From: Sulfobacillus thermosulfidooxidans DSM 9293
GTDB lineage: Bacteria; Bacillota; Sulfobacillia; Sulfobacillales; Sulfobacillaceae
Assembly (NCBI RefSeq): GCF_900176145.1
Contig: NZ_FWWY01000001.1
Coordinates: 2,663,444 to 2,727,443, forward strand
Length of the DNA stretch: 64,000 bases
Direction of reading: 5' to 3'
Shown here: positions 1-64,000 of the stretch, one piece after another
Layout: each line of letters starts with the position of its first letter
Position numbering within the stretch: position 1 is the first letter of the stretch
Made by a program: the position numbers and the translations under genes
Notes under the pieces: model-generated
The model's input: only the letters and a program-made list of their open reading frames with translations
Told to the model about the DNA's origin: nothing
Database searches by the model: none

Positions 1-168
1 TCTTGGCGCAAGCTCTTTGGACTGAGCAGTAATTCCTGGTCACATGACATGTTGGCTAAAAATGCGAGCTTTCATCAAGGTTTAGTGGATGACTTCACTT
101 TACAACAGGACATTACGCACATACCAACTCACAAAGGCTCACATCAGGAAGGACCGGACAAGGTATGA
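1..168 (+). CDS. C-terminal fragment of an upstream ccm-operon protein (partial)
   Basis: Frame 1 is open from the window edge to a TGA at 166-168 and gives 55 residues. The stop overlaps the ATG of ccmA by four bases (ATGA), a usual sign of translational coupling inside an operon. The tail is hydrophilic and rich in Ser, His and Gln, with no membrane segment or motif. From its position it is probably another cytochrome c maturation protein, but the piece is too short to say which. Confidence 0.5.
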   Translation, partial: SWRKLFGLSSNSWSHDMLAKNASFHQGLVDDFTLQQDITHIPTHKGSHQEGPDKV

Positions 169-905
169 CACAAGCGCCAGGATGGGTTATACAAGCCGAG
201 CATGTAGGAAGAATGATGGCTGGTAAAGCCGTTCTTCAAGATGTCTCTTTTAGTTTGGCAAGAGGCAAATGTTTGGGGATCATGGGACCTAATGGGGCAG
301 GGAAAACGACGTTGTTAAATGTTTTAAGTGGACTATGGCCTCTGTCGTGGGGAACTTTGAGGCGTTTTGGTTCAGACGTTGGGAAATCATATCAGAGTGA
401 TCCGCGAATTGGATATTTAGGACATCACTCAATGCTTTATCCTGATCTAACCGCCCGCGAAAATTTGCTGTTCCAAGCACGGTTGTGGGGATTATCTCAT
501 CCCACAAAGCAGGTGGATGACGTGTTGGAACAGGTGAGGTTATCGTGGTTTGCCCATGAAATGGTGCGGACCTATTCCCGCGGAATGAAACAGCGTCTTC
601 AGATGGCGCGCCTGTTGTTAATTCAACCGGAGCTACTGTTATTGGATGAACCGTATACGGGACTCGACTTGGCTGGTCGGACTCTGTTTGAAAGAATTCT
701 TACCCAGCGCAAAAGAGACGGTGCGGCCATCATCTTGATTTCGCATCAAATGGATGATGTCCTCCCATTGGCAGACGCCATAGTCATTTTAGCGCGTGGT
801 CAATTTGTGTGGTGGTCTTCTGTCCATTCTCAGTCACAAAACGATCCCCATTTCTTCAACACCTATGCAAAGTGGGTCTCAGACGAGGTGCATCGATATC
901 CGTAA
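165..905 (+). CDS. ccmA: heme exporter ATP-binding protein CcmA
   Basis: ABC ATPase of 246 residues, the usual size for CcmA. It shows Walker A GPNGAGKTT near residue 41, an ABC signature read as YSRGMKQRL, and Walker B LLLLDEPYTGLD followed by an H-loop (ISHQ). CcmA drives the CcmBCD complex that handles heme for cytochrome c maturation at the outer face of the membrane. The assignment rests on the directly following ccmB- and ccmC-like genes, because the ATPase alone could belong to many exporters. The start overlaps the preceding stop (ATGA), so translation is probably coupled. Confidence 0.88.
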   Translation: MTQAPGWVIQAEHVGRMMAGKAVLQDVSFSLARGKCLGIMGPNGAGKTTLLNVLSGLWPLSWGTLRRFGSDVGKSYQSDPRIGYLGHHSMLYPDLTARENLLFQARLWGLSHPTKQVDDVLEQVRLSWFAHEMVRTYSRGMKQRLQMARLLLIQPELLLLDEPYTGLDLAGRTLFERILTQRKRDGAAIILISHQMDDVLPLADAIVILARGQFVWWSSVHSQSQNDPHFFNTYAKWVSDEVHRYP

Positions 906-1575
906 ATTTTTTGCTATTGTGCACAAAGATTTGTTATTCGAGTGGCGCACAAAGGATTGGTGGCTGGGGATGGTCACCTTTGTCCTGATGGTGCTTTTGG
1001 TGTTTGCGTTTGCGTTGGATTCCTTGAACCAGGTATTTCGGCAGATATTTCCGGGTATGTTATGGATAACATTCCTGTTTGCGGGAATATTAGGGATCAA
1101 CAAGGCCTTTCAGCGGGAAGAAGCGGAAGACACCTTAACGGGTTTGTTTTTAGCGCCAGGAGATCGATTGGCTGTGTATGCAGCTAAAATGACGGTGGCA
1201 TTCCTCTTCATGTTGGTTACTGAGCTCGTCAGTGTTCCGGCCTTTTTTATCCTATTTAATTTTAATTTTAATGCAGGTTTCGCGGTGCATGTGGGAGGCT
1301 TTCTCGTCACATTGGTACTCGGAGCGTTAGGTTTGGTGGAGATTTCCACATTATTGGCGGCGATCAGTATTCACGTGAAAAATGGTGACATACTGTTAAG
1401 CTTGTTCGTCATACCCTTGGAAATTCCTGTCTTAATAATGGCGGTTCAAGCCACCGCCGGGGTGCTGATGCCAAGCCCACCTCACGTGAGTTTGTGGATT
1501 CACGGACTCATAGCCTATGATCTCATTTTTCTGGCCGTAGGACTTATGCTCTCGGATTACCTGTGGGAGGTGTGA
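865..1575 (+). CDS. ccmB: heme exporter membrane subunit CcmB
   Basis: Hydrophobic protein of about 236 residues with six predicted membrane spans, partner of CcmA. The N-terminal piece (HKDLLFEWRTKDWW) and the run QREEAEDTLTGLFLAPGDR between the second and third spans are typical of CcmB. The start is uncertain. The frame is open from 796, but that would overlap ccmA by 110 bases. ATG at 865 gives a family-like length, and GTG at 919 is also possible; none has a clear ribosome binding site, so coupling to ccmA translation is likely. The stop is one base before the ccmC ATG. Confidence 0.85.
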   Translation: MQSGSQTRCIDIRKFFAIVHKDLLFEWRTKDWWLGMVTFVLMVLLVFAFALDSLNQVFRQIFPGMLWITFLFAGILGINKAFQREEAEDTLTGLFLAPGDRLAVYAAKMTVAFLFMLVTELVSVPAFFILFNFNFNAGFAVHVGGFLVTLVLGALGLVEISTLLAAISIHVKNGDILLSLFVIPLEIPVLIMAVQATAGVLMPSPPHVSLWIHGLIAYDLIFLAVGLMLSDYLWEV

Positions 1576-1576
1576 G

Positions 1577-2287
1577 ATGGTGCCATTACGAAAACAGCTG
1601 GTGACAAAGTACGCCGTTATCCTGGTCCTGCCTCTGTTTGTCGCAGCGCTCTATGCCGATTTGATTTGGAGCCCAGATGACCGAGTGCTTGGAGCGAGCC
1701 AGCGAATTTTCTATTTCCATATGGGTGCGGCGGTGGTAGCGGCGCTAGCTTTTACCCTCACCTTTGGCGCCAGTCTCGGATATCTCTTGATTAAAGATCT
1801 TCGTTGGGATCATATGGCGGCGGCTTCCGCCGAAATCGGAACCGTTTTCACGGCCATGGTTTTGTTCAGCGGTATTTTGTGGGGAAAAGCGGCCTGGGGC
1901 GTATGGTGGACATGGGATCCTAGACTCACTTCGACCCTTATCCTCTGGGTGCTGTTTGCGGGCTATTTATTGTTGCGGGAATGGTCAGAGGATCTGGGTA
2001 AGCGGGCTACTTATTCGGCAGTGTTAGCCATTGTCGCTTATATCGATGTTCCTATTGACTATATGGCCGTGCGCTGGTGGCGTTCGGTACATCCTGTTGT
2101 CATTACGACCCAAGGGATCCATATGGCCCCTAAGATGGTCGACGCGATGCTATTGTCTATGGTCGCCATGATGGCGATTTTTGTGATTTGGATGGTTATT
2201 CGTATGCGTTTATTAGATGCCGAATGGCGCTTACGGCAAATTTATCAGAGAAGACATCAGGTGTTGGAAGATCCCCCTTCATCATGA
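1577..2287 (+). CDS. ccmC: heme exporter/handling protein CcmC
   Basis: Six-span membrane protein of 236 residues with the tryptophan-rich heme-binding motif WGVWWTWD at residues 107-114. Two histidines flank it: His48 in FHMGAAVV and His172 in VHPVVITTQG, the positions expected to ligate heme. CcmC presents heme on the outer face of the membrane for cytochrome c assembly. It starts right after the ccmB stop with a GGGAGGTGTGAG binding site. The following ccmD-like gene completes a ccmABCD set, so c-type cytochromes are probably made by system I, which is less common than system II in Firmicutes. Confidence 0.93.
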   Translation: MVPLRKQLVTKYAVILVLPLFVAALYADLIWSPDDRVLGASQRIFYFHMGAAVVAALAFTLTFGASLGYLLIKDLRWDHMAAASAEIGTVFTAMVLFSGILWGKAAWGVWWTWDPRLTSTLILWVLFAGYLLLREWSEDLGKRATYSAVLAIVAYIDVPIDYMAVRWWRSVHPVVITTQGIHMAPKMVDAMLLSMVAMMAIFVIWMVIRMRLLDAEWRLRQIYQRRHQVLEDPPSS

Positions 2288-2328
2288 TGACGCCAGTTTA
2301 CAGCTAGGGGATTTTTACTGTGTTGTGT

Positions 2329-2358
2329 AAGGAGATATTAAGGAGATATTAGGGAGGG
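2329..2358 (+). promoter_or_regulatory. tandem Shine-Dalgarno-like repeats before the ccmD-like gene
   Basis: The 11-mer AAGGAGATATT occurs twice in direct tandem (2329-2339 and 2340-2350), followed at once by AGGGAGGG seven bases before the ATG at 2366. All three copies look like ribosome binding sites; only the last has good spacing. Confidence 0.5.
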
Positions 2359-2365
2359 AAAAAAT

Positions 2366-2590
2366 ATGGTGATGACCCCAATAGAAAAAATGTATCTGTG
2401 GTTTATGTTCGCGGCTTACACGGGATTATTCCTGATGATGTTTGGATTTATGGCCAAAATGTTACGAAAAACACAGCAGTTATTGACCGAGGTCAAGCGC
2501 CTAGAAGATCAATGGGCAGGGATGGATTCAACAATTAGGACGAATGTCCCCCCTGCAGTTGCGCCAAATGTCCCTGGTCCTGAACTCTAA
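2366..2590 (+). CDS. CcmD-like small membrane protein
   Basis: A 74-residue protein with one N-terminal membrane span (about residues 9-31), a basic and coiled stretch (KMLRKTQQLLTEVKRLEDQW) and a Pro-rich tail. Size, topology and position after ccmABC fit CcmD, the small subunit that ties CcmC to the ABC complex; sequence conservation in that family is poor, so this is mostly context. A strong AGGGAGGG site precedes the ATG. Confidence 0.65.
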   Translation: MVMTPIEKMYLWFMFAAYTGLFLMMFGFMAKMLRKTQQLLTEVKRLEDQWAGMDSTIRTNVPPAVAPNVPGPEL

Positions 2591-2713
2591 ATTGATCTAT
2601 AACAAAATCACACGTTGATTTCGTGCTATAACTAAATTGGCATGATGATTTATCGGTTATTGCGTTGAGGATAGTCACGGGAGTCATTTTACGAACTTTT
2701 TAGGAAAGAAGGC

Positions 2714-3397
2714 ATGTTATTTATGGTGGAGGGATTATTCTTCGCCGCGGCCTTATTGGCGGCTTTATTTGCACTGGCCTTATTGCAACGGTACCGGGAG
2801 CGCCGGGCTCCGTTTTACTTGTGGTGGGCTATTTCCTTCGGCCTTTATACCGTCGCCTATCTTGCTGAGGCGACAACGGTTCGTAGCCAATGGACGGTAT
2901 TCGCATACCAACTCTATGTGATTGCCTCGGCAACGTTAGTCGGTGCTATGTCTGTGGGCACAACCTATTTGGCGTTTTCAAAGCGGGTCGGGAGAATTTA
3001 TGCCGCGCTGATTGTCCTGTTAGCCGGGGTATTGACGATTTCTGTATTTTCTACACCACCAGTAATCCATGGTTCATGGCTCGCGTTGAACGGTGGGAAA
3101 GGGGGCATTGTGGGATTAACCCAAGTCGTTTATATCATTATGGCCTCAGTCGGCGGGACGATAGTGTTGGTTGGGGCGTTATGGTCATGGTGGAAAACCC
3201 GGCGCTATTATAACTTGTTGATTGCCGCTGGCGCTTTAGCTGCGGGAGTGGGCGGGACACTGGCCTCGCAAGGTGTGGCCTTAAGTATTTTGCCCGTGAT
3301 GAACATTGTGGGTTTGGTCTTGATCTTTTTAGGGTACGTTTATTCTCGGTCGTCTCAGCAAGGACGGTCTTCGACAAAGGTTGCCAAAGGCGCCTAA
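2714..3397 (+). CDS. seven-span integral membrane protein, unknown function
   Basis: A 227-residue protein with about seven hydrophobic segments, an N-out start with no cleavable signal, and a short basic Ser/Lys-rich tail. Tight turns carry YRERRAPFYLWW after span 1 and WWKTRRYYNL before span 6. I do not recognise the family. It lies 123 bp downstream of the ccmD-like gene and is followed by a terminator, so it is probably the last gene of the cytochrome maturation operon or has its own promoter in the gap. An electron-transfer or heme role is only a guess from position. Confidence 0.75.
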   Translation: MLFMVEGLFFAAALLAALFALALLQRYRERRAPFYLWWAISFGLYTVAYLAEATTVRSQWTVFAYQLYVIASATLVGAMSVGTTYLAFSKRVGRIYAALIVLLAGVLTISVFSTPPVIHGSWLALNGGKGGIVGLTQVVYIIMASVGGTIVLVGALWSWWKTRRYYNLLIAAGALAAGVGGTLASQGVALSILPVMNIVGLVLIFLGYVYSRSSQQGRSSTKVAKGA

Positions 3398-3416
3398 CAA
3401 TCTTTCTGATTTGCCT

Positions 3417-3453
3417 GAGAAGAAGTCATTTTATTGTCTTCTTCTCTTTTTTT
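3417..3453 (+). terminator. Rho-independent terminator
   Basis: Perfect 9-bp stem GAGAAGAAG (3417-3425) with CTTCTTCTC (3438-3446), 12-nt loop, followed by a run of seven T. It closes the ccm region. Confidence 0.85.
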
Positions 3454-3549
3454 ATGGGGAAGATGGTAAACTGGTTATGACCTAAAAGCGTGAGCACATC
3501 CGGATGGATACCATATACTGTCAGTACCAAATGATGAGGAGTGAATCTC

Positions 3550-3954
3550 ATGATTCGCGTTTTAGTGGCCAAGCCCGGACTGGATGGTCATGACCGAGGT
3601 GCCAAAGTGATAGCACGCGCCTTGCGGGATGCCGGGATGGAAGTCATTTACACCGGCCTTCATCAAACGCCCGATCAAATTGTGGATGCCGCGATCTCCG
3701 AAGATGTAGATGTCTTGGCCATTTCCATTTTATCTGGGGCCCATCCTACACTGGTACCTCGAATCACGAGTTTATTGCGCGAAAATGGCGTGGACGATAT
3801 GCTTGTGCTTCTTGGGGGCATTATTCCCGATGATGATATTCCTTTGATGTTGGAGGCCGGAGTACACCAAGTGTTTGGGCCCGGAACGGACACAGGGGAT
3901 ATTGTGGAATATATCAGGCAATATGTAGGAGAACGCTCTAATGGACCTAAATAG
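3550..3954 (+). CDS. B12-binding small subunit of an acyl-CoA mutase
   Basis: A 134-residue stand-alone cobalamin-binding domain of the methylmalonyl-CoA mutase type. It has the DGHDRG motif (DxHxxG, His ligand to cobalt) at the N-terminus, SILSGAH in the middle and GGIIP followed by GTDTG near the end. ATG 3550 is preferred over the in-frame GTG at 3541 because GAGGAG ends eight bases before it. The catalytic large subunit is not in the window. This split form is known for methylmalonyl-, isobutyryl- and 2-hydroxyisobutyryl-CoA mutases, and sequence alone does not decide between them. It overlaps meaB by 14 bases. Confidence 0.88.
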
Positions 3955-4900
3955 TTTATATGAAGGCATTATCGCGGGGAACCGGCGTGCTCTGGCTCGC
4001 GGCTTGTCGTGGATTGATGAGGGGAGTGTGCGTGGTAAGGAGTTAGCTCACCGGTTGTTCGCGCATACGGGTCATGCCCGCATTATTGGGATCACGGGAG
4101 CTCCTGGAGTCGGCAAGTCAACATTAGTCAATGCGCTCGCCCTAGAACTCAGAAAACGTCAAAATACTGTGGGCATTCTCGCGGTTGATCCTTCGAGCCC
4201 CTATAGTGGTGGGGCCATCTTGGGAGACCGCATTCGCATGCAGGAATCGGTAGACGATAAGGGTGTATACATGCGGTCTTTGGCAAGCCGGGGACATGTT
4301 GGCGGATTGTCACGAGCGGCATTTGGAGCGATCAATCTCTTAGATGCTGCCGGATTTGATACCATTTTGGTGGAGACGGTGGGAGCCGGGCAAGCTGAGG
4401 TGGACATCATGCGTTATGCCCAAACTGTCTTGGTGGTCTTGGCTCCTGGACTTGGTGATGATATCCAAGCCATTAAAGCGGGAATTTTAGAAATTGGCAA
4501 TGTGTTTGTTGTCAACAAATCTGATCGTGATGGGGCGGAACTCACCGTGCGGTCGCTCAAAGGATTACTGAGCTTAAGTGGGGAAGCTTCCCCATGGACC
4601 GTGCCGATCATCAAAACCCAAGCAGATCGTTTTGTTGGGATCAAGGAATTGATTGAGGCCATTGATCAACACCAAGTCTACCTGCGTGAACATAATCTAT
4701 TAGATAACCTCCGTTACCAACAAGCGGAACACATACTCAAGCAATCTCTCGAAGACATTATGGTGGCGGTCCAGTCTGAGATGGAGCATCAGGGCATATG
4801 GCGCCAATCCGTGCTGGACATCTTGTCAGGAGAAGATTCTACGAGGAAAGCCAAAACATTGTTGACCCAGTGGCTAAAGACCAGCGCACAAGGAGAGTAA
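3941..4900 (+). CDS. meaB: MeaB/ArgK-type G3E GTPase, mutase chaperone
   Basis: GTPase of 319 residues. Walker A is GAPGVGKST (residues 53-61); the MeaB signature [18 protein letters not shown] follows, then VETVGAGQ and the base-recognition motif NKSDRDGA. MeaB guards and reactivates B12-dependent acyl-CoA mutases, gating cofactor loading by GTP hydrolysis. The 14-bp overlap with the cobalamin-binding subunit gene supports a shared task. The protein name ArgK seen in databases is historical. Confidence 0.93.
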
Positions 4901-4905
4901 GACAA

Positions 4906-6069
4906 ATGGCTTTGAGTATCTTAAATGAAGAAGAGAACGCCATACGCGATGCCATCTTCGAGCTTGTGCAAGGAACCATTGCCAAACGCTCGCAAGAATT
5001 TGATCAAAAGGCCATTTTTCCCCGTGAAAACATGGAACTACTTGGCCGACAAGGCTATTTGGGGATGATTGTGGATCCGAAATGGGGAGGAGCAGGTGCC
5101 AGCTACCTCGCACAAACACTGGTGGTCGAAGCGATCGCCGCAGCTGATCCTGCTACCGCTGTTATTTATGAAGTACATAATTCTTTGCATATCGAAGGAA
5201 TCTGGCGTTTTGGGACGGAGGAACAAAAATCACGCTATCTCCCCGGCTTATGTCAAGGGGAAAGTATTGGGGCTTTTGCTATTACCGAAGCCGAGTCGGG
5301 ATCTAATGCAGCAAGTATGCAAACGCGGGCCGTGCGCTTGGCGGATGGCTATCACTTAACGGGCCGGAAGATGTTCATCACTAGTGGAGGAGAAGCGGAT
5401 CGTTATATTGTTTTCGCGACGCTCGATCCGGCGCTGAAAGAAAAGGGCATCACAGCATTTATTGTGCCGAAAACGGCCAAAGGACTACGTTTTGGACCTC
5501 CCGAAGATAAATTGGGAATCCGGGCGTCGAGAACCTCAGAAATGATCTTGGATGATGTTGTCGTTCCAGTGGAGGATCGTCTCGGCGAAGAAGGGCAAGG
5601 CTATTATATCGCGTTGTACCTTTTAGACGGGGGGCGAATTGGAATCGCGGCGCAAAGCGTGGGGATTATGACCACGGCTTTAGAGCGTTCCTTAGCGTAT
5701 GCACGCCAGCGCAAACAATTTGGTCAGGCGATTGGCCAATTTGAAGGAATTCAATGGCGGCTAGCCGATATGGCGACGGATTTGCATGCGGCCCGCTTGA
5801 TGACCTATGAGGCTGCCAGACGCCGCGAAGAGGGCCCAGCGCAGCGTCCGTTGTTCGCGATGGCAAAATTGTTTGCTTCAGAAAAAGCGGTGCAGCATGC
5901 CGCCGACGCCATTCAAATTTTTGGTGGATATGGTTATATGCGAGAATACGGGGTAGAACGTCTCTTGCGTGATGCGAAAGTGACAGAAATTTATGAGGGC
6001 ACTTCAGAAATCATGCGATTAGTCATTGCGAGCCGACTCTTAAAAGAATATGACTTAGGCAACATTTAG
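4906..6069 (+). CDS. acyl-CoA dehydrogenase
   Basis: FAD-dependent acyl-CoA dehydrogenase of 387 residues, normal family length. The first signature reads AFAITEAESGSNAASM; the second region carries QIFGGYGYMREY and the YEGTSEI box that holds the catalytic Glu in the short-chain enzymes. It oxidises an acyl-CoA to the enoyl-CoA with electrons passed to ETF. ATG 4906 is chosen because AAGGAGAG lies just upstream and the longer open frame would run 100 bases into meaB. With the mutase subunit and MeaB it suggests breakdown of branched or odd-chain acyl-CoA; substrate is not visible from sequence. Confidence 0.9.
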   Translation: MALSILNEEENAIRDAIFELVQGTIAKRSQEFDQKAIFPRENMELLGRQGYLGMIVDPKWGGAGASYLAQTLVVEAIAAADPATAVIYEVHNSLHIEGIWRFGTEEQKSRYLPGLCQGESIGAFAITEAESGSNAASMQTRAVRLADGYHLTGRKMFITSGGEADRYIVFATLDPALKEKGITAFIVPKTAKGLRFGPPEDKLGIRASRTSEMILDDVVVPVEDRLGEEGQGYYIALYLLDGGRIGIAAQSVGIMTTALERSLAYARQRKQFGQAIGQFEGIQWRLADMATDLHAARLMTYEAARRREEGPAQRPLFAMAKLFASEKAVQHAADAIQIFGGYGYMREYGVERLLRDAKVTEIYEGTSEIMRLVIASRLLKEYDLGNI

Positions 6070-6077
6070 GGGGATTT

Positions 6078-6827
6078 ATGACGACATCAATTCCAGTAGT
6101 ATTAGCCGGAGCAAGCGGGAAAACTGGCCGCGAAGTCGGAAAAGCCATTTATCATGCGGATGATATGAACCTTATTGGAGCAATTGCTCAACGTCATGCG
6201 GGAAGCATGCTTACGGATCTGTGGGCAGAACCTGTACCGATAGTGGTCAAGGAATCCCTGGCCCAGATTCAGGATCCCTATGCTGTATTAGTGGATTTTA
6301 CGGAACATCAATCGTCCTATCAGCGGATCTGTGAAGCCGTATCTCGAGGGTGGGACATTGTGGTGGGAACGACCGGGTTTACCTCCGAAGAACGGGAATC
6401 GATTACTCAGCTGGTGGCCCGTTATCAGGTTGGAGCGGTCTTGATTGCCAATTTTTCCTTGGGCGCATGGGTGATGGAGCAGTTGGCTAAACAAGCTAGC
6501 CAGTACTTTAAAAAGGCCGAGGTTTTGGAAGCGCATGCCGACACCAAAAAAGATAAGCCGTCAGGGACCGCAAAACGAATGGCCCAGTTATTAGCAGATT
6601 CCTGGGACACTCCGGTCGATGCCATCCCTGTGCATGCCTTGCGCCTGCCAGGAATGGTCGCCCATCAAGCGGTGGTGTTTGGAGCTAGCGGTCAAATATT
6701 GACGTTACGACATGATGTCCATGACCGCAGTGCTTATGCCGCCGGCGTCTTAGCCGCTATTCGCAAAGTGCGAAGTTTTTCCGGGCACGTTGTACAGGAC
6801 TTTGGGAGGATTATGGATCCCGATTAG
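6078..6827 (+). CDS. dapB: 4-hydroxy-tetrahydrodipicolinate reductase
   Basis: DapB reduces hydroxytetrahydrodipicolinate with NAD(P)H in lysine, diaminopimelate and spore dipicolinate synthesis. The 249-residue protein has the N-terminal nucleotide fold AGASGKTGREV, VGTTGF, and the family signature read here as EAHADTKKDKPSGTAKRM, where the usual His-His pair is Ala-His. The C-terminal HDVHDRSAYAAG is also family-like. It sits 8 bp after the acyl-CoA dehydrogenase gene, so it is in the same transcript, although the pathways differ. Confidence 0.9.
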   Translation: MTTSIPVVLAGASGKTGREVGKAIYHADDMNLIGAIAQRHAGSMLTDLWAEPVPIVVKESLAQIQDPYAVLVDFTEHQSSYQRICEAVSRGWDIVVGTTGFTSEERESITQLVARYQVGAVLIANFSLGAWVMEQLAKQASQYFKKAEVLEAHADTKKDKPSGTAKRMAQLLADSWDTPVDAIPVHALRLPGMVAHQAVVFGASGQILTLRHDVHDRSAYAAGVLAAIRKVRSFSGHVVQDFGRIMDPD

Positions 6828-6981
6828 TTTTGTCGGCTTGTTCGGCAATGCGGCGTGCGGTATCACGAAATTGCTCGCGCATGGGTTGGCGATTAATGCG
6901 CAGTTCTTTAAGGATTTCCTCGCGCAACTTGTCTAATGCTTGCGACGCTTCCGGGACGAGTAATTTTTTTCGTGGGGACAT
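6811..6981 (-). CDS. small SASP-like protein
   Basis: A 56-residue gene on the minus strand, below usual length cut-offs. AAGGAGGA precedes its ATG (complement of 6979-6981) with good spacing. Residues 5-27 (KKLLVPEASQALDKLREEI and on) match the first conserved helix of alpha/beta-type small acid-soluble spore proteins, which coat spore DNA. The second conserved SASP helix with its Gly-Gly motif is not seen; the C-terminal half is instead RINRQPMREQFRDTARRIAE. It is therefore a divergent or truncated member. Its last 17 bases overlap the end of dapB on the other strand. Confidence 0.6.
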   Translation of the reverse strand: MSPRKKLLVPEASQALDKLREEILKELRINRQPMREQFRDTARRIAEQADKTNRDP

Positions 6982-7011
6982 GTGAATCCTCCTTGATTAA
7001 TAGTAGAAATA

Positions 7012-7037
7012 GTGTGTCACACGGGCTATGATATAAT
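7012..7037 (+). promoter_or_regulatory. cysK promoter with extended -10 and overlapping palindrome
   Basis: TATAAT at 7032-7037 is preceded by TGa, giving an extended -10 element; no good -35 is present. A perfect palindrome GTGTG-T-CACAC (7012-7022) covers the place where the -35 would be, which is a good spot for a repressor or activator. The nearest candidate regulators are the Rrf2 and LysR proteins of the same operon. Confidence 0.6.
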
Positions 7038-7088
7038 GAATGCGAGAATGGTTATCGTATTTCCAGTTTATGGATAAGAGGGTGGCGT

Positions 7089-8018
7089 ATGCGAACCTTT
7101 GAGTCGGTTTGCGATTTGATTGGAAGAACTCCACTGGTTAAGCTTCAAAAAATATCTGAATTACGAAAATGTTTGATTTATGGCAAACTGGAATCGTATA
7201 ATCCGGGGGGCAGTGTGAAAGACCGTATTGCCTTAAATATGGTGGCTCACGCGGAAAAAGAGGGGATCTTGCGACCTGGCGGCGTGATTATTGAACCCAC
7301 CTCAGGAAATACCGGGGTGGGATTAGCTATGGTAGCCGCCAAACGGGGTTACCGGTGTATTCTGACAATGCCGGACACCGCATCCATTGAACGCCGCTTA
7401 TTGTTTCAAGCATTTGGCGCGGAAGTGGAATTGACGCCAGGGAAATTTGGGATGGTCGGAGCGATTTCCCGTGCGGCCGAATTAGAAAAAGAAATTCCCG
7501 GGGCGATGAGTTTGCATCAATTTGAAAATCCGGCCAATCCCGAAATTCATCGGTTGACGACGGGGCCGGAAATTTGGGAAGACACAGAGGGCATGGTTAC
7601 GGCTGTTGTAGCTGGCATCGGGACTGGAGGGACAATAACGGGCATTGCGCAATATTTAAAGGAGCGCAATCCAGCCATTGATATTATTGGCGTCGAGCCC
7701 GCTGAGTCGCCAGTCATCTCAGGTGGCAATCCCGGGCCACACAAAATCCAGGGCATCGGGGCCGGATTTGTGCCCAAAACCTTAGATGTCTCCTTGCTCG
7801 ATTATGTCATCCCGATTAGCAGCGAGGAGGCATTTCATACGGCTCGCGATCTCGCCCGGTCTGAGGGATTACTCGTAGGGATTTCGAGTGGCGCGGCGAT
7901 TGCGGCAGCTAACCAGTGGCTTATGCAGGAACATCGTGAACATGCTACGATTGTAGTGATTTTACCGGATTCGGGAGAACGGTATTTGAGTACGGCGCTA
8001 TACCAAGAGGAGGGCTAA
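7089..8018 (+). CDS. cysK: cysteine synthase (O-acetylserine sulfhydrylase)
   Basis: PLP enzyme of 309 residues that makes cysteine from O-acetylserine and sulfide. The cofactor lysine is K44 in NPGGSVKDR; the substrate loop TSGNTG is at residues 71-76 and the phosphate-binding loop GTGGT near 178. All hallmark residues are present and length is normal. It is the first gene of a cysK-rrf2-lysR operon whose members overlap or nearly touch. The upstream palindrome suggests regulated expression. Confidence 0.93.
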   Translation: MRTFESVCDLIGRTPLVKLQKISELRKCLIYGKLESYNPGGSVKDRIALNMVAHAEKEGILRPGGVIIEPTSGNTGVGLAMVAAKRGYRCILTMPDTASIERRLLFQAFGAEVELTPGKFGMVGAISRAAELEKEIPGAMSLHQFENPANPEIHRLTTGPEIWEDTEGMVTAVVAGIGTGGTITGIAQYLKERNPAIDIIGVEPAESPVISGGNPGPHKIQGIGAGFVPKTLDVSLLDYVIPISSEEAFHTARDLARSEGLLVGISSGAAIAAANQWLMQEHREHATIVVILPDSGERYLSTALYQEEG

Positions 8019-8019
8019 T

Positions 8020-8481
8020 GTGTTTAAACTATCGTCCGGATTCAAGTCAGGTCTCCGTATTCTGGCTTTACTCGGCGAGAGTCCTTTAGGGACGCCAGTA
8101 TCTATCAGTGTGATGACACCTCGGCTCGGATTATCCGATAAGTATTTAGAGCAATTATTAATGATTTTAAAACGGGCCGGGTTGGTCCGCTCGACGCGGG
8201 GAGCGAATGGAGGTTTTACCTTAGCGAGACCGGCCGAAGACATTTCGTTGCTCGACATTATGAAAGCCCTGCAAGGTCCCATTGAGTTTTGTGACTGCGG
8301 GCATCAGGAATGCCAGGATTGTGTACGCCCAGAAATTTGGAAGGCTTTAGAGTTATGTGTGGGAAACACTTTGGCCAGCATCTCTTTGGCGCATTTGATT
8401 TCTCAAGAAAGCTTTCACGTCATGGCGCACTCGGTGGTGTTGCCTGACGCGCCCGTGTGGCGAGATGGGGCGGGGATTTAA
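8020..8481 (+). CDS. Rrf2-family transcriptional regulator, CymR-like by context
   Basis: A 153-residue Rrf2 protein with an N-terminal winged helix (recognition segment LSDKYLEQLLMILKRAGLV, then RGANGGF) and a dimerisation helix. Between residues 89 and 99 it carries a cysteine cluster CDCGHQECQDC, which could bind an Fe-S cluster or sense thiols. GTG 8020 lies one base after the cysK stop with GAGGAGGG upstream. In Bacillus the Rrf2 regulator CymR is controlled by binding CysK, so linkage to cysK here suggests a similar pair; that is inference. It could instead serve an IscR-like role. Confidence 0.85.
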   Translation: MFKLSSGFKSGLRILALLGESPLGTPVSISVMTPRLGLSDKYLEQLLMILKRAGLVRSTRGANGGFTLARPAEDISLLDIMKALQGPIEFCDCGHQECQDCVRPEIWKALELCVGNTLASISLAHLISQESFHVMAHSVVLPDAPVWRDGAGI

Positions 8482-9399
8482 GTGAGTGAGGAGACTCATT
8501 ACGGCACATTGAACCTCCACCATCTTAAAGTGTTTCAGACGGTGGTGCGGCACTTAAGCTTTTCGCGGGCGGCTGAAGAATTGCTTATTAGTCAATCGGC
8601 TGTGTCCATGCACGTGAAAAGCCTAGAGCGCGCTGTCGGGCTGCCCTTATTTGAAAAAGTGGGACATCATATTCGTCTGACGGCAGCGGGAGAATCATTA
8701 TGGTCTTATAGTCAAAAGATTTTTGCGCTCATGGAGGAAACACAACAAGTGATGAGCGCCTTAAAGGGTGGCAATATCGGCCAGTTGCGGGTGGCTGCCG
8801 ACACGACGGTGGGAGTTTATGTGGTACCTGAGTATTTGGGGCAATTCCGACGGATGTTTCCCCAAGTCGCCATTATGCTCGATGTCGCTAACAGGGCCAC
8901 GGTCATGGAACGGATTGCGGCTCGCGAAGCCGATTTGGCCGTAATGGGACAAGTGCCCGAGGATGTGGCCGAATGGGACGCGACTCCCTTTATGGAAAAT
9001 GATTTGGTCGTCATCGCAAGCCCTGAGCATCCATTGGCACAAAAACGATTCATTGCCACCGAAGAATTGGCGCATGAAGGATTTCTGGTTCGAGAGGTGG
9101 GATCGGGCACGCGAGCCACCATGGAACGGTATTTCAATCAAGCTGGCATAACATTTCGTGTTAACATGGAACTGGGAAATAATAGCACGATTAAGCAAGG
9201 TGTGGCTCATGGGTTAGGAATTGCGGTAATCTCCCGCCGTGTGATTCAATTGGAATTAGAGTCAAAGCGTCTTGTCATTTTACCAGTGGAAGGCTTCCCG
9301 CTCAAACGTTACTGGTATGTCGTGCACTTACGGGGACATTATTTGCCACCGCCGGCCAAAGCGTTAAAGGATCTGCTACTGCAGCAGGCGCGGGTATAA
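8482..9399 (+). CDS. cbbR: LysR-family regulator, CbbR-type
   Basis: A 305-residue LysR regulator. The helix-turn-helix (LSFSRAAEELLISQSAVSMH) is at residues 25-45; the effector domain includes AADTTVGVYVVPEYL, REVGSGTR and VEGFPLKRYW, which resemble CbbR activators of Calvin-cycle genes. It begins with GTG directly after the rrf2 stop and points toward the RuBisCO genes, separated from them by a bidirectional terminator. CbbR is more often divergent from cbbL; here the arrangement is tail to tail, so the target promoter is about 2 kb away upstream of cbbL. A sulfur-gene role (CysB/CysL-like) cannot be excluded. Confidence 0.8.
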   Translation: MSEETHYGTLNLHHLKVFQTVVRHLSFSRAAEELLISQSAVSMHVKSLERAVGLPLFEKVGHHIRLTAAGESLWSYSQKIFALMEETQQVMSALKGGNIGQLRVAADTTVGVYVVPEYLGQFRRMFPQVAIMLDVANRATVMERIAAREADLAVMGQVPEDVAEWDATPFMENDLVVIASPEHPLAQKRFIATEELAHEGFLVREVGSGTRATMERYFNQAGITFRVNMELGNNSTIKQGVAHGLGIAVISRRVIQLELESKRLVILPVEGFPLKRYWYVVHLRGHYLPPPAKALKDLLLQQARV

Positions 9400-9517
9400 G
9401 ACAAGCGGGTGTTCCGGCCATATTCTTTTTCTTTATTCTCTCGAATAGTACATGATGGTGGGTCAATAACAATTCATTGACTGTAGATGTTGACAGAGTT
9501 TCAGGCCGGCTCCCACA

Positions 9518-9549
9518 ACAAAAAACAGCCCAAATGGGCTGTTTTTTGT
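9518..9549. terminator. bidirectional terminator between cbbR and cbbS
   Basis: Perfect 15-bp stem: ACAAAAAACAGCCCA (9518-9532) with TGGGCTGTTTTTTGT (9535-9549). The A and T tracts on the two arms allow it to end transcripts from both sides. Confidence 0.9.
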
Positions 9550-9559
9550 GAGGATATCC

Positions 9560-9988
9560 TTAATCGGTGAAGCGTTCGCCCTTCGGCTTATCCGTGGCGT
9601 AACTGTGCAAGGTGTAACGCAGTTGCCGATCGGAACCTTCTTGGCGAATCAAGCCGAAACCGGGATCGTTCGGTGGACGATTCACAATGAAGGACATCCG
9701 TAAAGACTGCCGACCCCGAGAGGGATCATAGGCATTTAGCCGAATGTAGTGATTGGGATACGCTTTGCGGCATTCATTGACTTCGTAGAGGATTGCCGCC
9801 GCATCCTTCTGGTCGAACATCGGCATGCCCCACATTTCCCAATACGTGTTGCGGGGATGAGGATCGTCGGTAAATTCCACACTCATTGGCCAATTGTGAT
9901 CAAGGGAATACTCGATTTGCAACTTGATTTCGTCATCTGTTAACGGGGGAAGATAGGAAAAGGTTCCCTGGGTCAGGTGAAAAGCCAT
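9560..9988 (-). CDS. cbbS: RuBisCO small subunit, form I
   Basis: A 142-residue small subunit with the N-terminal [14 protein letters not shown] motif, [20 protein letters not shown], and a long C-terminal extension typical of red-type (form IC-like) small subunits. It forms the L8S8 enzyme with CbbL. AGGAGGAC precedes the ATG, and the gap from the cbbL stop is 18 bp, so the two are co-transcribed. No cbbX-type activase gene follows; the terminator lies directly downstream. Confidence 0.95.
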
Positions 9989-10006
9989 CGATAGTGTCCT
10001 CCTTAT

Positions 10007-11758
<1,752 letters not shown>

Positions 11759-11800
11759 ATGTATAAGAACACACCCCTCATGCCCCTGACTCCCCCTTAA
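11759..11800 (+). CDS. possible 13-residue leader peptide before the MFS gene
   Basis: An ATG with an excellent AAGGAGGGG site nine bases upstream encodes MYKNTPLMPLTPP and stops at TAA 11798-11800. The peptide ends in a Pro-rich run, a type of sequence that slows ribosomes. It lies 44 bp before an MFS transporter start that has only a weak binding site. This layout resembles translational or transcriptional attenuators of drug-efflux genes. The open frame and binding site are visible; the regulatory role is inference. Confidence 0.4.
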   Translation: MYKNTPLMPLTPP

Positions 11801-11844
11801 TTCTCTCGCTTTCCTTGTTAACTAAAAAATTGGGCGAGGGATCC

Positions 11845-12141
11845 ATGATGCGTTATCTGCGCATTTTCCAGATCCCAGCATTTGCTCGCTATTTTTTTGG
11901 TGACACCATTGTTCGCCTAGTGGAGCAGTGTGTGCAGGTTGCTCTGCTCTGGTTCTTGGCAACGCGCGGTCATTCTCCGGCAAATCTGGGATGGTATGTG
12001 TTTTGGAATACAGCGCCCGTCATCATTGGCGGACCGCTAACCGTGAAACTCTTCCGTTATTGGTCCATTAGGCGCAGTATGGTCGTCGACCTTGTTAGCC
12101 GAGGGCTAGGCTATGGGATGTTAACGGTGGTTATCTATTAA
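11845..12141 (+). pseudogene. truncated MFS transporter (N-terminal part)
   Basis: From ATG 11845 (or 11848) 98 residues follow that look like the first three helices of a drug-efflux type major facilitator: FARYFFGDTIVRL, then a conserved loop, then PLTVKLFRYWSIRRSMVVDL, matching the MFS loop after helix 2. Full proteins have about 400 residues. The frame ends exactly where the structured element at 12143 begins, and no continuation is found beyond it, so the gene was cut by insertion and deletion. Confidence 0.7.
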
Positions 12142-12142
12142 T

Positions 12143-12324
12143 CCCCCTAACAACTATGAACAAAACGACTCTATGACGGGCGTGGGTTAGGGTCTCGCTG
12201 GAGGCGGAGAACGGGGCATGATAGGCTGGAATTGATTGAGCCATAACCCTGTGGCCTTGTTTGTCAATATCATGCCCCGAGAGGATTCGGTCCAGCGATC
12301 AATAACCTGTCTAGAATTAGGGGG
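12143..12324. mobile_element. 182-bp structured element with short terminal inverted repeats
   Basis: The stretch is bounded by CCCCCTAA (12143-12150) and TTAGGGGG (12317-12324). Inside is a nested inverted repeat: GGGGCATGATA (12213-12223) with TATCATGCCCC (12268-12278), plus an outer pair around CGCTGGA and TCCAGCG at about 12196 and 12291. There is no coding frame. It begins where the MFS gene is broken. A small non-autonomous element (MITE-like) fits; the leftover end of a larger insertion sequence or a structured RNA are alternatives. Confidence 0.4.
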
Positions 12325-12459
12325 TTAAACCGTGTACCGGTTGGATTAGAGCTGTTCGGTCACTTCGCATACAATCCAAGACAAAAACCAACCAAAATAC
12401 AATTTGTTCCTTTGAGGTATTATTTATCCGTCAAAGGGAATATTATAGGGCACCTTACA

Positions 12460-12488
12460 TTGACCAAGGGAAGCAGGTGTCTCATAAT
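12460..12488 (+). promoter_or_regulatory. promoter of the Fic/Doc module
   Basis: TTGACC (12460-12465), 17-bp spacer, CATAAT (12483-12488), 33 bp before the antitoxin ATG. Near-consensus sigma-A type. Confidence 0.7.
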
Positions 12489-12520
12489 AGATACATATTG
12501 TACGAAAGAGGGTGCTAAAA

Positions 12521-12670
12521 ATGCGTACCACAAAAGTCCCGGTACTCACGGTAGAACAACAGCCGCAACCGATGGGCTCGAAACCGGTTATCAATGAACG
12601 GCTTCAAGCATTAGGACGCAAAATTGTTCAAGAGCACCTAGAGGCGTTCAAGCGATTAGCGGACAAATAA
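12521..12670 (+). CDS. putative antitoxin of a Fic/Doc pair
   Basis: A 49-residue gene too short for usual gene calls, with a GAAAGAGGG binding site eight bases upstream and the promoter above. The C-terminal half (INERLQALGRKIVQEHLEAFKRLADK) should form a long amphipathic helix, the part that in Phd-type antitoxins blocks Doc. The N-terminal DNA-binding fold of Phd is missing at this length. Its stop is 32 bases before the Doc ATG. The antitoxin call rests on position and helix only. Confidence 0.5.
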   Translation: MRTTKVPVLTVEQQPQPMGSKPVINERLQALGRKIVQEHLEAFKRLADK

Positions 12671-12702
12671 AAGACTGGCCCGGTTACGATGATGCCGTCG
12701 CG

Positions 12703-13056
12703 ATGCAACAGTATGTGGTTAACATTACTGGTCAAGGTCGCGTCGGTGTTTTTCATTCGAACTACTTGAAATCCGCTCTTGTGAGTTCTTTTCAAGGGGG
12801 ATATGGGAGCGATTTCTATCCGACAATCGCGGATAAAATCGCAGTCCTGATTCACGCGATTATTACTATGCACGTTTTTGTAGATGCTAACAAACGGACA
12901 GCCATGGCCCTTGGGTTAGCCGTCGCAGAAGCGAACGGACAACGAATTCGCCCGTTGAGGGATAAGGAGATCGAAGATCTGGCCGTGTCCGTGGCAGACC
13001 ACACATGTGACATCCCAGATATTGCCAAGTGGCTTAGGTTTTATTATCGGTTTTAA
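12703..13056 (+). CDS. doc: Fic/Doc-family toxin
   Basis: A 117-residue protein with the Fic core HVFVDANKRTA at residues 57-67 (HxFx(D/N)xNKRT), the site that phosphorylates or AMPylates its target in Doc and Fic enzymes. The flanking GGYGSDFYPTIADKIAVLIH is typical of the Doc subfamily. Family members usually have about 20 more N-terminal residues. The frame is open upstream through 12640 without a good start codon, so the true start may be a non-ATG codon overlapping the antitoxin, or the N-terminus is lost. Catalytic residues look intact. Confidence 0.75.
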   Translation: MQQYVVNITGQGRVGVFHSNYLKSALVSSFQGGYGSDFYPTIADKIAVLIHAIITMHVFVDANKRTAMALGLAVAEANGQRIRPLRDKEIEDLAVSVADHTCDIPDIAKWLRFYYRF

Positions 13057-13113
13057 GCCCACCACTTTTACACAACATGATCCCACAACTAATCTACGGA
13101 CGTGTTTGGTGAT

Positions 13114-13260
13114 TTACGTCATTCTCATTCGACCTTGGGTAGTGTCGCTGTGAATAGTTTTGGTGTGCGTTCGCGGCTTGCCCGTGCTATCCGTTCCTAA
13201 CGGAATGCGCACTAAGTATTTTTGCGGACCGCGTTTGATAATGTTTCCGCTAGATATCAG
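13114..13260 (-). pseudogene. N-terminal fragment of a tyrosine recombinase (integrase)
   Basis: About 48 residues on the minus strand (SSGNIIKRGPQKYLVRIPLG, then DSTGKPRTHTKTIH) match the arm-site-binding N-terminal domain of phage and integrative-element tyrosine recombinases. There is no clear start codon and the frame stops after this domain, so the catalytic domain is missing. It lies about 100 bp downstream of a tRNA-Pro gene on the same strand, the classic place for such an integrase. Confidence 0.55.
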
Positions 13261-13358
13261 GTCACCTCGCAGGGGAGAATACGTAATCAACCAGATGGAA
13301 TAAGGAAACACGTTAATGAACCACATCGCGGAAATCCTTGTGGGATAAGGCAAAGAAG

Positions 13359-13435
13359 TGGTCGGAGAGACAGGATTTGAACCTGCGACCTCCTGCTCCC
13401 GAAGCAGGCGCGCTACCAAGCTGCGCTACTCCCCG
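13359..13435 (-). tRNA. tRNA-Pro (anticodon CGG)
   Basis: A 77-nt cloverleaf on the minus strand with encoded CCA. The acceptor stem pairs CGGGGAG with CTCTCCG (one G-U), the anticodon loop is TTCGGGA giving CGG, and the T arm reads around GGTTCAAATCC. Confidence 0.96.
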
Positions 13436-13448
13436 ACGAACGGTAGTA

Positions 13449-13478
13449 AGTATAGCGCTTCGGTTCGTTATATGTCAA
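13449..13478 (-). promoter_or_regulatory. tRNA-Pro promoter
   Basis: On the minus strand TTGACA (13478-13473), 18-bp spacer, TATACT (13454-13449), 13 bases before the tRNA 5' end. Confidence 0.75.
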
Positions 13479-13563
13479 GATAAGATGAATAAACGCCAAA
13501 AACGTGGTCAAATACAAGTAGGATGGATACAATAACAATGGTCATTATAAAAGGAGTCGATTT

Positions 13564-14631
13564 ATGGAACTCAAAGGACTGCTACTGGCCGGTGGGACGG
13601 GCAGTCGCTTGCGTCCTTTAACCTATACCGGAGCGAAGCAGCTTATTCCCATCGCCAATCGTCCTATTTTACATTATGCGGTCGAGGCGATGGTGCAGGC
13701 GGGAATAACAGATATAGGCGTCATTGTCGGGGAAACGGGTGCGGCTATTCGCGAAAGTCTGGGAGATGGCCAAGCCTTTGATTGTCATTTTACATACATT
13801 GTACAAGAAGCACCGCTGGGATTGGCACATGCGGTAAAAACCGCCGCGCCGTTCCTTGCAGATGCTCCTTTTCTCATGTTTTTGGGTGATAATTTATTGC
13901 GCAGTGGCCTGGGAACACTTGTGGAACGATTCAGATCGGGACGTTATGCGGCGTCTATTTTGCTAACGGCAGTTGATGATCCCCGGCAATTTGGAGTGGC
14001 CGTTGTCGAAAATGGTCGCGTGACGCGTCTTGTGGAAAAGCCGAAAAATCCGCCGTCCCATTGGGCCTTAGTGGGGGCTTATTGTTTTCAACCGGAAATT
14101 CATGAGGTGATTGCTTCCTTAAAACCATCATGGCGCGGCGAATATGAAATTACGGACGCAATCCAAGCTTTAATTGATCAGGACCGGGTTGTGGATGCCA
14201 CATTTGTTGACGGCTGGTGGAAAGATACGGGACGACCGGAGGATGTTATCGAAGCCAACCGTTTGGTTCTTGAGGATTTGGTACCTGCGGTACAAGGACA
14301 TGTCGACAAAGACAGCGAAATTGTTGGCCGCGTGTATATCGCTCCGACGGCCCGCATTGAGCAAACGACAATTCGTGGACCAGTCGTCATTGGCGAAGGC
14401 GCTGTAATTCGCAATAGTTATATCGGCCCTTATACGACTATTGGTGATGGGGTCACGATTGAAGAAACAGAAATCGAAAATAGTATTGTCCTTCCCGACA
14501 GTCTGATTCAAAGAGTGGCAGAACGCATCGACCAATCCTTAATTGGGCGTGGCGTCAAGGTGCAAGGACGGCATGAGCGCCCTAAAGCCATGCGCCTTGT
14601 TTTAGGAGACCATAGTCGGGTTGATTTATAA
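13564..14631 (+). CDS. rmlA: glucose-1-phosphate thymidylyltransferase (long form)
   Basis: Nucleotidyltransferase of 355 residues starting with LLLAGGTGSRLRPLT, the dNTP-binding loop, then KQLIPIANRPILHY, and a C-terminal left-handed beta-helix (IGRGV and repeated I-G-x hexapeptides, about residues 250-340). The long form with the beta-helix is common in Gram-positive and archaeal dTDP-sugar pathways. It makes dTDP-glucose from glucose-1-phosphate. AAGGAG precedes the ATG. It opens a cluster with rmlC- and rmlB-like genes for a cell-surface deoxysugar. Confidence 0.9.
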   Translation: MELKGLLLAGGTGSRLRPLTYTGAKQLIPIANRPILHYAVEAMVQAGITDIGVIVGETGAAIRESLGDGQAFDCHFTYIVQEAPLGLAHAVKTAAPFLADAPFLMFLGDNLLRSGLGTLVERFRSGRYAASILLTAVDDPRQFGVAVVENGRVTRLVEKPKNPPSHWALVGAYCFQPEIHEVIASLKPSWRGEYEITDAIQALIDQDRVVDATFVDGWWKDTGRPEDVIEANRLVLEDLVPAVQGHVDKDSEIVGRVYIAPTARIEQTTIRGPVVIGEGAVIRNSYIGPYTTIGDGVTIEETEIENSIVLPDSLIQRVAERIDQSLIGRGVKVQGRHERPKAMRLVLGDHSRVDL

Positions 14632-14665
14632 CAGATGATCAATATCAAACGGCATAGGAGGCATT

Positions 14666-15136
14666 ATGAGTACTTTTGGAACCATTGAAGGTGTGGTTGT
14701 TAAACAGCTCGTGCGTCATCCCGATGATCGTGGATTTTTTCAAGAAATCTTGCGCGATGATGACCATCTCTTACGCAAATTTGGTCAAGCCTCATTGTCC
14801 ATGAGTTATCCCGGTGTTATTAAGGCGTTCCACTATCACGAACGGCAAGACGACTTATGGTTTTTTCCCGTCGGGTCAGCCCAAGTGGTGTTATATGATG
14901 CCCGCAAGGATTCGCCGACCTATGGCATTACCCAAGTGTTATATCCGGGAGAGGACAATCCCCAACTCATTGTAATTCCGGTGGGCGTGGTCCATGGATA
15001 TCGAGTACTCGGGAACAAGCCCCTTATGATTGTCTATTTCACTACGGAATCCTATAACCCCGCACAACCGGATGAAAAACGGTTGGCGTGGAATGATGAA
15101 ACCATCGGATTTGATTGGACAACCCAAAATCGATAA
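14666..15136 (+). CDS. rmlC: dTDP-4-dehydrorhamnose 3,5-epimerase family protein
   Basis: A 156-residue cupin of the RmlC type with DDRGFFQEILR at the N-terminus, VIKAFHYHERQDDLWFFPVG holding the catalytic His region, and IPVGVVHGYRVLG near the end. It is a little shorter than typical RmlC (about 180). Some relatives are 3-epimerases for other dTDP-sugars, so the product could be a 6-deoxysugar other than rhamnose. Confidence 0.82.
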   Translation: MSTFGTIEGVVVKQLVRHPDDRGFFQEILRDDDHLLRKFGQASLSMSYPGVIKAFHYHERQDDLWFFPVGSAQVVLYDARKDSPTYGITQVLYPGEDNPQLIVIPVGVVHGYRVLGNKPLMIVYFTTESYNPAQPDEKRLAWNDETIGFDWTTQNR

Positions 15137-15152
15137 GGAAGAAGCGACAGCC

Positions 15153-16190
15153 ATGCGTGTCATGATAACAGGAGGACTCGGCTTTATCGGGTCCCAGATG
15201 GTTCGTTATTTACTCGAGACAGTTCCCGATATTCATATTATTAATGTCGATGCGTTAACCTATGCAGGGAATTTAGAAAACCTGAAGGACTATGAAAATG
15301 ACCCGCGTTATGAGTGGGTGCATGCATCGATTGGCGATCAGGCAACGCTCGACAGAGTTCTTGCTGAAAATCCTGTGGATGTCATCATCAACTTTGCCGC
15401 TGAATCGCATGTGGATCGTTCGATTCTATCTGCGGCACCATTTGTGACGACCAATGTTTTGGGCACTCAGGTCCTGTTGGAGCTCGCTAGAACCCATCAT
15501 GTGCCAAGATTTCTCCAAGTCTCTACGGATGAAGTCTATGGAAGCTTACCTCTTGGGGGCAGCAATTGGTTTTCCGAAACATCCCCTTTAACTCCCAATA
15601 GTCCTTATGCCGCGAGTAAAGCTGCGGCCGATTTTCTCTGCTTGGCAGCCTTTCGCACGTACGGTCAGGATGTCGTTATCACGCGTTGTTCGAATAATTA
15701 TGGACCCTATCAATTTCCTGAAAAGCTGATCCCGTTATTCATTACAAATGGGTTGGAAGGGAAAACATGGCCGCTATATGGTGACGGGCAAAATGTTCGG
15801 GATTGGCTTCATGTGTCCGACCATGTCCGAGCACTATGGATGGTTGCCCTTCAGGGGAAGAGTGGCCAAATTTACAATATTGGAGGACATAATGAGAAAT
15901 CGAACCGGGAAGTGGCCGAGGCCCTAGCGGACATTTTGCACCTGCCGTATTCGGTCATTACCCCGGTAGCGGATCGGTTAGGTCATGACCGGCGATACGC
16001 TATTGACTCCCAGAAAATCACGAAGGAACTGGGTTGGCATCCATTAGTCGATTGGGAACAGGGCCTACGCGATACCGTTCAGTGGTACAAAGATCATGAA
16101 GCGTGGTGGAAAGCTATTAAAACCGGTGCCTATTTGGAATATTACCAGCAACAATATGGTCCGTTGAGAAAGGATTCACCCAGCGCATGA
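15153..16190 (+). CDS. rmlB: dTDP-glucose 4,6-dehydratase
   Basis: Extended short-chain dehydrogenase of 345 residues. It has the NAD-binding GGLGFIGSQ motif, the catalytic Thr-Asp-Glu region STDEVYGS, and the YAASK active-site motif; NNYGPYQFPEKLIP is characteristic of RmlB. ATG 15153 with AAGGAAG upstream is chosen over the longer frame from 15030, which would run inside rmlC. It makes dTDP-4-keto-6-deoxyglucose. Its stop overlaps the murT ATG by four bases. No rmlD follows. Confidence 0.93.
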   Translation: MRVMITGGLGFIGSQMVRYLLETVPDIHIINVDALTYAGNLENLKDYENDPRYEWVHASIGDQATLDRVLAENPVDVIINFAAESHVDRSILSAAPFVTTNVLGTQVLLELARTHHVPRFLQVSTDEVYGSLPLGGSNWFSETSPLTPNSPYAASKAAADFLCLAAFRTYGQDVVITRCSNNYGPYQFPEKLIPLFITNGLEGKTWPLYGDGQNVRDWLHVSDHVRALWMVALQGKSGQIYNIGGHNEKSNREVAEALADILHLPYSVITPVADRLGHDRRYAIDSQKITKELGWHPLVDWEQGLRDTVQWYKDHEAWWKAIKTGAYLEYYQQQYGPLRKDSPSA

Positions 16191-17560
16191 GATTTTTTCT
16201 GGCCGTATGGATAGCGCGTATTGTCGGTTGGGTTAGTCGCTTGACAGGCCGCGGAGGCAGCTCCTTGCCGGGGCTCATTGCCCGCCGCATTGATCCTCGA
16301 GTTTTTCAGCGACTGGCTAAAAAAATTCGTGGCGGCGTCATCTTGTTGACGGGGACTAATGGCAAAACGACGACGGCGGCCATTGCCACATTTCTATTAC
16401 GCAAGAGTGGACGCAAAGTCGTCAACAATCAAGCCGGGGCTAATTTGATTCTCGGATTAACGGCGGCGTTGATTCAGGCTAGTCGCTTGAGATTATATCC
16501 CAAGGCTGATATGGCCCTGTTGGAGACCGATGAAGCGACCATGCCCAGAGCTGCGGAGGAAAGCCGACCCAAAGCCATAGCCGTCACCAATTTTTTTCGG
16601 GATCAGCTTGATCGTTATGGCGAATTATCTACGACGGTGAATTTCGTCAAGAAGGGGATTGAAAAGCTTGATCCACAAGGATGGCTGGTCTTAAATGCCG
16701 ATGATCCGCAAGTGGCCTATCTTGGCGCTTCTTATTCCCAAGTTCTCTATTTTGGTGCTGACTTGTCTGCCTACCCTACACCCCAAGGGCACCATGATAT
16801 TCAAGATGCCCGGTTTTGTCCCCGCTGTGGGCACGAGTTACGCTATATTCGGCAATACTATGCACACCTGGGCGATTATTATTGTCCAGCCTGCGATTAC
16901 CGCCGTCCCATCCCTGATCTTTTATTGGTGGATTGGCAAGGAATTCACGGAAATCTTCGGATCGATTACCGTGGAGAACAAATTAGTGTACCGATGCGCT
17001 TGCCAGGATTATATAATGCCTATAACGTGATGGCAGCAATGGCCATCGCTTTGCTCTTCGGTGTGGAGTTGGACACGGTCGCCACCTCACTGGGGAGCTT
17101 TCGCCCGGCGTTTGGGCGAATGGAAGAAGTCTCGATTGAAGGCAAAGATGTCTGGTTAGCTCTCGTAAAAAACCCGGTGGGATTTAACCAAGTCTTACAA
17201 GCGATCGATGAGGACAAGCGCCCTTTAAAAAATCTATTATTTATCATTAATGATCGTTATGCCGATGGGCAAGATGTATCGTGGTTGTGGGATGTTGATT
17301 TTGAGCGCTTTGTCCAACCGCAGTGGCATGTATGGATTAGCGGCATTCGGGCTCGAGATATGGCTGTGCGTCTGTTATATGCCGGGCTGGATACTGGCAG
17401 CATGCATGTCATAGAAAAACCGGAGGTAGCGTTGGAGGATTTGATACACAATAGTGCGCCGGAGCAAGTGACCTATATCTTGCCGACGTATACAGCACTC
17501 TTGGAAATTCGCAAGTACCTGACGGATAAAGGGTATACGCGACACTTTCGGGAAGGGTAG
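16187..17560 (+). CDS. murT: MurT-like Mur ligase family protein (lipid II amidation)
   Basis: A 457-residue protein with the Mur-ligase ATP loop LTGTNGKTTT, an NNQAGANL loop, a four-cysteine zinc ribbon (CPRCGHEL ... CPACDYRR, around residues 208-240) inserted in the central domain, and the C-terminal DUF1727 region with YADGQDVSWLWDVDFE. These are features of MurT, which together with the amidotransferase GatD converts the D-Glu of lipid II to D-iGln. No gatD gene is next to it, unlike the common murT-gatD pair. It overlaps rmlB by ATGA, so it is co-translated with sugar genes. Confidence 0.87.
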   Translation: MRFFLAVWIARIVGWVSRLTGRGGSSLPGLIARRIDPRVFQRLAKKIRGGVILLTGTNGKTTTAAIATFLLRKSGRKVVNNQAGANLILGLTAALIQASRLRLYPKADMALLETDEATMPRAAEESRPKAIAVTNFFRDQLDRYGELSTTVNFVKKGIEKLDPQGWLVLNADDPQVAYLGASYSQVLYFGADLSAYPTPQGHHDIQDARFCPRCGHELRYIRQYYAHLGDYYCPACDYRRPIPDLLLVDWQGIHGNLRIDYRGEQISVPMRLPGLYNAYNVMAAMAIALLFGVELDTVATSLGSFRPAFGRMEEVSIEGKDVWLALVKNPVGFNQVLQAIDEDKRPLKNLLFIINDRYADGQDVSWLWDVDFERFVQPQWHVWISGIRARDMAVRLLYAGLDTGSMHVIEKPEVALEDLIHNSAPEQVTYILPTYTALLEIRKYLTDKGYTRHFREG

Positions 17561-17570
17561 GATTTTTACG

Positions 17571-19460
17571 ATGGCAGATATTTATTCCCGGCCGATCATA
17601 TTTGGTACCGCCGGGCATATTGATCATGGCAAAACCACCCTCACGCAGCGTTTAACCGGAGTGAATACGGACCGATTACCGGAAGAACGAAGCCGGGGTA
17701 TTTCCATTGATCTGGGATTTGCGCATTTTACTCTACCTAGCGGCCAACATGCGGCTTTAATTGATGTACCGGGACATGAAAAATTTATCCGCAATATGGC
17801 TGCGGGTGTTCATGGCATGGACGCTGTGATGCTCGTGGTGGCGGCCGACGAAGGCATTATGCCCCAAACCCGGGAGCATTTAGATATCCTCACGCTGCTC
17901 GGGGTTAAAAATGGATTAACGGTCATAACGAAAGCCGATATGGTAGAGGCGGAGTGGCTACCGATTGTGGATGAGGCCGTGCAAGAAGCCTTGACCGGAT
18001 CCTTTTTAGAACATTCTCCCCGGATTTTTGTGGATTCGGTCACGGGCCGGGGTATTGACGCGTTGCTCACCGCATTAGATGAATTGGCCCAACAAGTCCC
18101 TCTACGGGATGCCAAGGGGTCAGTGAGATTACCCATTGACCGGGTTTTTTCGGTGAGGGGCTTCGGTACCGTTGTGACAGGAACCTTGGTTAATGGAACG
18201 ATCCGCACGGAGAGCACATTAGAAATAGTTCCGGGTGACTATGTCGTGCGCGTGCGGGGACTCGAAGTGCATGGCCACAAAGTGGATTACGCGGTGGCTG
18301 GTCAGCGGGTTGCAGCCAATTTGAGTGGGATTGATAAAGAATTGATTCACCGAGGACAAGTCTTAAGTGAAATCGGCCATCTTCGGGCTCATGACATTTT
18401 AGTGGTTGAATTATCTTTATTGCCTTCGAGTCCCGTATTGTCTCAGCGTACCCGGGTTCATGTGCATTTAGGAACGGCGGAAGCTACCGGACGGGTATAT
18501 TGGTACGAAAGTGATGAAATGGAACCGGGCCGTACGGCCTTTGCCGAAATTCGGTTGGAAAGTCCCTTGCCCGCCTTACGTGGCGACCGATTTCTTATCC
18601 GGTCTTATAGTCCCGTCATCACGATTGGTGGCGGCCGTGTGATCGAAGTCGGGCGCCACCATAAGCGTAAAGAACCGGGTCTTCTAGATTTCTTAACGTT
18701 GATCGCCCAAGGGAATCCGGCTGATGTTATCCGTGCCGTGTTGAAACCTGCGCAGATTCCAATCAGTGTGGATGAGATCGCGACCAAAACGGGTCTTGCC
18801 GTGAATGACGTCATACCCATTTTGGAGCATAGTTCTGACATATTGTATGGTCCCGAACGGTTCGTGCTCGAAGGGCATAAGTTGGAACCATTTTCCCAGC
18901 AGTTACGGGAATTCTTGACGGATTATCACCTTAAACATCCCCTGCGTCCAGGAATTGAACGGGAACGGTTAAAAGAAGCATTATGGCCTGAATGGTCGAT
19001 GAAGCAGGTCTTATTTGTTGTGGCACACAGTATAGACGTCAGTGTCAGCGGGGAATGGGTGCATTTAACCACGTTTGAATCAAACAGCCCTGAGCCGTGG
19101 AAATCAGAAATTGAGAGACTCTATCAGGCCATTAGTCATACGGGGCTAAAACCTGTGGCAATAGATCAATTGCAAAGCCAAATTGTCATCGAGCCGGGTC
19201 ATGTGTTTGATGTACTCGAATTTCTGGTGCAACAAGGACGGATTATCAGGTTAGATGACGGCATTTATATAGCCGACCGGGTTTTTGATGAAGCGAGGCA
19301 TCAAGTCACCGAAGCGCTCAAGACTTCCACAGAATTATCTACCAGTCAACTTCGAGAAGTTCTCGGAACGAATCGGCGGTTTGCGGTTTTATTTTTAGAG
19401 TTGTTGGATGCACTGCATGTTACCAGACGCATCGGCGACAACAGGACTTTGGTGGGATAG
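17571..19460 (+). CDS. selB: selenocysteine-specific translation factor SelB
   Basis: A 629-residue GTPase with [10 protein letters not shown] (G1, residues 15-24), [18 protein letters not shown] (G3) and TKAD (G4), followed by EF-Tu-like beta-barrel domains and a C-terminal half of winged-helix repeats, the SelB arrangement that binds the SECIS hairpin. It delivers Sec-tRNA to UGA codons. I found no selA, selD, tRNA-Sec or clear selenoprotein in the window, so the rest of the pathway must lie elsewhere if used. Confidence 0.93.
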
Positions 19461-19478
19461 AACAGGGACGAAAAGACA

Positions 19479-20180
19479 ATGAGAATTGATGTGGCATGGG
19501 CGAAGATTCCCAAAGGTGGGTTTGGGGAAAGTGGCGATACGATTGAGTTGGTGGAGCGCCCTTTAGGCGGCGTCTCCTTGATCTTGGCGGATGGACAAGG
19601 TTCGGGTCCGGCGGCAAAACGGATCAGCCGATTGGTTTCGATGAAAGCGGTCAGTTTGATTGCGGATGGATCGCGCGATGGCGCGGTAGCTCGGGCGGTG
19701 CAGGACATGCTTTATACGGCACGCGAAGGCCGGGTTACTGCTACTTTGGTGGTTTTATCCTGTGACATGCATACGAACACGGTGGTTATCGCGAGAAATA
19801 CACCGGTTCCGGTTTTGATTCGGCAAGAGAATGTCGTCTTTCGCCTGGAAGGGGGCTCTGAGGTGATAGGAACCTACCGCAAAACCCGGCCGGCGATGAC
19901 TGAACTGCCTTTGATCCCAGATACCATCTTGTTGACATTTTCTGACGGGGTGATAAATGCCGGTAAACGCTTTGGAAAATCGCTGCCATGGGATATGATT
20001 GAACAAGAACTTAAGTCACTTGAGGTGAAAGACTTAGAAGAATGGGTCAATGATTTGATGACGCGAACTTTGGCACTGGATAAAGACCGGCCCAGCGATG
20101 ATGTGAGTATTGTCGCGTTAGGAATAAGGAGCGATGTCCAAAATGCCATACGCACATTATCAGCCAGTATTCCCTACTAA
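19479..20180 (+). CDS. SpoIIE-type PP2C protein phosphatase domain protein
   Basis: A 233-residue protein that consists of little more than a PP2C domain of the SpoIIE/RsbU kind: ILADGQGSGPAAKRISR carries the first metal-binding Asp, LTFSDGVINAGKRFG the second region and DKDRPSDDVSIVAL the last Asp motif. It has no membrane segments, unlike full SpoIIE. Such phosphatases act on anti-anti-sigma proteins. It follows selB by 18 bp and overlaps the next gene by about 40 bases. Confidence 0.82.
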   Translation: MRIDVAWAKIPKGGFGESGDTIELVERPLGGVSLILADGQGSGPAAKRISRLVSMKAVSLIADGSRDGAVARAVQDMLYTAREGRVTATLVVLSCDMHTNTVVIARNTPVPVLIRQENVVFRLEGGSEVIGTYRKTRPAMTELPLIPDTILLTFSDGVINAGKRFGKSLPWDMIEQELKSLEVKDLEEWVNDLMTRTLALDKDRPSDDVSIVALGIRSDVQNAIRTLSASIPY

Positions 20181-20697
20181 CGGCATTATTTTAGTCGGAG
20201 TATGTGCCGCCGGAAAATCAACAATATCGCGGTTGTTAACATCTTACGGGATGGTCGCGCGTTCCATAGCGCAAGAACATTCCCAGGTTCCCACCTTGTT
20301 TTCTCGTCAGGGCGATCACCCTGTCGTACTTTTATCTGCCAGCTTTTCTAGCGTGCGGCAAAGACGGCGGCTAGCATGGACTTTCCATCATTATGAGGAG
20401 CAATGGAAAAGGCTTCAGTTAGCCCGTCAAAAGGCGAACCTTATTATCCGGACGGATGCATTGGACCCGCAGTCCGTGGCCCACGCAATTGTTGAGTGGT
20501 TCGACCAGTGGACGGGATTGTCAACGTTCTTTGAACAGCGACATATTTTGGATGCTGCTCAGCAAACGATGATGCGTTATCAAGTGACATGGGGAATCGC
20601 GTTGCCAAATCTGATGATATCGCCAGCTCCTGAGCTTAGACGTCATTCTCATGTTCTGAGTCGGAACCGGTTAATGATTCAGCAAAGAACGTCATAA
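20143..20697 (+). CDS. P-loop NTPase/kinase-like protein, unknown function
   Basis: A 184-residue protein with an early Walker A motif GVCAAGKST (about residues 18-26) and otherwise no clear family match; an Arg-rich stretch RQRRRLAWTF follows near residue 70. Size and fold pattern fit a small-molecule kinase. ATG 20134 and ATG 20143 are both possible; AAGGAG at 20126-20131 suits the second better. Both overlap the phosphatase gene, so the two are translated together. Confidence 0.65.
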   Translation: MPYAHYQPVFPTNGIILVGVCAAGKSTISRLLTSYGMVARSIAQEHSQVPTLFSRQGDHPVVLLSASFSSVRQRRRLAWTFHHYEEQWKRLQLARQKANLIIRTDALDPQSVAHAIVEWFDQWTGLSTFFEQRHILDAAQQTMMRYQVTWGIALPNLMISPAPELRRHSHVLSRNRLMIQQRTS

Positions 20698-20791
20698 TAC
20701 CCGACTCGTTATAAGGTTTTGAGTGTTATTGAATGGAGAATCTATCGATAGCGTCGTGTGTCACAGTGCTCGAGTGAGCCTACGTGTCTAT

Positions 20792-20821
20792 TTGACACGA
20801 TATTCCGACCCGGACTATAAT
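20792..20821 (+). promoter_or_regulatory. promoter before secD
   Basis: Consensus TTGACA (20792-20797), 18-bp spacer, consensus TATAAT (20816-20821), 28 bp before the secD ATG. Confidence 0.85.
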
Positions 20822-20849
20822 GAAACGATTTTGAACCGGGGGGCTTACA

Positions 20850-22061
20850 ATGCGTCAAAAGAGTATGCTGAAGTTCTTTGCCCTGGTTGCGGTGCTAATC
20901 GCAGCCGTTTATTATTTTCTAGCCGTAAATCCCATTACTAATCATCTCCGTTATGGTCTTGACCTCAAAGGGGGCGTCACCGCAACTTATCAAGCGGAAC
21001 CAGCACCCGGCGAGCCTGTGAATAAAGAAACGATGGCGCGAGCTATGTCGATTTTAGGATTCCGCGTAAATGCCTTAGGGGTTTCGGAACCCGTGATAGA
21101 ACAGGTCGGTTCGAACCGCATTACCGTGGATTTACCTGGCGTGAAAAATCCCGAACAAGCCTTGCAGTTTCTCGGTCAAACGGCCGTCTTGCAAATTAAA
21201 AGCCCCACAGGACAAGTTTTATTAAGTGGCGGCGACTTAAAGAATGCGGTGGCCGGAATTGTCAATGGTCAATATGTCGTCAACTTAACTTTTAATGCGC
21301 AAGGCACTAAGATTTTTGCGGCAGCCACTAAAAAGTATCTCGGAAAACCATTGCCAATCTATCTTAACGGAAAACTGGTAGAGGCACCGATTGTTCAAAA
21401 CGTGATTCCCGATGGACAAGCTCAAATGAGTGGGAATTTTACGAGCTTGCAACAAGCGCAAAAGGTCGCCCTGCTATTGCAATCGGGCGCATTGCCAGTG
21501 AACTTAAAGGTTCTGGATGTCCGTACGGTGAGTGCCACTTTAGGCCATGCTTCCGTGGTGGCAAGTAAAGTGGCGTCGATTATTGCGATTGCCTTGATAG
21601 GATTTGTGATGATTGTGTGGTATCGCTTAGCCGGATTTGTTGCCGATATGGCTTTATTGATTTATCTCTTGCTCGTCGTGGGAGCCTTATGGGCAATTCA
21701 TGCTGTCATCACGGTGCCAGGGATAGCTGGGCTGATTCTCTCTGTGGGGATGGCGGTGGATGCCAACGTTATTATCTTTTCCCGGATTCGTGAGGAAATG
21801 ATCAATGGGAAAACCCCCAGGGCGTCCGTCGCAGCCGGTTTTCGTCATGCGATTCGGGCCATCTTGGACTCCCATGTGACGACTTTTGTGTCCTCGCTGA
21901 TCTTGTTCTTTTTAGGAACAGGGGAAGTGAAGGGATTTGCCTTGACCCTGATGATCGGTACTGCGGTATCCTTATTGACCGCCGTGTCCGTGACCGGCGT
22001 CGTAATTCGGTGGGTAGCCGACGCGGGCTGGGCTAAAGTCCGGAGTATATTTGTGGGCTAG
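20850..22061 (+). CDS. secD: protein translocase subunit SecD
   Basis: A 403-residue SecD with one N-terminal span, the signature LRYGLDLKGGVTATY, a shortened periplasm-side domain, and five C-terminal spans with SVGMAVDANVIIFSRIREE. SecD and SecF use the proton gradient to help pull proteins through SecYEG. It is short compared with Proteobacterial SecD (about 600) but normal for Firmicutes with split genes. GGGGGGC precedes the ATG. Confidence 0.95.
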   Translation: MRQKSMLKFFALVAVLIAAVYYFLAVNPITNHLRYGLDLKGGVTATYQAEPAPGEPVNKETMARAMSILGFRVNALGVSEPVIEQVGSNRITVDLPGVKNPEQALQFLGQTAVLQIKSPTGQVLLSGGDLKNAVAGIVNGQYVVNLTFNAQGTKIFAAATKKYLGKPLPIYLNGKLVEAPIVQNVIPDGQAQMSGNFTSLQQAQKVALLLQSGALPVNLKVLDVRTVSATLGHASVVASKVASIIAIALIGFVMIVWYRLAGFVADMALLIYLLLVVGALWAIHAVITVPGIAGLILSVGMAVDANVIIFSRIREEMINGKTPRASVAAGFRHAIRAILDSHVTTFVSSLILFFLGTGEVKGFALTLMIGTAVSLLTAVSVTGVVIRWVADAGWAKVRSIFVG

Positions 22062-22072
22062 GAGGACATAGC

Positions 22073-22969
22073 ATGCGCTTTCACTTTGAATTTGTTCGCC
22101 ATTGGAAAACGTGGTTTATTGTTTCCGGATTGTTGATTGTCCTGGCCTTAGGGGCGTTTTTCATCCGGGGATTGAATTATGGGATTGACTTTACGGGTGG
22201 CACCCAGATGAACTTGAAATTTGTTCATCCCGTGACGACAACCGCCATTAAAAAAGTTTTGGATCAGGATCATCTTTATGGGAGTACAGTGGTGTTTTTA
22301 GGACAAGGCCGGCGCAATGTCCAGATTACGACACCCACCATTTCCGAACATGAACGAACCACATTGTTAACGCAGTTTGGCAAACAGGTCGGAAAGTTCC
22401 AAGAAATTTCGACAAACAGGGTGTCATCGATTATTGGGCAACAGACGGAGCGTACCGCATTGATCGCGGTTGTACTCGCCGTGGTGGCCATTATCATTTA
22501 CATTACCATTCGCTTTGAATGGCGTTTTGCCCTGTCCGGCATTATTGCGATGGTGCACGATGTGATTATTACGGTCGGTCTCATTGCGCTCATCCACATT
22601 CAAATCACGGAATACTTTATTATGGCAGTGCTGACGATCTTCGGGTATTCCATCACCGATAAAATCATCGTTTTCGACCGCATACGGGAGAATTTAGCGA
22701 AAAAGAAAAAGCAAGAAACGTTGGAAGATCTGGTCGACAAAAGCCTCAATCAAGTGCTGGTGCGTTCGATTAATACGTCAACCACCGTGGTCATTGCGCT
22801 ATTGGCGTTGTTGATTTTTGCAGGATCAAGTATCCGCGATTTTGCCTTAACAATGCTGTTCGGAGTCATTTTTGGCACCTATTCCTCCATTTTTATTGCC
22901 AGTCCCATTTGGTTGTTGTGGAGAAATCGGGACTTGAAGAACAAGAAGAAAAAAGTGGTCTCGGCATAA
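22073..22969 (+). CDS. secF: protein translocase subunit SecF
   Basis: A 298-residue SecF with six spans. It has GLNYGIDFTGGTQMNL after the first span and the C-terminal YSITDKIIVFDRIRENL motif. It lies 11 bp after secD with TAGGAGGAC as binding site and is closed by a terminator. In Bacillus secD and secF are one fused gene; here they are separate. Confidence 0.95.
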   Translation: MRFHFEFVRHWKTWFIVSGLLIVLALGAFFIRGLNYGIDFTGGTQMNLKFVHPVTTTAIKKVLDQDHLYGSTVVFLGQGRRNVQITTPTISEHERTTLLTQFGKQVGKFQEISTNRVSSIIGQQTERTALIAVVLAVVAIIIYITIRFEWRFALSGIIAMVHDVIITVGLIALIHIQITEYFIMAVLTIFGYSITDKIIVFDRIRENLAKKKKQETLEDLVDKSLNQVLVRSINTSTTVVIALLALLIFAGSSIRDFALTMLFGVIFGTYSSIFIASPIWLLWRNRDLKNKKKKVVSA

Positions 22970-22989
22970 CCAAAGCCGGTCTTGCATAT

Positions 22990-23030
22990 CCCGACTATCT
23001 CCTGCAGGGGTGAGATAGCCGGGCTTTTTT
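22990..23030 (+). terminator. Rho-independent terminator after secF
   Basis: Stem of CCCGACTATCTC with GAGATAGCCGGG (a one-base bulge), short loop, then CTTTTTT. Confidence 0.85.
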
Positions 23031-23039
23031 ATGATGGTC

Positions 23040-23060
23040 GATGAGTGATGAGTGATGAGT
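23040..23060. repeat. short tandem heptamer repeat
   Basis: Three perfect copies of GATGAGT in tandem in the secF downstream gap. Confidence 0.7.
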
Positions 23061-23149
23061 GAGGAAAGATTCGGAAAATCTGGGTATGCTAACACAAAGT
23101 CGTAAAACTGGTCGTTAATCGTGACATGTCTTGAAGTAGGAGACGCGCA

Positions 23150-23569
23150 ATGATTTGGTGGTTTGCCGTGCCGGCTATCGGATCATTATTTTGGGATGGG
23201 CCGTGGCTCTTAATTGCTTTCGGAATCCAATGGCTCTTGAAATGGGGATACCCTCACGGGTCGTTAGGCTTTTTCGTGGCTGAATTAGGAGGACTTGGGC
23301 TGTTGGAATGGCTCTTTCATGAGTGGCTGCCTCCTAGGCCCGTTCAGCGGAGCCCGGGGCGCCTTTTGGAAGAATCGTGGATTTTGATTTGGCTATCTCT
23401 TTTACTTAGTCCGATTCCGGGATTTATTGTCTGGCAAGGAACGGTGGGGTTTGACGCGGCTGCACGCCTGCATGGATTTCGTCAAGATGTGCCCAAGGTT
23501 TTGCGCGTGCGGGTTGTCAAAATGCTGGTCATTATCGGACTGGCGATTTTTTTGGCCCTGACCCGGTAA
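23150..23569 (+). CDS. small integral membrane protein, unknown function
   Basis: A 139-residue protein with about four hydrophobic segments, rich in Trp, with a short cytoplasmic or outside loop LPPRPVQRSPGRLLEESW and an Arg/Lys-rich segment near the end. AGGAG precedes the ATG. Segment LLLSPIPGFIVW suggests a faint likeness to FxsA-type proteins, but I cannot assign a family. It stands alone between two terminators. Confidence 0.7.
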   Translation: MIWWFAVPAIGSLFWDGPWLLIAFGIQWLLKWGYPHGSLGFFVAELGGLGLLEWLFHEWLPPRPVQRSPGRLLEESWILIWLSLLLSPIPGFIVWQGTVGFDAAARLHGFRQDVPKVLRVRVVKMLVIIGLAIFLALTR

Positions 23570-23585
23570 AGGGAAGACACAAAGT

Positions 23586-23626
23586 ACGCGCTGTTTCTTG
23601 TTCAGAACAGAAAACAGCGCGTTTTT
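23586..23626. terminator. bidirectional terminator
   Basis: Perfect 11-bp stem ACGCGCTGTTT (23586-23596) with AAACAGCGCGT (23612-23622), ending in TTTTT; A-rich on the other side. It separates convergent genes. Confidence 0.85.
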
Positions 23627-23642
23627 AAGCAGGCTAGGGTAT

Positions 23643-26099
23643 TTATGTCGTCGGTTGTGCGGGATTATAGACCTGGTTGGGATTTAAACTTTCTGAATAG
23701 ATCCCATATTGGTTGGCACGGAAATATACCTCTTCCCCGTCAATTTGCGCGTGTTGAAGGGCATTTGTGTGGTCGTTGATATCGGCTTTAGGAATCACAG
23801 GTAATGGCGTTGTGGAGGTGATGGGTGCTGGACTTTTGCCGAATTTCTGGGGGAATTGTGCGACAATACCCGTTGCTAAATAGTGGGCGGCATCAAACAT
23901 GAGTCCGTAGTCTTGAACCAGTAGGGCATCAGAGGCGGAGTCGTTACCTTGATTGAAGTCCAGCCACGATTGACTGATTTGGTTGATGTGTGTTTGCAAG
24001 ACGGAGGAGAGCACCTTCTTGCTCAAATTCGGGTTAGCTCCTGCCATAAAAGCCGCAAATGCGCTTTTGTAATGGGTAAGGGTTGCTTGAGCTTGTTGTG
24101 CGGCCCCAGAATTGTTGGCGAGAACAGCATTTTCGTACGTGAAAAAGTACATGTGTTTGTTCCAAAGACTTTCAAATTTCTGACCAGCTTGGGCTCCATA
24201 GATACTCGAAATGGCCGCCGTTAAGGCTTGAGTGTTTTGATTCATGATGGTGGTTAACGCTTGATATTGTCCCATTTGATGGGCACTAAGAGCTTGCATG
24301 CGCAACTCTAAGATAAAGGCATGCTCGCCAAGAAGTTGATCCAAGCCCGCTTGAAGGTTGGCTGCGGGTGTGTTCGGAGAAGTGGGAAACTGCGAGGGGA
24401 ACTGGTTACTGATCCCGGTCGCAAGATAATCCCCTGCGGTAAACATGAGATTATATGCTGCCACGAGTTCTTGATCCGCTGCCACATCATTACCCTGGTC
24501 AAAATCATTAAATGCCGCGGTAATTTGGTTAATGTGTTCTTGGAGAACGCTGGACAGCGTGGCTTCACTCAACTGGGGATTGGCGGTGGCCATAAACTTG
24601 GCGAACTCGTTCTTGTAAAACGTTAATTGGGCTTGGGCTTTTTGTGCGTTAACAAAATCTTGGGCATAAGTGAAGAAATACATGTGCTTATTCCATAACG
24701 TTTCAAACTCTTGGCCGCCAGCATTCCCATAAATGCTGGTAATGGCGTTTGTTAAGGCTTGAGTATTTTGCGTCATGACGTCACTTAAAGCGTTATAAAG
24801 GGCGGTATTTCCTGCGCCAAGGGCCTGCATGCGTAATTCTAAGATCATCGCGTGTTCCCCAAGAAGTTGGTCTAAAGCCACACGGAGATTACCCGCTGGA
24901 GTTCCTACGGTTGAATTATCAAATTTTTGTGGGAATTGAGCCGCAATACCCTGGGATAAGTAGGCGCCGGCAGTGTACATCAAATTGTATGCCTGGACCA
25001 TTTCGTTTTCGGATGATAAGTAATTCCCGGATACGTAATCATTAAAGGCCGTGGTAATTTGATTGATGTGTTCTTGGAGAACGGAGGACAAGGTTGATTC
25101 ACTAAAATTCGGATTGGCTGTGGCTAAAAATTGAGCAAATTGGTTTTTGTAAAAGGTCAATTGATTTTGGGCAGCTTCTTCGGCACTAACGTTGTGAGCT
25201 TTAACAGCATTGACATAGTCGAAGAAATACACGTGCTTGTTCCATAGGGTCGAGAATTCTTGCCCAGCTTGGGTGCCATAAACTGAGGCAATGGCTTGCG
25301 TTAATTGTGCGGTGTTGTTGTCCATGACTTTCATCAATGCGTTAAAGAGGGCGGTGTTGCCCGCATAATCGGCTTGCATGGCCTGCTCTAAAACAATCGC
25401 GTGTTCTCCGAGCAACTGGTCAAGAGCGACTTGCAAGTTTACTGCGGGAGTGAGTGTGCTGGTGTCTTTGAATTGAGCGGGAAATTGTTGATCGATACCG
25501 GCGGCCAGATATCCTCCTGCGGTGTACATGAGATTGTAATCAGTCACTAATTGAGCCCATGACTGATTGGGATGGCCTGTCTGTGCATCATTAAAGGCCG
25601 TGGTGATTTGATTAATGTGATCTTGGAGTACGGTAGACAAGGTGCTTTCACGAAGATTCGGATTCGCGGTGGCCATAAACTGGGCAAATTCATTTTTGTA
25701 GTGAGTTAAAAGCGCTTGAGACTGTTGCTCTCCAACATAAGCCTTGGCATAGCTAAAGAAATATTTGTGCTGATTCCATAGCGATTCGAATTCCTGACCG
25801 CCTTTTTGCCCATAAATCGAACTGACGGCATTCGTTAACGCCGTGGTGTCCTGATTCATGGTGGTGGTCAAAGCTTGATATTGGGCTTTGTTCCCTTGGG
25901 CTAAAGCTTGCATCCGCAATTCTAAAGTCATCGCATGCTCGCCAAGCAGTTGATCGAGTCCCGCACGCAGATTTGCCGCAGGTGTCGAGGTCGGGGAAGA
26001 CGTGGATGGAGCGGATTGGGCAAAAGTGAGGGTGAGCGGTAATCCGGCTAAGACGGAGCCAGCTAATGTGGCCGCTAAAAGTTTCACGGAACGTTTCAT
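23643..26099 (-). CDS. secreted protein of four long helical repeats, unknown function
   Basis: An 818-residue exported protein. Residues 1-28 are a signal peptide (KR, hydrophobic core, TFAQS cleavage region). Four repeats of about 170-176 residues follow at about 41-210, 218-393, 401-571 and 578-753, then a Pro-rich linker and a 50-residue tail. Each repeat has conserved blocks: LDQLLGEHA, an ELRMQAL segment, SIYG with GQEFE, LWNKHMYFF, ANP with LSSVLQEHINQI, and YNLMYTAG ending in QFP. Conserved His and Glu (GEHA, NKH, QEHINQ) could bind a metal in a four-helix bundle. Similar domains occur in secreted Bacilli proteins annotated copper amine oxidase-like, from memory. Function unknown; the high similarity between repeats implies recent duplication. 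Confidence 0.85.
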   Translation of the reverse strand: MKRSVKLLAATLAGSVLAGLPLTLTFAQSAPSTSSPTSTPAANLRAGLDQLLGEHAMTLELRMQALAQGNKAQYQALTTTMNQDTTALTNAVSSIYGQKGGQEFESLWNQHKYFFSYAKAYVGEQQSQALLTHYKNEFAQFMATANPNLRESTLSTVLQDHINQITTAFNDAQTGHPNQSWAQLVTDYNLMYTAGGYLAAGIDQQFPAQFKDTSTLTPAVNLQVALDQLLGEHAIVLEQAMQADYAGNTALFNALMKVMDNNTAQLTQAIASVYGTQAGQEFSTLWNKHVYFFDYVNAVKAHNVSAEEAAQNQLTFYKNQFAQFLATANPNFSESTLSSVLQEHINQITTAFNDYVSGNYLSSENEMVQAYNLMYTAGAYLSQGIAAQFPQKFDNSTVGTPAGNLRVALDQLLGEHAMILELRMQALGAGNTALYNALSDVMTQNTQALTNAITSIYGNAGGQEFETLWNKHMYFFTYAQDFVNAQKAQAQLTFYKNEFAKFMATANPQLSEATLSSVLQEHINQITAAFNDFDQGNDVAADQELVAAYNLMFTAGDYLATGISNQFPSQFPTSPNTPAANLQAGLDQLLGEHAFILELRMQALSAHQMGQYQALTTIMNQNTQALTAAISSIYGAQAGQKFESLWNKHMYFFTYENAVLANNSGAAQQAQATLTHYKSAFAAFMAGANPNLSKKVLSSVLQTHINQISQSWLDFNQGNDSASDALLVQDYGLMFDAAHYLATGIVAQFPQKFGKSPAPITSTTPLPVIPKADINDHTNALQHAQIDGEEVYFRANQYGIYSESLNPNQVYNPAQPTT

Positions 26100-26149
26100 A
26101 CATGCATCATCCTCGTATAAAGAAATTGATTCTGCTACCCTGAGGCTTT

Positions 26150-26485
26150 ATCTTGAGGCCTGCCTCGCGGCCAGCAGCAATCGGCATTCGGGATGATCAG
26201 GCTTGCCAGATCGGGTTTCGTCGGCGATGCTCGAAGAAGATCGGGACGATTCAAGACTGCATTCCTCCTGCCGGATTGACGGCTTCGAAAGTCTGTGAGT
26301 CGGCGACGCCGCTTCGTCACAGTTAACGCGCGGGATGCCGCTCCCCCCGTGGAGACCCGTGGCACCGGTCTATCGCACACCGCGGGTGGCGATGACGGCT
26401 TATAAGCGAGGTTGCGGCGAAGGCGTCGGCGCGTCGGCGAAATCCCGTTCCCGATGCATTCCTCCGCGAAGGGAGGTGAAATCCC
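26150..26485 (+). ncRNA. IS110 left non-coding end, candidate bridge (guide) RNA region
   Basis: About 330 bases of GC-rich, hairpin-prone sequence without a coding frame lie directly upstream of the IS110-family recombinase gene. In the IS110 group the non-coding stretch upstream of the recombinase encodes a structured bridge RNA that pairs with donor and target DNA. Position and composition fit; I cannot resolve the loops or the exact ends by eye. AAGGGAGGTGAAA at 26469 onward is the recombinase binding site. Confidence 0.35.
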
Positions 26486-27720
26486 ATGGATAGCGTGTTG
26501 TACGTCGGTATTGACACCAGTCTCGGGGCTCACGTCGTCTGCGCGATGGCGGCGGATGGCCAGGTCGTCGCGCGGACGACCGTCCCCAACGATCAGGCGG
26601 GGGCCGAGCAATTCGTCGCTTGGCTGCACCCCCACGCCGCGCCGTACGCGCGGCTGGCCATTGGCGTCGAGGCCACGTCCGTGTACCATGTGCCGCTGAT
26701 GGAATGGCTGACGCAAACCCCCGACTTGCAGCGGTGGCAACCCACCTGGTACGTCCTCAATCCGAAAGTCGTCCAGAAATTCCGAGAGACCTATGTGGAT
26801 CGGGGCAAAACCGACCGAGCGGATGCCGCCCTGATTGCGGATGTCATGCGGTTTGGGCGCGTCACGCCCTGGACCCCGCCGGATCCGCGCTATGCGGCGT
26901 TGCAGGTCTTGACCCGCCATCGTCGGCAGCTGAGCCACCTCATCACCCAAGAAAAAATCGCGCGTTGGTGCAATTGTTTTGTGTCTGGGGGCAGTATGCC
27001 CATACGGAGGAGCCGTTTTTCTCGAACGTCTTTGGGGTAGCGTCGCAAACCGTGTTGGAACGCTACACGCCCGATACGCTGGCAGCCATCCCGCTGGCGG
27101 ATCTGGTGGCGGAAATCGCGGCGGCCGGTCGCCAACGGCTGAAAGCGCCCGATGACATTGCGCAGACCTTGCACCGCTTGGCGCGGCGCGCCTTTCGGTT
27201 GCATCCGGACGAGCAGGACGCGCGGCACCAAAGCTTGGTCCTGCATTTGGACACCATCCGGGCCTTGGAACATCAACAACAGGCGCTGGACAAAGTGATT
27301 GCCCGTGACATGCAGGCGTTTCGCCAAACCCTGACCACGATTCCGGGGATTGGTCCGGTCTATGGCGCGGGCCTCTTGGCCGAAATCGGTCCCATCGAAC
27401 GATTTCCGTCGGAAAATGCCTTGGCCAAATATGCGGGGCTGACCTGGCGCCCGCATCAATCGGGGAATTTTGATGCCGACATCCGTCCGCTGACGCGGAC
27501 GGGGAACGTCTATTTGCGGTACTACTTCATCGAAGCGGCGGAGAGGGTCCGGGTGCGGGACCCGCAGTTCAAAGCCTTTTACGAGAAGAAGTACCACGAA
27601 GCCACGCACCACGCACATAAGCGGGCGTTGGTCTTGACGGCACGCAAGTTGGTCGGCGTGGTCTACGGGATGCTGACCCGGGGCCAAATCTACGACGAAA
27701 GGAAGTTGATGCCGCACTAA
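26486..27720 (+). pseudogene. IS110-family recombinase with one frameshift
   Basis: The N-terminal RuvC-like DEDD part reads YVGIDTS, GVEATSVYH and DRGKTDRADAALIADV in one frame up to residue 157. The C-terminal Transposase_20 part (TIPGIGPVYGAGLLAEIG, LAKYAGLTWRPHQSG, TGNVYLRYYFIEAAE) continues in the -1 frame to 27720. The break is at a run of six A (26952-26957); one more A would restore a continuous protein of about 411 residues. Loss of one A is the simple reading. Slippage on the A run could still make some full-length protein. Without the repair the first product stops at 27040. Confidence 0.85.
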
Positions 27721-27740
27721 AGGGATTGACAACTTATTTG

Positions 27741-28065
27741 CCATTATCTACCACCTCCTTTTAGGCAGGTTTATGTTGCCCTGGCCCTGTTCGTCGTTGT
27801 CCTAAGCTGATCGGTTCTTGACATTTAACCGCGGGACTTTGTCATCGGGCGGTTCCACCCGGTATTTGACGCAATTTCTGCTGTCATGTCCTGATACGCA
27901 AGGAGCGATTAAACAGATCTGTGGGGACCTTTGAGGTGGACTAAAACGAAAAACAGATCCGTTAATCCCATATCTCCGTATTTCTCCATGAAAGCGCTTT
28001 ACTGGGCTTCACTCATCTGCATCCATGAGGTGTTAACTGACCAACAAAACAGGGGGAATGTGACG
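27741..28065. other. intergenic region after the IS110 element
   Basis: No convincing gene. It holds a direct repeat AACAGATC(T/C)GT at about 27913 and 27952 flanking GTGGGGACCTTTGAGGTGGAC, which looks like the kind of sequence left by old insertion-sequence ends, but I cannot name a family. Confidence 0.4.
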
Positions 28066-28275
28066 ATGTTTCGAACTAACGAGAGTCGTAGTGACCGCAT
28101 TATACGTATCATCTTCGGGTTGATTGCTTTGGGCTTGGCGTTTAATCATGTCGGAGGAAATGTAGGGACATGGGTTTTTGGGATTGTGGCGGCATTAGCC
28201 ATAATAACTGGGCTTACTGGAGTATGTGCGCTTTATAAATTGATTGGTGTGAGCACCTGTCCGATTAGAAAGTAA
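28066..28275 (+). CDS. DUF2892 small inner-membrane protein
   Basis: A 69-residue protein with two membrane spans and the typical start (NESRSDRIIRIIFGLIAL) and C-terminal CALYKLIGVSTCPIRK of DUF2892 (YgaP-like membrane part). The two cysteines of the tail are conserved in the family, which is often linked to rhodaneses and sulfur metabolism. ATG 28066 is chosen for its GGGGG site nine bases upstream; the frame is open further up without a good start. Confidence 0.82.
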   Translation: MFRTNESRSDRIIRIIFGLIALGLAFNHVGGNVGTWVFGIVAALAIITGLTGVCALYKLIGVSTCPIRK

Positions 28276-28302
28276 ACTCCACAGACAATTAAGGCAAGAT
28301 TT

Positions 28303-28345
28303 CACCGGGTTCACCATGGAGCACATTCTTCGGGTGGACCCGGTG
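28303..28345 (+). terminator. probable terminator after the DUF2892 gene
   Basis: A 13-bp stem CACCGGGTTCACC with GGTGGACCCGGTG (one T-G pair) followed by a moderately T-rich tail. Confidence 0.5.
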
Positions 28346-28483
28346 TGTTGTCTGCATTTTGAGACCGTGAAGAGAATAAAAAAATGTCGGCAGTCGTCTC
28401 GCATTATGGTACGAGAACACGCCATGACGAGTTCGGACAGGAAAACTACGTAAAAGGTCACGGCCTTATTCAAGCACAATGAA

Positions 28484-28516
28484 GCCATCTTTCCTCTCGT
28501 TAGGACGAAAGATGGC
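28484..28516 (-). terminator. probable terminator of the sigma/anti-sigma operon
   Basis: Perfect 10-bp stem GCCATCTTTC (28484-28493) with GAAAGATGGC (28507-28516). Read on the minus strand it follows the anti-sigma stop and is trailed by TTCATTGTGCTT. Confidence 0.55.
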
Positions 28517-28531
28517 TGAGTCATGGTCAAC

Positions 28532-29251
28532 CTAGATAGATGATGCCGGCAATGTGGCGGCCGCCAAGATCGGGGTTGTGGGCTTTTCTGTGCCTCCTTG
28601 GGGTTCTATGGTAATAGCGAAGGCACTGGCACCGGGTTTTTTAGGCGGCAAAAAATGTGGACCGGGTCCAAAGGTTCCCGCCGGCACCGGGGTGCCTTTA
28701 ACGAGCCACCACCCCTCGTAAGTTTCCCCTGGTTTTAAGGGAGGCAATGCCTTGACCCAAATGAGTGCTTTGGGACCCTGCACATAGAGGAGAACCCTGC
28801 TGGCTTTTGCCGAGACATTAGCCAAGTGAATTTGCTCGGATGACGACATCATTTGAACTAGGGCATCTAGTTGTTGAGCGCGCTCTTTGGTGTGAAAATA
28901 CGATTGCCAGCCAAGAGCGGCCACAATCACGGCCGCTGCGGTGGACAGGGCCCACGGCACCATAATCCGGCGCGTCTTGAGATGGGAAGACACGGGGCGT
29001 TTTGTTCCTAAATCGTCTTGTATCCGCTCCAAAAATTGTTCCCGCATGGGTTCATGAGCGCTGAAATCCGGTTCAATCGCATTCCATGCCTGCTCGCTGT
29101 CGAAAGTGGATAACTGATGCCAATAGATTTGACAAGTCTCGCATTCTTGGAGATGACGAGTGACGCGGTCTTGAGTGTGAGCATCGGCGAGACCGGTAAA
29201 GGTTTTTTCGATCGCTTCCTGCCAGCTTTCATCGTTATGGTTCAGCATCAC
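28532..29251 (-). CDS. anti-sigma factor, RskA type with zinc-binding ZAS motif
   Basis: A 239-residue membrane protein. The cytoplasmic N-terminus carries HLQECETC (HxxxCxxC, anti-sigma zinc motif); a single span lies near residues 97-113; the outside part ends with the RskA-type fold (GETYEGWWLVKG, VPAGTFGPG, ITIEPQGGTEKPTTPI). It should hold the ECF sigma factor encoded just upstream and release it on an envelope signal, usually through proteolysis. The genes overlap by 17 bases. Confidence 0.88.
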   Translation of the reverse strand: MMLNHNDESWQEAIEKTFTGLADAHTQDRVTRHLQECETCQIYWHQLSTFDSEQAWNAIEPDFSAHEPMREQFLERIQDDLGTKRPVSSHLKTRRIMVPWALSTAAAVIVAALGWQSYFHTKERAQQLDALVQMMSSSEQIHLANVSAKASRVLLYVQGPKALIWVKALPPLKPGETYEGWWLVKGTPVPAGTFGPGPHFLPPKKPGASAFAITIEPQGGTEKPTTPILAAATLPASSI

Positions 29252-29840
29252 TCACCTCCTCTCGTAGAATGTCTCGAAGCTTTTCGAGACCCAGTCGCAA
29301 CCGTGTTTTCACGGTACCTAATGGCAATCCCCTGGCTCGTGCGACTTGTGGTGCGGAAAAACCGATGAGGTAAACATCGGTCAATACGACGCGCTGGGCC
29401 TCTGGCAATAAGCTCATGGCGGATTGGAGAGCACGTTGGCCCATTTTTTGAATCACATCCTCAACGACTTCGTTATCCATGTCAGCCAATTCATCGCTGA
29501 GATCGTCGATGGAGTCTGCTGCGGGGATATTTTTAATTTTACGCAGTTGGTCCGTACACCGACTGCGGGCAATCACAAGCAGCCAGGTGGAACAAGATGC
29601 ACGATGCGCATCATATTTATCCGCATTTTGCCAGACGGTCCAAAATATATCTTGGACCGTCTCATCAGCGATTTCCCGGTTTTGGATCATGCGGTGACAC
29701 AATCCTTTAACCTTGCCAAAGTACCGGTCATAAAAGGCCATCATTGCCTGTTGATCTTTTTGGGCAATCCTTTGCAATAATTGTTCGTCGGATATCTCAG
29801 GCAATCCCCATGTTCCTCCTATGGGATGATACGTGATCAT
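29235..29840 (-). CDS. ECF RNA polymerase sigma factor
   Basis: A 201-residue sigma-70 family ECF factor with region 2 (AMMAFYDRYFGKVKGLCHRM, DETVQDIFWTVWQNADKYD) and region 4 (LPEAQRVVLTDVYLIGFSAPQVARARGLPLGTVKTRL). It resembles SigK-type ECF factors that pair with RskA anti-sigmas, as here. Transcribed toward the anti-sigma gene. The promoter should lie in the gap 29841-30006 and may be self-regulated. Confidence 0.92.
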   Translation of the reverse strand: MITYHPIGGTWGLPEISDEQLLQRIAQKDQQAMMAFYDRYFGKVKGLCHRMIQNREIADETVQDIFWTVWQNADKYDAHRASCSTWLLVIARSRCTDQLRKIKNIPAADSIDDLSDELADMDNEVVEDVIQKMGQRALQSAMSLLPEAQRVVLTDVYLIGFSAPQVARARGLPLGTVKTRLRLGLEKLRDILREEVSDAEP

Positions 29841-30006
29841 CCCTGAAATCGATCCATAACCGACAATGATAACGGGCCATTTGGGAATCTATGTGCCTTT
29901 CATCATACAACTTTTTAGGAAGGCTTGTGTCATACGGACCCGCTCAAAGCCTTTAGGATGTCATGGTACAATAGGAAAGACATTCTTGGTAAATGGGTGA
30001 AGTGGC

Positions 30007-30876
30007 GTGGTCGATGTCGACGGGGAACTACAAAGCAGTACCAAGAGCGCGATCTGGGGTGCCCTGGGTAATTTTCTTCTCATGGCCCTAAAAATTATTG
30101 TTGGGATTGTCGGAAATTCACGGGCCTTGATTGCCGATGGCATCCATTCTGGTGCCGATCTCGGCTCGTCTATTGCGGTCATTGTGGGCTTAAAAGTCTC
30201 AAGGATTCCCCCTGACGAAGATCACAATTATGGTCATGCCAAAGCGGAGGCTGTGGCTCAAAAGGTGGTAGCCCTCCTCCTGATCTTGGCGGGGTTTGAA
30301 GTGGCTAATGGGGCGATTCAAGCACTTGGTCACTCTTTTAGCCAACATCCGACAGTTTTGACATTGGTTGTTTCAGCAGCTGTGATGTTGGTCAAATGGG
30401 TCATGTATGCGCGGCAAAAGCGGATGGCGTTGAAAACCGGGAGCCATTCGCTCATGGCCTCGGCGTTAGACAACCGGATGGATGTCATTTCCTCGGGTAT
30501 CACCACCGCAGCGATTTTAGGAGCCCAGTGGGGAATTCCACATTTTGATTCCTATGGAGCGCTTGCGGTTGCCGTGCTCATTGTCTGGTTAGGAATTGAA
30601 ATTTTCTCTCAAGCCGCCAATGATCTCATGGACCGGGCGGCCGATCCTCGGATTGTTGAGGCGATTCGTGAGGTCTCTTTGCAGGTACCTGGGGTGAAAA
30701 CGATTGATGAAATTCGCACCCGGGTTGCGGGAACTCAGGTGCTGGTGGATTTAAAAATTGTGGTCGACCGTCATTTGTCGCTATTAGAGGCACACCGGAT
30801 CGCTCACCGCGTGAAAGATGCGGTGATGGCGCAACCACGTATTCAAGATGTTATGGTTCATGTAAATCCTGATTAA
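30007..30876 (+). CDS. cation diffusion facilitator (CDF) metal exporter
   Basis: A 289-residue CDF transporter with about five to six spans. Metal-site motifs are DGIHSGADL (HxxxD), DHNYGHAKAE and ALDNRMDVISS; a cytoplasmic ferredoxin-like domain ends the protein. It exports divalent metals (Zn, Fe, Mn, Co) against protons. GTG 30007 has only a weak binding site. It precedes recJ by 11 bp. Confidence 0.88.
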   Translation: MVDVDGELQSSTKSAIWGALGNFLLMALKIIVGIVGNSRALIADGIHSGADLGSSIAVIVGLKVSRIPPDEDHNYGHAKAEAVAQKVVALLLILAGFEVANGAIQALGHSFSQHPTVLTLVVSAAVMLVKWVMYARQKRMALKTGSHSLMASALDNRMDVISSGITTAAILGAQWGIPHFDSYGALAVAVLIVWLGIEIFSQAANDLMDRAADPRIVEAIREVSLQVPGVKTIDEIRTRVAGTQVLVDLKIVVDRHLSLLEAHRIAHRVKDAVMAQPRIQDVMVHVNPD

Positions 30877-30887
30877 CGAGAAATGGA

Positions 30888-33200
30888 TTGGTGAATGTTA
30901 CGCATTATCTAAATCGACCTTATCGCCAGGCTTGGACGCATGATGAAGATCAAGAAAGCTTTCGCCTGTTTCAACAACAAGTCGGATTATCCGAGATAAC
31001 AGCCAAGATTTTGTGGTTGAGAAATATCCGTTCTCTAGAGGACTACCGGCGTCTCATGTTAGAGTCTCGTGAATTATCCGATCCCGAACAGTTGCCAGAC
31101 TTAACTAAGGCCGTGACCTTTCTGGAAAATATCCGCCGGGATCACAAATCTATTCGTGTCTATGGTGATTATGATGCGGATGGTGTGAGTGCGACGGCCC
31201 TCATGTATCAAGGATTGGTCTGGGCAGGCTTTCCATCAGTCGATTATTATATCCCGAACCGGTTTGACGAAGGCTATGGACTAAGTTCCGATGCGGTAGT
31301 GCAAGCTGCGGCCGAGGGTATCGATGTCTTAATCACCGTAGATTGTGGATCGAGTTCCCAAGAGGCAGCCGATTTAGCCGCCCAATACGGCATTGACTTA
31401 ATCATCACCGATCATCACGGGCTGCCGCCCGTTCTCCCTAGGGCTCGAGCCCTGGTAAATCCCGAGCGGATGAATGAGCCCAACCGATTTTCCGGGGTGG
31501 GCGTCGCGTTACAACTTTTACGCGCGTTGCTCCATGATGATGTGCCTCCCTGGGCCTATGCTGTGGCCGCTATTGGAACCGTAGCCGATATCGTTCCGTT
31601 GACAGGAGATAACCGCCTTATTGTACAACGGGGGCTTCAAGCGCTGGACATGGGTGCATGCCCAGGAGTTTCGGCCTTGTTGGGAGAGCGGATCAAACCC
31701 GGCCAACGCATTCATGTGGATGACTTGGGATTTTTTGTGGGGCCTCATCTTAATGCCGCTGGACGTATGGGGGATGCCACCCCTGCGGTAGGTTTGTTAT
31801 TGGCCTCGAGAAAAGAGGACGCAGAACCCTTAGCCGCTTTGCTGCGCGAGAAAAACCAGGTGCGTCGTGATATCGAGCAGGAGGTTTTGCGCGGTGCCCT
31901 TGCTCAATTGGCGTCCTATGATCAAAGGGGACTTCCGCCTTTTGTAGTGTTGGCCGGGGACGAGTGGCATCACGGTGTGATAGGTATTGTGGCCTCCCGC
32001 ATCAAAGACTTGGTGAAACGGCCCGTGGCCATTATTGGATGGGAGCAGGACGAAGGCAAAGGTTCGGCCCGGAGTGTTCCCGGCTTTCACCTGTTAAATC
32101 ATTTGGCTAAGCACCGGGACGTCTTCTTGAAATTGGGTGGGCATCGGGGAGCCTGTGGCTTTAGCCTAGTACGGCAAGATCCCTATGAATTGTCGTTGCG
32201 GTTTTCGAGGTCCTTGCCTGAAGAGCTTCTTACTCAGCAGTTTGTCGACAAAACCGTGGATCTGCGGATCAAAGCGGAGGATTTGACGCCGCAAGTGATG
32301 GACGAATTTAAAGCTTTAGAGCCCTTTGGGCACGGGTTTGAACGGCCGCAATTCGCGGTAGTTGGAACATTGGACTCCTTGCGTCTTATGGGTCAAGACA
32401 AACAGCATGTGGCTATGACTCTCGAGGACACGACCGTGCGGGTCGTGGGCTTTAATCAAGGGGATGTGGCTTCCAGTTTCTTGGTTGGCATGCCTATAGA
32501 GTTTATTGGGGAATTGGTGCCCAATTTTTTTCAGGGACGGGAAGAATATCAGTGGCGAATCCATAAACTGGTAAACGCGAGGGCGCTAGACCTGAAATGG
32601 AGATCGTACACTCAATGGGATGTGGCGCCGTCTACGGTTTCGGGGCGGATTATTTACGTTGTGAACAGTACCCGTGAACAACACCGTATGGCTAAGGATT
32701 TAGGGGCGGTAAGCTGGAATCATCATTGGGATTATGGCACGCGCCTGGTCCAGGAAGAAAAGTTACGGGCTCGATCCACGATCTCGGTGGTGGTCAATCA
32801 GTGGGGATTATGGCCAGAAATCCGGCACTGGGCCCATCATATCATTTGGCTTAGCCCGCCAGCTAACCAACAATGTTTGGCCATGGCGGCCTCATTGCTC
32901 GACGTAGAGGGCATGATGTGGGTTGACCCCAGGCTATCACCGGACCCGGTCATCTTAAAGGCCAAGCGTCTCGTCCCTCATCGTCAAACGTTGGCGCGCC
33001 TTTGGCGGGCTCGACAACAAGGCTTTAAACCTTTAATAATTGGCGGGCGGGTGTTTGAAGAATTGGGATTAGAGGCTGGGGTGAGCGGGCAAACGCGCCG
33101 GGATTTGCATGAGAGTCCCTCCTATCAACGGGCGCATACGAAGTGGCAAGAAATCTTGGCTAGCTGGCAGAAGCCCGTGATTGAATGGGCTAAGGACTGA
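30888..33200 (+). CDS. recJ: single-stranded-DNA exonuclease RecJ
   Basis: A 770-residue DHH/DHHA1 phosphoesterase. Motif I reads YGDYDADGVSA, the DHH motif TDHHGLPP, and DHHA1 carries the GPHLNAAGRMGDA and GGHRGACGFS boxes; a Bacillus-like C-terminal extension follows. It degrades 5'-ended single strands in repair. The start is TTG 30888 or GTG 30891; neither has a strong binding site. The position before apt and rel is conserved in Firmicutes. Confidence 0.93.
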   Translation: MVNVTHYLNRPYRQAWTHDEDQESFRLFQQQVGLSEITAKILWLRNIRSLEDYRRLMLESRELSDPEQLPDLTKAVTFLENIRRDHKSIRVYGDYDADGVSATALMYQGLVWAGFPSVDYYIPNRFDEGYGLSSDAVVQAAAEGIDVLITVDCGSSSQEAADLAAQYGIDLIITDHHGLPPVLPRARALVNPERMNEPNRFSGVGVALQLLRALLHDDVPPWAYAVAAIGTVADIVPLTGDNRLIVQRGLQALDMGACPGVSALLGERIKPGQRIHVDDLGFFVGPHLNAAGRMGDATPAVGLLLASRKEDAEPLAALLREKNQVRRDIEQEVLRGALAQLASYDQRGLPPFVVLAGDEWHHGVIGIVASRIKDLVKRPVAIIGWEQDEGKGSARSVPGFHLLNHLAKHRDVFLKLGGHRGACGFSLVRQDPYELSLRFSRSLPEELLTQQFVDKTVDLRIKAEDLTPQVMDEFKALEPFGHGFERPQFAVVGTLDSLRLMGQDKQHVAMTLEDTTVRVVGFNQGDVASSFLVGMPIEFIGELVPNFFQGREEYQWRIHKLVNARALDLKWRSYTQWDVAPSTVSGRIIYVVNSTREQHRMAKDLGAVSWNHHWDYGTRLVQEEKLRARSTISVVVNQWGLWPEIRHWAHHIIWLSPPANQQCLAMAASLLDVEGMMWVDPRLSPDPVILKAKRLVPHRQTLARLWRARQQGFKPLIIGGRVFEELGLEAGVSGQTRRDLHESPSYQRAHTKWQEILASWQKPVIEWAKD

Positions 33201-33271
33201 TGACGCCAAAGGAGTGGCAGAAATATAATGAGAAGGCTTGGGAGACTTTAGGAAGTCAGGCAAGATGTTAA
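33200..33271 (+). CDS. possible 23-residue ORF coupled to recJ
   Basis: The ATG overlaps the recJ stop (TGATG), with AAGGA just upstream, and encodes a charged, amphipathic peptide starting MTPKEWQKYNEKAWETL. It lies in a 120-bp gap otherwise without content. Short and unproven. Confidence 0.25.
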   Translation: MTPKEWQKYNEKAWETLGSQARC

Positions 33272-33322
33272 GGTATGGATGCCGGCATCTGAATTTGAGT
33301 GAGTTGAGGAGGATTTATCACG

Positions 33323-33838
33323 GTGGAATGGACAAAGTGGCTACGAGAAATTCCCGACTTTCCGCAACCAGGCATTTTGTTTCGGGATGTTCTCCCTATT
33401 ATGGCACATAATGACGCTTGGCAGGAGGTGTTGGATGGGCTGGAACAGCGTATTAAACCGCTCGCTCCTGATGCTATTATGGCACCCGAAGCCCGGGGAT
33501 TTTTAATTGCGGCACCTCTGGCTGATCGTTTGAAAATTGGACTCGTGCCGGTAAGAAAACCCGGAAAATTGCCAGCCCCTATTCTATCGGAAACATATTC
33601 GTTAGAATATGGAGAAAACCAATTAGAAGTGGAACGGGATTCTAATTTGGCAGGTAAACGGGTTGTGATTGTGGACGATGTTTTGGCAACCGGGGGCACT
33701 GTGGCTGCAACGTCCCGTTTAGCCTCACGGCTGTCAGCAACCGTCGTCGGTTTCGCTTTTTTGATTGAACTGGCATCCTTAGGCGGACGTTCCCGGTTAG
33801 ATGCCAATGCTCTTGTCACAAGTTTGCTGACACTATAA
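33323..33838 (+). CDS. apt: adenine phosphoribosyltransferase
   Basis: A 171-residue type I phosphoribosyltransferase. The PRPP loop reads VVIVDDVLATGGTV; the N-terminal IPDFPQPGILFRD is an Apt signature. It salvages adenine to AMP. GTG start with GAGGAGGA at proper spacing. It stands between recJ and rel, as in Bacillus. Confidence 0.95.
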   Translation: MEWTKWLREIPDFPQPGILFRDVLPIMAHNDAWQEVLDGLEQRIKPLAPDAIMAPEARGFLIAAPLADRLKIGLVPVRKPGKLPAPILSETYSLEYGENQLEVERDSNLAGKRVVIVDDVLATGGTVAATSRLASRLSATVVGFAFLIELASLGGRSRLDANALVTSLLTL

Positions 33839-33860
33839 CCAGCGAATAGGGGGGAGAAGC

Positions 33861-36014
33861 GTGGAGCAGGTAAGTATGGCGGAAAAGCTTGGATTTACGG
33901 AGGATTCTCCAGAGGCCGAACAAATTGCTAAAGCAATAGAGTTTGCACGCCAAGCCCATGCCGGGCAAAGCCGGGCTTCGGGCGCCCCCTATATCGAACA
34001 TCCTCTGGCAGTGGCCTCAATTTTGGCGGATTTGCGCATGGATGTGCCAACCATTATTGCCGCCTTATTGCATGATGTCGTCGAAGACACCCCTTACACG
34101 TTAGAGGATATCGAAGAACGATTTGGTTCGGAAGTTGCCCAATTGGTCGACGGGGTAACGAAGTTAGACCGCCTGGAAGTGAGAACTCGTGAAGAGGAAC
34201 AGGCGGAAAATTTGCGCAAAATGTTGCTGGCCATGGCCAAAGATATCCGCGTCATATTAATCAAACTGGCTGACCGCCTCCATAATATGCGCACGTTAAA
34301 GCATTTGGCGGCGGACCGGGTTCAACGGATTGCTAAAGAGACGATGGAGATTTATGCGCCTTTGGCTCATCGGTTAGGAATTTACCGGATCAAATGGGAG
34401 CTTGAAGACCTAGCGTTTCAGCATCTGCAGCCTGAAGCCTTCCAAATGATGAAAGAATTGGTGGCCAAAAAACGCAAAGAACGCGAAGCCGCTGTGGAAG
34501 CTGTCACCCAAGAATTGACGCGCCGTCTCGAACAAATGGGAATGGTCGCGGAATTGTCGGGCCGTGCCAAACATTTGTATAGCATTTATCAAAAAATGTA
34601 CAAACAAGGCAAAGACTTTTCCCAAATTTACGATCTGGTGGCTGTACGCGTGATGGTCGAGACCGTGAAAGATTGTTATGCCGTATTGGGATTAGTGCAC
34701 AGTCTATGGAAACCGGTTCCCGGCCGATTTAAAGATTATATTGCCATGCCTAAATCCAATTTATACCAAAGTTTGCATACTACGGTGATGGGTCCTGAAG
34801 GAGAACCCATTGAAGTACAGATTCGCACCTTTGAAATGCATCATACGGCGGAATATGGGATTGCTGCGCATTGGCGCTATAAAGAGGGCAGCAAAGAAGA
34901 TCGCGAATTCGAACAAAAATTGTCGTGGTTGCGTCAGTTGCTAGAATGGCAACGGGACATGCGGGATGCACGCGAATTTATGGATACCTTGAAGGTCGAT
35001 TTATTTAGCGATGAGGTATTTGTATTTACACCTAAAGGGGATGTGCTGGACTTGCCAGCAGGATCAACCCCGATAGACTTTGCCTACCGCATTCACACGG
35101 ATGTCGGCAATCACTGTGTGGGGGCTAAAATCAATGGGCGGATTGTGCCTTTGACCACGCCCTTAGAAAACGGCGATATTGTGGAAGTGCTTGTGAATCG
35201 GAAAAGTCCAGGCCCCAGCGTGGACTGGCTTAATATCGTCCAGACATCTCAGGCCAAAAACCGCATTCGCCAATGGATTCGTAAAGAGCGGCGGCAAGAG
35301 CATCTATCGCGTGGACAGGAAATTTTGGACCGGGAATTAAAGCGAGCTGGCCTGTCCTTGCAACATGATCGGTTGCAAGAATTGGTGAAGAAAGTCGGAT
35401 ATGGTACAGTAGACGAGTTGGCTGTCGGGATAAGCGACGGGATGATTAACCCTGTTCAAGCCGTCAACCGTATTAAGGATGAACTGACCAAAGAAATCGA
35501 ACCCGTCATTACCCCAGTCGTGCCCTTGAAGCGGGAACCTCGCACGCCACCTACGGCCGGACAACAAATTCTGGTACGCGGTCAGCCTCGCTTGTTAACG
35601 CGCCTTGCCAGGTGTTGTCAGCCGGTACCAGGCGATCCCATTATTGGGTATTTGACAAGGGGACGTGGGGTCTCGGTGCACCGTTTAGGGTGTCCCAACG
35701 AAAAAGAACTCAGTAAAGATCCCGAACGATTAATTGAGGTCAGTTGGGATATTCAAGAAGCAGAACTTGCGCCGCATCCCGTGGAACTGGCGGTATTTGC
35801 ATGGGACCGAGCGGGACTATTGGCCGATGTGGCGAACGTTGTCGCCGATGCGAATATTATATCGGCCAAGGCGCGGGGATTTAAAGATCGTACGGCGGTG
35901 GTTAATGTGCGACTGGAAGTGAAGAATTTGACTCAATTAACACGCATTATTAGACGGCTCGAAGCTTTACCGTACGTGGAACGAGTAGAGCGCGTGAGCC
36001 ATGAAAAAGCCTGA
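33861..36014 (+). CDS. rel: bifunctional (p)ppGpp synthetase/hydrolase Rel
   Basis: A 717-residue Rel with an HD hydrolase domain (HAGQSRASGAPYIEHP, LLHDVVEDT, HNMRTLKHL), a synthetase domain (RVMVETVKDCYAVLG, YQSLHTTVMGPEG, EYGIAAHWRYKEG), TGS (VFTPKGDVLDLPAGSTPIDFAY) and a C-terminal ACT domain. Both activities look intact. GTG start with AGGGGGGAGA upstream. Confidence 0.96.
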   Translation: MEQVSMAEKLGFTEDSPEAEQIAKAIEFARQAHAGQSRASGAPYIEHPLAVASILADLRMDVPTIIAALLHDVVEDTPYTLEDIEERFGSEVAQLVDGVTKLDRLEVRTREEEQAENLRKMLLAMAKDIRVILIKLADRLHNMRTLKHLAADRVQRIAKETMEIYAPLAHRLGIYRIKWELEDLAFQHLQPEAFQMMKELVAKKRKEREAAVEAVTQELTRRLEQMGMVAELSGRAKHLYSIYQKMYKQGKDFSQIYDLVAVRVMVETVKDCYAVLGLVHSLWKPVPGRFKDYIAMPKSNLYQSLHTTVMGPEGEPIEVQIRTFEMHHTAEYGIAAHWRYKEGSKEDREFEQKLSWLRQLLEWQRDMRDAREFMDTLKVDLFSDEVFVFTPKGDVLDLPAGSTPIDFAYRIHTDVGNHCVGAKINGRIVPLTTPLENGDIVEVLVNRKSPGPSVDWLNIVQTSQAKNRIRQWIRKERRQEHLSRGQEILDRELKRAGLSLQHDRLQELVKKVGYGTVDELAVGISDGMINPVQAVNRIKDELTKEIEPVITPVVPLKREPRTPPTAGQQILVRGQPRLLTRLARCCQPVPGDPIIGYLTRGRGVSVHRLGCPNEKELSKDPERLIEVSWDIQEAELAPHPVELAVFAWDRAGLLADVANVVADANIISAKARGFKDRTAVVNVRLEVKNLTQLTRIIRRLEALPYVERVERVSHEKA

Positions 36015-36469
36015 TGCGTGCCTTGATTCAGCGCGTGAAACGCGCTTCTGTGAGTGTTGATGGGAACATCACTGGGACCATTGACCATGGGTTATTGGTG
36101 TTCTTAGGGATTACACATGATGACGATTTGTCCACCGCGTCATGGATGGCTGAGAAAATTTTGTCGTTGCGCATTTTTCCTGACGAGCAGGGTAAAATGA
36201 ATCGCCATGTCAGCGAGGTGGGCGGCGGACTTTTAGTCGTATCACAGTTTACGCTATATGCCGATGCCGCCCACGGTCGGCGCCCGAGTTTTTCCAAGGC
36301 AGCGCCGAGGGCCATTGCGGAACCGTTATATGAAGAATTTGTGGCCATTTGTCGTCAACACATTGCACCGGTGGCCACCGGTTCGTTCGGGGCCGATATG
36401 GATGTGTCGTTAGTTAACTGGGGTCCGGTAACCATTTGGCTTGAGAGTGTGACAAAACCCGGTAACTAA
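36014..36469 (+). CDS. dtd: D-aminoacyl-tRNA deacylase
   Basis: A 151-residue Dtd with the VGGGLLVVSQFTLYAD core and the C-terminal NWGPVTIWLES (Gly-cisPro motif read as GP). It removes D-amino acids from tRNA. ATG shares one base with the rel stop (TGATG). Confidence 0.94.
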   Translation: MRALIQRVKRASVSVDGNITGTIDHGLLVFLGITHDDDLSTASWMAEKILSLRIFPDEQGKMNRHVSEVGGGLLVVSQFTLYADAAHGRRPSFSKAAPRAIAEPLYEEFVAICRQHIAPVATGSFGADMDVSLVNWGPVTIWLESVTKPGN

Positions 36470-36491
36470 TTAGAAAGGAGTCCAGCACTTA

Positions 36492-37748
36492 ATGCGTTCA
36501 GAATTTCAAAGACCCCGCGGTACTCAAGACATTCTTCCGCCCGCATCCTACCGTATGGAACAAATACGGCGTATTGCCATTGATACGGCGGCTAAATTTG
36601 GTTATGACCTCATTGAAACCCCCATATTTGAGCAAACTCCAGTCTTTTTGCGGGTGGGAGAATCCACCGATATCGTCCAGCACGAACGGTATTCGTTTAC
36701 CGATGCTGGGGGTGTCGATTTAACGTTGCGCCCGGAGGGAACAGCGGCTATTGCCAGAGCCTACGTGGAACACGGCATGTTTAATCAACCCCAGCCGGTC
36801 AGAATGTGTTATTACGGGCCGATGTTTCGCCGAGAACGGCCTCAAGCATTACGCTACCGGCAGCACACGCAGTTCGGAGCGGAACTTTATGGTTCGAGTC
36901 AACCCGAAGCAGACGCCGAAATCATTTTGTTGGCCTGTGACGTCGTCGAGCAAGTTGGCTTAAAAAATCCTCTCATCCGGTTAAATTCGATTGGCTGTTC
37001 CCAGTGCCGCCCTTCATACCGAAAGAGCTTGATTGAGTATTATCAAGGACGACACCAAGAACTTTGTGAGGATTGTCAAACCCGCATTCACACCAATCCT
37101 TTACGCCTTCTGGATTGCAAAATTGATGTGGAGATTAGGCAACAAGCTCCGGACATTCAAGACTACTGGTGTGAGGACTGCCGCGCGCATTATCAGCAGT
37201 TGACGACATTGTTAACCGAAGCCGGGCGTCAGGTGATTCGCGATCCCTTTTTAGTGCGGGGATTAGACTATTATACTCGAACGGTTTTCGAAATTGGTCA
37301 TCCCTCCTTAGGCAACCAAACAGCTTTATTTGGCGGGGGCCGGTATGATGGCTTAGCGACCACCCTCGATGGCCCCGAAGTGACACCGGCGGTGGGCTTT
37401 GGTATGGGGATTGAACGCATATTGTCTGCCGTAGAAGAGAATTTCCCGCTACCACTCAAGCGTTCTGTGTATGTCGCACATCTTCCGGGCTTTGAGGATG
37501 CCGCATTCGTGTTGGCCGAAAACCTCCGGCAGCAAGGATTCAGTGCCGAATCGGATTTGTTGCACAGAAGTCTAAAAGCCCAATTGCGCGATGCGAACCG
37601 GCGCAGCACGGTGGTCGTGATTGTCGGCGGTAAAGAATGGGAACAAGGACAAGTGGCGGTGAAACGTCTTGGGGAAAGTGAACAACTGACGATACATCAA
37701 GACCAGTTGAGCGAGTTCTTGCGCCAAGAATTAACGCCAAACCCATGA
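36492..37748 (+). CDS. hisS: histidyl-tRNA synthetase
   Basis: A 418-residue class II synthetase: RGTQDILP at the N-terminus, motif 2 YGPMFRRERPQALRYRQHTQFGAE, histidine-binding LVRGLDYYTRTVFE and motif 3 VGFGMGIERI, then an anticodon domain. A four-cysteine pair set (CSQCRP, CEDCQT, CEDCRA) in the insertion is noteworthy. GAAAGGAG precedes the ATG. No T-box leader is seen. Confidence 0.96.
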   Translation: MRSEFQRPRGTQDILPPASYRMEQIRRIAIDTAAKFGYDLIETPIFEQTPVFLRVGESTDIVQHERYSFTDAGGVDLTLRPEGTAAIARAYVEHGMFNQPQPVRMCYYGPMFRRERPQALRYRQHTQFGAELYGSSQPEADAEIILLACDVVEQVGLKNPLIRLNSIGCSQCRPSYRKSLIEYYQGRHQELCEDCQTRIHTNPLRLLDCKIDVEIRQQAPDIQDYWCEDCRAHYQQLTTLLTEAGRQVIRDPFLVRGLDYYTRTVFEIGHPSLGNQTALFGGGRYDGLATTLDGPEVTPAVGFGMGIERILSAVEENFPLPLKRSVYVAHLPGFEDAAFVLAENLRQQGFSAESDLLHRSLKAQLRDANRRSTVVVIVGGKEWEQGQVAVKRLGESEQLTIHQDQLSEFLRQELTPNP

Positions 37749-37776
37749 ACAAGAATGTTGAGGAGGACACGTTTAT

Positions 37777-39516
37777 ATGTTGGGCCGCACACATTATGCC
37801 GCGGAAATTAATGAAACCTTAGAAGGACAAACGGTGACGGTGGCCGGTTGGGTTCACCGTCGGCGGGATCATGGGGGACTCATATTTATTGATTTGCGTG
37901 ATCGGTCGGGACTTGTGCAAATTGTCGCTGACCCCACCCAAGAAGAAAATTTTCGGGAATTAGACCGAGTGCGATTGGAATATGTGTTGGCGGTTCAGGG
38001 CACGGTCAAACGCCGGCCAGAAGGAATGGAGAACAAGGAATTGGCGTCGGGAGCGGTCGAGATTTCTCCTGAACGAGTTGTGATTTTAGCGGAAGCGAAA
38101 ACGCCGCCGTTTATGCCTGCGGATGCTGATGCCGTTGATGAAATATTGCGGCTCAAATACCGTTATATTGATCTGCGCCGCATCAGCTTGTTGAACAACT
38201 TCATTTTGCGGGATAAAGTGCTCATGGCGGTGCGCCAATTCTTTCACAGCCACGGCTTCTTAGATGTAGAAACGCCGTCTTTAGCCCGTTCCACGCCAGA
38301 GGGAGCTCGTGACTTTTTGGTGCCGAGCCGGTTACAGCCCGGGGCATTTTATGCTTTACCCCAAAGCCCCCAGATTTTCAAACAACTCCTGATGGTCGCG
38401 GGCTTTGATCGCTATTACCAAATTGCTAAAGTCTTTCGGGACGAAGATTTGCGCGCTGACCGGCAACCGGAATTTACCCAAATTGATGTGGAAATGTCAT
38501 TTATGTCCCAAGAGGAAATCCTTAACATGATGGAAGCGATGTTGCGGTATGTCTTTCAAGAAAGTCTTGGGATCAACTTGGAGCCTTTTCCGCGTATGAC
38601 ATGGCAAGAGGCCATGGAAGGATACGGCTCGGATAAACCCGATCTACGAGCGGGCGAGAAATTATGGAATTTGACCGAAATGACAGCCCAACAGATTGCG
38701 TGGCCGGTGTTGCGTGAGTCCTCGTTTGTGGGTGGGGTGGTTTTTCGTGACTACCAACCCTCGCGTAAGCACTTGGATAACTGGGTGGATTTCGCTAAAA
38801 GTTTGGGAGCTGGCGGACTAATTTGGATTGTGAAGTCGCCAGGCCAGATCCGGTCTTCGGCCGGAAAATGGTTAAGTGCCGAGGAACTGCAAATGTTAGC
38901 CGATGCTGTCCAGTTACGGGATGGCGACGTGCTATTGATTGTGGCCGGCGATAAGATGCCGAGTCTCAATGTACTCGGTCAATTGCGTTTGGAATTTGCG
39001 CGTCAGGAAAACCGCATCGAAGAAGGTTGGCGCTTTTTGTGGGTCACGGACTTTCCGTTGTTTGAATGGTCACAAGAAGAAAATCGCTTGGTCTCGGCAC
39101 ATCATCCCTTTACCATGCCCCATCCCGATGATATTGCCTTGATTGAGACCGATCCTTTAGCGGTTCGTTCGCAAGCTTATGATGTGGTGCTGAATGGAAC
39201 AGAACTTGCGTCAGGAAGTTTACGTATTTTCCAACCGCAACTGCAAGCACGCATTTTCTCGGCGCTCGGTTTAAAACCCGAAGAAATCGATGAAAAGTTT
39301 GGGTTTCTCATCCAGGCCTTTCAGTACGGTGCTCCCCCGCATGGCGGTATTGCCTTTGGCCTTGACCGGATGGTCATGTTAATGGCTGGGGCTAAGAGTT
39401 TGCGGGAAGTGATTGCCTTTCCGAAAACGGCACGAGGCATTGATCCCCTGATGAATGCGCCGAGTCCTGTCGATCCTCGGCAATTAGATGAGGTCGGTAT
39501 TCAAATCAAAAAATAA
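37777..39516 (+). CDS. aspS: aspartyl-tRNA synthetase (bacterial type)
   Basis: A 579-residue class II synthetase with N-terminal OB fold (VAGWVHRRRDHGGLIFIDLRD), catalytic motifs (FRDEDLRADRQPEFTQIDVE), a GAD insertion and GGIAFGLDRMVMLMAG at the end. Length fits the bacterial type. GAGGAGGA precedes the ATG; a hairpin follows the stop. Confidence 0.96.
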   Translation: MLGRTHYAAEINETLEGQTVTVAGWVHRRRDHGGLIFIDLRDRSGLVQIVADPTQEENFRELDRVRLEYVLAVQGTVKRRPEGMENKELASGAVEISPERVVILAEAKTPPFMPADADAVDEILRLKYRYIDLRRISLLNNFILRDKVLMAVRQFFHSHGFLDVETPSLARSTPEGARDFLVPSRLQPGAFYALPQSPQIFKQLLMVAGFDRYYQIAKVFRDEDLRADRQPEFTQIDVEMSFMSQEEILNMMEAMLRYVFQESLGINLEPFPRMTWQEAMEGYGSDKPDLRAGEKLWNLTEMTAQQIAWPVLRESSFVGGVVFRDYQPSRKHLDNWVDFAKSLGAGGLIWIVKSPGQIRSSAGKWLSAEELQMLADAVQLRDGDVLLIVAGDKMPSLNVLGQLRLEFARQENRIEEGWRFLWVTDFPLFEWSQEENRLVSAHHPFTMPHPDDIALIETDPLAVRSQAYDVVLNGTELASGSLRIFQPQLQARIFSALGLKPEEIDEKFGFLIQAFQYGAPPHGGIAFGLDRMVMLMAGAKSLREVIAFPKTARGIDPLMNAPSPVDPRQLDEVGIQIKK

Positions 39517-39524
39517 AGGGAGAT

Positions 39525-39564
39525 CCCAAAGAAGAAGACGGAGGGAACTCCCTTCTTCTTTGGG
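39525..39564. terminator. probable bidirectional terminator after aspS
   Basis: A 12-bp stem CCCAAAGAAGAA with TTCTTCTTTGGG and an inner GGAG/CTCC pair. The plus side lacks a T run; the minus side is followed by CTCCCTTTATTTTTT. Confidence 0.6.
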
Positions 39565-39595
39565 TTAAGGAGACGAAGACCTAAGGTGTCTCAGG

Positions 39596-39928
39596 TTAAC
39601 GGACGGCGGTAGGGATAAACAGGTCGACGAGCCCAATCACAAAGGCTGCCAATAACGCGCCCAAAATAGAAACATGCATGCCAGGGACTAAGAACTGCGT
39701 GAAATAGATAACAATCGCGGCAACCAAAAATCCGATAAAACCTCGACCATAGGGTGACGCGGATTTTCCGAACATAGCCTCGATAATGTAGCCCGCCAAG
39801 GCAATAATTAAGGCAGCCAATAACGCAGACCAAAAGCCTAAATGCGAAAATCCGGGCACAATATAGCCCATAACCATTAAAACAAGTGCTGCTACGACGA
39901 ACCGAACAATCGCGCCAATCCAGCTCAT
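39596..39928 (-). CDS. YvlD/phage-holin-4-like membrane protein
   Basis: A 110-residue protein of four membrane spans (MSWIGAIVRFVVAAL at the start). It matches the family named phage holin family/YvlD, which in Firmicutes is usually chromosomal and not a phage lysis protein. AAAGGAGGTGAGC precedes the ATG at 39928; the frame upstream is open but lacks a site. It is inserted on the opposite strand between aspS and the 6S RNA region. Confidence 0.75.
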   Translation of the reverse strand: MSWIGAIVRFVVAALVLMVMGYIVPGFSHLGFWSALLAALIIALAGYIIEAMFGKSASPYGRGFIGFLVAAIVIYFTQFLVPGMHVSILGALLAAFVIGLVDLFIPTAVR

Positions 39929-40098
39929 TCGCTCACCTCCTTTATGCTGCACGTTAGTGTAGCCGTGAACTCCCTGAATTATTCCTCTCATAGTTTTGCA
40001 ACGAGCCGAACACACTAGCTATGGAGCAAGGCTCCACGAAGGATCGCAAGGACATCACACTTGCATCACTCGCACTTCAAATTTGAGGAGGGATTCCT

Positions 40099-40350
40099 TT
40101 GGCGAAGGGTGTTCCGCAATCGTTTCACGAGTTGAAATCGCGCGTTGCCGAGAAACTCCGCAACGGTGATAACAACGTCCAAGAAGACGTGATCGACATG
40201 GGCGACGCCATGCTACAAGCCGGCGTTGAGCCAAAAAATGCTCAAGACCGGGTAGCAAAGCGGATGTGGCAAGCTAGCGGGCCTCACGAAAAGCAGATGC
40301 TTGCCAACGTGGTCACCCGGATGGCGAAGGACGACGACGAACTGTCTTAA
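40099..40350 (+). CDS. DUF3243 (YmfJ-like) small protein
   Basis: An 83-residue soluble protein. The pattern DMGDAMLQAGVEPKNAQDRVAKRMW followed by EKQMLANVVTRMAK matches DUF3243, typified by Bacillus YmfJ, of unknown role. TTG start, supported by GAGGAGGG eight bases upstream. A terminator follows. Confidence 0.75.
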   Translation: MAKGVPQSFHELKSRVAEKLRNGDNNVQEDVIDMGDAMLQAGVEPKNAQDRVAKRMWQASGPHEKQMLANVVTRMAKDDDELS

Positions 40351-40360
40351 TGACCTCCTA

Positions 40361-40400
40361 TCCCACCAAAGCAGAAATTTGCTTTGGTGGGAATTCTTTG
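40361..40400 (+). terminator. terminator after the DUF3243 gene
   Basis: Perfect 12-bp stem TCCCACCAAAGC (40361-40372) with GCTTTGGTGGGA (40381-40392), then ATTCTTTG. Confidence 0.75.
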
Positions 40401-40403
40401 TAG

Positions 40404-40432
40404 TTGCACTGGTTTGCCCAGGTCACTATAAT
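40404..40432 (+). promoter_or_regulatory. promoter of the 6S RNA gene
   Basis: TTGCAC (40404-40409), 17-bp spacer, TATAAT (40427-40432); transcription would begin near 40439. Confidence 0.8.
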
Positions 40433-40439
40433 GAAGTTT

Positions 40440-40626
40440 ACTAATCCGGCTGTGTGCGTGAAGGCGACCGATATGTTTTGAGCCAACACCAAAACATAGG
40501 GAACCTGATCCTCAGTTAATGGCCGTCCTGCCCCTCGTTGAAAGGGGACTGCGAAAATTAACGGGAGGTACCCACCTGCTTATCAGCAGGTTCAAAACGT
40601 CGGTGTTGCACGGCATGGCGGGGCTT
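40440..40626 (+). ncRNA. ssrS: 6S RNA
   Basis: A promoter and a terminator bracket about 190 non-coding bases that fold into a long rod. The closing stem pairs GCTGTG (40449-40454) with CACGGC (40609-40614) and ACCGA with TCGGT. The apical arm pairs CCTC, GTTAAT and CCCCT with AGGGG, ATTAAC and GAGG. An open central region lies between, with a small hairpin on each side (CCTGC/GCAGG on the 3' side). The stretch TGAGCCAACA resembles a conserved 6S segment. Position between aspS and rarA is the place of 6S-1 RNA in Bacillus. 6S RNA holds housekeeping RNA polymerase by mimicking an open promoter. Confidence 0.78.
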
Positions 40627-40665
40627 GAAAGAGAAGATGGCTTGCCTATCTTCTCTTTCTTTCAT
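40627..40665 (+). terminator. 6S RNA terminator
   Basis: Perfect 12-bp stem GAAAGAGAAGAT (40627-40638) with ATCTTCTCTTTC (40648-40659), then TTTCATTT. Confidence 0.85.
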
Positions 40666-40706
40666 TTCCCTGGTAATATCGAGGGTGAAATTGGAGGCGA
40701 AATTCT

Positions 40707-41027
40707 TTGGCAGATAATGTCGTGGTTGTAAGTCAAGCAAATTTTCATCAAGTGATTGAAGAATCTCCTAACCCGGTTATTGTGGATTTTTGGGCTGCAT
40801 GGTGTGTGCCCTGTCGTATGATCAGTCCGATTTTGGAGGAATTGGCTCAAGAACGTCAAGGTTCGATTACCATCGCCAAATTGAATGTGGATGAGAATCC
40901 GACAATCGCGGCGGAATATGGCGTAATGAGTATCCCCACCCTCATTAAATTCCAAAATGGTCAAGAGACATCCCGTGTGGTGGGAGCGCTCCCCAAAGCT
41001 CAGTTGTTGAAGAAGTTGGGATTATGA
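40707..41027 (+). CDS. trxA: thioredoxin
   Basis: A 106-residue thioredoxin with the active site WCVPC (residues 32-36; Gly-Pro is usual, Val-Pro here) and the cis-Pro loop SIPTLIKF. TTG start with GGAGG nine bases upstream. It reduces protein disulfides. The stop overlaps the threonine aldolase ATG by four bases. Confidence 0.93.
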   Translation: MADNVVVVSQANFHQVIEESPNPVIVDFWAAWCVPCRMISPILEELAQERQGSITIAKLNVDENPTIAAEYGVMSIPTLIKFQNGQETSRVVGALPKAQLLKKLGL

Positions 41028-42067
41028 GCGAGTCCTATCAGGGTTATGTGGATTTACGCTCGGATACCGTCACCCGGCCGACCTCGGCTATGCGTGAGGC
41101 GATGTACCAGGCCGAGGTAGGGGATGATGTCTACGGTGAAGATCCGACCGTCAATCAGTTGGAAGAATATGCCGCCCACCTTCTTGGCAAAGAAGCCAGT
41201 TTATTTGTCCCCTCAGGAACCATGGCCAACCAGATTGCGATTTTGACCCATACTCAACGGGGCGATGAAGTTTTCATTCACCGTGATAATCATATTTATT
41301 ATTACGAAGGCGGCGCGGCGGCTATGTGGTCGCAAGCCACGTTTACTCAGCTTGCGGGTCCTGAGGGTCTAATGAGTCCGGAAGATTTAGAAGCCAGTAT
41401 CCGGCCTAAAAATATCCATCATCCCCGCCCCAGATTGCTGTCTTTGGAGAATACTCACAACCGGGCGGGCGGCGCGGCGTTGTCCCGGGAGCGATTACGT
41501 CCCTTGATTGAGGTGGCCCGCCGACATCAGCTTCAGGTGCATTTGGACGGGGCCCGCATTGCCAATGCCGCCATCGCGCTCGGGGTGCCTATTGCGGAAT
41601 TAACCGAGGATGTGGACTCGGTGTCTATGTGTCTTTCTAAAGGGCTGGGGGCGCCGGTAGGATCTGTGATTGCCGGATCGAAAGCGTATATCGATCAAGC
41701 TCGGGTCTACCGCAAATGGTTAGGGGGAGGAATGCGGCAGGCTGGCATTTTGGCGGCCGCCGGGATTTATGCGTTGGATCATCACATCGAGCGTCTAGCC
41801 GATGATCATAGACGCGCTTTAACCCTCGCTCAGGCTTTGATAGACATGGGATATCGTGTGGACATGCCCTCTGTCCCCACCAATATGGTGATGGTGGATC
41901 TGGACGTTCCGGTGGATGGGGTGATCAGCGCCTTAAAAACGGCAGGGATTTTACTCGGAGCCATGGGGCCAAGACGATTACGTTTGGTAACCCATCTCGA
42001 TGTCGATGATGAGGGCATTCAGCGCACGATTGACGCGTTTGCCCATTTAACCCCTGCGAAAGGGTGA
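41024..42067 (+). CDS. ltaE: low-specificity threonine aldolase
   Basis: A 347-residue fold-type I PLP enzyme. It begins with DLRSDTVTRPTSAMREAM, typical of LtaE, with YGEDPTVNQLE, and the PLP-lysine region SVSMCLSKGLGAPVGS. It splits threonine to glycine and acetaldehyde. It lies three bases before rarA. Confidence 0.92.
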   Translation: MSESYQGYVDLRSDTVTRPTSAMREAMYQAEVGDDVYGEDPTVNQLEEYAAHLLGKEASLFVPSGTMANQIAILTHTQRGDEVFIHRDNHIYYYEGGAAAMWSQATFTQLAGPEGLMSPEDLEASIRPKNIHHPRPRLLSLENTHNRAGGAALSRERLRPLIEVARRHQLQVHLDGARIANAAIALGVPIAELTEDVDSVSMCLSKGLGAPVGSVIAGSKAYIDQARVYRKWLGGGMRQAGILAAAGIYALDHHIERLADDHRRALTLAQALIDMGYRVDMPSVPTNMVMVDLDVPVDGVISALKTAGILLGAMGPRRLRLVTHLDVDDEGIQRTIDAFAHLTPAKG

Positions 42068-42070
42068 TCG

Positions 42071-43396
42071 ATGGTGAGTGGGGATTTATTCGCCAGTGCA
42101 GGCGCAAATAGTCGTGAACAACAGGCACCGTTAGCCTGGAAATTGCGTCCGCGAACCCTTGAGGAGGTGGCCGGTCAAGAACACTTGACCGGCCCTCACG
42201 GTATTATTCGCTCGATGTTAAAGGGACAAGTTCGGTCCATAATCTTTCACGGACCTGCTGGAACAGGGAAAACCACCTTAGCACGGATCGTGGCCGAACA
42301 GGTGGGGCTCTCGTTTGTTGAATTGTCGGCCATTGATAGTGGAGTTAAAGAAATCAGGACTGTCGCCGATCAAGCCCGGGAACGATGGAATCTCAACGGG
42401 AAGGGGACGTTACTTTTTCTTGATGAAATTCATCGCTTTAACCGCGCACAGCAAGACGTCTTATTGCCCTTTGTCGAAGACGGCACGCTCGTCTTGTTTG
42501 GAGCAACCACGGAAAACCCTTGGATTTCTATCAATCGTGCCTTATTATCTCGGTGCCTGTTACTGGAAGTGAAGCCCTTAACTTCTAGAGCCGTCATCGC
42601 CATCTTAGAACGCGCATGGACAAGGCGCGGCGAATGGTGGCACCCAGACGGGCAGAGAGATCCCGAAGTCTTCGAAGCGATTGCCGAACGTGTGGGCGGT
42701 GATGGACGTTTTGCCTTAAGTGTGTTGGAGCAAATGGCGATTTTGGCCGATGCGAAGGCGAGCCGGGTCCTAAGTATGGCTCACCTCGATGAAGTGATGA
42801 CATCGAGCCGGCATTACCATGATCGCATGGGAGATCTGCACTATGACCTGACTTCCGCGTTTATCAAGAGCTTGCGGGGCTCGGATCCGGATGCTGCCCT
42901 CTACTGGTTTGGACGATTGCTGGCCGGGGGAACAGATCCTCGGTATATTATGCGGCGTATGATGGTCCATGCGGCTGAGGATGTGGGACTGGCGGATCCA
43001 ATGGCACTGGTGGTCGCCACTGCGGCCTGGACGGCCTTGGAGGCGGTCGGATTGCCGGAGGCACGGATCCCGATGGCTCAAGCTGTTCTTTATATTGCTG
43101 CGGCTCCAAAGTCCAATAGTGTGGTCAAGGCGTTAGGAAAACTCGACGAGGTCTTGAAGCGGTATCCCCAAAGTGAAGTGCCATCGTATTTGCGCGATCA
43201 TCATTTTGGCGAAAGGACTTTACATGAAGGATACCGCTATCCTCACGATTTTCCCAACCATTATGTCGACCAGCGTTATCTTCCTTGGGATATGGACAAT
43301 ATCCAAATATTTGAAGGTAGCGACCAAGGTCAAGAAAAGATGTTGATTAAAGACCTCGAAACCAGACGACGTCAAGGCTTAGAACCGAATGTCTGA
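42071..43396 (+). CDS. rarA: replication-associated recombination protein RarA (MgsA)
   Basis: A 441-residue clamp-loader-like AAA+ ATPase: Walker A HGPAGTGKTTL, Walker B LLFLDEIHRFN, sensor 1 GATTENP, and the C-terminal tetramerisation part with DPRYIMRRMMVHAAEDVG and the NHYVDQRYLP end. It acts at stalled forks. In Bacillus it also follows the aspS-6S region. Confidence 0.95.
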   Translation: MVSGDLFASAGANSREQQAPLAWKLRPRTLEEVAGQEHLTGPHGIIRSMLKGQVRSIIFHGPAGTGKTTLARIVAEQVGLSFVELSAIDSGVKEIRTVADQARERWNLNGKGTLLFLDEIHRFNRAQQDVLLPFVEDGTLVLFGATTENPWISINRALLSRCLLLEVKPLTSRAVIAILERAWTRRGEWWHPDGQRDPEVFEAIAERVGGDGRFALSVLEQMAILADAKASRVLSMAHLDEVMTSSRHYHDRMGDLHYDLTSAFIKSLRGSDPDAALYWFGRLLAGGTDPRYIMRRMMVHAAEDVGLADPMALVVATAAWTALEAVGLPEARIPMAQAVLYIAAAPKSNSVVKALGKLDEVLKRYPQSEVPSYLRDHHFGERTLHEGYRYPHDFPNHYVDQRYLPWDMDNIQIFEGSDQGQEKMLIKDLETRRRQGLEPNV

Positions 43397-43519
43397 ATCT
43401 TTTGCCTAAAACGACAACCGGATCCGTGAAAATCCCGTTGCGCTATACTTGAGCATGTATTCACACTGATAACATGATGAACAACAAACGCCATCATTGC
43501 TGTAAAGAGGGGGATGTGA

Positions 43520-44275
43520 ATGGCACAGGCGAGTCAACCGGGCCCCAGTCGGCCTATAAAGCCCGCTGGTAAACTGCCCTATTGGGTAGAACCGGCCTTT
43601 ACCATTGTTGCCTTAGGTGGATTTGTCATTTATTCATTATGGGAAGTCCTTTTCCATAATACAGGAACTTATCATAATTATGTGTCGCCGTTCTTTTCTC
43701 CGGATGTTGCGGGGTGGTTTGGATTTCATTTATTAACCGCGTTGTACGTAGTATGGATTCCCTTTGTGTTTCGGTTTTCCTGCTATTACTATCGGAAAGA
43801 ATATTACCGGGCTTTTACGTTTCATCCTATGGGATGTGCCGTCTCCGAACCCAAATCTCATCAAAATCGCCCTTATAAGGGTGAATGGAAAATCAATAAC
43901 TTACACCGTTATGCGTGGTATTTAGCGGTTATCGTGTTGATCTTTTTGTGGAAAGATGTTGTGCAAGCCTTTATATTTCCCAATGGGTTTGGTGTGGGCC
44001 TTGGCTCCATTATTCTTTTGATCAATGCCATATTGTTGACGGGGTACACCTTTTCTTGCCATGCCTTTAGAAACTTGATTGGCGGCCGGAAAGATTGCTT
44101 CTCTTGCACCGCTCACGGCAAAAAGACCCTGCGGTACAATTTATGGCACCGGGTTTCCGAGGCCAATGCGTTCCATGGAGCTTGGGCATGGGCGTCACTC
44201 TTTTCCGTGTGGATCGCGGATCTTTATATTCGCCTCTTGATAATGGGCGTAATCCATGATGTGAGGTTATTCTGA
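43520..44275 (+). CDS. sdhC: succinate dehydrogenase membrane anchor
   Basis: A 251-residue membrane protein with about five spans encoded directly before the flavoprotein and Fe-S subunits. Histidines FGFHLLT, NLHRYAWYL and FSCHAFRNL could ligate heme. A loop reads GGRKDCFSCTAHGKKTLRYN with a CxxC. It looks more like the single large anchor of actinobacterial Sdh1 than the usual short SdhC. The ATG follows GAGGGGGA; the stop touches the sdhA start (TGATGA). Confidence 0.82.
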   Translation: MAQASQPGPSRPIKPAGKLPYWVEPAFTIVALGGFVIYSLWEVLFHNTGTYHNYVSPFFSPDVAGWFGFHLLTALYVVWIPFVFRFSCYYYRKEYYRAFTFHPMGCAVSEPKSHQNRPYKGEWKINNLHRYAWYLAVIVLIFLWKDVVQAFIFPNGFGVGLGSIILLINAILLTGYTFSCHAFRNLIGGRKDCFSCTAHGKKTLRYNLWHRVSEANAFHGAWAWASLFSVWIADLYIRLLIMGVIHDVRLF

Positions 44276-46056
44276 TGAATATCGAAACGATGGAAACGCA
44301 CTCATTTGACGTTTTGGTTTTAGGGTCCGGAGGAGCCGGCTTGCGTGCCGCAGTGGAAGCCGCCTCTGGTGGTGGACTGTCTGTTGCGGTCATTGGTAAA
44401 TCCCTCTTGGGGAAGGCCCACACAGTCATGGCCGAAGGGGGAGCCGCTGCCTCGATTGGAAATGTAGACAGTCTCGATAGTTGGCAGACACATTTTTATG
44501 ACACCATGAAAAGTGGGCATTACATTAATAACTTCCGGACTGTTGAGGTTTTCGCTAAAGAAGCTGCTGCAAGGGTTTTGGAACTTGAGCAGTGGGGCGC
44601 TGTGTTTGACCGCACACCAGAAGGTTTGATTATGCAGCGGGCGTTTGGTGGTCATAGTTTTCGCCGTCTCGCTCATATTGGGGACCGGACGGGCATGGAA
44701 CTATTACGCACATTGCAGTACAAGGCCATTTCGATGGATATCAGTATTTTCCAAGAAGTGACCATTACCCGCCTGCTAATGGATAAGGACCGCATTGCGG
44801 GAGCTTTTGGTTACTACCGTGCTGATGGGCATTTTGTCGTGTTTAAGGCTAAAGCCGTGGTACTGGCGACAGGCGGATGGGGCAAAGTGTATAAGGTGAC
44901 CTCGAACTCGTGGGAAAGTACGGGCGATGGGGCAGCTATGGCATACCGAATCGGTGCTGAACTGCAAGATATGGAAATGGTTCAATTCCATCCGACTGGT
45001 ATGGTCTGGCCGCCAGGGGTCGCTGGCTTATTGGTCACCGAGGGCGTGCGTGGTGAAGGCGGGATTCTTTATAACTCGGAAAAAGAGCGCTTTATGTTGC
45101 GTTATGATCCCGAGCGGCAAGAGCTCTCGACGCGCGATGTTGTGGCCCGGTCAATTTTTAAAGAGGTGCAAGCAGGACGGGGCACACCGCACGGGGGCGC
45201 TTGGCTCGATATCAGTCATAAGGGTGCTGACTTTATCAAGCGAAAGTTGCCCGGAATGTATGAGCAATTATTGACTCTAGGGGACGTGGATATTACCAAA
45301 TCACCATTTGAGGTGGCGCCAACTTGCCATTATACAATGGGTGGAGTAAAAGCCCATGCTGAAACGTGTGCCACCAACATTCCAGGTTTATTCGCCGCCG
45401 GAGAAGTGGCTTGCGGTCTTCATGGCGCCAACCGTCTTGGCGGCAATTCGCTCGCTGACATTCTTGTGTTTGGACGTCGAGCGGGGATTGCGGCCCGAGA
45501 CTTTGCAGGATCTCGCAAGGGAGAGGTAAGTATTCCGGAATCCCAAATTGAGGAAGAAGTGACGCGGGTTCTCGAACCCTTTAACCGGCCCAATGGAGAG
45601 AATCCTTACACCATTCATGAAGAACTCCAAGCGGTCATGTCGACTCATGCGGGAATTGTCCGCGATCAACAGACGTTGGAGGAAGGGCTCGAAAAGGTTT
45701 TGAAACTTCAAGAACGCGCAAAGAATATGGGAGCGCAAGGTGGGCGAGCCTACAATCCCGGTTGGCATGCGGTGTTCGACGTGGAAAATATGTTGACCTT
45801 ATCGGAACTGATTATTCGAGGCGCATTGGAACGCAAAGAAAGCCGGGGAGCCCACTGGCGTACGGATTATCCAGACGAACTCGAGGAAATGGGCAAGTGG
45901 AATTTTGTTCATGAGTATTCTCCGGATGGTGACCGGATTAAGCAAGTTCCGGTGCCGACTATGCCGCCCGCTCTTCAGGAAATTTGTGCGAGGCCCGTGG
46001 CGCCGGGACGTGAAGCTTCTGATAAACCCAATCAGCGGAAAGGGGCGTCGTCATGA
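44275..46056 (+). CDS. sdhA: succinate dehydrogenase flavoprotein subunit
   Basis: A 593-residue flavoprotein. The FAD-binding start is LVLGSGGAGLRAA; the covalent-FAD His sits in GKAHTVMAEGG; the active site is MVQFHPTGMVWPPG and EGVRGEGG; CHYTMGGVKAHAET and GANRLGGNSLADILVFG follow. It oxidises succinate to fumarate. It overlaps sdhB by four bases. Confidence 0.95.
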   Translation: MNIETMETHSFDVLVLGSGGAGLRAAVEAASGGGLSVAVIGKSLLGKAHTVMAEGGAAASIGNVDSLDSWQTHFYDTMKSGHYINNFRTVEVFAKEAAARVLELEQWGAVFDRTPEGLIMQRAFGGHSFRRLAHIGDRTGMELLRTLQYKAISMDISIFQEVTITRLLMDKDRIAGAFGYYRADGHFVVFKAKAVVLATGGWGKVYKVTSNSWESTGDGAAMAYRIGAELQDMEMVQFHPTGMVWPPGVAGLLVTEGVRGEGGILYNSEKERFMLRYDPERQELSTRDVVARSIFKEVQAGRGTPHGGAWLDISHKGADFIKRKLPGMYEQLLTLGDVDITKSPFEVAPTCHYTMGGVKAHAETCATNIPGLFAAGEVACGLHGANRLGGNSLADILVFGRRAGIAARDFAGSRKGEVSIPESQIEEEVTRVLEPFNRPNGENPYTIHEELQAVMSTHAGIVRDQQTLEEGLEKVLKLQERAKNMGAQGGRAYNPGWHAVFDVENMLTLSELIIRGALERKESRGAHWRTDYPDELEEMGKWNFVHEYSPDGDRIKQVPVPTMPPALQEICARPVAPGREASDKPNQRKGASS

Positions 46057-46817
46057 GCGATCAGTTTGTGTTGAGAATTTTTCGCGGTGACCAAAACGGG
46101 GGAGAAGAACGGGAATATTATGTGCCAGCCATTCCCGGAATGGTTGTCTTAGATGCTGTCCACTATGTTCAGGCTCATGATGCTCCCGATTTGGCGGTTC
46201 GCTGGAACTGCAAGGCGGCTCATTGTGGGTCCTGTTCCGCTGAGATTAATGGCATGCCCAAACTCATGTGCAAAACCCGGTTGGATGATTACAAGGGTCA
46301 AGTAGTGCATATTCAACCTATGAGGACCTTTCCGATTATTAAAGATTTGGTAACCGATGTTTCGTGGAATTATGAAGTGGCCAAAAAAATTCCCACGTTT
46401 CATCCCGAAACCGCTGCACCATTTCGGATGCAACAATGGGATGTCGACCGCATTCAAGAATTTCATCACTGTATCGAATGTTTCTTATGCCAAGATGTTT
46501 GCCATGTTTTGCGCGATCATCATGCCCAAGACGAATATTTTGGTCCACGTTTCATGGTCAAAATGGCGGAATTTGAAATGCATCCAGAGGATCGGGCGGA
46601 CCGGGTACCGCAACTTAAAAATGAGGCCGGGATCGGTATGTGCAACGTGACCAAGTGTTGTACAGAAGTTTGTCCGCAACATATCCATATTACGGATAAT
46701 GCGATCATTCCTCTTAAAGAACGAGTGGCGGACCGTTATTACGATCCTATTCGGAGTTTCTTCCGCCGCCTGGGCAAAAAAGATGAATCATCCCAAAGTG
46801 TTCCCACCAAGGGATAA
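46053..46817 (+). CDS. sdhB: succinate dehydrogenase iron-sulfur subunit
   Basis: A 254-residue protein with the 2Fe-2S site CKAAHCGSC ... C near residues 51-73 and two further cysteine groups CIECFLCQDVC and CNVTKCCTEVCP for the 4Fe-4S and 3Fe-4S centres. Encoded at the end of the sdhCAB operon and followed by a strong terminator. Confidence 0.95.
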   Translation: MSDQFVLRIFRGDQNGGEEREYYVPAIPGMVVLDAVHYVQAHDAPDLAVRWNCKAAHCGSCSAEINGMPKLMCKTRLDDYKGQVVHIQPMRTFPIIKDLVTDVSWNYEVAKKIPTFHPETAAPFRMQQWDVDRIQEFHHCIECFLCQDVCHVLRDHHAQDEYFGPRFMVKMAEFEMHPEDRADRVPQLKNEAGIGMCNVTKCCTEVCPQHIHITDNAIIPLKERVADRYYDPIRSFFRRLGKKDESSQSVPTKG

Positions 46818-46847
46818 CAGCCTATATGAGACTCCAGCCTTTAACAA

Positions 46848-46894
46848 AGCCCCAAGACAGCAGATTAACGGTTCTGCTGTCTTGGGGCTTTTTG
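46848..46894 (+). terminator. strong terminator after sdhB
   Basis: Perfect 17-bp stem AGCCCCAAGACAGCAGA (46848-46864) with TCTGCTGTCTTGGGGCT (46873-46889), then TTTT. Confidence 0.92.
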
Positions 46895-46973
46895 TCCGAG
46901 AACTATCACCCCGAAATCTCTTTGGTGCCTATTCCTCTCGAAATATTAGGCAAAACGGGCAAGAACATGTAAA

Positions 46974-46987
46974 ATATTCCCGAATAT
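46974..46987. promoter_or_regulatory. palindrome upstream of the GGDEF-EAL gene
   Basis: ATATTC-CC-GAATAT, a perfect 6-bp inverted repeat about 75 bases before the start codon; possible operator, role not shown. Confidence 0.3.
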
Positions 46988-47060
46988 GGAAGTGCGTGAT
47001 GTCACCAAATACGAGATAGGGCGTTAAAAATTAGGCCAACTAATCCAGTCGTCCTGTCTT

Positions 47061-48770
47061 ATGGCCAATGTCAATGTTAAATGGGGCATGGATATGGGAG
47101 CAAATAATGGGGTGGATCATGGGTTATGGGCCGACTCGGCCCATCCTGATCCCTGTGAGTGGAACGAAAGGGACCAGAGTCTTTTAAGCAAGTGGCCATG
47201 GGCGACGATGGCTTCTCGCGTGGTGCCTTCCATTGTTGAACGGGTGAGCCAAAGGCACTTGGCCGATACCGAAGAATTACATGCCGCATTATCACAGTTT
47301 ATTGAACAACTTGCTGTGTCGCCGGAAGAATCGGATCATCTTCCCGCTGATTGGCTATTGCGACGGCTAACCCCCGATGATTGGCTCATGTTACATGGGC
47401 GGTTGATTCAATTGATGTTGGCGGGAGATGACGTCGCGTCTAGCACATGGCATTCTGTGGCCCATGTTGCCACCGGGATTAAACGAGTTATGCGCTCGCT
47501 ACGGAGTCTGGCCAATGTGGCGTTAACGGTAGCTGGTTGGCAAGATCCCGTCACCCGTTTACCCAACCGTTTAGCGACGGAAATTCAAGGACAAGCGTTC
47601 ATTAATTCCCGGCAGCCGTTTACGTTGGTCCTGGTGGATTTAGACGGCTTCAAAACAATTAATGACACATTGGGTCATCAAGCGGGAGATATGGTGCTCC
47701 GCACGATTAGCCACCGCTGGAAAAAACAGCTACGTCATACCGACTGGGTTGGACGCTGGGGCGGTGATGAATTTCTGTTTTTGTTGCCCGGATTTCCCGA
47801 CGACTCAGGTCAAGAGCGAATTTTAACGAAGCTCGACGGAATCTTTCATGAACCGATCTTGTTAAATGAACAAACAACCGTGAAATTATTTGCATCGTGG
47901 GGAATGGCACAATTTCCGACTCAGGGTACCACCCTTAGTGCTTTGATTCACCATGCGGACCGCGTGTTGTATTCAGAAAAGCATGGTCAAAAAGTGAATC
48001 CGGAGAAATGGGATTCGCCGTGGCCGGAGCGCATTGCCAAAGCACTGGCCGACAATCAAATGCACATCTTTTATCAGCCGGTGTTGGATGTATCTTCGGG
48101 CACGATCTGGACATGGGAAGTGCTGGTACGTTATCAAGATGCACATCATCACTTGCATCGTGCTGGCGAGTTTTTACCGGCGTTGTATCACCATCCTGTA
48201 TTGTTCCAATTGGATCGCTGGGTCTGGGAGCATGCTTTGGATCAATGGGCCCGCTGGGAAAATCGGACGGGAGGGATCGCCTTGCCTGTGACTGCTGCGG
48301 ACTTGTTGCGAGCGGATTTCTTTTCGCAATGGGAAAGCTGGCAGAAAAAATGGCCTGAATTGGTTCCGCACTCTATTTGGCTGAATGTTCCGGCCTCGTT
48401 GTTAGCAAGTGACGATCCCGTGATTACGGAAGCCTTGGCAGTTTTAACGGAACAAGGTTACCATTTGGTTTGTGATAATTTTGGCCTCGACGGCAGCGAT
48501 TTGACCAGTCTAGTCCGTCGTCCGATTGCCGCGGTGAAACTGGCGACAGCCCTCGTTCGCGGATGGGATACACATATCGGCGAATCGACAATCCGGGCTG
48601 TTCTTGGCGCATGCCAACCGCTTAACATCCCTGTGATTGCAAAAGGTGTAGAAACCCCTCAACAAAAAGAACAACTTAAAGCCTGGGGATGTCGCGGTAT
48701 TCAAGGATTTGTTGTGACGGATGCACTATCTGCAGCCAACCTTCATGATTGGGATTTCGAAGGGCCATAA
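47061..48770 (+). CDS. GGDEF-EAL domain protein, likely cyclase with a degenerate EAL
   Basis: A 569-residue soluble protein. Residues 1-160 match no domain I know. The GGDEF domain (about 165-325) has an intact GGDEF at 234-238 and an I-site RHTD five residues before it, so it could make c-di-GMP and be feedback inhibited. The EAL domain (about 330-565) is altered: EVL at 353-355 instead of EAL, NVPAS for the usual N-x-S, DNFG in place of DDFG, and AKGVE for AEGVE. It is probably a non-catalytic c-di-GMP binding domain. The start has no clear binding site; ATG 47088 is an alternative. Confidence 0.85.
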   Translation: MANVNVKWGMDMGANNGVDHGLWADSAHPDPCEWNERDQSLLSKWPWATMASRVVPSIVERVSQRHLADTEELHAALSQFIEQLAVSPEESDHLPADWLLRRLTPDDWLMLHGRLIQLMLAGDDVASSTWHSVAHVATGIKRVMRSLRSLANVALTVAGWQDPVTRLPNRLATEIQGQAFINSRQPFTLVLVDLDGFKTINDTLGHQAGDMVLRTISHRWKKQLRHTDWVGRWGGDEFLFLLPGFPDDSGQERILTKLDGIFHEPILLNEQTTVKLFASWGMAQFPTQGTTLSALIHHADRVLYSEKHGQKVNPEKWDSPWPERIAKALADNQMHIFYQPVLDVSSGTIWTWEVLVRYQDAHHHLHRAGEFLPALYHHPVLFQLDRWVWEHALDQWARWENRTGGIALPVTAADLLRADFFSQWESWQKKWPELVPHSIWLNVPASLLASDDPVITEALAVLTEQGYHLVCDNFGLDGSDLTSLVRRPIAAVKLATALVRGWDTHIGESTIRAVLGACQPLNIPVIAKGVETPQQKEQLKAWGCRGIQGFVVTDALSAANLHDWDFEGP

Positions 48771-48907
48771 AAATCTTGAATTGATTATTGTATTGCTGCG
48801 TTGCTGAGGAAGATTGCTGCGAATGGGATAGTTATTTATGACTAGTCATTTAGTTGATTTAGGTTAACCTCTAGAAAAACCTCAGCCATTGGTTGTGCGG
48901 CTTTCCA

Positions 48908-48936
48908 TTGACCGAATTCACCGAGAATGATACTTT
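48908..48936 (+). promoter_or_regulatory. promoter of the rrf2-mnmA operon
   Basis: TTGACC (48908-48913), 17-bp spacer, TACTTT (48931-48936), 38 bases before the rrf2 ATG. Confidence 0.55.
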
Positions 48937-48974
48937 AAAGTTATTGGAACAGAGCCTAAGGACGGTGGGGTCTC

Positions 48975-49433
48975 ATGATCAAGATCTCGAGCAAGGGTCG
49001 ATATGGTGTCAAAGCCGTCTATGAATTGGCTTTGCATTATGGGCAAGGACCTGTTGCCGTGAGTTGGATCGCTAAAGCACAAAACATTTCGGAACAATAT
49101 TTAGAGCAACTGATGGGACCGCTCAAAAAAGCCGGTTTAGTTCGTGGTTTACGGGGAGCCCAGGGAGGTTACATGTTGGCTAAACCCCCAGCGGAAATTT
49201 CGGTAAGTGATGTGGTTGATGCGGTGGAAGGTCCAATTGTCCTGACGGATTGCAGCTCAGAAGACGCGCAAGGTTGTCCAGACATGGATTTTTGCGTGGG
49301 ACCTGACGTGTGGAGCCGTGTTCAAGAAGCGCTGATTGCGACGATGTCGTCCATGAGCTTTCAAATGTTGATCGATTTACAGCGGGAACATTTTAAACGG
49401 AATATTGCAACCTTATTAGAAGGTGGGGGATAG
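48975..49433 (+). CDS. Rrf2-family regulator (CymR/IscR-like)
   Basis: A 152-residue Rrf2 protein: winged helix with SEQYLEQLMGPLKKAGLV and RGAQGGYMLAKP, then a loop with DCSSEDAQGCPDMDFC, a C-x7-C-x5-C arrangement. IscR has three cysteines in this loop that hold a 2Fe-2S cluster, while Bacillus CymR at the same locus lacks them. Position before mnmA matches cymR, but the cysteines argue for Fe-S sensing. No cysteine desulfurase gene lies between, unlike in Bacillus. It shares its end with the start region of mnmA. Confidence 0.88.
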   Translation: MIKISSKGRYGVKAVYELALHYGQGPVAVSWIAKAQNISEQYLEQLMGPLKKAGLVRGLRGAQGGYMLAKPPAEISVSDVVDAVEGPIVLTDCSSEDAQGCPDMDFCVGPDVWSRVQEALIATMSSMSFQMLIDLQREHFKRNIATLLEGGG

Positions 49434-49434
49434 A

Positions 49435-50484
49435 GTGGCGAAAACCGTAGTGGTAGGTCTAAGCGGCGGCGTCGACTCATCGACAGCGGCCGCTTTACTT
49501 TTAGAACAAGGCTATGACGTGATTGGGGTTACCATGCGGCATTTACCGGCAGAGACGACTAATAGTTGTTGCTCATTAGAAGCCATCGTTGATGCCCGGC
49601 GTGTTGCGAAAAAATTGGGGATTCCGCATTATCTTGTCGACGTTGAACAGCCCTTTTATGAACGAGTGATTTTGCCTTTCGAAGAGGCGTATTTGTCGGG
49701 GATGACTCCCAATCCCTGTGCCTTATGCAATCGGCATATCAAATTTGGCGCGATGTGGGAATGGGCGTCCAAGCAAGGGGCGGATTACTTAGCGACGGGA
49801 CATTATGTACGGTTACAAGAACGCGATGGACTCTATTATTTGATGCGCGGCATTGACCATGCCAAAGATCAGAGCTATTTACTGTACACAATGCGCCAAG
49901 ATGATTTGGCACATTTGCTGTTTCCCTTGGGGGAATACTATAAAGAGGATTCCAGACGTATAGCTGAACGCTATGGTTTGGTCACGGCGCATAAGGCGGA
50001 GAGTCAAGAGTTATGTTTTGTACCCAAAAATGATTATCAAGGGTATTTGGAATCACATCGGCCTGAAGCGGTAAATCCGGGTGAGGTCGTGGATACCAAA
50101 GGACAGGTTCTTGGACATCACCGGGGTATTGCCTTTTACACCATTGGGCAGCGTCGTGGACTCGGAATTAGTTCCCCGGTGCCCCGCTATGTGGTGAAAC
50201 TCGATGCGAAGACTAATCAGGTCGTGGTGGGAGACAAAGAAGATGTTCTCGAAAAGACTGTGCATGTCAGTCGTGTAAATTATGTTTTGCCCATTAGTGC
50301 AAACCAATTGCGGGGCGATGCCAAGATTCGTTACAACATGGAACCGGAACCGGCGTGGTGGATGGACCGGGGCGAGAACGCAGAAATTATTTTTGATCAG
50401 CCGCAATGGGCGATATCCCCTGGACAAGTGGCGGTGCTCTACCAGAATGATGTTTTGGTGGCTGGGGGAAGAATTCAAAAGTAG
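49435..50484 (+). CDS. mnmA: tRNA-specific 2-thiouridylase MnmA
   Basis: A 349-residue PP-loop enzyme: GLSGGVDSSTAA at the N-terminus, NPCALCNRHIKF with a catalytic Cys, ATGHYVR, DQSYLLY, the second Cys region SQELCFVP and GQRRGLGI. It thiolates U34 of Lys, Glu and Gln tRNAs. GTG 49435 is preferred because GGTGGGGGA lies at good spacing; GTG 49423 would add four residues. Its partner desulfurase is not in the window. Confidence 0.94.
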   Translation: MAKTVVVGLSGGVDSSTAAALLLEQGYDVIGVTMRHLPAETTNSCCSLEAIVDARRVAKKLGIPHYLVDVEQPFYERVILPFEEAYLSGMTPNPCALCNRHIKFGAMWEWASKQGADYLATGHYVRLQERDGLYYLMRGIDHAKDQSYLLYTMRQDDLAHLLFPLGEYYKEDSRRIAERYGLVTAHKAESQELCFVPKNDYQGYLESHRPEAVNPGEVVDTKGQVLGHHRGIAFYTIGQRRGLGISSPVPRYVVKLDAKTNQVVVGDKEDVLEKTVHVSRVNYVLPISANQLRGDAKIRYNMEPEPAWWMDRGENAEIIFDQPQWAISPGQVAVLYQNDVLVAGGRIQK

Positions 50485-50505
50485 AGCCCGAATGGAGAGG
50501 CAAAA

Positions 50506-50982
50506 ATGGTCAGCCGATGGCATTTATTGCATCTTCCCGTGACCCTTTACGGGAAAGCGGGACACTGGGGATGGGTAGAAGATATCGTGATCCGGTGGCC
50601 GGAAGGTGTTATCGAAGGCTTCGGCATTCGTACGGCCATTAGCCGTCTTTATATCCCGGCAGAACCGGAGATGGTTTCGGTGACGTTGATGGAAATCCAA
50701 TTGCGTCGTAAATCATATGCGCTGAAAAGACCAAGATCATGGTGGAGAACCCTTCATGATCAAAAACTCGTGATGAACCGCCCTGTATGGCGGGACAATG
50801 GCGAGTTGGTCGGACGCATAAAAGATTTGATCATTGATGAAAATAGTTTAGCCGTTCATCAAATTGTGATCAGCCGCGGATTACTGGAAGACTTGTTACA
50901 CGGGGCTTTGCTGGTACCAACGCATGAAATTCGAGAAGATGCCGATGGCAAGATTAAAATTTTCTCCAACAGGGCAATATAA
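50506..50982 (+). CDS. PRC-barrel domain protein (YrrD-like)
   Basis: A 158-residue protein with two PRC-barrel-like halves; the second (NRPVWRDNGELVGRIKDLIIDE, then VISRG) is clear. Bacillus has a PRC-barrel gene (yrrD) at about the same place. Such proteins occur in RNA processing and photosynthetic reaction centres; function here is unknown. It begins 21 bp after mnmA. Confidence 0.75.
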   Translation: MVSRWHLLHLPVTLYGKAGHWGWVEDIVIRWPEGVIEGFGIRTAISRLYIPAEPEMVSVTLMEIQLRRKSYALKRPRSWWRTLHDQKLVMNRPVWRDNGELVGRIKDLIIDENSLAVHQIVISRGLLEDLLHGALLVPTHEIREDADGKIKIFSNRAI

Positions 50983-51011
50983 CGGTATCACGCCAAAAGG
51001 AGCAATGGAAC

Positions 51012-51200
51012 ATGACAGATCCTTTATGCCCTGCTTGCGGGGGACGCAATGTGGGTCGTGTAGGTACCGGACAGTATTATTGTTGGGAGTGTTTTATTGA
51101 GTTTTCGTTAAGTCCCCGCGGCGTCCGCATGTTCCGGGTGGAAGCGGATGGAGAATTGTCTCGACTCGATGAATTCGGTCCCGAAGGGGTGATGTCGTGA
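51012..51200 (+). CDS. small zinc-ribbon protein
   Basis: A 62-residue protein with CPACGGRNVGRVGTGQYYCWEC, a Cys4 zinc ribbon of CxxC pairs, and an acidic tail. Family unknown. AAAGGAG precedes the ATG. It overlaps the next small gene by four bases, so the two are coupled. Confidence 0.7.
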   Translation: MTDPLCPACGGRNVGRVGTGQYYCWECFIEFSLSPRGVRMFRVEADGELSRLDEFGPEGVMS

Positions 51201-51400
51201 AAATGAAATATGTCACAGGGATGGTTACCGGGGTTTTAGTGGGAGCCGTGATGGCTGGGGTATGGTTAATCACCCGCCCGCGCCCAAGTGTTTACCGTTT
51301 GGCATGGCGCGGTGCAAGCCAAATGGCGCCGAAGGCATGGAAAGTGGCTAAAGTTGGAGGTCGGGAACTCATCCACCTAGCGAAACGACGGCTAGGATAA
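51197..51400 (+). CDS. small single-span membrane protein (YtxH-like)
   Basis: A 67-residue protein with one N-terminal Gly/Val/Ala-rich span (YVTGMVTGVLVGAVMAGVWL) and a basic cytoplasmic tail. This resembles the YtxH/general-stress small proteins, but the likeness is weak. Confidence 0.6.
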   Translation: MKMKYVTGMVTGVLVGAVMAGVWLITRPRPSVYRLAWRGASQMAPKAWKVAKVGGRELIHLAKRRLG

Positions 51401-51428
51401 GACAGATTGGTGGGATGAGGGTGACAGT

Positions 51429-52475
51429 GTGAAAGGTGCAAGCCTCGCCAGAAGCCCCGTAAAGTTTTATCGCTTGGGGCTTTTGGCGGTTTTTGTCCTC
51501 GGTTCTTTGCTTCTCCTATGGGCTGCCCGTGTTGTGTTGCTGCCCTTCATTTTTGCTATCGTGTTGGCCTACTTGTTAGCCCCTTTGGTGGAACTATTTG
51601 TCAAACACCGCATACACCGAGTGCCGGCTATTTTATTGGCGTATGCCTTGGTCACCCTGTTCATTACGGCGATGATTGTCTATATGGTGCCCTTGTGGAT
51701 CCAAGAGACGGTGAAAATGATCCATTTAATTCCCGCCTTGACAAAGCAGCTGCAATGGACTTGGAATTATTGGCTCATGCGCTTTCATCAAGCTCCCATC
51801 CCCCCCTCAGTCCGTCAAGCGATAGACGAAGCCGGGGTGCGCTGGGAAAATAAACTGTTTACGTTATCAAAACAGCTGGTGACCGCGATATTTGGGGTCT
51901 TGCCCGGGATTTTAAGTGTGATTATTTCGCCCATATTGGCTTTTTATTTGCTCAAAGACATGAACCGGATTCGCGCTCGGTTTTGGCAAGTTGTACCAGT
52001 CGATTGGCAACCCTCGGTGTACGTGCTGGCTTTGGACATTGACCGGGCCCTTAACGGATTTATTCGGGGCCAATTATTGGTGGCCCTGTTTGTAGGCATA
52101 CTCTCAGGACTTTGGGTCGAGATTCTCGGCATTCCCTTGTCCTTGTTAATTGGCGCCATCGCGGGATTTACCGATGTGATTCCCTACGTGGGTCCGATTG
52201 CTGGAGCGATTCCCGCTGTGGTCCTCGGTCTTGAACAATCCCCGTTAAAAGCGCTGTATGCGATTTTAGGTTTTGTGGCCATTCACCAATTAGAAGGCAC
52301 CGTGATTGGTCCTAAAGTCATGGGCGATTCGGTCGGGCTTCATCCGTTGGTAGTCATTTTCGCCATTTTGGCGGGAGGAGAAATTGGTGGTGTTGCCGGA
52401 TTGTTGTTGGCAGTGCCCGCGGCAGCAGTAATTAAAGTGATTTTAGGCCATTTATATCGCAGGCTGATAATCTGA
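51429..52475 (+). CDS. AI-2E family transporter (YrrI-like)
   Basis: A 348-residue membrane protein with about eight spans and the family pattern: VVLLPFIFAIVLAYLLAPLV at the start, ISPILAFYLLKDMNRIR, then FIRGQLLVALFVGILSG, GFTDVIPYVGPIAGAIPA and QLEGTVIGPKVMGDSVGLHPLVVI. Members export autoinducer-2 or exchange sodium for protons; substrate here unknown. It sits before alaS as yrrI does in Bacillus. Confidence 0.88.
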   Translation: MKGASLARSPVKFYRLGLLAVFVLGSLLLLWAARVVLLPFIFAIVLAYLLAPLVELFVKHRIHRVPAILLAYALVTLFITAMIVYMVPLWIQETVKMIHLIPALTKQLQWTWNYWLMRFHQAPIPPSVRQAIDEAGVRWENKLFTLSKQLVTAIFGVLPGILSVIISPILAFYLLKDMNRIRARFWQVVPVDWQPSVYVLALDIDRALNGFIRGQLLVALFVGILSGLWVEILGIPLSLLIGAIAGFTDVIPYVGPIAGAIPAVVLGLEQSPLKALYAILGFVAIHQLEGTVIGPKVMGDSVGLHPLVVIFAILAGGEIGGVAGLLLAVPAAAVIKVILGHLYRRLII

Positions 52476-52553
52476 CTTGACCATGGCAGAATGAGCCAAG
52501 TAAAATGAGTAAGATTAGTCAATGCCTGGTCCCTGAGGCAAGGAGGACTTCCC

Positions 52554-55172
52554 ATGCGTTCTGCCGAAATTCGGCAAAAGTTTTTAGATTACTTTGTATC
52601 ACAAGGACATCATAAAGTGCCAAGTTCTCCCTTGGTTCCTGCCCAAGATCCCACATTGCTGTTTACAAATGCGGGTATGGTTCAATTTAAAGATGTCTTT
52701 TTGGGAAATGAATCCCGTTCGTATTCCCGCGCTGTCTCCGTGCAAAAATGCATGCGAGCCGGGGGTAAACATAATGACTTGGATCAAGTGGGGAAAACGG
52801 CACGCCACCAAACATTTTTTGAAATGTTAGGAAATTTTTCTTTTGGTGACTACTTCAAACGCGATGCGATTCGTTTTGCCTGGCAATTTCTCACTGAGGT
52901 TTTAGGCTTGGATCCCGAGATTCTTTGGGTGACGGTGTTTGAAACCGATGACGAAGCTTATGAGTTGTGGCAAGAAGTGGCGGGGGTGCGTCCCGAACGG
53001 ATTGTCTGGATGGGGGAAAAAGACAACTTTTGGAGCATGGGCGACACCGGCCCTTGTGGGCCCTCATCCGAGATTTTCGTGGACCGTGGACCCGAGTACG
53101 CTTGTAGTGATCACTGTGGATTAGGACTGTGTGATTGCGACCGGATTCAAGAAATTTGGAATCTGGTGTTTATGCAATATAACCGTGATGAAAATGGGAT
53201 ACTCACACCGCTTCCCAAGCCGTCTATTGACACAGGGATGGGTCTAGAACGGATTGCGGCCTATTTGCAGGGTGTCAATTCGAACTTTGACACGGACCTA
53301 TTGCGACCCTTGATTCGTCATGTTGAGCATCTCTCCCATGTCAATTATGACCCGGGACCAGGTGGCATGCCATTTCGCGTTATTGCAGACCATATTCGTG
53401 CCATCACTTTCTTGTTGGCTGAGGGAGTATCCTTTAGCAATTCAGACCGGGGCTATGTTATGCGCCGAATCTTACGCCGCGCCGTACGCTTTGGATTGCT
53501 CCTAGGATTTCATCGTCCCTTTCTTCACGAACTGGTTCCCGTTGTCGGGGAAATTATGGGGGATGCATATCCCGAAGTTTTAGTGGGGGAAAGTCTCATT
53601 CAACAAATGATTTTGGATGAGGAAGAACGATTCCGAGTGACTCTCGATTCCGGTATGAAAGTTTTGGAATCCAAACTGCAATCGGTTCCTGAAGGCGGAG
53701 TATTGCCCGGGGAAGAAGCCTTTTTGCTCTATGATACCTATGGGTTCCCCTTGGATTTGACGGTTGACGCGGCCGAAGAGCGCGGGATTACCGTCGATCA
53801 AACGGGATTTGATGCGGCCATGAAGGAACAACGGGAACGAGCCAGACGGGCGAGAAATCGCCGGCAAGACGCGGAACAATTGCCCCACCTGCAACCCAAT
53901 GAATTTGTCGGTTATCATCAGCTGACAAGCCATGATGTTCCCGTGACTCATCTATATATTGGAGCCGACTCGGTTAAGCGTCTCATGACGGGCGAATCGG
54001 GATGGCTGTTCACACCGAAGACTCCTTTCTATCCCGAAGGTGGTGGACAAGTCGCTGATACGGGTATAATTCAAGGGCCCCATGGGGTCTTTAAAGTCGA
54101 AGATGTTGTGAAGTTCCAAGGTGCTATATGGCATTTTGGTACGGTTATTGAGGGAAGCTTGACGGCTGGAGAGCTTGTTACCCTATCTGTGGACAAACAA
54201 CGCCGTGAAGGAGCCATGCGTAACCATACCGGCACCCACCTTCTTCATGCGGCATTAAGAAAAATTTTAGGTACGGGTGTTCACCAGACGGGTTCGCTTG
54301 TGGCGCCAGATCGGTTGCGGTTCGACTTTTCCTATCCTAGTCCTTTAACGCTTGAACAAAAAAATGCTATTGAAGATCTGGTCAATGGCTGGATTTTGGA
54401 AGACATTCCTGTTCAAGTCCAGGAAATGAGCAAGGACGAGGCAATAAATCAAGGAGCGTTAGCCTTTTTTGGTGATAAGTATGGGGAAGTGGTTCGGGTG
54501 ATCACCGTTCCCTCCGCCAGCCAAGAACTGTGTGGAGGCACACACTGCCAACGTACCGGGCAAATTGGATTGTTTGCCATCACCGAAGAAACATCTGTCG
54601 GAACCGGATCACGTCGTATCGAGGCAGTGACAGGCATCAATGCTCTGGAAACTTTTCGGGTACAACGCCAAGCTCTGGATCAATTGACCGCACAGCTGCA
54701 TTCGGCTCCCGAGGAATTGGCGGACAAGGTCAAAGCCTTACAAGATGTCAATAAGGCATTGGAAACCGAGTTGGCCGAGCTCAAGCGGAAAGAACGCTAT
54801 CAACGGGGGAGCCAATTGGTCGCGGAGGCACAAACATACAATGGTTTGAAAATCATCGTACACGAAACCGATGCCAATTCTTTAGAAGAACTACGGGAAG
54901 TGTTAGATGGTGTCAAATCTCAAGTCTCAGGTGCGGTTTTAGCTGCGAAACATGGTGAGCGGGCTTCATTAGTTGTATATTTAGGGAAAGACTTAGTTGC
55001 TCGCGGATTGGATGCGCGGGCTTTGGTGAAAACCCTGGCCCGCCGCATCGATGGTGGTGGCGGAGGCCGTGTCGATCTGGCCCAGGCTGGTGGCAAAGAT
55101 GTGCGAGGCATTCCGTCTATGTTAGACGAGGCTCGCCATTTGCTCTCGGAAAAACTTATGGCTGCTGGATAA
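52554..55172 (+). CDS. alaS: alanyl-tRNA synthetase
   Basis: An 872-residue AlaRS: class II core (KVPSSPLVPAQDPTLLFTNAGM, RHQTFFEMLGNFSFGDYFK), editing domain with HTGTHLLHAAL and CGGTHC, and a C-Ala domain with GGGGRVDLAQAGG. A four-cysteine patch CSDHCGLGLCDCD lies in the core. AAGGAGGAC precedes the ATG. No T-box leader is visible in the 78-bp gap. Confidence 0.97.
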   Translation: MRSAEIRQKFLDYFVSQGHHKVPSSPLVPAQDPTLLFTNAGMVQFKDVFLGNESRSYSRAVSVQKCMRAGGKHNDLDQVGKTARHQTFFEMLGNFSFGDYFKRDAIRFAWQFLTEVLGLDPEILWVTVFETDDEAYELWQEVAGVRPERIVWMGEKDNFWSMGDTGPCGPSSEIFVDRGPEYACSDHCGLGLCDCDRIQEIWNLVFMQYNRDENGILTPLPKPSIDTGMGLERIAAYLQGVNSNFDTDLLRPLIRHVEHLSHVNYDPGPGGMPFRVIADHIRAITFLLAEGVSFSNSDRGYVMRRILRRAVRFGLLLGFHRPFLHELVPVVGEIMGDAYPEVLVGESLIQQMILDEEERFRVTLDSGMKVLESKLQSVPEGGVLPGEEAFLLYDTYGFPLDLTVDAAEERGITVDQTGFDAAMKEQRERARRARNRRQDAEQLPHLQPNEFVGYHQLTSHDVPVTHLYIGADSVKRLMTGESGWLFTPKTPFYPEGGGQVADTGIIQGPHGVFKVEDVVKFQGAIWHFGTVIEGSLTAGELVTLSVDKQRREGAMRNHTGTHLLHAALRKILGTGVHQTGSLVAPDRLRFDFSYPSPLTLEQKNAIEDLVNGWILEDIPVQVQEMSKDEAINQGALAFFGDKYGEVVRVITVPSASQELCGGTHCQRTGQIGLFAITEETSVGTGSRRIEAVTGINALETFRVQRQALDQLTAQLHSAPEELADKVKALQDVNKALETELAELKRKERYQRGSQLVAEAQTYNGLKIIVHETDANSLEELREVLDGVKSQVSGAVLAAKHGERASLVVYLGKDLVARGLDARALVKTLARRIDGGGGGRVDLAQAGGKDVRGIPSMLDEARHLLSEKLMAAG

Positions 55173-55193
55173 GCAAGAGAAAGGACGTGGACT

Positions 55194-55460
55194 ATGGGGC
55201 CGACAGATGAGACTCGCAGATTGTGGGGGCATCACGAAGCGGCCAATCAGGCTGACGCAATTTTGCGTGAAGTCTATAGTGCCCTCAAAGATAAAGGATA
55301 TAATCCCATTAGCCAGCTCGTTGGTTACCTCTTGTCTGGTGATCCTGCGTATATCACCAGTCATCAGGGGGCCCGGAATCTTATCCGTCGTGTGGAACGA
55401 GACGAGCTGCTAGAAGAACTCTTGCGCCAGTATGTGGCACAAGTCGAGAAGACATCCTAA
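55194..55460 (+). CDS. ireB: IreB-family regulatory protein (DUF965, YrzL)
   Basis: An 88-residue helical protein with [30 protein letters not shown] and the end [21 protein letters not shown], matching IreB, a small phosphoprotein target of a PASTA kinase in Enterococcus. It is 21 bp after alaS, the conserved Firmicutes position, and its stop directly precedes the ruvX ATG. Confidence 0.93.
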
Positions 55461-56201
55461 ATGGCTAAACGCATAATGGCATTAGACGTTGGGGATAAAT
55501 GGATTGGGGTCGCTATCAGTGATGAACTGGGTTTATTGGCTTCGGCTAGACCACCGATAAAACGGCGTTCCAATTCTTATGATCTTCAGGCCATTTTGGA
55601 CTTGGTTACGACTTGGGATGTTAACGAAATTGTGGTAGGGTTACCATTGAACATGAATGCAAGCGTCGGTCCTCAGGCCGAAAAAACTTTAAAGTTTGTT
55701 GACGCACTAAAAACTGAGGCCCCTTGCAATGTGATGACGTGGGACGAACGGCTCACCACTCAGCTCGCTGAGCGGTTGTTAATAGAACAAAACGTTCGGC
55801 GCGACAAAAGAAAACAGGTGGTGGATGGTCTGGCCGCCGCATTAATCCTGCAGGGGTATCTCGACCATAAAAAACACACCAATTCAAGGGAGGACAATCA
55901 CATGGATGACGACAAAAACTTGATAGGGCATGGGCCTGAGGAAGAAGACGAAATTATTACTTTGACCGATGAGGAAGGACATGAGCACGAATTCGTAGTG
56001 GTCGATGTCATTGAAGTCGAAGAGCAAGATTACGCTATTTTATTGCCCATTGATACGGAAGAAGATGAAGAAGCCGAAGCCGTTATCTTGCGCTTAGAAA
56101 AAGATGATGATGGCGACGATATTCTTGTCGATATCGAATCAGAAGAAGAATGGGAAAAAGTTGCGCAAGCTTATGAAGAATTATTGGATGATGAAGAATA
56201 A
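55461..56201 (+). CDS. ruvX: in-frame fusion of RuvX/YqgF nuclease and DUF1292 domain
   Basis: One open frame of 246 residues. Residues 1-135 are a RuvX/YqgF RNase-H-fold resolvase or pre-16S rRNA nuclease (MALDVGDKWIGVA, EIVVGLPLNMN, TWDERLTTQLAERLL, VVDGLAAALILQGYL). Residues 148-246 are an acidic DUF1292 protein (YrzB): EEEDEIITLTDEEGHEHEF onward. In Bacillus these are two genes, yrrK and yrzB. Here no stop separates them, yet AAGGGAGG (55886-55893) lies eight bases before an in-frame ATG at 55902, so DUF1292 can also be made alone. Confidence 0.9.
   Translation: MAKRIMALDVGDKWIGVAISDELGLLASARPPIKRRSNSYDLQAILDLVTTWDVNEIVVGLPLNMNASVGPQAEKTLKFVDALKTEAPCNVMTWDERLTTQLAERLLIEQNVRRDKRKQVVDGLAAALILQGYLDHKKHTNSREDNHMDDDKNLIGHGPEEEDEIITLTDEEGHEHEFVVVDVIEVEEQDYAILLPIDTEEDEEAEAVILRLEKDDDGDDILVDIESEEEWEKVAQAYEELLDDEE
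55886..55904 (+). promoter_or_regulatory. internal ribosome binding site and start for DUF1292
   Basis: AAGGGAGG at 55886-55893 followed by ATG 55902, in frame with ruvX. Initiation here would give a 99-residue DUF1292 protein ending at 56201. Confidence 0.75.
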
Positions 56202-56231
56202 GCATTGTCTGATGGGAGCGGTTTAACGTTG

Positions 56232-57269
56232 ATGACCAGGCGTAAGATGCGGGGCGATATAACATTTCGCAGCGGGCGACTGGTACAGTGGATAGGGACG
56301 GCTTTATTAGGAGCCGTCCTTTTCCTGGTGTTTTGGACGTGGACAGCATTACAGCCAGTGAACCCCCAGGATCACCAAGCTATTTACGTGAAGATTGTGC
56401 CGGGACAATCGGCGGCACAGATAGGCCGCGTCTTGTATCAAAAGAAATTGATTCGCTCCGCTTTCGCCTTTCGCCTTTTAACTCGGTTTAGCCATCAGGC
56501 TCGCTCCTTACAAAGTGGCGTATACCGGTTATCTCCTAGCCAAAATCCCCAACAGATGTTAGCCATGATGGAAGAGGGCAAGGTTGTCACGATTCGGGTG
56601 AGCATTCCCGAGGGTTTTACGGTCCAGCAAATCGTTCACCGTTTGGTTATGCATCATATTGGAACGACACAGGAGTTTGCGTCCTTATTGAAGACACCGT
56701 TGCCCGGAATGCCCAAGCCGGCTCCCGGTGTTAAAGATCCCTATGAAGGATACTTATTTCCGGCCACCTATCAATTTCCTTATGGTACAACCCCAAAACA
56801 AGCCTTGACGACAATGTGGACAACTTTTGTTACGCGGGTGCTGCCTCTTTATAAAAAGAGCCACTCCTCATTATCGTTATCCCAGTGGGTGACATTGGCG
56901 TCGATTGTGCAAGTGGAAGATAAAAATCCGGGGGATGCTAGCAAAATTGCCGGGGTATTTATCAACCGCTTAAAAATCGGCATGCCACTTCAGAGTGATG
57001 CGACAGTCCGTTATGCTATCGGTCATCCTATTACCGGATCGTTGTCCTATACAAATCTTCAAGTCCTATCGCCCTATAATACCTATTTGCATAAGGGACT
57101 TCCTCCCGGGCCCATCTCAAATCCCGGTATACTGGCATTAAAGGCTGCCTTACATCCCGCCAAGGTTCCTTACTTGTATTTTATTGCATTGCCAAATGGC
57201 CATACATTATTTGCCACGACATATCAACAGCAACTCGCCAATATCCAATATGCTAATCAACATTTTTGA
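56232..57269 (+). CDS. mltG: endolytic transglycosylase MltG
   Basis: A 345-residue YceG/MltG protein: short basic N-terminus, one span (about 20-40), a LysM-like subdomain (IVPGQSAAQIGRVLYQKKLI), PEGFTVQQI, then the catalytic part with SIVQVEDKNPGDASKIAGVFINRL (Glu in VED) and MPLQSDATVRYA. It cuts nascent glycan strands. The frame opens at TTG 56205; TTG 56229 or ATG 56232 fit the GGGAG site at 56214-56218 better. Same place as yrrL in Bacillus. Confidence 0.9.
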   Translation: MTRRKMRGDITFRSGRLVQWIGTALLGAVLFLVFWTWTALQPVNPQDHQAIYVKIVPGQSAAQIGRVLYQKKLIRSAFAFRLLTRFSHQARSLQSGVYRLSPSQNPQQMLAMMEEGKVVTIRVSIPEGFTVQQIVHRLVMHHIGTTQEFASLLKTPLPGMPKPAPGVKDPYEGYLFPATYQFPYGTTPKQALTTMWTTFVTRVLPLYKKSHSSLSLSQWVTLASIVQVEDKNPGDASKIAGVFINRLKIGMPLQSDATVRYAIGHPITGSLSYTNLQVLSPYNTYLHKGLPPGPISNPGILALKAALHPAKVPYLYFIALPNGHTLFATTYQQQLANIQYANQHF

Positions 57270-57293
57270 CGGGTATAAAATGTGAAAATCTGG

Positions 57294-57328
57294 AAAAACT
57301 CCCTGTAGTAGATGTGAAGGGAGTTTTT
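57294..57328 (+). terminator. terminator whose 3' arm holds the next gene's ribosome binding site
   Basis: Perfect 11-bp stem AAAAACTCCCT (57294-57304) with AGGGAGTTTTT (57318-57328). The 3' arm contains AGGGAG, eight bases before GTG 57332. The hairpin can end mltG transcripts and also hide the binding site of the following gene. Confidence 0.75.
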
Positions 57329-57331
57329 ATT

Positions 57332-58558
57332 GTGCATTGGACTCGTCGTACGTGGACCACCACGACCTCGGTTATGGCCATCATTGGCTTTTTAGCTTTG
57401 ATATTTAATCTTCTTTGGCGTCCGTATACACCTGTGCCTTACAAAACTCAGGCCATTTCACCCCTACACCCTGCTTTAACGGCCATTATGATGGATGGTC
57501 AAGGGCATCTGTTAACGCGAATGGTTAATCAAGAGGCCCTCGTCGTTGTTCCCTCATCGTTACCGTCCTGGGCCAAACACGAATTATTTAGTCGCTATCC
57601 AAAATGGCCGCATGTCGCAGAGGTTTTGTGGAATGGTCAGTCCGCTTTCTTTCACACGGCGCTTGGTTGGAATATTCCGGGTCTTTACCGGGTTAAGATT
57701 CAAGAAATTGTTCCCGTCCCTAAAGTGCCCATTTCTCTTGTCATGGCCATGGCCCGGGCGCACCATGATTTTACGCAGAGCCCATGGCAATGGACGGGTC
57801 AGGGGTTTCGCGTTCAAAGCCACGTGATCCGGGTCACGCCAAGACTCTCTCTTATGAGCACACTGGAACCGGTTATTCCCTCTGGAGGCAGCCTGGTTAT
57901 TCTCAATGGACAAGGGCAATTGTTAGCCCAAGAGTCCAGTCCGCTTGGCCGTTCCATGAGTTGGCAGCCTCATCCGCTGGGTAAAACATTGACACCGGTG
58001 CTGTTAGCTATGGCCTTGACCCATCCCCAACTATTTCACGGATTGACCCCACAACAGGGGCCCAGCCTTCTAAATATCATTGGCTCGCGGTGGGGCAGTT
58101 CAGGCATTCACCGGGCGCTTTTACAGTTGGGCTTTGGTGAGTCTCGAACCATTTTGGGTCAACCTCTCACTAACCCTCCTTTACCTAAGACCACAGTCTC
58201 TGAGTTCTCAGAAGGGACCGGTTTATGGGGTACCAGTGATGAACTGGCCCGGGCTTATTTGTTACTGATCGATGAAGGAAAATTGCCTGCTGTGAGCTGG
58301 TTTTTTCACGGCAAAAAGACGAATCTCTCTCGACACATTCTCGTCCCTGCTTCGGTTGTCGCCCAAATTAATGGCGTCCTACCTAAAGAAGATATTGGGA
58401 CGATCCATTTCCATATCTGGCGTCCCAGTAATCAAATGGCTGTAGCCTATACTTCGTCTGATCATGGCCTGGTGATTGTACTTCAAGGCGCTGCCGCAAC
58501 CCAGACTGTCGCCATCGTGCAGCAAGCGGCGGTATGGCTTAGCCAAAACAATCATTAG
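57332..58558 (+). CDS. degenerate penicillin-binding-protein-like transpeptidase domain protein
   Basis: A 408-residue protein with one N-terminal span (TTTTSVMAIIGFLALIFNLL). Its second half follows the layout of class B PBPs: ILNGQGQLLAQES resembles the strand before the active site, HPLGKTLTPVLLAMAL lies where PGSxFK should be, and GLWGTSDELARAYLLLIDEG resembles the late GxGxxxTPLQLA part. The SxxK serine, the SxN and the KTG motifs are not recognisable. So a catalytically dead PBP relative is likely, perhaps a scaffold or regulator. GTG 57332 is chosen for the AGGGAG site; the longer frame from TTG 57266 would run through the terminator. Confidence 0.65.
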   Translation: MHWTRRTWTTTTSVMAIIGFLALIFNLLWRPYTPVPYKTQAISPLHPALTAIMMDGQGHLLTRMVNQEALVVVPSSLPSWAKHELFSRYPKWPHVAEVLWNGQSAFFHTALGWNIPGLYRVKIQEIVPVPKVPISLVMAMARAHHDFTQSPWQWTGQGFRVQSHVIRVTPRLSLMSTLEPVIPSGGSLVILNGQGQLLAQESSPLGRSMSWQPHPLGKTLTPVLLAMALTHPQLFHGLTPQQGPSLLNIIGSRWGSSGIHRALLQLGFGESRTILGQPLTNPPLPKTTVSEFSEGTGLWGTSDELARAYLLLIDEGKLPAVSWFFHGKKTNLSRHILVPASVVAQINGVLPKEDIGTIHFHIWRPSNQMAVAYTSSDHGLVIVLQGAAATQTVAIVQQAAVWLSQNNH

Positions 58559-58565
58559 ATCATTA

Positions 58566-58677
58566 GATAATGAGATAATAAGATAATAAGATAATGAGAT
58601 AATGAGATAATGAGATAATGAGATAATGAGATAATGAGATAATGAGATAATGAGATAATGAGATAATGAGATAATGG
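58566..58677. repeat. 14-copy octanucleotide tandem repeat
   Basis: GATAATGA repeated without a break; copies 2 and 3 read GATAATAA and the last ends in G. Non-coding on the plus strand, eight bases after the preceding stop and about 60 bases before the glycosylase start. Long simple repeats of this kind change copy number by slippage. Confidence 0.95.
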
Positions 58678-58738
58678 ATATTGGTGGCTTCTTGACAGAG
58701 TACTTGTTATTTACGCAAAAGTCTTTTACAGTGAGCGT

Positions 58739-59464
58739 ATGAAACGCATTAAGTATCATGCCGTGGTGGATTCTGGTCTACTCGACATCTTTCAAACAGG
58801 CATCCAAAGGTGGTACCGGCAAGAAGGTCGGGATTTGCCGTGGCGCCATACAACAGACCCTTATCACATTTTAGTATCCGAGATTTTGCTACATCAAACC
58901 ACGGTTAAAACGGTGGAACCGGTGTATCGGCGCTTTTTGGAACGCTTTCCGACGGTGACGGATTTAGCCAATGCATCCTTAACGGAGGTCAAAACGATTA
59001 CCGACCCTTTAGGATATAAGATTCGTGGACAATGGCTTCATCAAATTGCTCAGGCCGTGGTCAGTCAATTTAGCGGAGTGTTTCCACGCACACTAGAGGA
59101 ACTTTTGAGCCTTCCTGGGATTGGACGCTATACCGCGGGAGCCATTATGTCTTTCGCCTTTGGCTATGATGCCCCCATTTTAGATACGAACGTCAATCGT
59201 TTAATTGGACGCTATTTTGCCATTGATTACAAAGATTCATCGGCCGAAACTAAACACCAGCTGTGGTCAATAGCTGAAGCCATTGTCCCTTCTGGGCAGG
59301 CCCGGGAATTCAATAATGCCTTGATGGATATGGGTGCTATGATTTGCACGGCGCGAAAGCCCAAGTGTCTCATTTGCCCGGTTGCGGTGGGCTGTGCCAT
59401 GTTAGCGGAACAACCGACACGAGCGGCAGAAGAACGTGTGCAATACCGGTTGCGCACGGAATAA
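58739..59464 (+). CDS. short MutY/Mig-type HhH-GPD DNA glycosylase
   Basis: A 241-residue base-excision enzyme: DLPWRHTTDPYHILVSEILL at the N-terminus, helix-hairpin-helix LPGIGRYTAGAI, catalytic Asp region APILDTNVNRLIGRYF, and a 4Fe-4S site C-x6-C-x2-C-x5-C (CTARKPKCLICPVAVGC). It lacks the C-terminal Nudix-like domain that MutY uses to read 8-oxoG. SEILLHQTT and LDTNVNR, with no Nudix part, resemble archaeal Mig thymine/uracil mismatch glycosylases as much as MutY. The tandem octamer lies directly upstream. Confidence 0.85.
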   Translation: MKRIKYHAVVDSGLLDIFQTGIQRWYRQEGRDLPWRHTTDPYHILVSEILLHQTTVKTVEPVYRRFLERFPTVTDLANASLTEVKTITDPLGYKIRGQWLHQIAQAVVSQFSGVFPRTLEELLSLPGIGRYTAGAIMSFAFGYDAPILDTNVNRLIGRYFAIDYKDSSAETKHQLWSIAEAIVPSGQAREFNNALMDMGAMICTARKPKCLICPVAVGCAMLAEQPTRAAEERVQYRLRTE

Positions 59465-59637
59465 CCGGGAATCCCGGTGCGATCCTCTACAGAGCTTTTC
59501 ATCCCCTGTGTTTTAATCGGTCTAGCTTATTTTGGGCTGCGGATGGATTTTACAATGGCCATGCACACTCTTTTTTCGTCGCTCATATGATGGTGAAGCA
59601 AGAAGTTCGCGCCATTCAATATGGGGGAGGGTGACAT

Positions 59638-60345
59638 ATGGGCATCAGTATCGGTTTGATGGTCTTAATTGCAGCAGCGGCGGCACAAGGGGCCATTTGG
59701 TTGGCCGGATACATTGGAGGTAATGCCTTTCCTCAACCATTAACGGAAGCGGAAGAACAACAGGCACTGGAAGCCATGCAGCGCGGTGACAAGGAAGCCA
59801 GGCAACGCTTGATTGAGCATAATTTGCGACTGGTGGCGCATGTCGTAAAAAAATATGCGAATAAAGGCACTGAATCTGACGATTTGATTAGTATTGGCGC
59901 GATTGGGCTGATAAAAGGAATAGATACGTTTAATCCAAGCAAAGGGACGAAATTGGCAACCTATTGTGCCCGGTGTATTGAGAATGAGGTCTTAATGCAT
60001 CTGCGTAATCAGAAGAAACTCAAAAGTGAGGTCAGTATATACAGTCCTATTGGGATTGACCGAGAAGGCAACGAGATTTTGTTGTTAGATGTGTTAGCCA
60101 GTGGCGAAGAGGTCCCAGATACCGTGGAAGTCAGTATGATTATGGCATGGGTAACAGAATATGTGGGAAGTTTGACGCGGAAAGAACGTTTGGTCCTGAA
60201 TTTGCGGTTTGCTTTAAATGGGCAAGAAAGACGTTATACCCAGAAAGAGATTGCTGAACGGCTCGGTATTTCGCGCAGTTATGTATCCCGTATCGAGAAA
60301 AAAGCGGTCGAGAAAATTTTAGCCGCTTTGAGTCTCCCCTCGTAA
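59638..60345 (+). CDS. sigK: sporulation sigma factor sigma-K
   Basis: A 235-residue sigma-70 factor with a hydrophobic N-terminal pro-region (IGLMVLIAAAAAQGAIWLAG), then FPQPLTEAEEQ, region 2 (IEHNLRLVAHVVKKYANKG, DLISIGAIGLIKGIDTFNPSKGTKLATYCARCIENE) and region 4 (TQKEIAERLGISRSYVSRIEKKA). These are diagnostic of SigK, the late mother-cell sigma factor that is activated by removal of the pro-sequence. The gene is continuous, so no skin-type element interrupts it. GGGGGAGGGTGAC precedes the ATG. Confidence 0.95.
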   Translation: MGISIGLMVLIAAAAAQGAIWLAGYIGGNAFPQPLTEAEEQQALEAMQRGDKEARQRLIEHNLRLVAHVVKKYANKGTESDDLISIGAIGLIKGIDTFNPSKGTKLATYCARCIENEVLMHLRNQKKLKSEVSIYSPIGIDREGNEILLLDVLASGEEVPDTVEVSMIMAWVTEYVGSLTRKERLVLNLRFALNGQERRYTQKEIAERLGISRSYVSRIEKKAVEKILAALSLPS

Positions 60346-61165
60346 GAGCGGATCTTCTATGGGATCGTAAGCCAGAGAACCTGCCCACCTACCACTCTTG
60401 ACGGCGCCCCTTCATACTAAGTGCAACATCCTCGTCAAGAAGTGGCATTGGCATAATAACCCATGAATGTGGGTCAGGGGATGGTCTTAACCCTTTGTAT
60501 CCGAGACGGACCGATGATTCATGGGGCGGGCGACTGCCCCATATTCTGTCTGATATCCAGTGCTTCTGGGATGCCGGGCGCTTTCCATGCCGGGGTGATT
60601 GTTTTCGACTCTGCCCTGTGTTTGACATCCTTCCATGATGAAAATGATGCCAAAATCTCCTCGGCGATCACGCTATGGGATCATATCGCATGGCATATGG
60701 GATATCTAAAAATATTTGGGGGCTTAATAGGGCCAATCTTCAGGTGCGGCACCGCTCGGACTGGGAACGTATGATGGCGATGCAGTCGCGGGTGTCTGCA
60801 AATAAGGCGGACATGCGGCCAGCCGAGGCGATGTGATGGGCACCTGCTAGTCCTTGCGGTGGCTTCACCAGGGTATCTCCCTTCCCGCGATGAATAACAG
60901 AGTTGCAATACACTCGTTAATGGGAGCACTTCTTGAGTTACACGTTGTCACGGTCCTTCATTGACGGTGCTTCCTGTCGTTTTGCTACGATCTGAGGTTT
61001 TTCTTCCCAGGCTAATAATAGCATGGCTTTCTAGCCTCCTGTCACGGCCTCTTCGTCATGCGGTCCTACAGGTTTTATCATAGAGATCGCATAAGGTTGA
61101 CAACAGACTTTACCAATAAGTAGACTAAACTAAACTAAGTTCTTCAATAGATTGTGAGGTCAGCG
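60346..61165. other. gene-poor stretch, possibly degraded insertion sequence
   Basis: About 800 bases with no open frame that I can support. A 50-codon minus-free stretch at about 60674-60838 (plus strand, ending RHRSDWERMMAM and ADMRPAEAM) looks protein-like, perhaps a transposase scrap, but no family is recognisable. TTGACA at 61097 belongs to the toxin-antitoxin promoter. Confidence 0.4.
61097..61126 (+). promoter_or_regulatory. VapBC promoter with ACTAA repeats
   Basis: TTGACA (61097-61102), 18-bp spacer, TAGACT (61121-61126). Three ACTAA units follow directly over the expected transcription start and may be the antitoxin operator. Confidence 0.5.
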
Positions 61166-61408
61166 ATGAAGTCCGTCAACGTTCATGAGGCGAAAACCCA
61201 TCTCTCACGACTTTTAGATGAGGTGAGCCGTGGAGAAGAAATCACCATAGCTAAAGCGGGTAAGCCTATAGCGAGATTAGTTCCGGCCACAACCTCCCGG
61301 CCAATCCGGACCGCGGGATTTTTGCGCGGAAAGATACGTATTGCGGAAGACTTTGATGCTCCCTTGCCTGACGAAGTGCAGAGAAGTTTTGAAGGGACCG
61401 ACAAATGA
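61166..61408 (+). CDS. Phd/YefM-family antitoxin (VapB)
   Basis: An 80-residue protein beginning MKSVNVHEAKTHLSRLLDEV with GEEITIAKAGKPIARLVP, the Phd/YefM DNA-binding fold, and an acidic C-terminal tail that would bind the toxin. ATG 61166 has GAGGT upstream; the longer frame adds four residues. Its stop overlaps the toxin ATG by four bases. Confidence 0.88.
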   Translation: MKSVNVHEAKTHLSRLLDEVSRGEEITIAKAGKPIARLVPATTSRPIRTAGFLRGKIRIAEDFDAPLPDEVQRSFEGTDK

Positions 61409-61785
61409 GGATTTTGCTCGACACGCATCTCTACTTATGGTATCTGGCTGATTCCCCCAACTTAACAGCGGAGATTCGCGAGGAAATTGAAGAAGCCGAT
61501 GAAGTCTTTGTGAGTGCGGTATCCATTTGGGAAGCGGCAATCAAGATAGGACTAGGAAAACTGGATGCTCAGATTTCCGACATTGTGCTAGGTATCAAGG
61601 CAAGTGGATTTTTGGAGCTGCCCGTGAGGGCCCGGGACGCCAGTATGGTCGCAAGCCTACCTCCCATTCATAAGGATCCCTTTGATCGAATGCTGGTTGC
61701 TCAAGCGATTTCCGGACCTTTCCGTTTGTTGACTGCTGACGCGATTATAGCGAAATATTCGGATGTGGTTCAGCTAGTGATCTAA
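61405..61785 (+). CDS. VapC toxin, PIN-domain ribonuclease
   Basis: A 126-residue PIN protein with acidic catalytic residues Asp6 (LLDTHLYLW), Glu43 (SIWEAAIK), Asp94 (DPFDRML) and Asp112 (LTADA). It should cut RNA, often tRNA, when freed from its antitoxin. The pair is closed by a strong terminator, as expected for a self-contained module. Confidence 0.9.
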   Translation: MRILLDTHLYLWYLADSPNLTAEIREEIEEADEVFVSAVSIWEAAIKIGLGKLDAQISDIVLGIKASGFLELPVRARDASMVASLPPIHKDPFDRMLVAQAISGPFRLLTADAIIAKYSDVVQLVI

Positions 61786-61836
61786 AATTCTCTAGAAGTT
61801 AAGGGGCCATATGTCACATGGCATCAGTTCCTGGAA

Positions 61837-61872
61837 AAAGCCGACGAGTCGTAAGTTCGACTCGTCGGCTTT
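61837..61872. terminator. bidirectional terminator between vapC and the DUF4012 gene
   Basis: Perfect 15-bp stem AAAGCCGACGAGTCG (61837-61851) with CGACTCGTCGGCTTT (61858-61872). Confidence 0.85.
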
Positions 61873-63727
61873 ATGGGTGGACAGGCTCTAAGTTTACCGT
61901 CGTGTCGGTATAAAGTTTAAACGGCGGCAAAGCATGCCCGTTGAAAATGATGAGTTCATGATCGTCTTTGATACCTGGCTGCTTTTGAATCACATAACGT
62001 GACATGTTAAGACCTGCTGGCAGCCAATAGGTAGCGGTCATAGACGCGGTTGTGGGCGACTGTTGAGCGGTGAGACGGACTGGCATCGTGAGGTGATTGC
62101 CAAATACCGTTTTATGCAGTGTGCGGTTATTGTAATCCTGGGTGATGGCATTACCACCGGTTAATGAAATTAATGTCGAGCCATAAGGCACATAAAAGCG
62201 CACCCATGATGTATAAGGAACCACTAGCCAATTATCAAAGATGCCTGTATTGGTCCAAGTGACGGTGGTTGTTTGTAAATACCGGGATCCGATTTTTTTA
62301 ATGCGGGAAGTGACGTGATAATGCATATAGAAATTATCTTTGTGTCCCCCCAGATTTTCGTCGACCACTTCTAGATAATCGGTATGAACATGTTTGTCAA
62401 CGGTTCCGGCCCAATTATGGGTCTGGGCTATTTCTTCCACCTGCGGATTATTAAAGTAAAAGATGATGTCCTTGTGGTTTAATGACCGAAATACGCTGTG
62501 AATCGTTGCCAATAAGACGGGGACGGGTGAATGAGCCAGTTTGTGAAGGACTTCATGAAACATAATGGCGATGAATTTTTTGCGAGCGGGAATGGGCAGT
62601 GGTGACCGTTCGGCCATATATTCCATTTCATAATTGGCATTAGCTGCGGTAACTTTGAGGGAATTATAGGTTTTCGGCATGGTTACACCGCCAATGTTTT
62701 GTAAAATGGCATCGGCGAGCCAGGTGTTAACAAAAATTACGCCATTTACGTGTGGGGCATGCGGGATGGAATTATAAAATTTGTAAATTTGTTGGACGCT
62801 CGTCGGGACATTAGGAGAGGTATTGGCGTCGCGTAAATGCCATAGAGGCGAATACAAATAGGTATGAATAATTAAAGGAGCCGGAGGCCGGTAGCGAATT
62901 TCCGATTGCAAATTATAAATATTATGGGAATGCAAGGGTTGGAGATGACCATTGATAAAAGTGACGTAACTATACGCTGTCATAAATCCGCCCGTTGCGC
63001 GGAGTTCACCGGTGTTTTCATAAATGAGAAAATATCGTCTTGTACCATGAGCGGGTACCATTTTGACAATCATGGGCAGAATGCTTTGAATGTCATGCAG
63101 ATCAGCGGTTAGCAATTGACTTTCTTGTTGAAATTTATGCCAGCGGTGCTGATTAATCAGCCAGTTCGGCATGGGTATTTTTTGAATCCAGTGGTTCCAT
63201 TGCACAAGGCTTGGGTAAAACAGATTGACTAGACGATTGACCGTGGGTAATTGTTGAAATAAGACGGCAGCCATCTGGGCGTGGGACAATGGCGGATCCG
63301 GATGATGAGGAGTGGCAAATCCTAAATGGCCTAGTAAATCATTAATCCCGGGCAGCGCACGTTGGATAGCTGTATCAGCCATGGTTAAATTATGGCTCGA
63401 CTGCTCTAAAAGGGTGAGTACGGTGTTGTGCGGATCGAGAGCTTTCCACGGCCAACATGCCCAAATCATGGTGTGATACCATTTGGTCGCATCATTAAAA
63501 TAGCTAAGACCCGTGTCAATACTTTGTGTTTGATGTGTTTTTAATCCTATTGCGGTATAAAGAGCCCCCGCCGTGGCGGTCGCTGTGGTCCCCGCTAAGG
63601 CAAACCATGGAAATCCAGCAATAACCAAAGCCCCCACACTTCCTACCGTCAGACTGATCCAAACCGGGCGCTTAATGAATTTCCTGAAACCCGTGACAAT
63701 CATCCTTTCCTCGATTTTTCGGTGCAT
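61871..63727 (-). CDS. DUF4012 membrane-anchored extracellular protein
   Basis: A 618-residue protein with a basic N-terminus, one span (about 24-52) and a large outside part. RYFLIYENTGELRATGGFMTAYSYVTF is the core signature of DUF4012, a domain common in Gram-positive surface proteins near polysaccharide genes; function unknown. His- and Trp-rich stretches (WAGTVDKHVHTDYLEV) are notable. Start M1 (63727) or M9 (63703); GAGGAAAGG sits directly against the second, so the site is not decisive. Confidence 0.82.
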   Translation of the reverse strand: MHRKIEERMIVTGFRKFIKRPVWISLTVGSVGALVIAGFPWFALAGTTATATAGALYTAIGLKTHQTQSIDTGLSYFNDATKWYHTMIWACWPWKALDPHNTVLTLLEQSSHNLTMADTAIQRALPGINDLLGHLGFATPHHPDPPLSHAQMAAVLFQQLPTVNRLVNLFYPSLVQWNHWIQKIPMPNWLINQHRWHKFQQESQLLTADLHDIQSILPMIVKMVPAHGTRRYFLIYENTGELRATGGFMTAYSYVTFINGHLQPLHSHNIYNLQSEIRYRPPAPLIIHTYLYSPLWHLRDANTSPNVPTSVQQIYKFYNSIPHAPHVNGVIFVNTWLADAILQNIGGVTMPKTYNSLKVTAANANYEMEYMAERSPLPIPARKKFIAIMFHEVLHKLAHSPVPVLLATIHSVFRSLNHKDIIFYFNNPQVEEIAQTHNWAGTVDKHVHTDYLEVVDENLGGHKDNFYMHYHVTSRIKKIGSRYLQTTTVTWTNTGIFDNWLVVPYTSWVRFYVPYGSTLISLTGGNAITQDYNNRTLHKTVFGNHLTMPVRLTAQQSPTTASMTATYWLPAGLNMSRYVIQKQPGIKDDHELIIFNGHALPPFKLYTDTTVNLEPVHP

Positions 63728-64000
63728 AACCGGCGTTGATCGGTGTATTTGATGATTTGGCGACGAATGATTCCCTCAACATGATGGGATCATTACGGCA
63801 TTTCGTCAATGTCTCGATGATATTGTGATCATGAATCCCGAACATTTTGCGTATATGTTCCGTGATTGTTTTGGATAAAAAACCAAAAACATGCCACAGG
63901 TATTAATAAATATGACATAACATTGTAGTATTTCTTAGAACCTCTGCCAAATATCTACCGTTTGAAGAGAGTTTCGAGGGTCGTTGTCTTTGGTCCCATG
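63728..64000. other. intergenic region at window end
   Basis: About 270 AT-rich bases upstream of the DUF4012 gene. No gene or clear promoter was picked; the next gene may start beyond the window. Confidence 0.4.

Follow-up and report, generated by a model that had tools for sequence, protein, structure and literature searches.

Mpt70 and Mpt83, two secreted proteins of mycobacteria, are built from FAS1 domains. Both are targets of the ECF sigma factor SigK, which is paired with an anti-sigma factor of the RskA type (PMC7509140), and the redox sensitivity of the SigK-RskA pair is the topic of a further paper cited in that work. A comparable arrangement has been found in a stretch of 64,000 nucleotides from Sulfobacillus thermosulfidooxidans DSM 9293 (hereafter the window, meaning the whole stretch that was analysed), where a secreted protein would likewise be controlled by an ECF sigma factor that is paired with an anti-sigma factor of the RskA type. 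However, whereas the mycobacterial output consists of FAS1 domains, here it is an unrelated, predicted six-helix domain with conserved histidines, and the promoter has the form GATC-N17-CGTTA/CGTAT. As in the SigK/RskA layout, the sigma gene is followed by a gene for an anti-sigma factor with an RskA_C domain and, as far as the motif itself can indicate, the sigma gene and its targets share one promoter. The elements upstream of the gene of interest are the following:

26113..27836, strand not assigned: IS110-family element, inserted 13 bases before the ATG of the repeat gene, within its 5' leader/Shine-Dalgarno region (boundaries good to a few bases)
27891..27925, minus strand: ECF-type promoter motif of the repeat gene, CAGATC-N17-CGTATC, with an equivalent in genome G003 (L084, L218)
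27950..27984, plus strand: divergent copy of the promoter motif before the YgaP-like gene, also present in G003 (L216)
28066..28275, plus strand: gene for a small YgaP-like_TM membrane protein (PF11127), its start codon taken from the G003 ortholog
28532..29251, minus strand: anti-sigma factor gene, RskA_C domain
29235..29840, minus strand: ECF sigma factor gene, with a SigK-like best NCBIfam match below the cut-off and a true start perhaps slightly downstream
29826..29860, minus strand: promoter motif at the start of the sigma gene, which would mean autoregulation

Comparison of upstream regions gave a motif of two boxes, which reads TGATCC-N16-CGTTA in Bacillaceae and Planococcaceae and takes the form GAGATC-N17-CGTAT in Sulfobacillus. 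Across 40 stretches (39 related loci and the window), sigma homologs occur in 19, anti-sigma homologs in 19 and sortase homologs in 21. In its general form, GATC-N16/17-CGTTA/CGTA, the motif stands upstream of 25 out of 39 domain genes and of 11 out of 20 sigma genes; the corresponding figures are 15 of 487 for other genes and 0.9% for shuffled sequences (Fisher p ~1e-22 for the domain genes and 8e-11 for the sigma genes; p-values for promoters and neighbours are overstated because the loci come from related genomes, L042 and L103 being the same locus). A stricter motif was searched in ten Bacilli genomes and matched ten times, in six of the genomes. Eight of the matches stand immediately ahead of domain genes, some of which are second copies located at another place in the genome. 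Paenibacillus-like and single-domain loci lack the motif. The first promoter guess, GAAC-N15-18-CGTC, was found before only one of 39 domain genes and was dropped.

These comparisons suggest that the repeat gene is a main target of a dedicated ECF/RskA envelope-stress switch in many bacteria, with the YgaP-like_TM gene as a probable second target of the shared promoter. The targets of this ECF branch were not found described in earlier work, and the tight promoter link would make its purpose directly testable in easily handled laboratory bacteria, for instance Fictibacillus or Sporosarcina. In the window genome (G000) and in G003, the Sulfobacillus form stands before the YgaP-like gene and also before an unclassified membrane protein gene, whose product of 295-312 residues has no Pfam family and is a candidate member of the regulon (L203 1501-1527, L222 1501-1527). 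The regulon was surveyed by pattern search, and most matches to the pattern AGATC-N17-CGTAT in these two genomes are intragenic and were left out of the counts. In Fictibacillus, the motif is also seen where a gene for a secreted protein of low complexity begins (L236 417-1541).

The IS110 element carries DEDD_Tnp_IS110 and Transposase_20 domains. Ten more matches to it, 99-100% identical, occur in the genome, and nine of these are close to full length. Two overlapping frames, 26486-27040 and 26620-27720, encode its transposase, suggesting a frameshift. The orthologous site in G003 (L084) is uninterrupted by an IS element. In the window strain, the reading frame of the repeat gene is intact and the ECF promoter lies on the far side of the element. 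Since the insertion separates gene and promoter, expression of the repeat gene may be lost or changed in this strain, probably by outright loss or by rewiring.

The protein encoded by the repeat gene is divided as follows:

23643..26099, minus strand: gene for the secreted four-repeat protein of 818 residues, an open reading frame with a same-length ortholog in G003 (dN/dS ~0.06)
26019..26099, minus strand: signal peptide MKRSVKLLAATLAGSVLAGLPLTLTFA, residues 1-27, cleavage site TFA-QS, read by eye
25470..25985, minus strand: repeat 1, residues 39-210, with His55, His111 and His161
24921..25451, minus strand: repeat 2, residues 217-393, with His233, His289 and His344
24387..24902, minus strand: repeat 3, residues 400-571, with His416, His472 and His522 (modelled, pLDDT 95)
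23841..24371, minus strand: repeat 4, residues 577-753, with His593, His649 and His704
23643..23840, minus strand: C-terminal tail, residues 754-818, hydrophilic, where related four-copy proteins carry an SPVTG sorting signal

The first-pass annotation, made from the letters of the DNA, had described a signal peptide followed by four repeats of about 170 residues. Both are present: the signal peptide, judged by eye, is a typical one, and the units measure 172-177 residues with pairwise identities of 55-64%. It had also listed three shared blocks, of which LDQLLGEHA is indeed identical in all four repeats, whereas the second and third vary slightly and LWNKHMYFF is exact in repeats 3 and 4 only. 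Against the nearest ortholog, that of G003 (818 residues), dN is 0.071 and dS 1.21, which indicates purifying selection. Each repeat matches the family profile, which itself contains these repeats, with an E-value of ~1e-76 or better. Chance similarity among the repeats is ruled out by the profile E-values, by the presence of the same unit in distant genomes and by dN/dS.

No Pfam-A or NCBIfam family reaches its curated cut-off with the full window protein, and among 51 members of the domain family no library model had more than a handful of matches; no paper on the domain was found in the literature. Nevertheless, the domain was detected in 155 of 398 sampled genomes of Bacilli (class assigned from the relatives of genome G171), and in 29 of 301 genomes of the phylum to which a Chloroflexi MAG belongs (Chloroflexota). 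Thus, about two fifths of the sampled Bacilli genomes carry a domain that is undescribed in the family libraries used and whose public names mislead. In genome searches, proteins with four copies came from several genomes of the family of the window organism, Sulfobacillus thermotolerans among them, and those with two copies from related Bacillota, Alicyclobacillus ferrooxydans, Fictibacillus, Sporosarcina, Metabacillus and Domibacillus. In the tree, the repeats of four-copy proteins form one fully supported group, separate from those of two-copy proteins, and the expansion therefore predates these species. No relative was found among viral contigs, and a phage origin was rejected on this basis.

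Single-domain relatives are located on plasmids of Priestia, Nocardioides, Methylocystis and Bradyrhizobium, so that the domain extends to actinobacterial and alphaproteobacterial plasmids. Their homology to the core set is shown by hhalign (E 5.5e-30, computed after removal of the single-domain rows and of L063 from that set), and they conserve the same three His and the Asn discussed below. Unlike the window protein, the single-domain proteins of Priestia, Paenibacillus, Nocardioides and Methylocystis have one copy and no sortase tail, some also lack a signal peptide, and they are named 'glycosyltransferase' or hypothetical. The former name, given for example to members on Priestia and Cytobacillus plasmids (L169 5902-6546), is apparently wrong, as these have no Pfam match.

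The expectation that relatives would be secreted Bacilli proteins with uninformative names was borne out by the public records, in which they appear as 'copper amine oxidase', 'glycosyltransferase' or hypothetical proteins. The 'copper amine oxidase' proteins of Planococcus and its relatives carry the domain in two copies, with a class F sortase (so named in Planococcus) adjacent in two of three cases. The name probably derives from the accessory Cu_amine_oxidN1 module of some relatives, and none of the relatives tested has the catalytic domain of amine oxidases. The window protein has neither module nor catalytic domain.

As regards attachment to the cell surface, the C termini of relatives present SPVTG or MPKTG sorting signals, Cu_amine_oxidN1 modules or SLH domains, and a sortase gene is adjacent in 21 related loci. 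The C termini of the window protein and its G003 ortholog lack the combination of sorting motif, hydrophobic stretch and basic tail, and there is no dedicated sortase gene near the window gene or beside the ortholog. Elsewhere in G000, only a sortase homolog of 39% with an internal stop, plus fragments, was found. A gene without Pfam family recurs beside the sortase in seven loci (L085 6066-6878, L087 7371-8285).

The proposal of helical bundles on a string agrees with the predicted models, with six helices per bundle. AlphaFold2 gave a pLDDT of 95 and a pTM of 0.88 for repeat 3 with 51 relatives, and of 98 and 0.92 for a distant single-domain relative. The latter is modelled as a six-helix up-down bundle (helices 2-30, 36-58, 60-85, 89-113, 119-141 and 145-173) with a helix break at the nearly invariant Gly59, while the secondary-structure assignment of the repeat 3 model merges helices 2 and 3. 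With either model, Foldseek returned no solved structure at E < 0.001. The top VIA match was a designed antiparallel six-helix barrel, sc-apCC-6 (PDB 8qad), with Z 10.1 over 143 aligned residues and rmsd 4.6, a score to be read with the warning of the tool that, for helical bundles, a Z under ~13 may mean a common arrangement alone. Like the repeat domain as predicted, sc-apCC-6 consists of six antiparallel helices, but it is designed and non-homologous, and only the arrangement is similar. Further look-alikes were designed bundles, sensor domains and, lower down, microbial rhodopsins; all were rejected as relatives and taken as cases of shared arrangement. By sequence, the PDB yielded a single designed bundle (E 1.2e-5), judged to be a composition match.

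The recurrence of His and Glu at the same positions, also pointed out from the DNA, holds for the histidines. In the numbering of repeat 3, His is present at positions 17, 73 and 123 of every repeat. The Glu of the QEH block fails, since this position reads D, E, E and T in repeats 1 to 4. Among 185 domains, the triple is HHH in 162, and weighted conservation is 90% for His17, 87% for Asn46, 70% for His73 and 71% for His123. The QEH position before His123 is Glu in 15% of the same relatives (weighted), and that of GEHA is Glu in 63%, Asp in 13% and Gln in 12%. A fourth, partly conserved His, at position 152 and off the conserved face, is present in 41% of the family, but every repeat of the window protein has Leu there, which counts against a binding site. 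Loss of His73 almost always goes with loss of His123; this is seen in Chloroflexota members, where both are replaced jointly, often by Gln or Arg (L063, L151-L162). This joint loss points to one site, although it is only suggestive, as the independent events are few.

In the distant model, the distance to the flanking turns is 13-15 residues for each of His18, Asn46, His73, Asn102 and His129. By helix phase, the corresponding residues of the core set deviate by no more than ~60 degrees from the middle of the conserved or hydrophobic face. Taking into account both turn-counting and helix phase, we infer that the three His (helices 1, 3 and 5) and the conserved Asn (helix 2) would share a single layer in the middle of the bundle. 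Such a layer would indirectly answer the objection that the His lie far apart, although the set may also serve in packing.

The explanation that we favour, with somewhat better than even confidence, is that the locus encodes secreted tandem six-helix His domains under ECF/RskA control, which probably hold a metal ion or a small ligand. According to this proposal, an ECF sigma factor would be held by a membrane anti-sigma factor of the RskA type, as part of a dedicated envelope-stress circuit. It would transcribe the repeat gene and its own gene from the shared promoter, as suggested by motif and neighbourhood. The secreted product, displayed at the surface and induced by stress, would consist of four tandem six-helix bundles, each with a set of three conserved His and one Asn, predicted to lie at mid-bundle. 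This set would most likely serve to bind a metal ion or small ligand on the outer side of the membrane, metal binding in particular being plausible, though hard to defend in an acidophile. Each chain would thereby expose two to four binding units on the cell, and in relatives it would usually be attached to the wall by the adjacent sortase or by SLH or Cu_amine_oxidN1 modules. In the window strain, where the anchor is absent and IS110 separates the gene from the ECF promoter, expression of these units is presumably altered.

A more specific version, to which we give slightly less than an even chance, is that each domain is a natural single-chain antiparallel six-helix barrel with three inward His on alternate helices holding the metal or ligand, arrayed in tandem under the ECF/RskA circuit. 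If it were a true barrel with a central His set, the domain would be an attractive natural counterpart to the designed ones.

The idea that an outside metal binder suits an acidic, metal-rich habitat proved a weak argument. The external pH of Sulfobacillus is about 2, at which free imidazole is protonated and binds metals poorly, and most of the relatives found belong to non-acidophiles. The acid habitat thus counts against simple external chelation by exposed His, a buried site being possible.

Buried His of an acidophile would, on the other hand, respond to acid, and this leads to the strongest of the competing explanations. The His and Asn could be buried and joined by hydrogen bonds, in a network that stabilises the bundle or serves as a pH switch, the protein being a wall spacer or surface shield with no metal. 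The polar set does lie on conserved, mostly hydrophobic helix faces, Asn is conserved as strongly as His, and tandem copies and wall anchoring suit a structural role. However, packing residues usually drift, while position 17 stays His in nine tenths of the domains. Moreover, the losses of His73 and His123 mostly coincide, as would be expected rather of a shared site, and the hosts are mostly non-acidophiles. We regard this explanation as unlikely, yet deserving of serious attention.

The neighbouring RskA-type anti-sigma gene raises another proposal, that the protein is a redox or small-molecule sensor, or a buffer, of a SigK/RskA-type response, its ligand being organic (a quinone, a thiol compound or haem) and not a free metal. 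The redox sensitivity of SigK-RskA, on record as the topic of the paper cited in PMC7509140, fits with it, as do the YgaP-like gene under the same promoter and the fact that helical sensor domains among the look-alikes, such as PcaY, bind ligands. Nevertheless, look-alikes at such VIA Z scores say nothing on function, the four repeats of the window protein contain no Cys, and no ligand-specific gene recurs in the neighbourhood, so that we consider this role improbable.

Membership in the ferritin-like or hemerythrin superfamily, as an iron- or metal-handling protein, has very little in its favour beyond an all-helical fold with conserved His and a DUF2935 gene near one single-domain relative, and is already contradicted by the sequence: DUF2935 (PF11155), likewise helical, His-containing and found in Bacilli, shows no detectable relationship (hhalign probability 0.5%), Hemerythrin (PF01814, HHE) matched weakly one of 51 members (E 0.014), neither the acidic ligands beside His nor the Glu ligands are conserved, and the bundle is predicted to have six helices. 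DinB/YfiT, a group of three-His bundles, was also considered and may yet be related: DinB profiles gave no match with the full window protein or eight relatives, no DinB family is among the 25 families listed for the 51 members, and three fold matches were weak or absent.

In genome G011, a second repeat gene, split into two overlapping frames (L087 8294-10550), adjoins its own sigma, anti-sigma and sortase genes.
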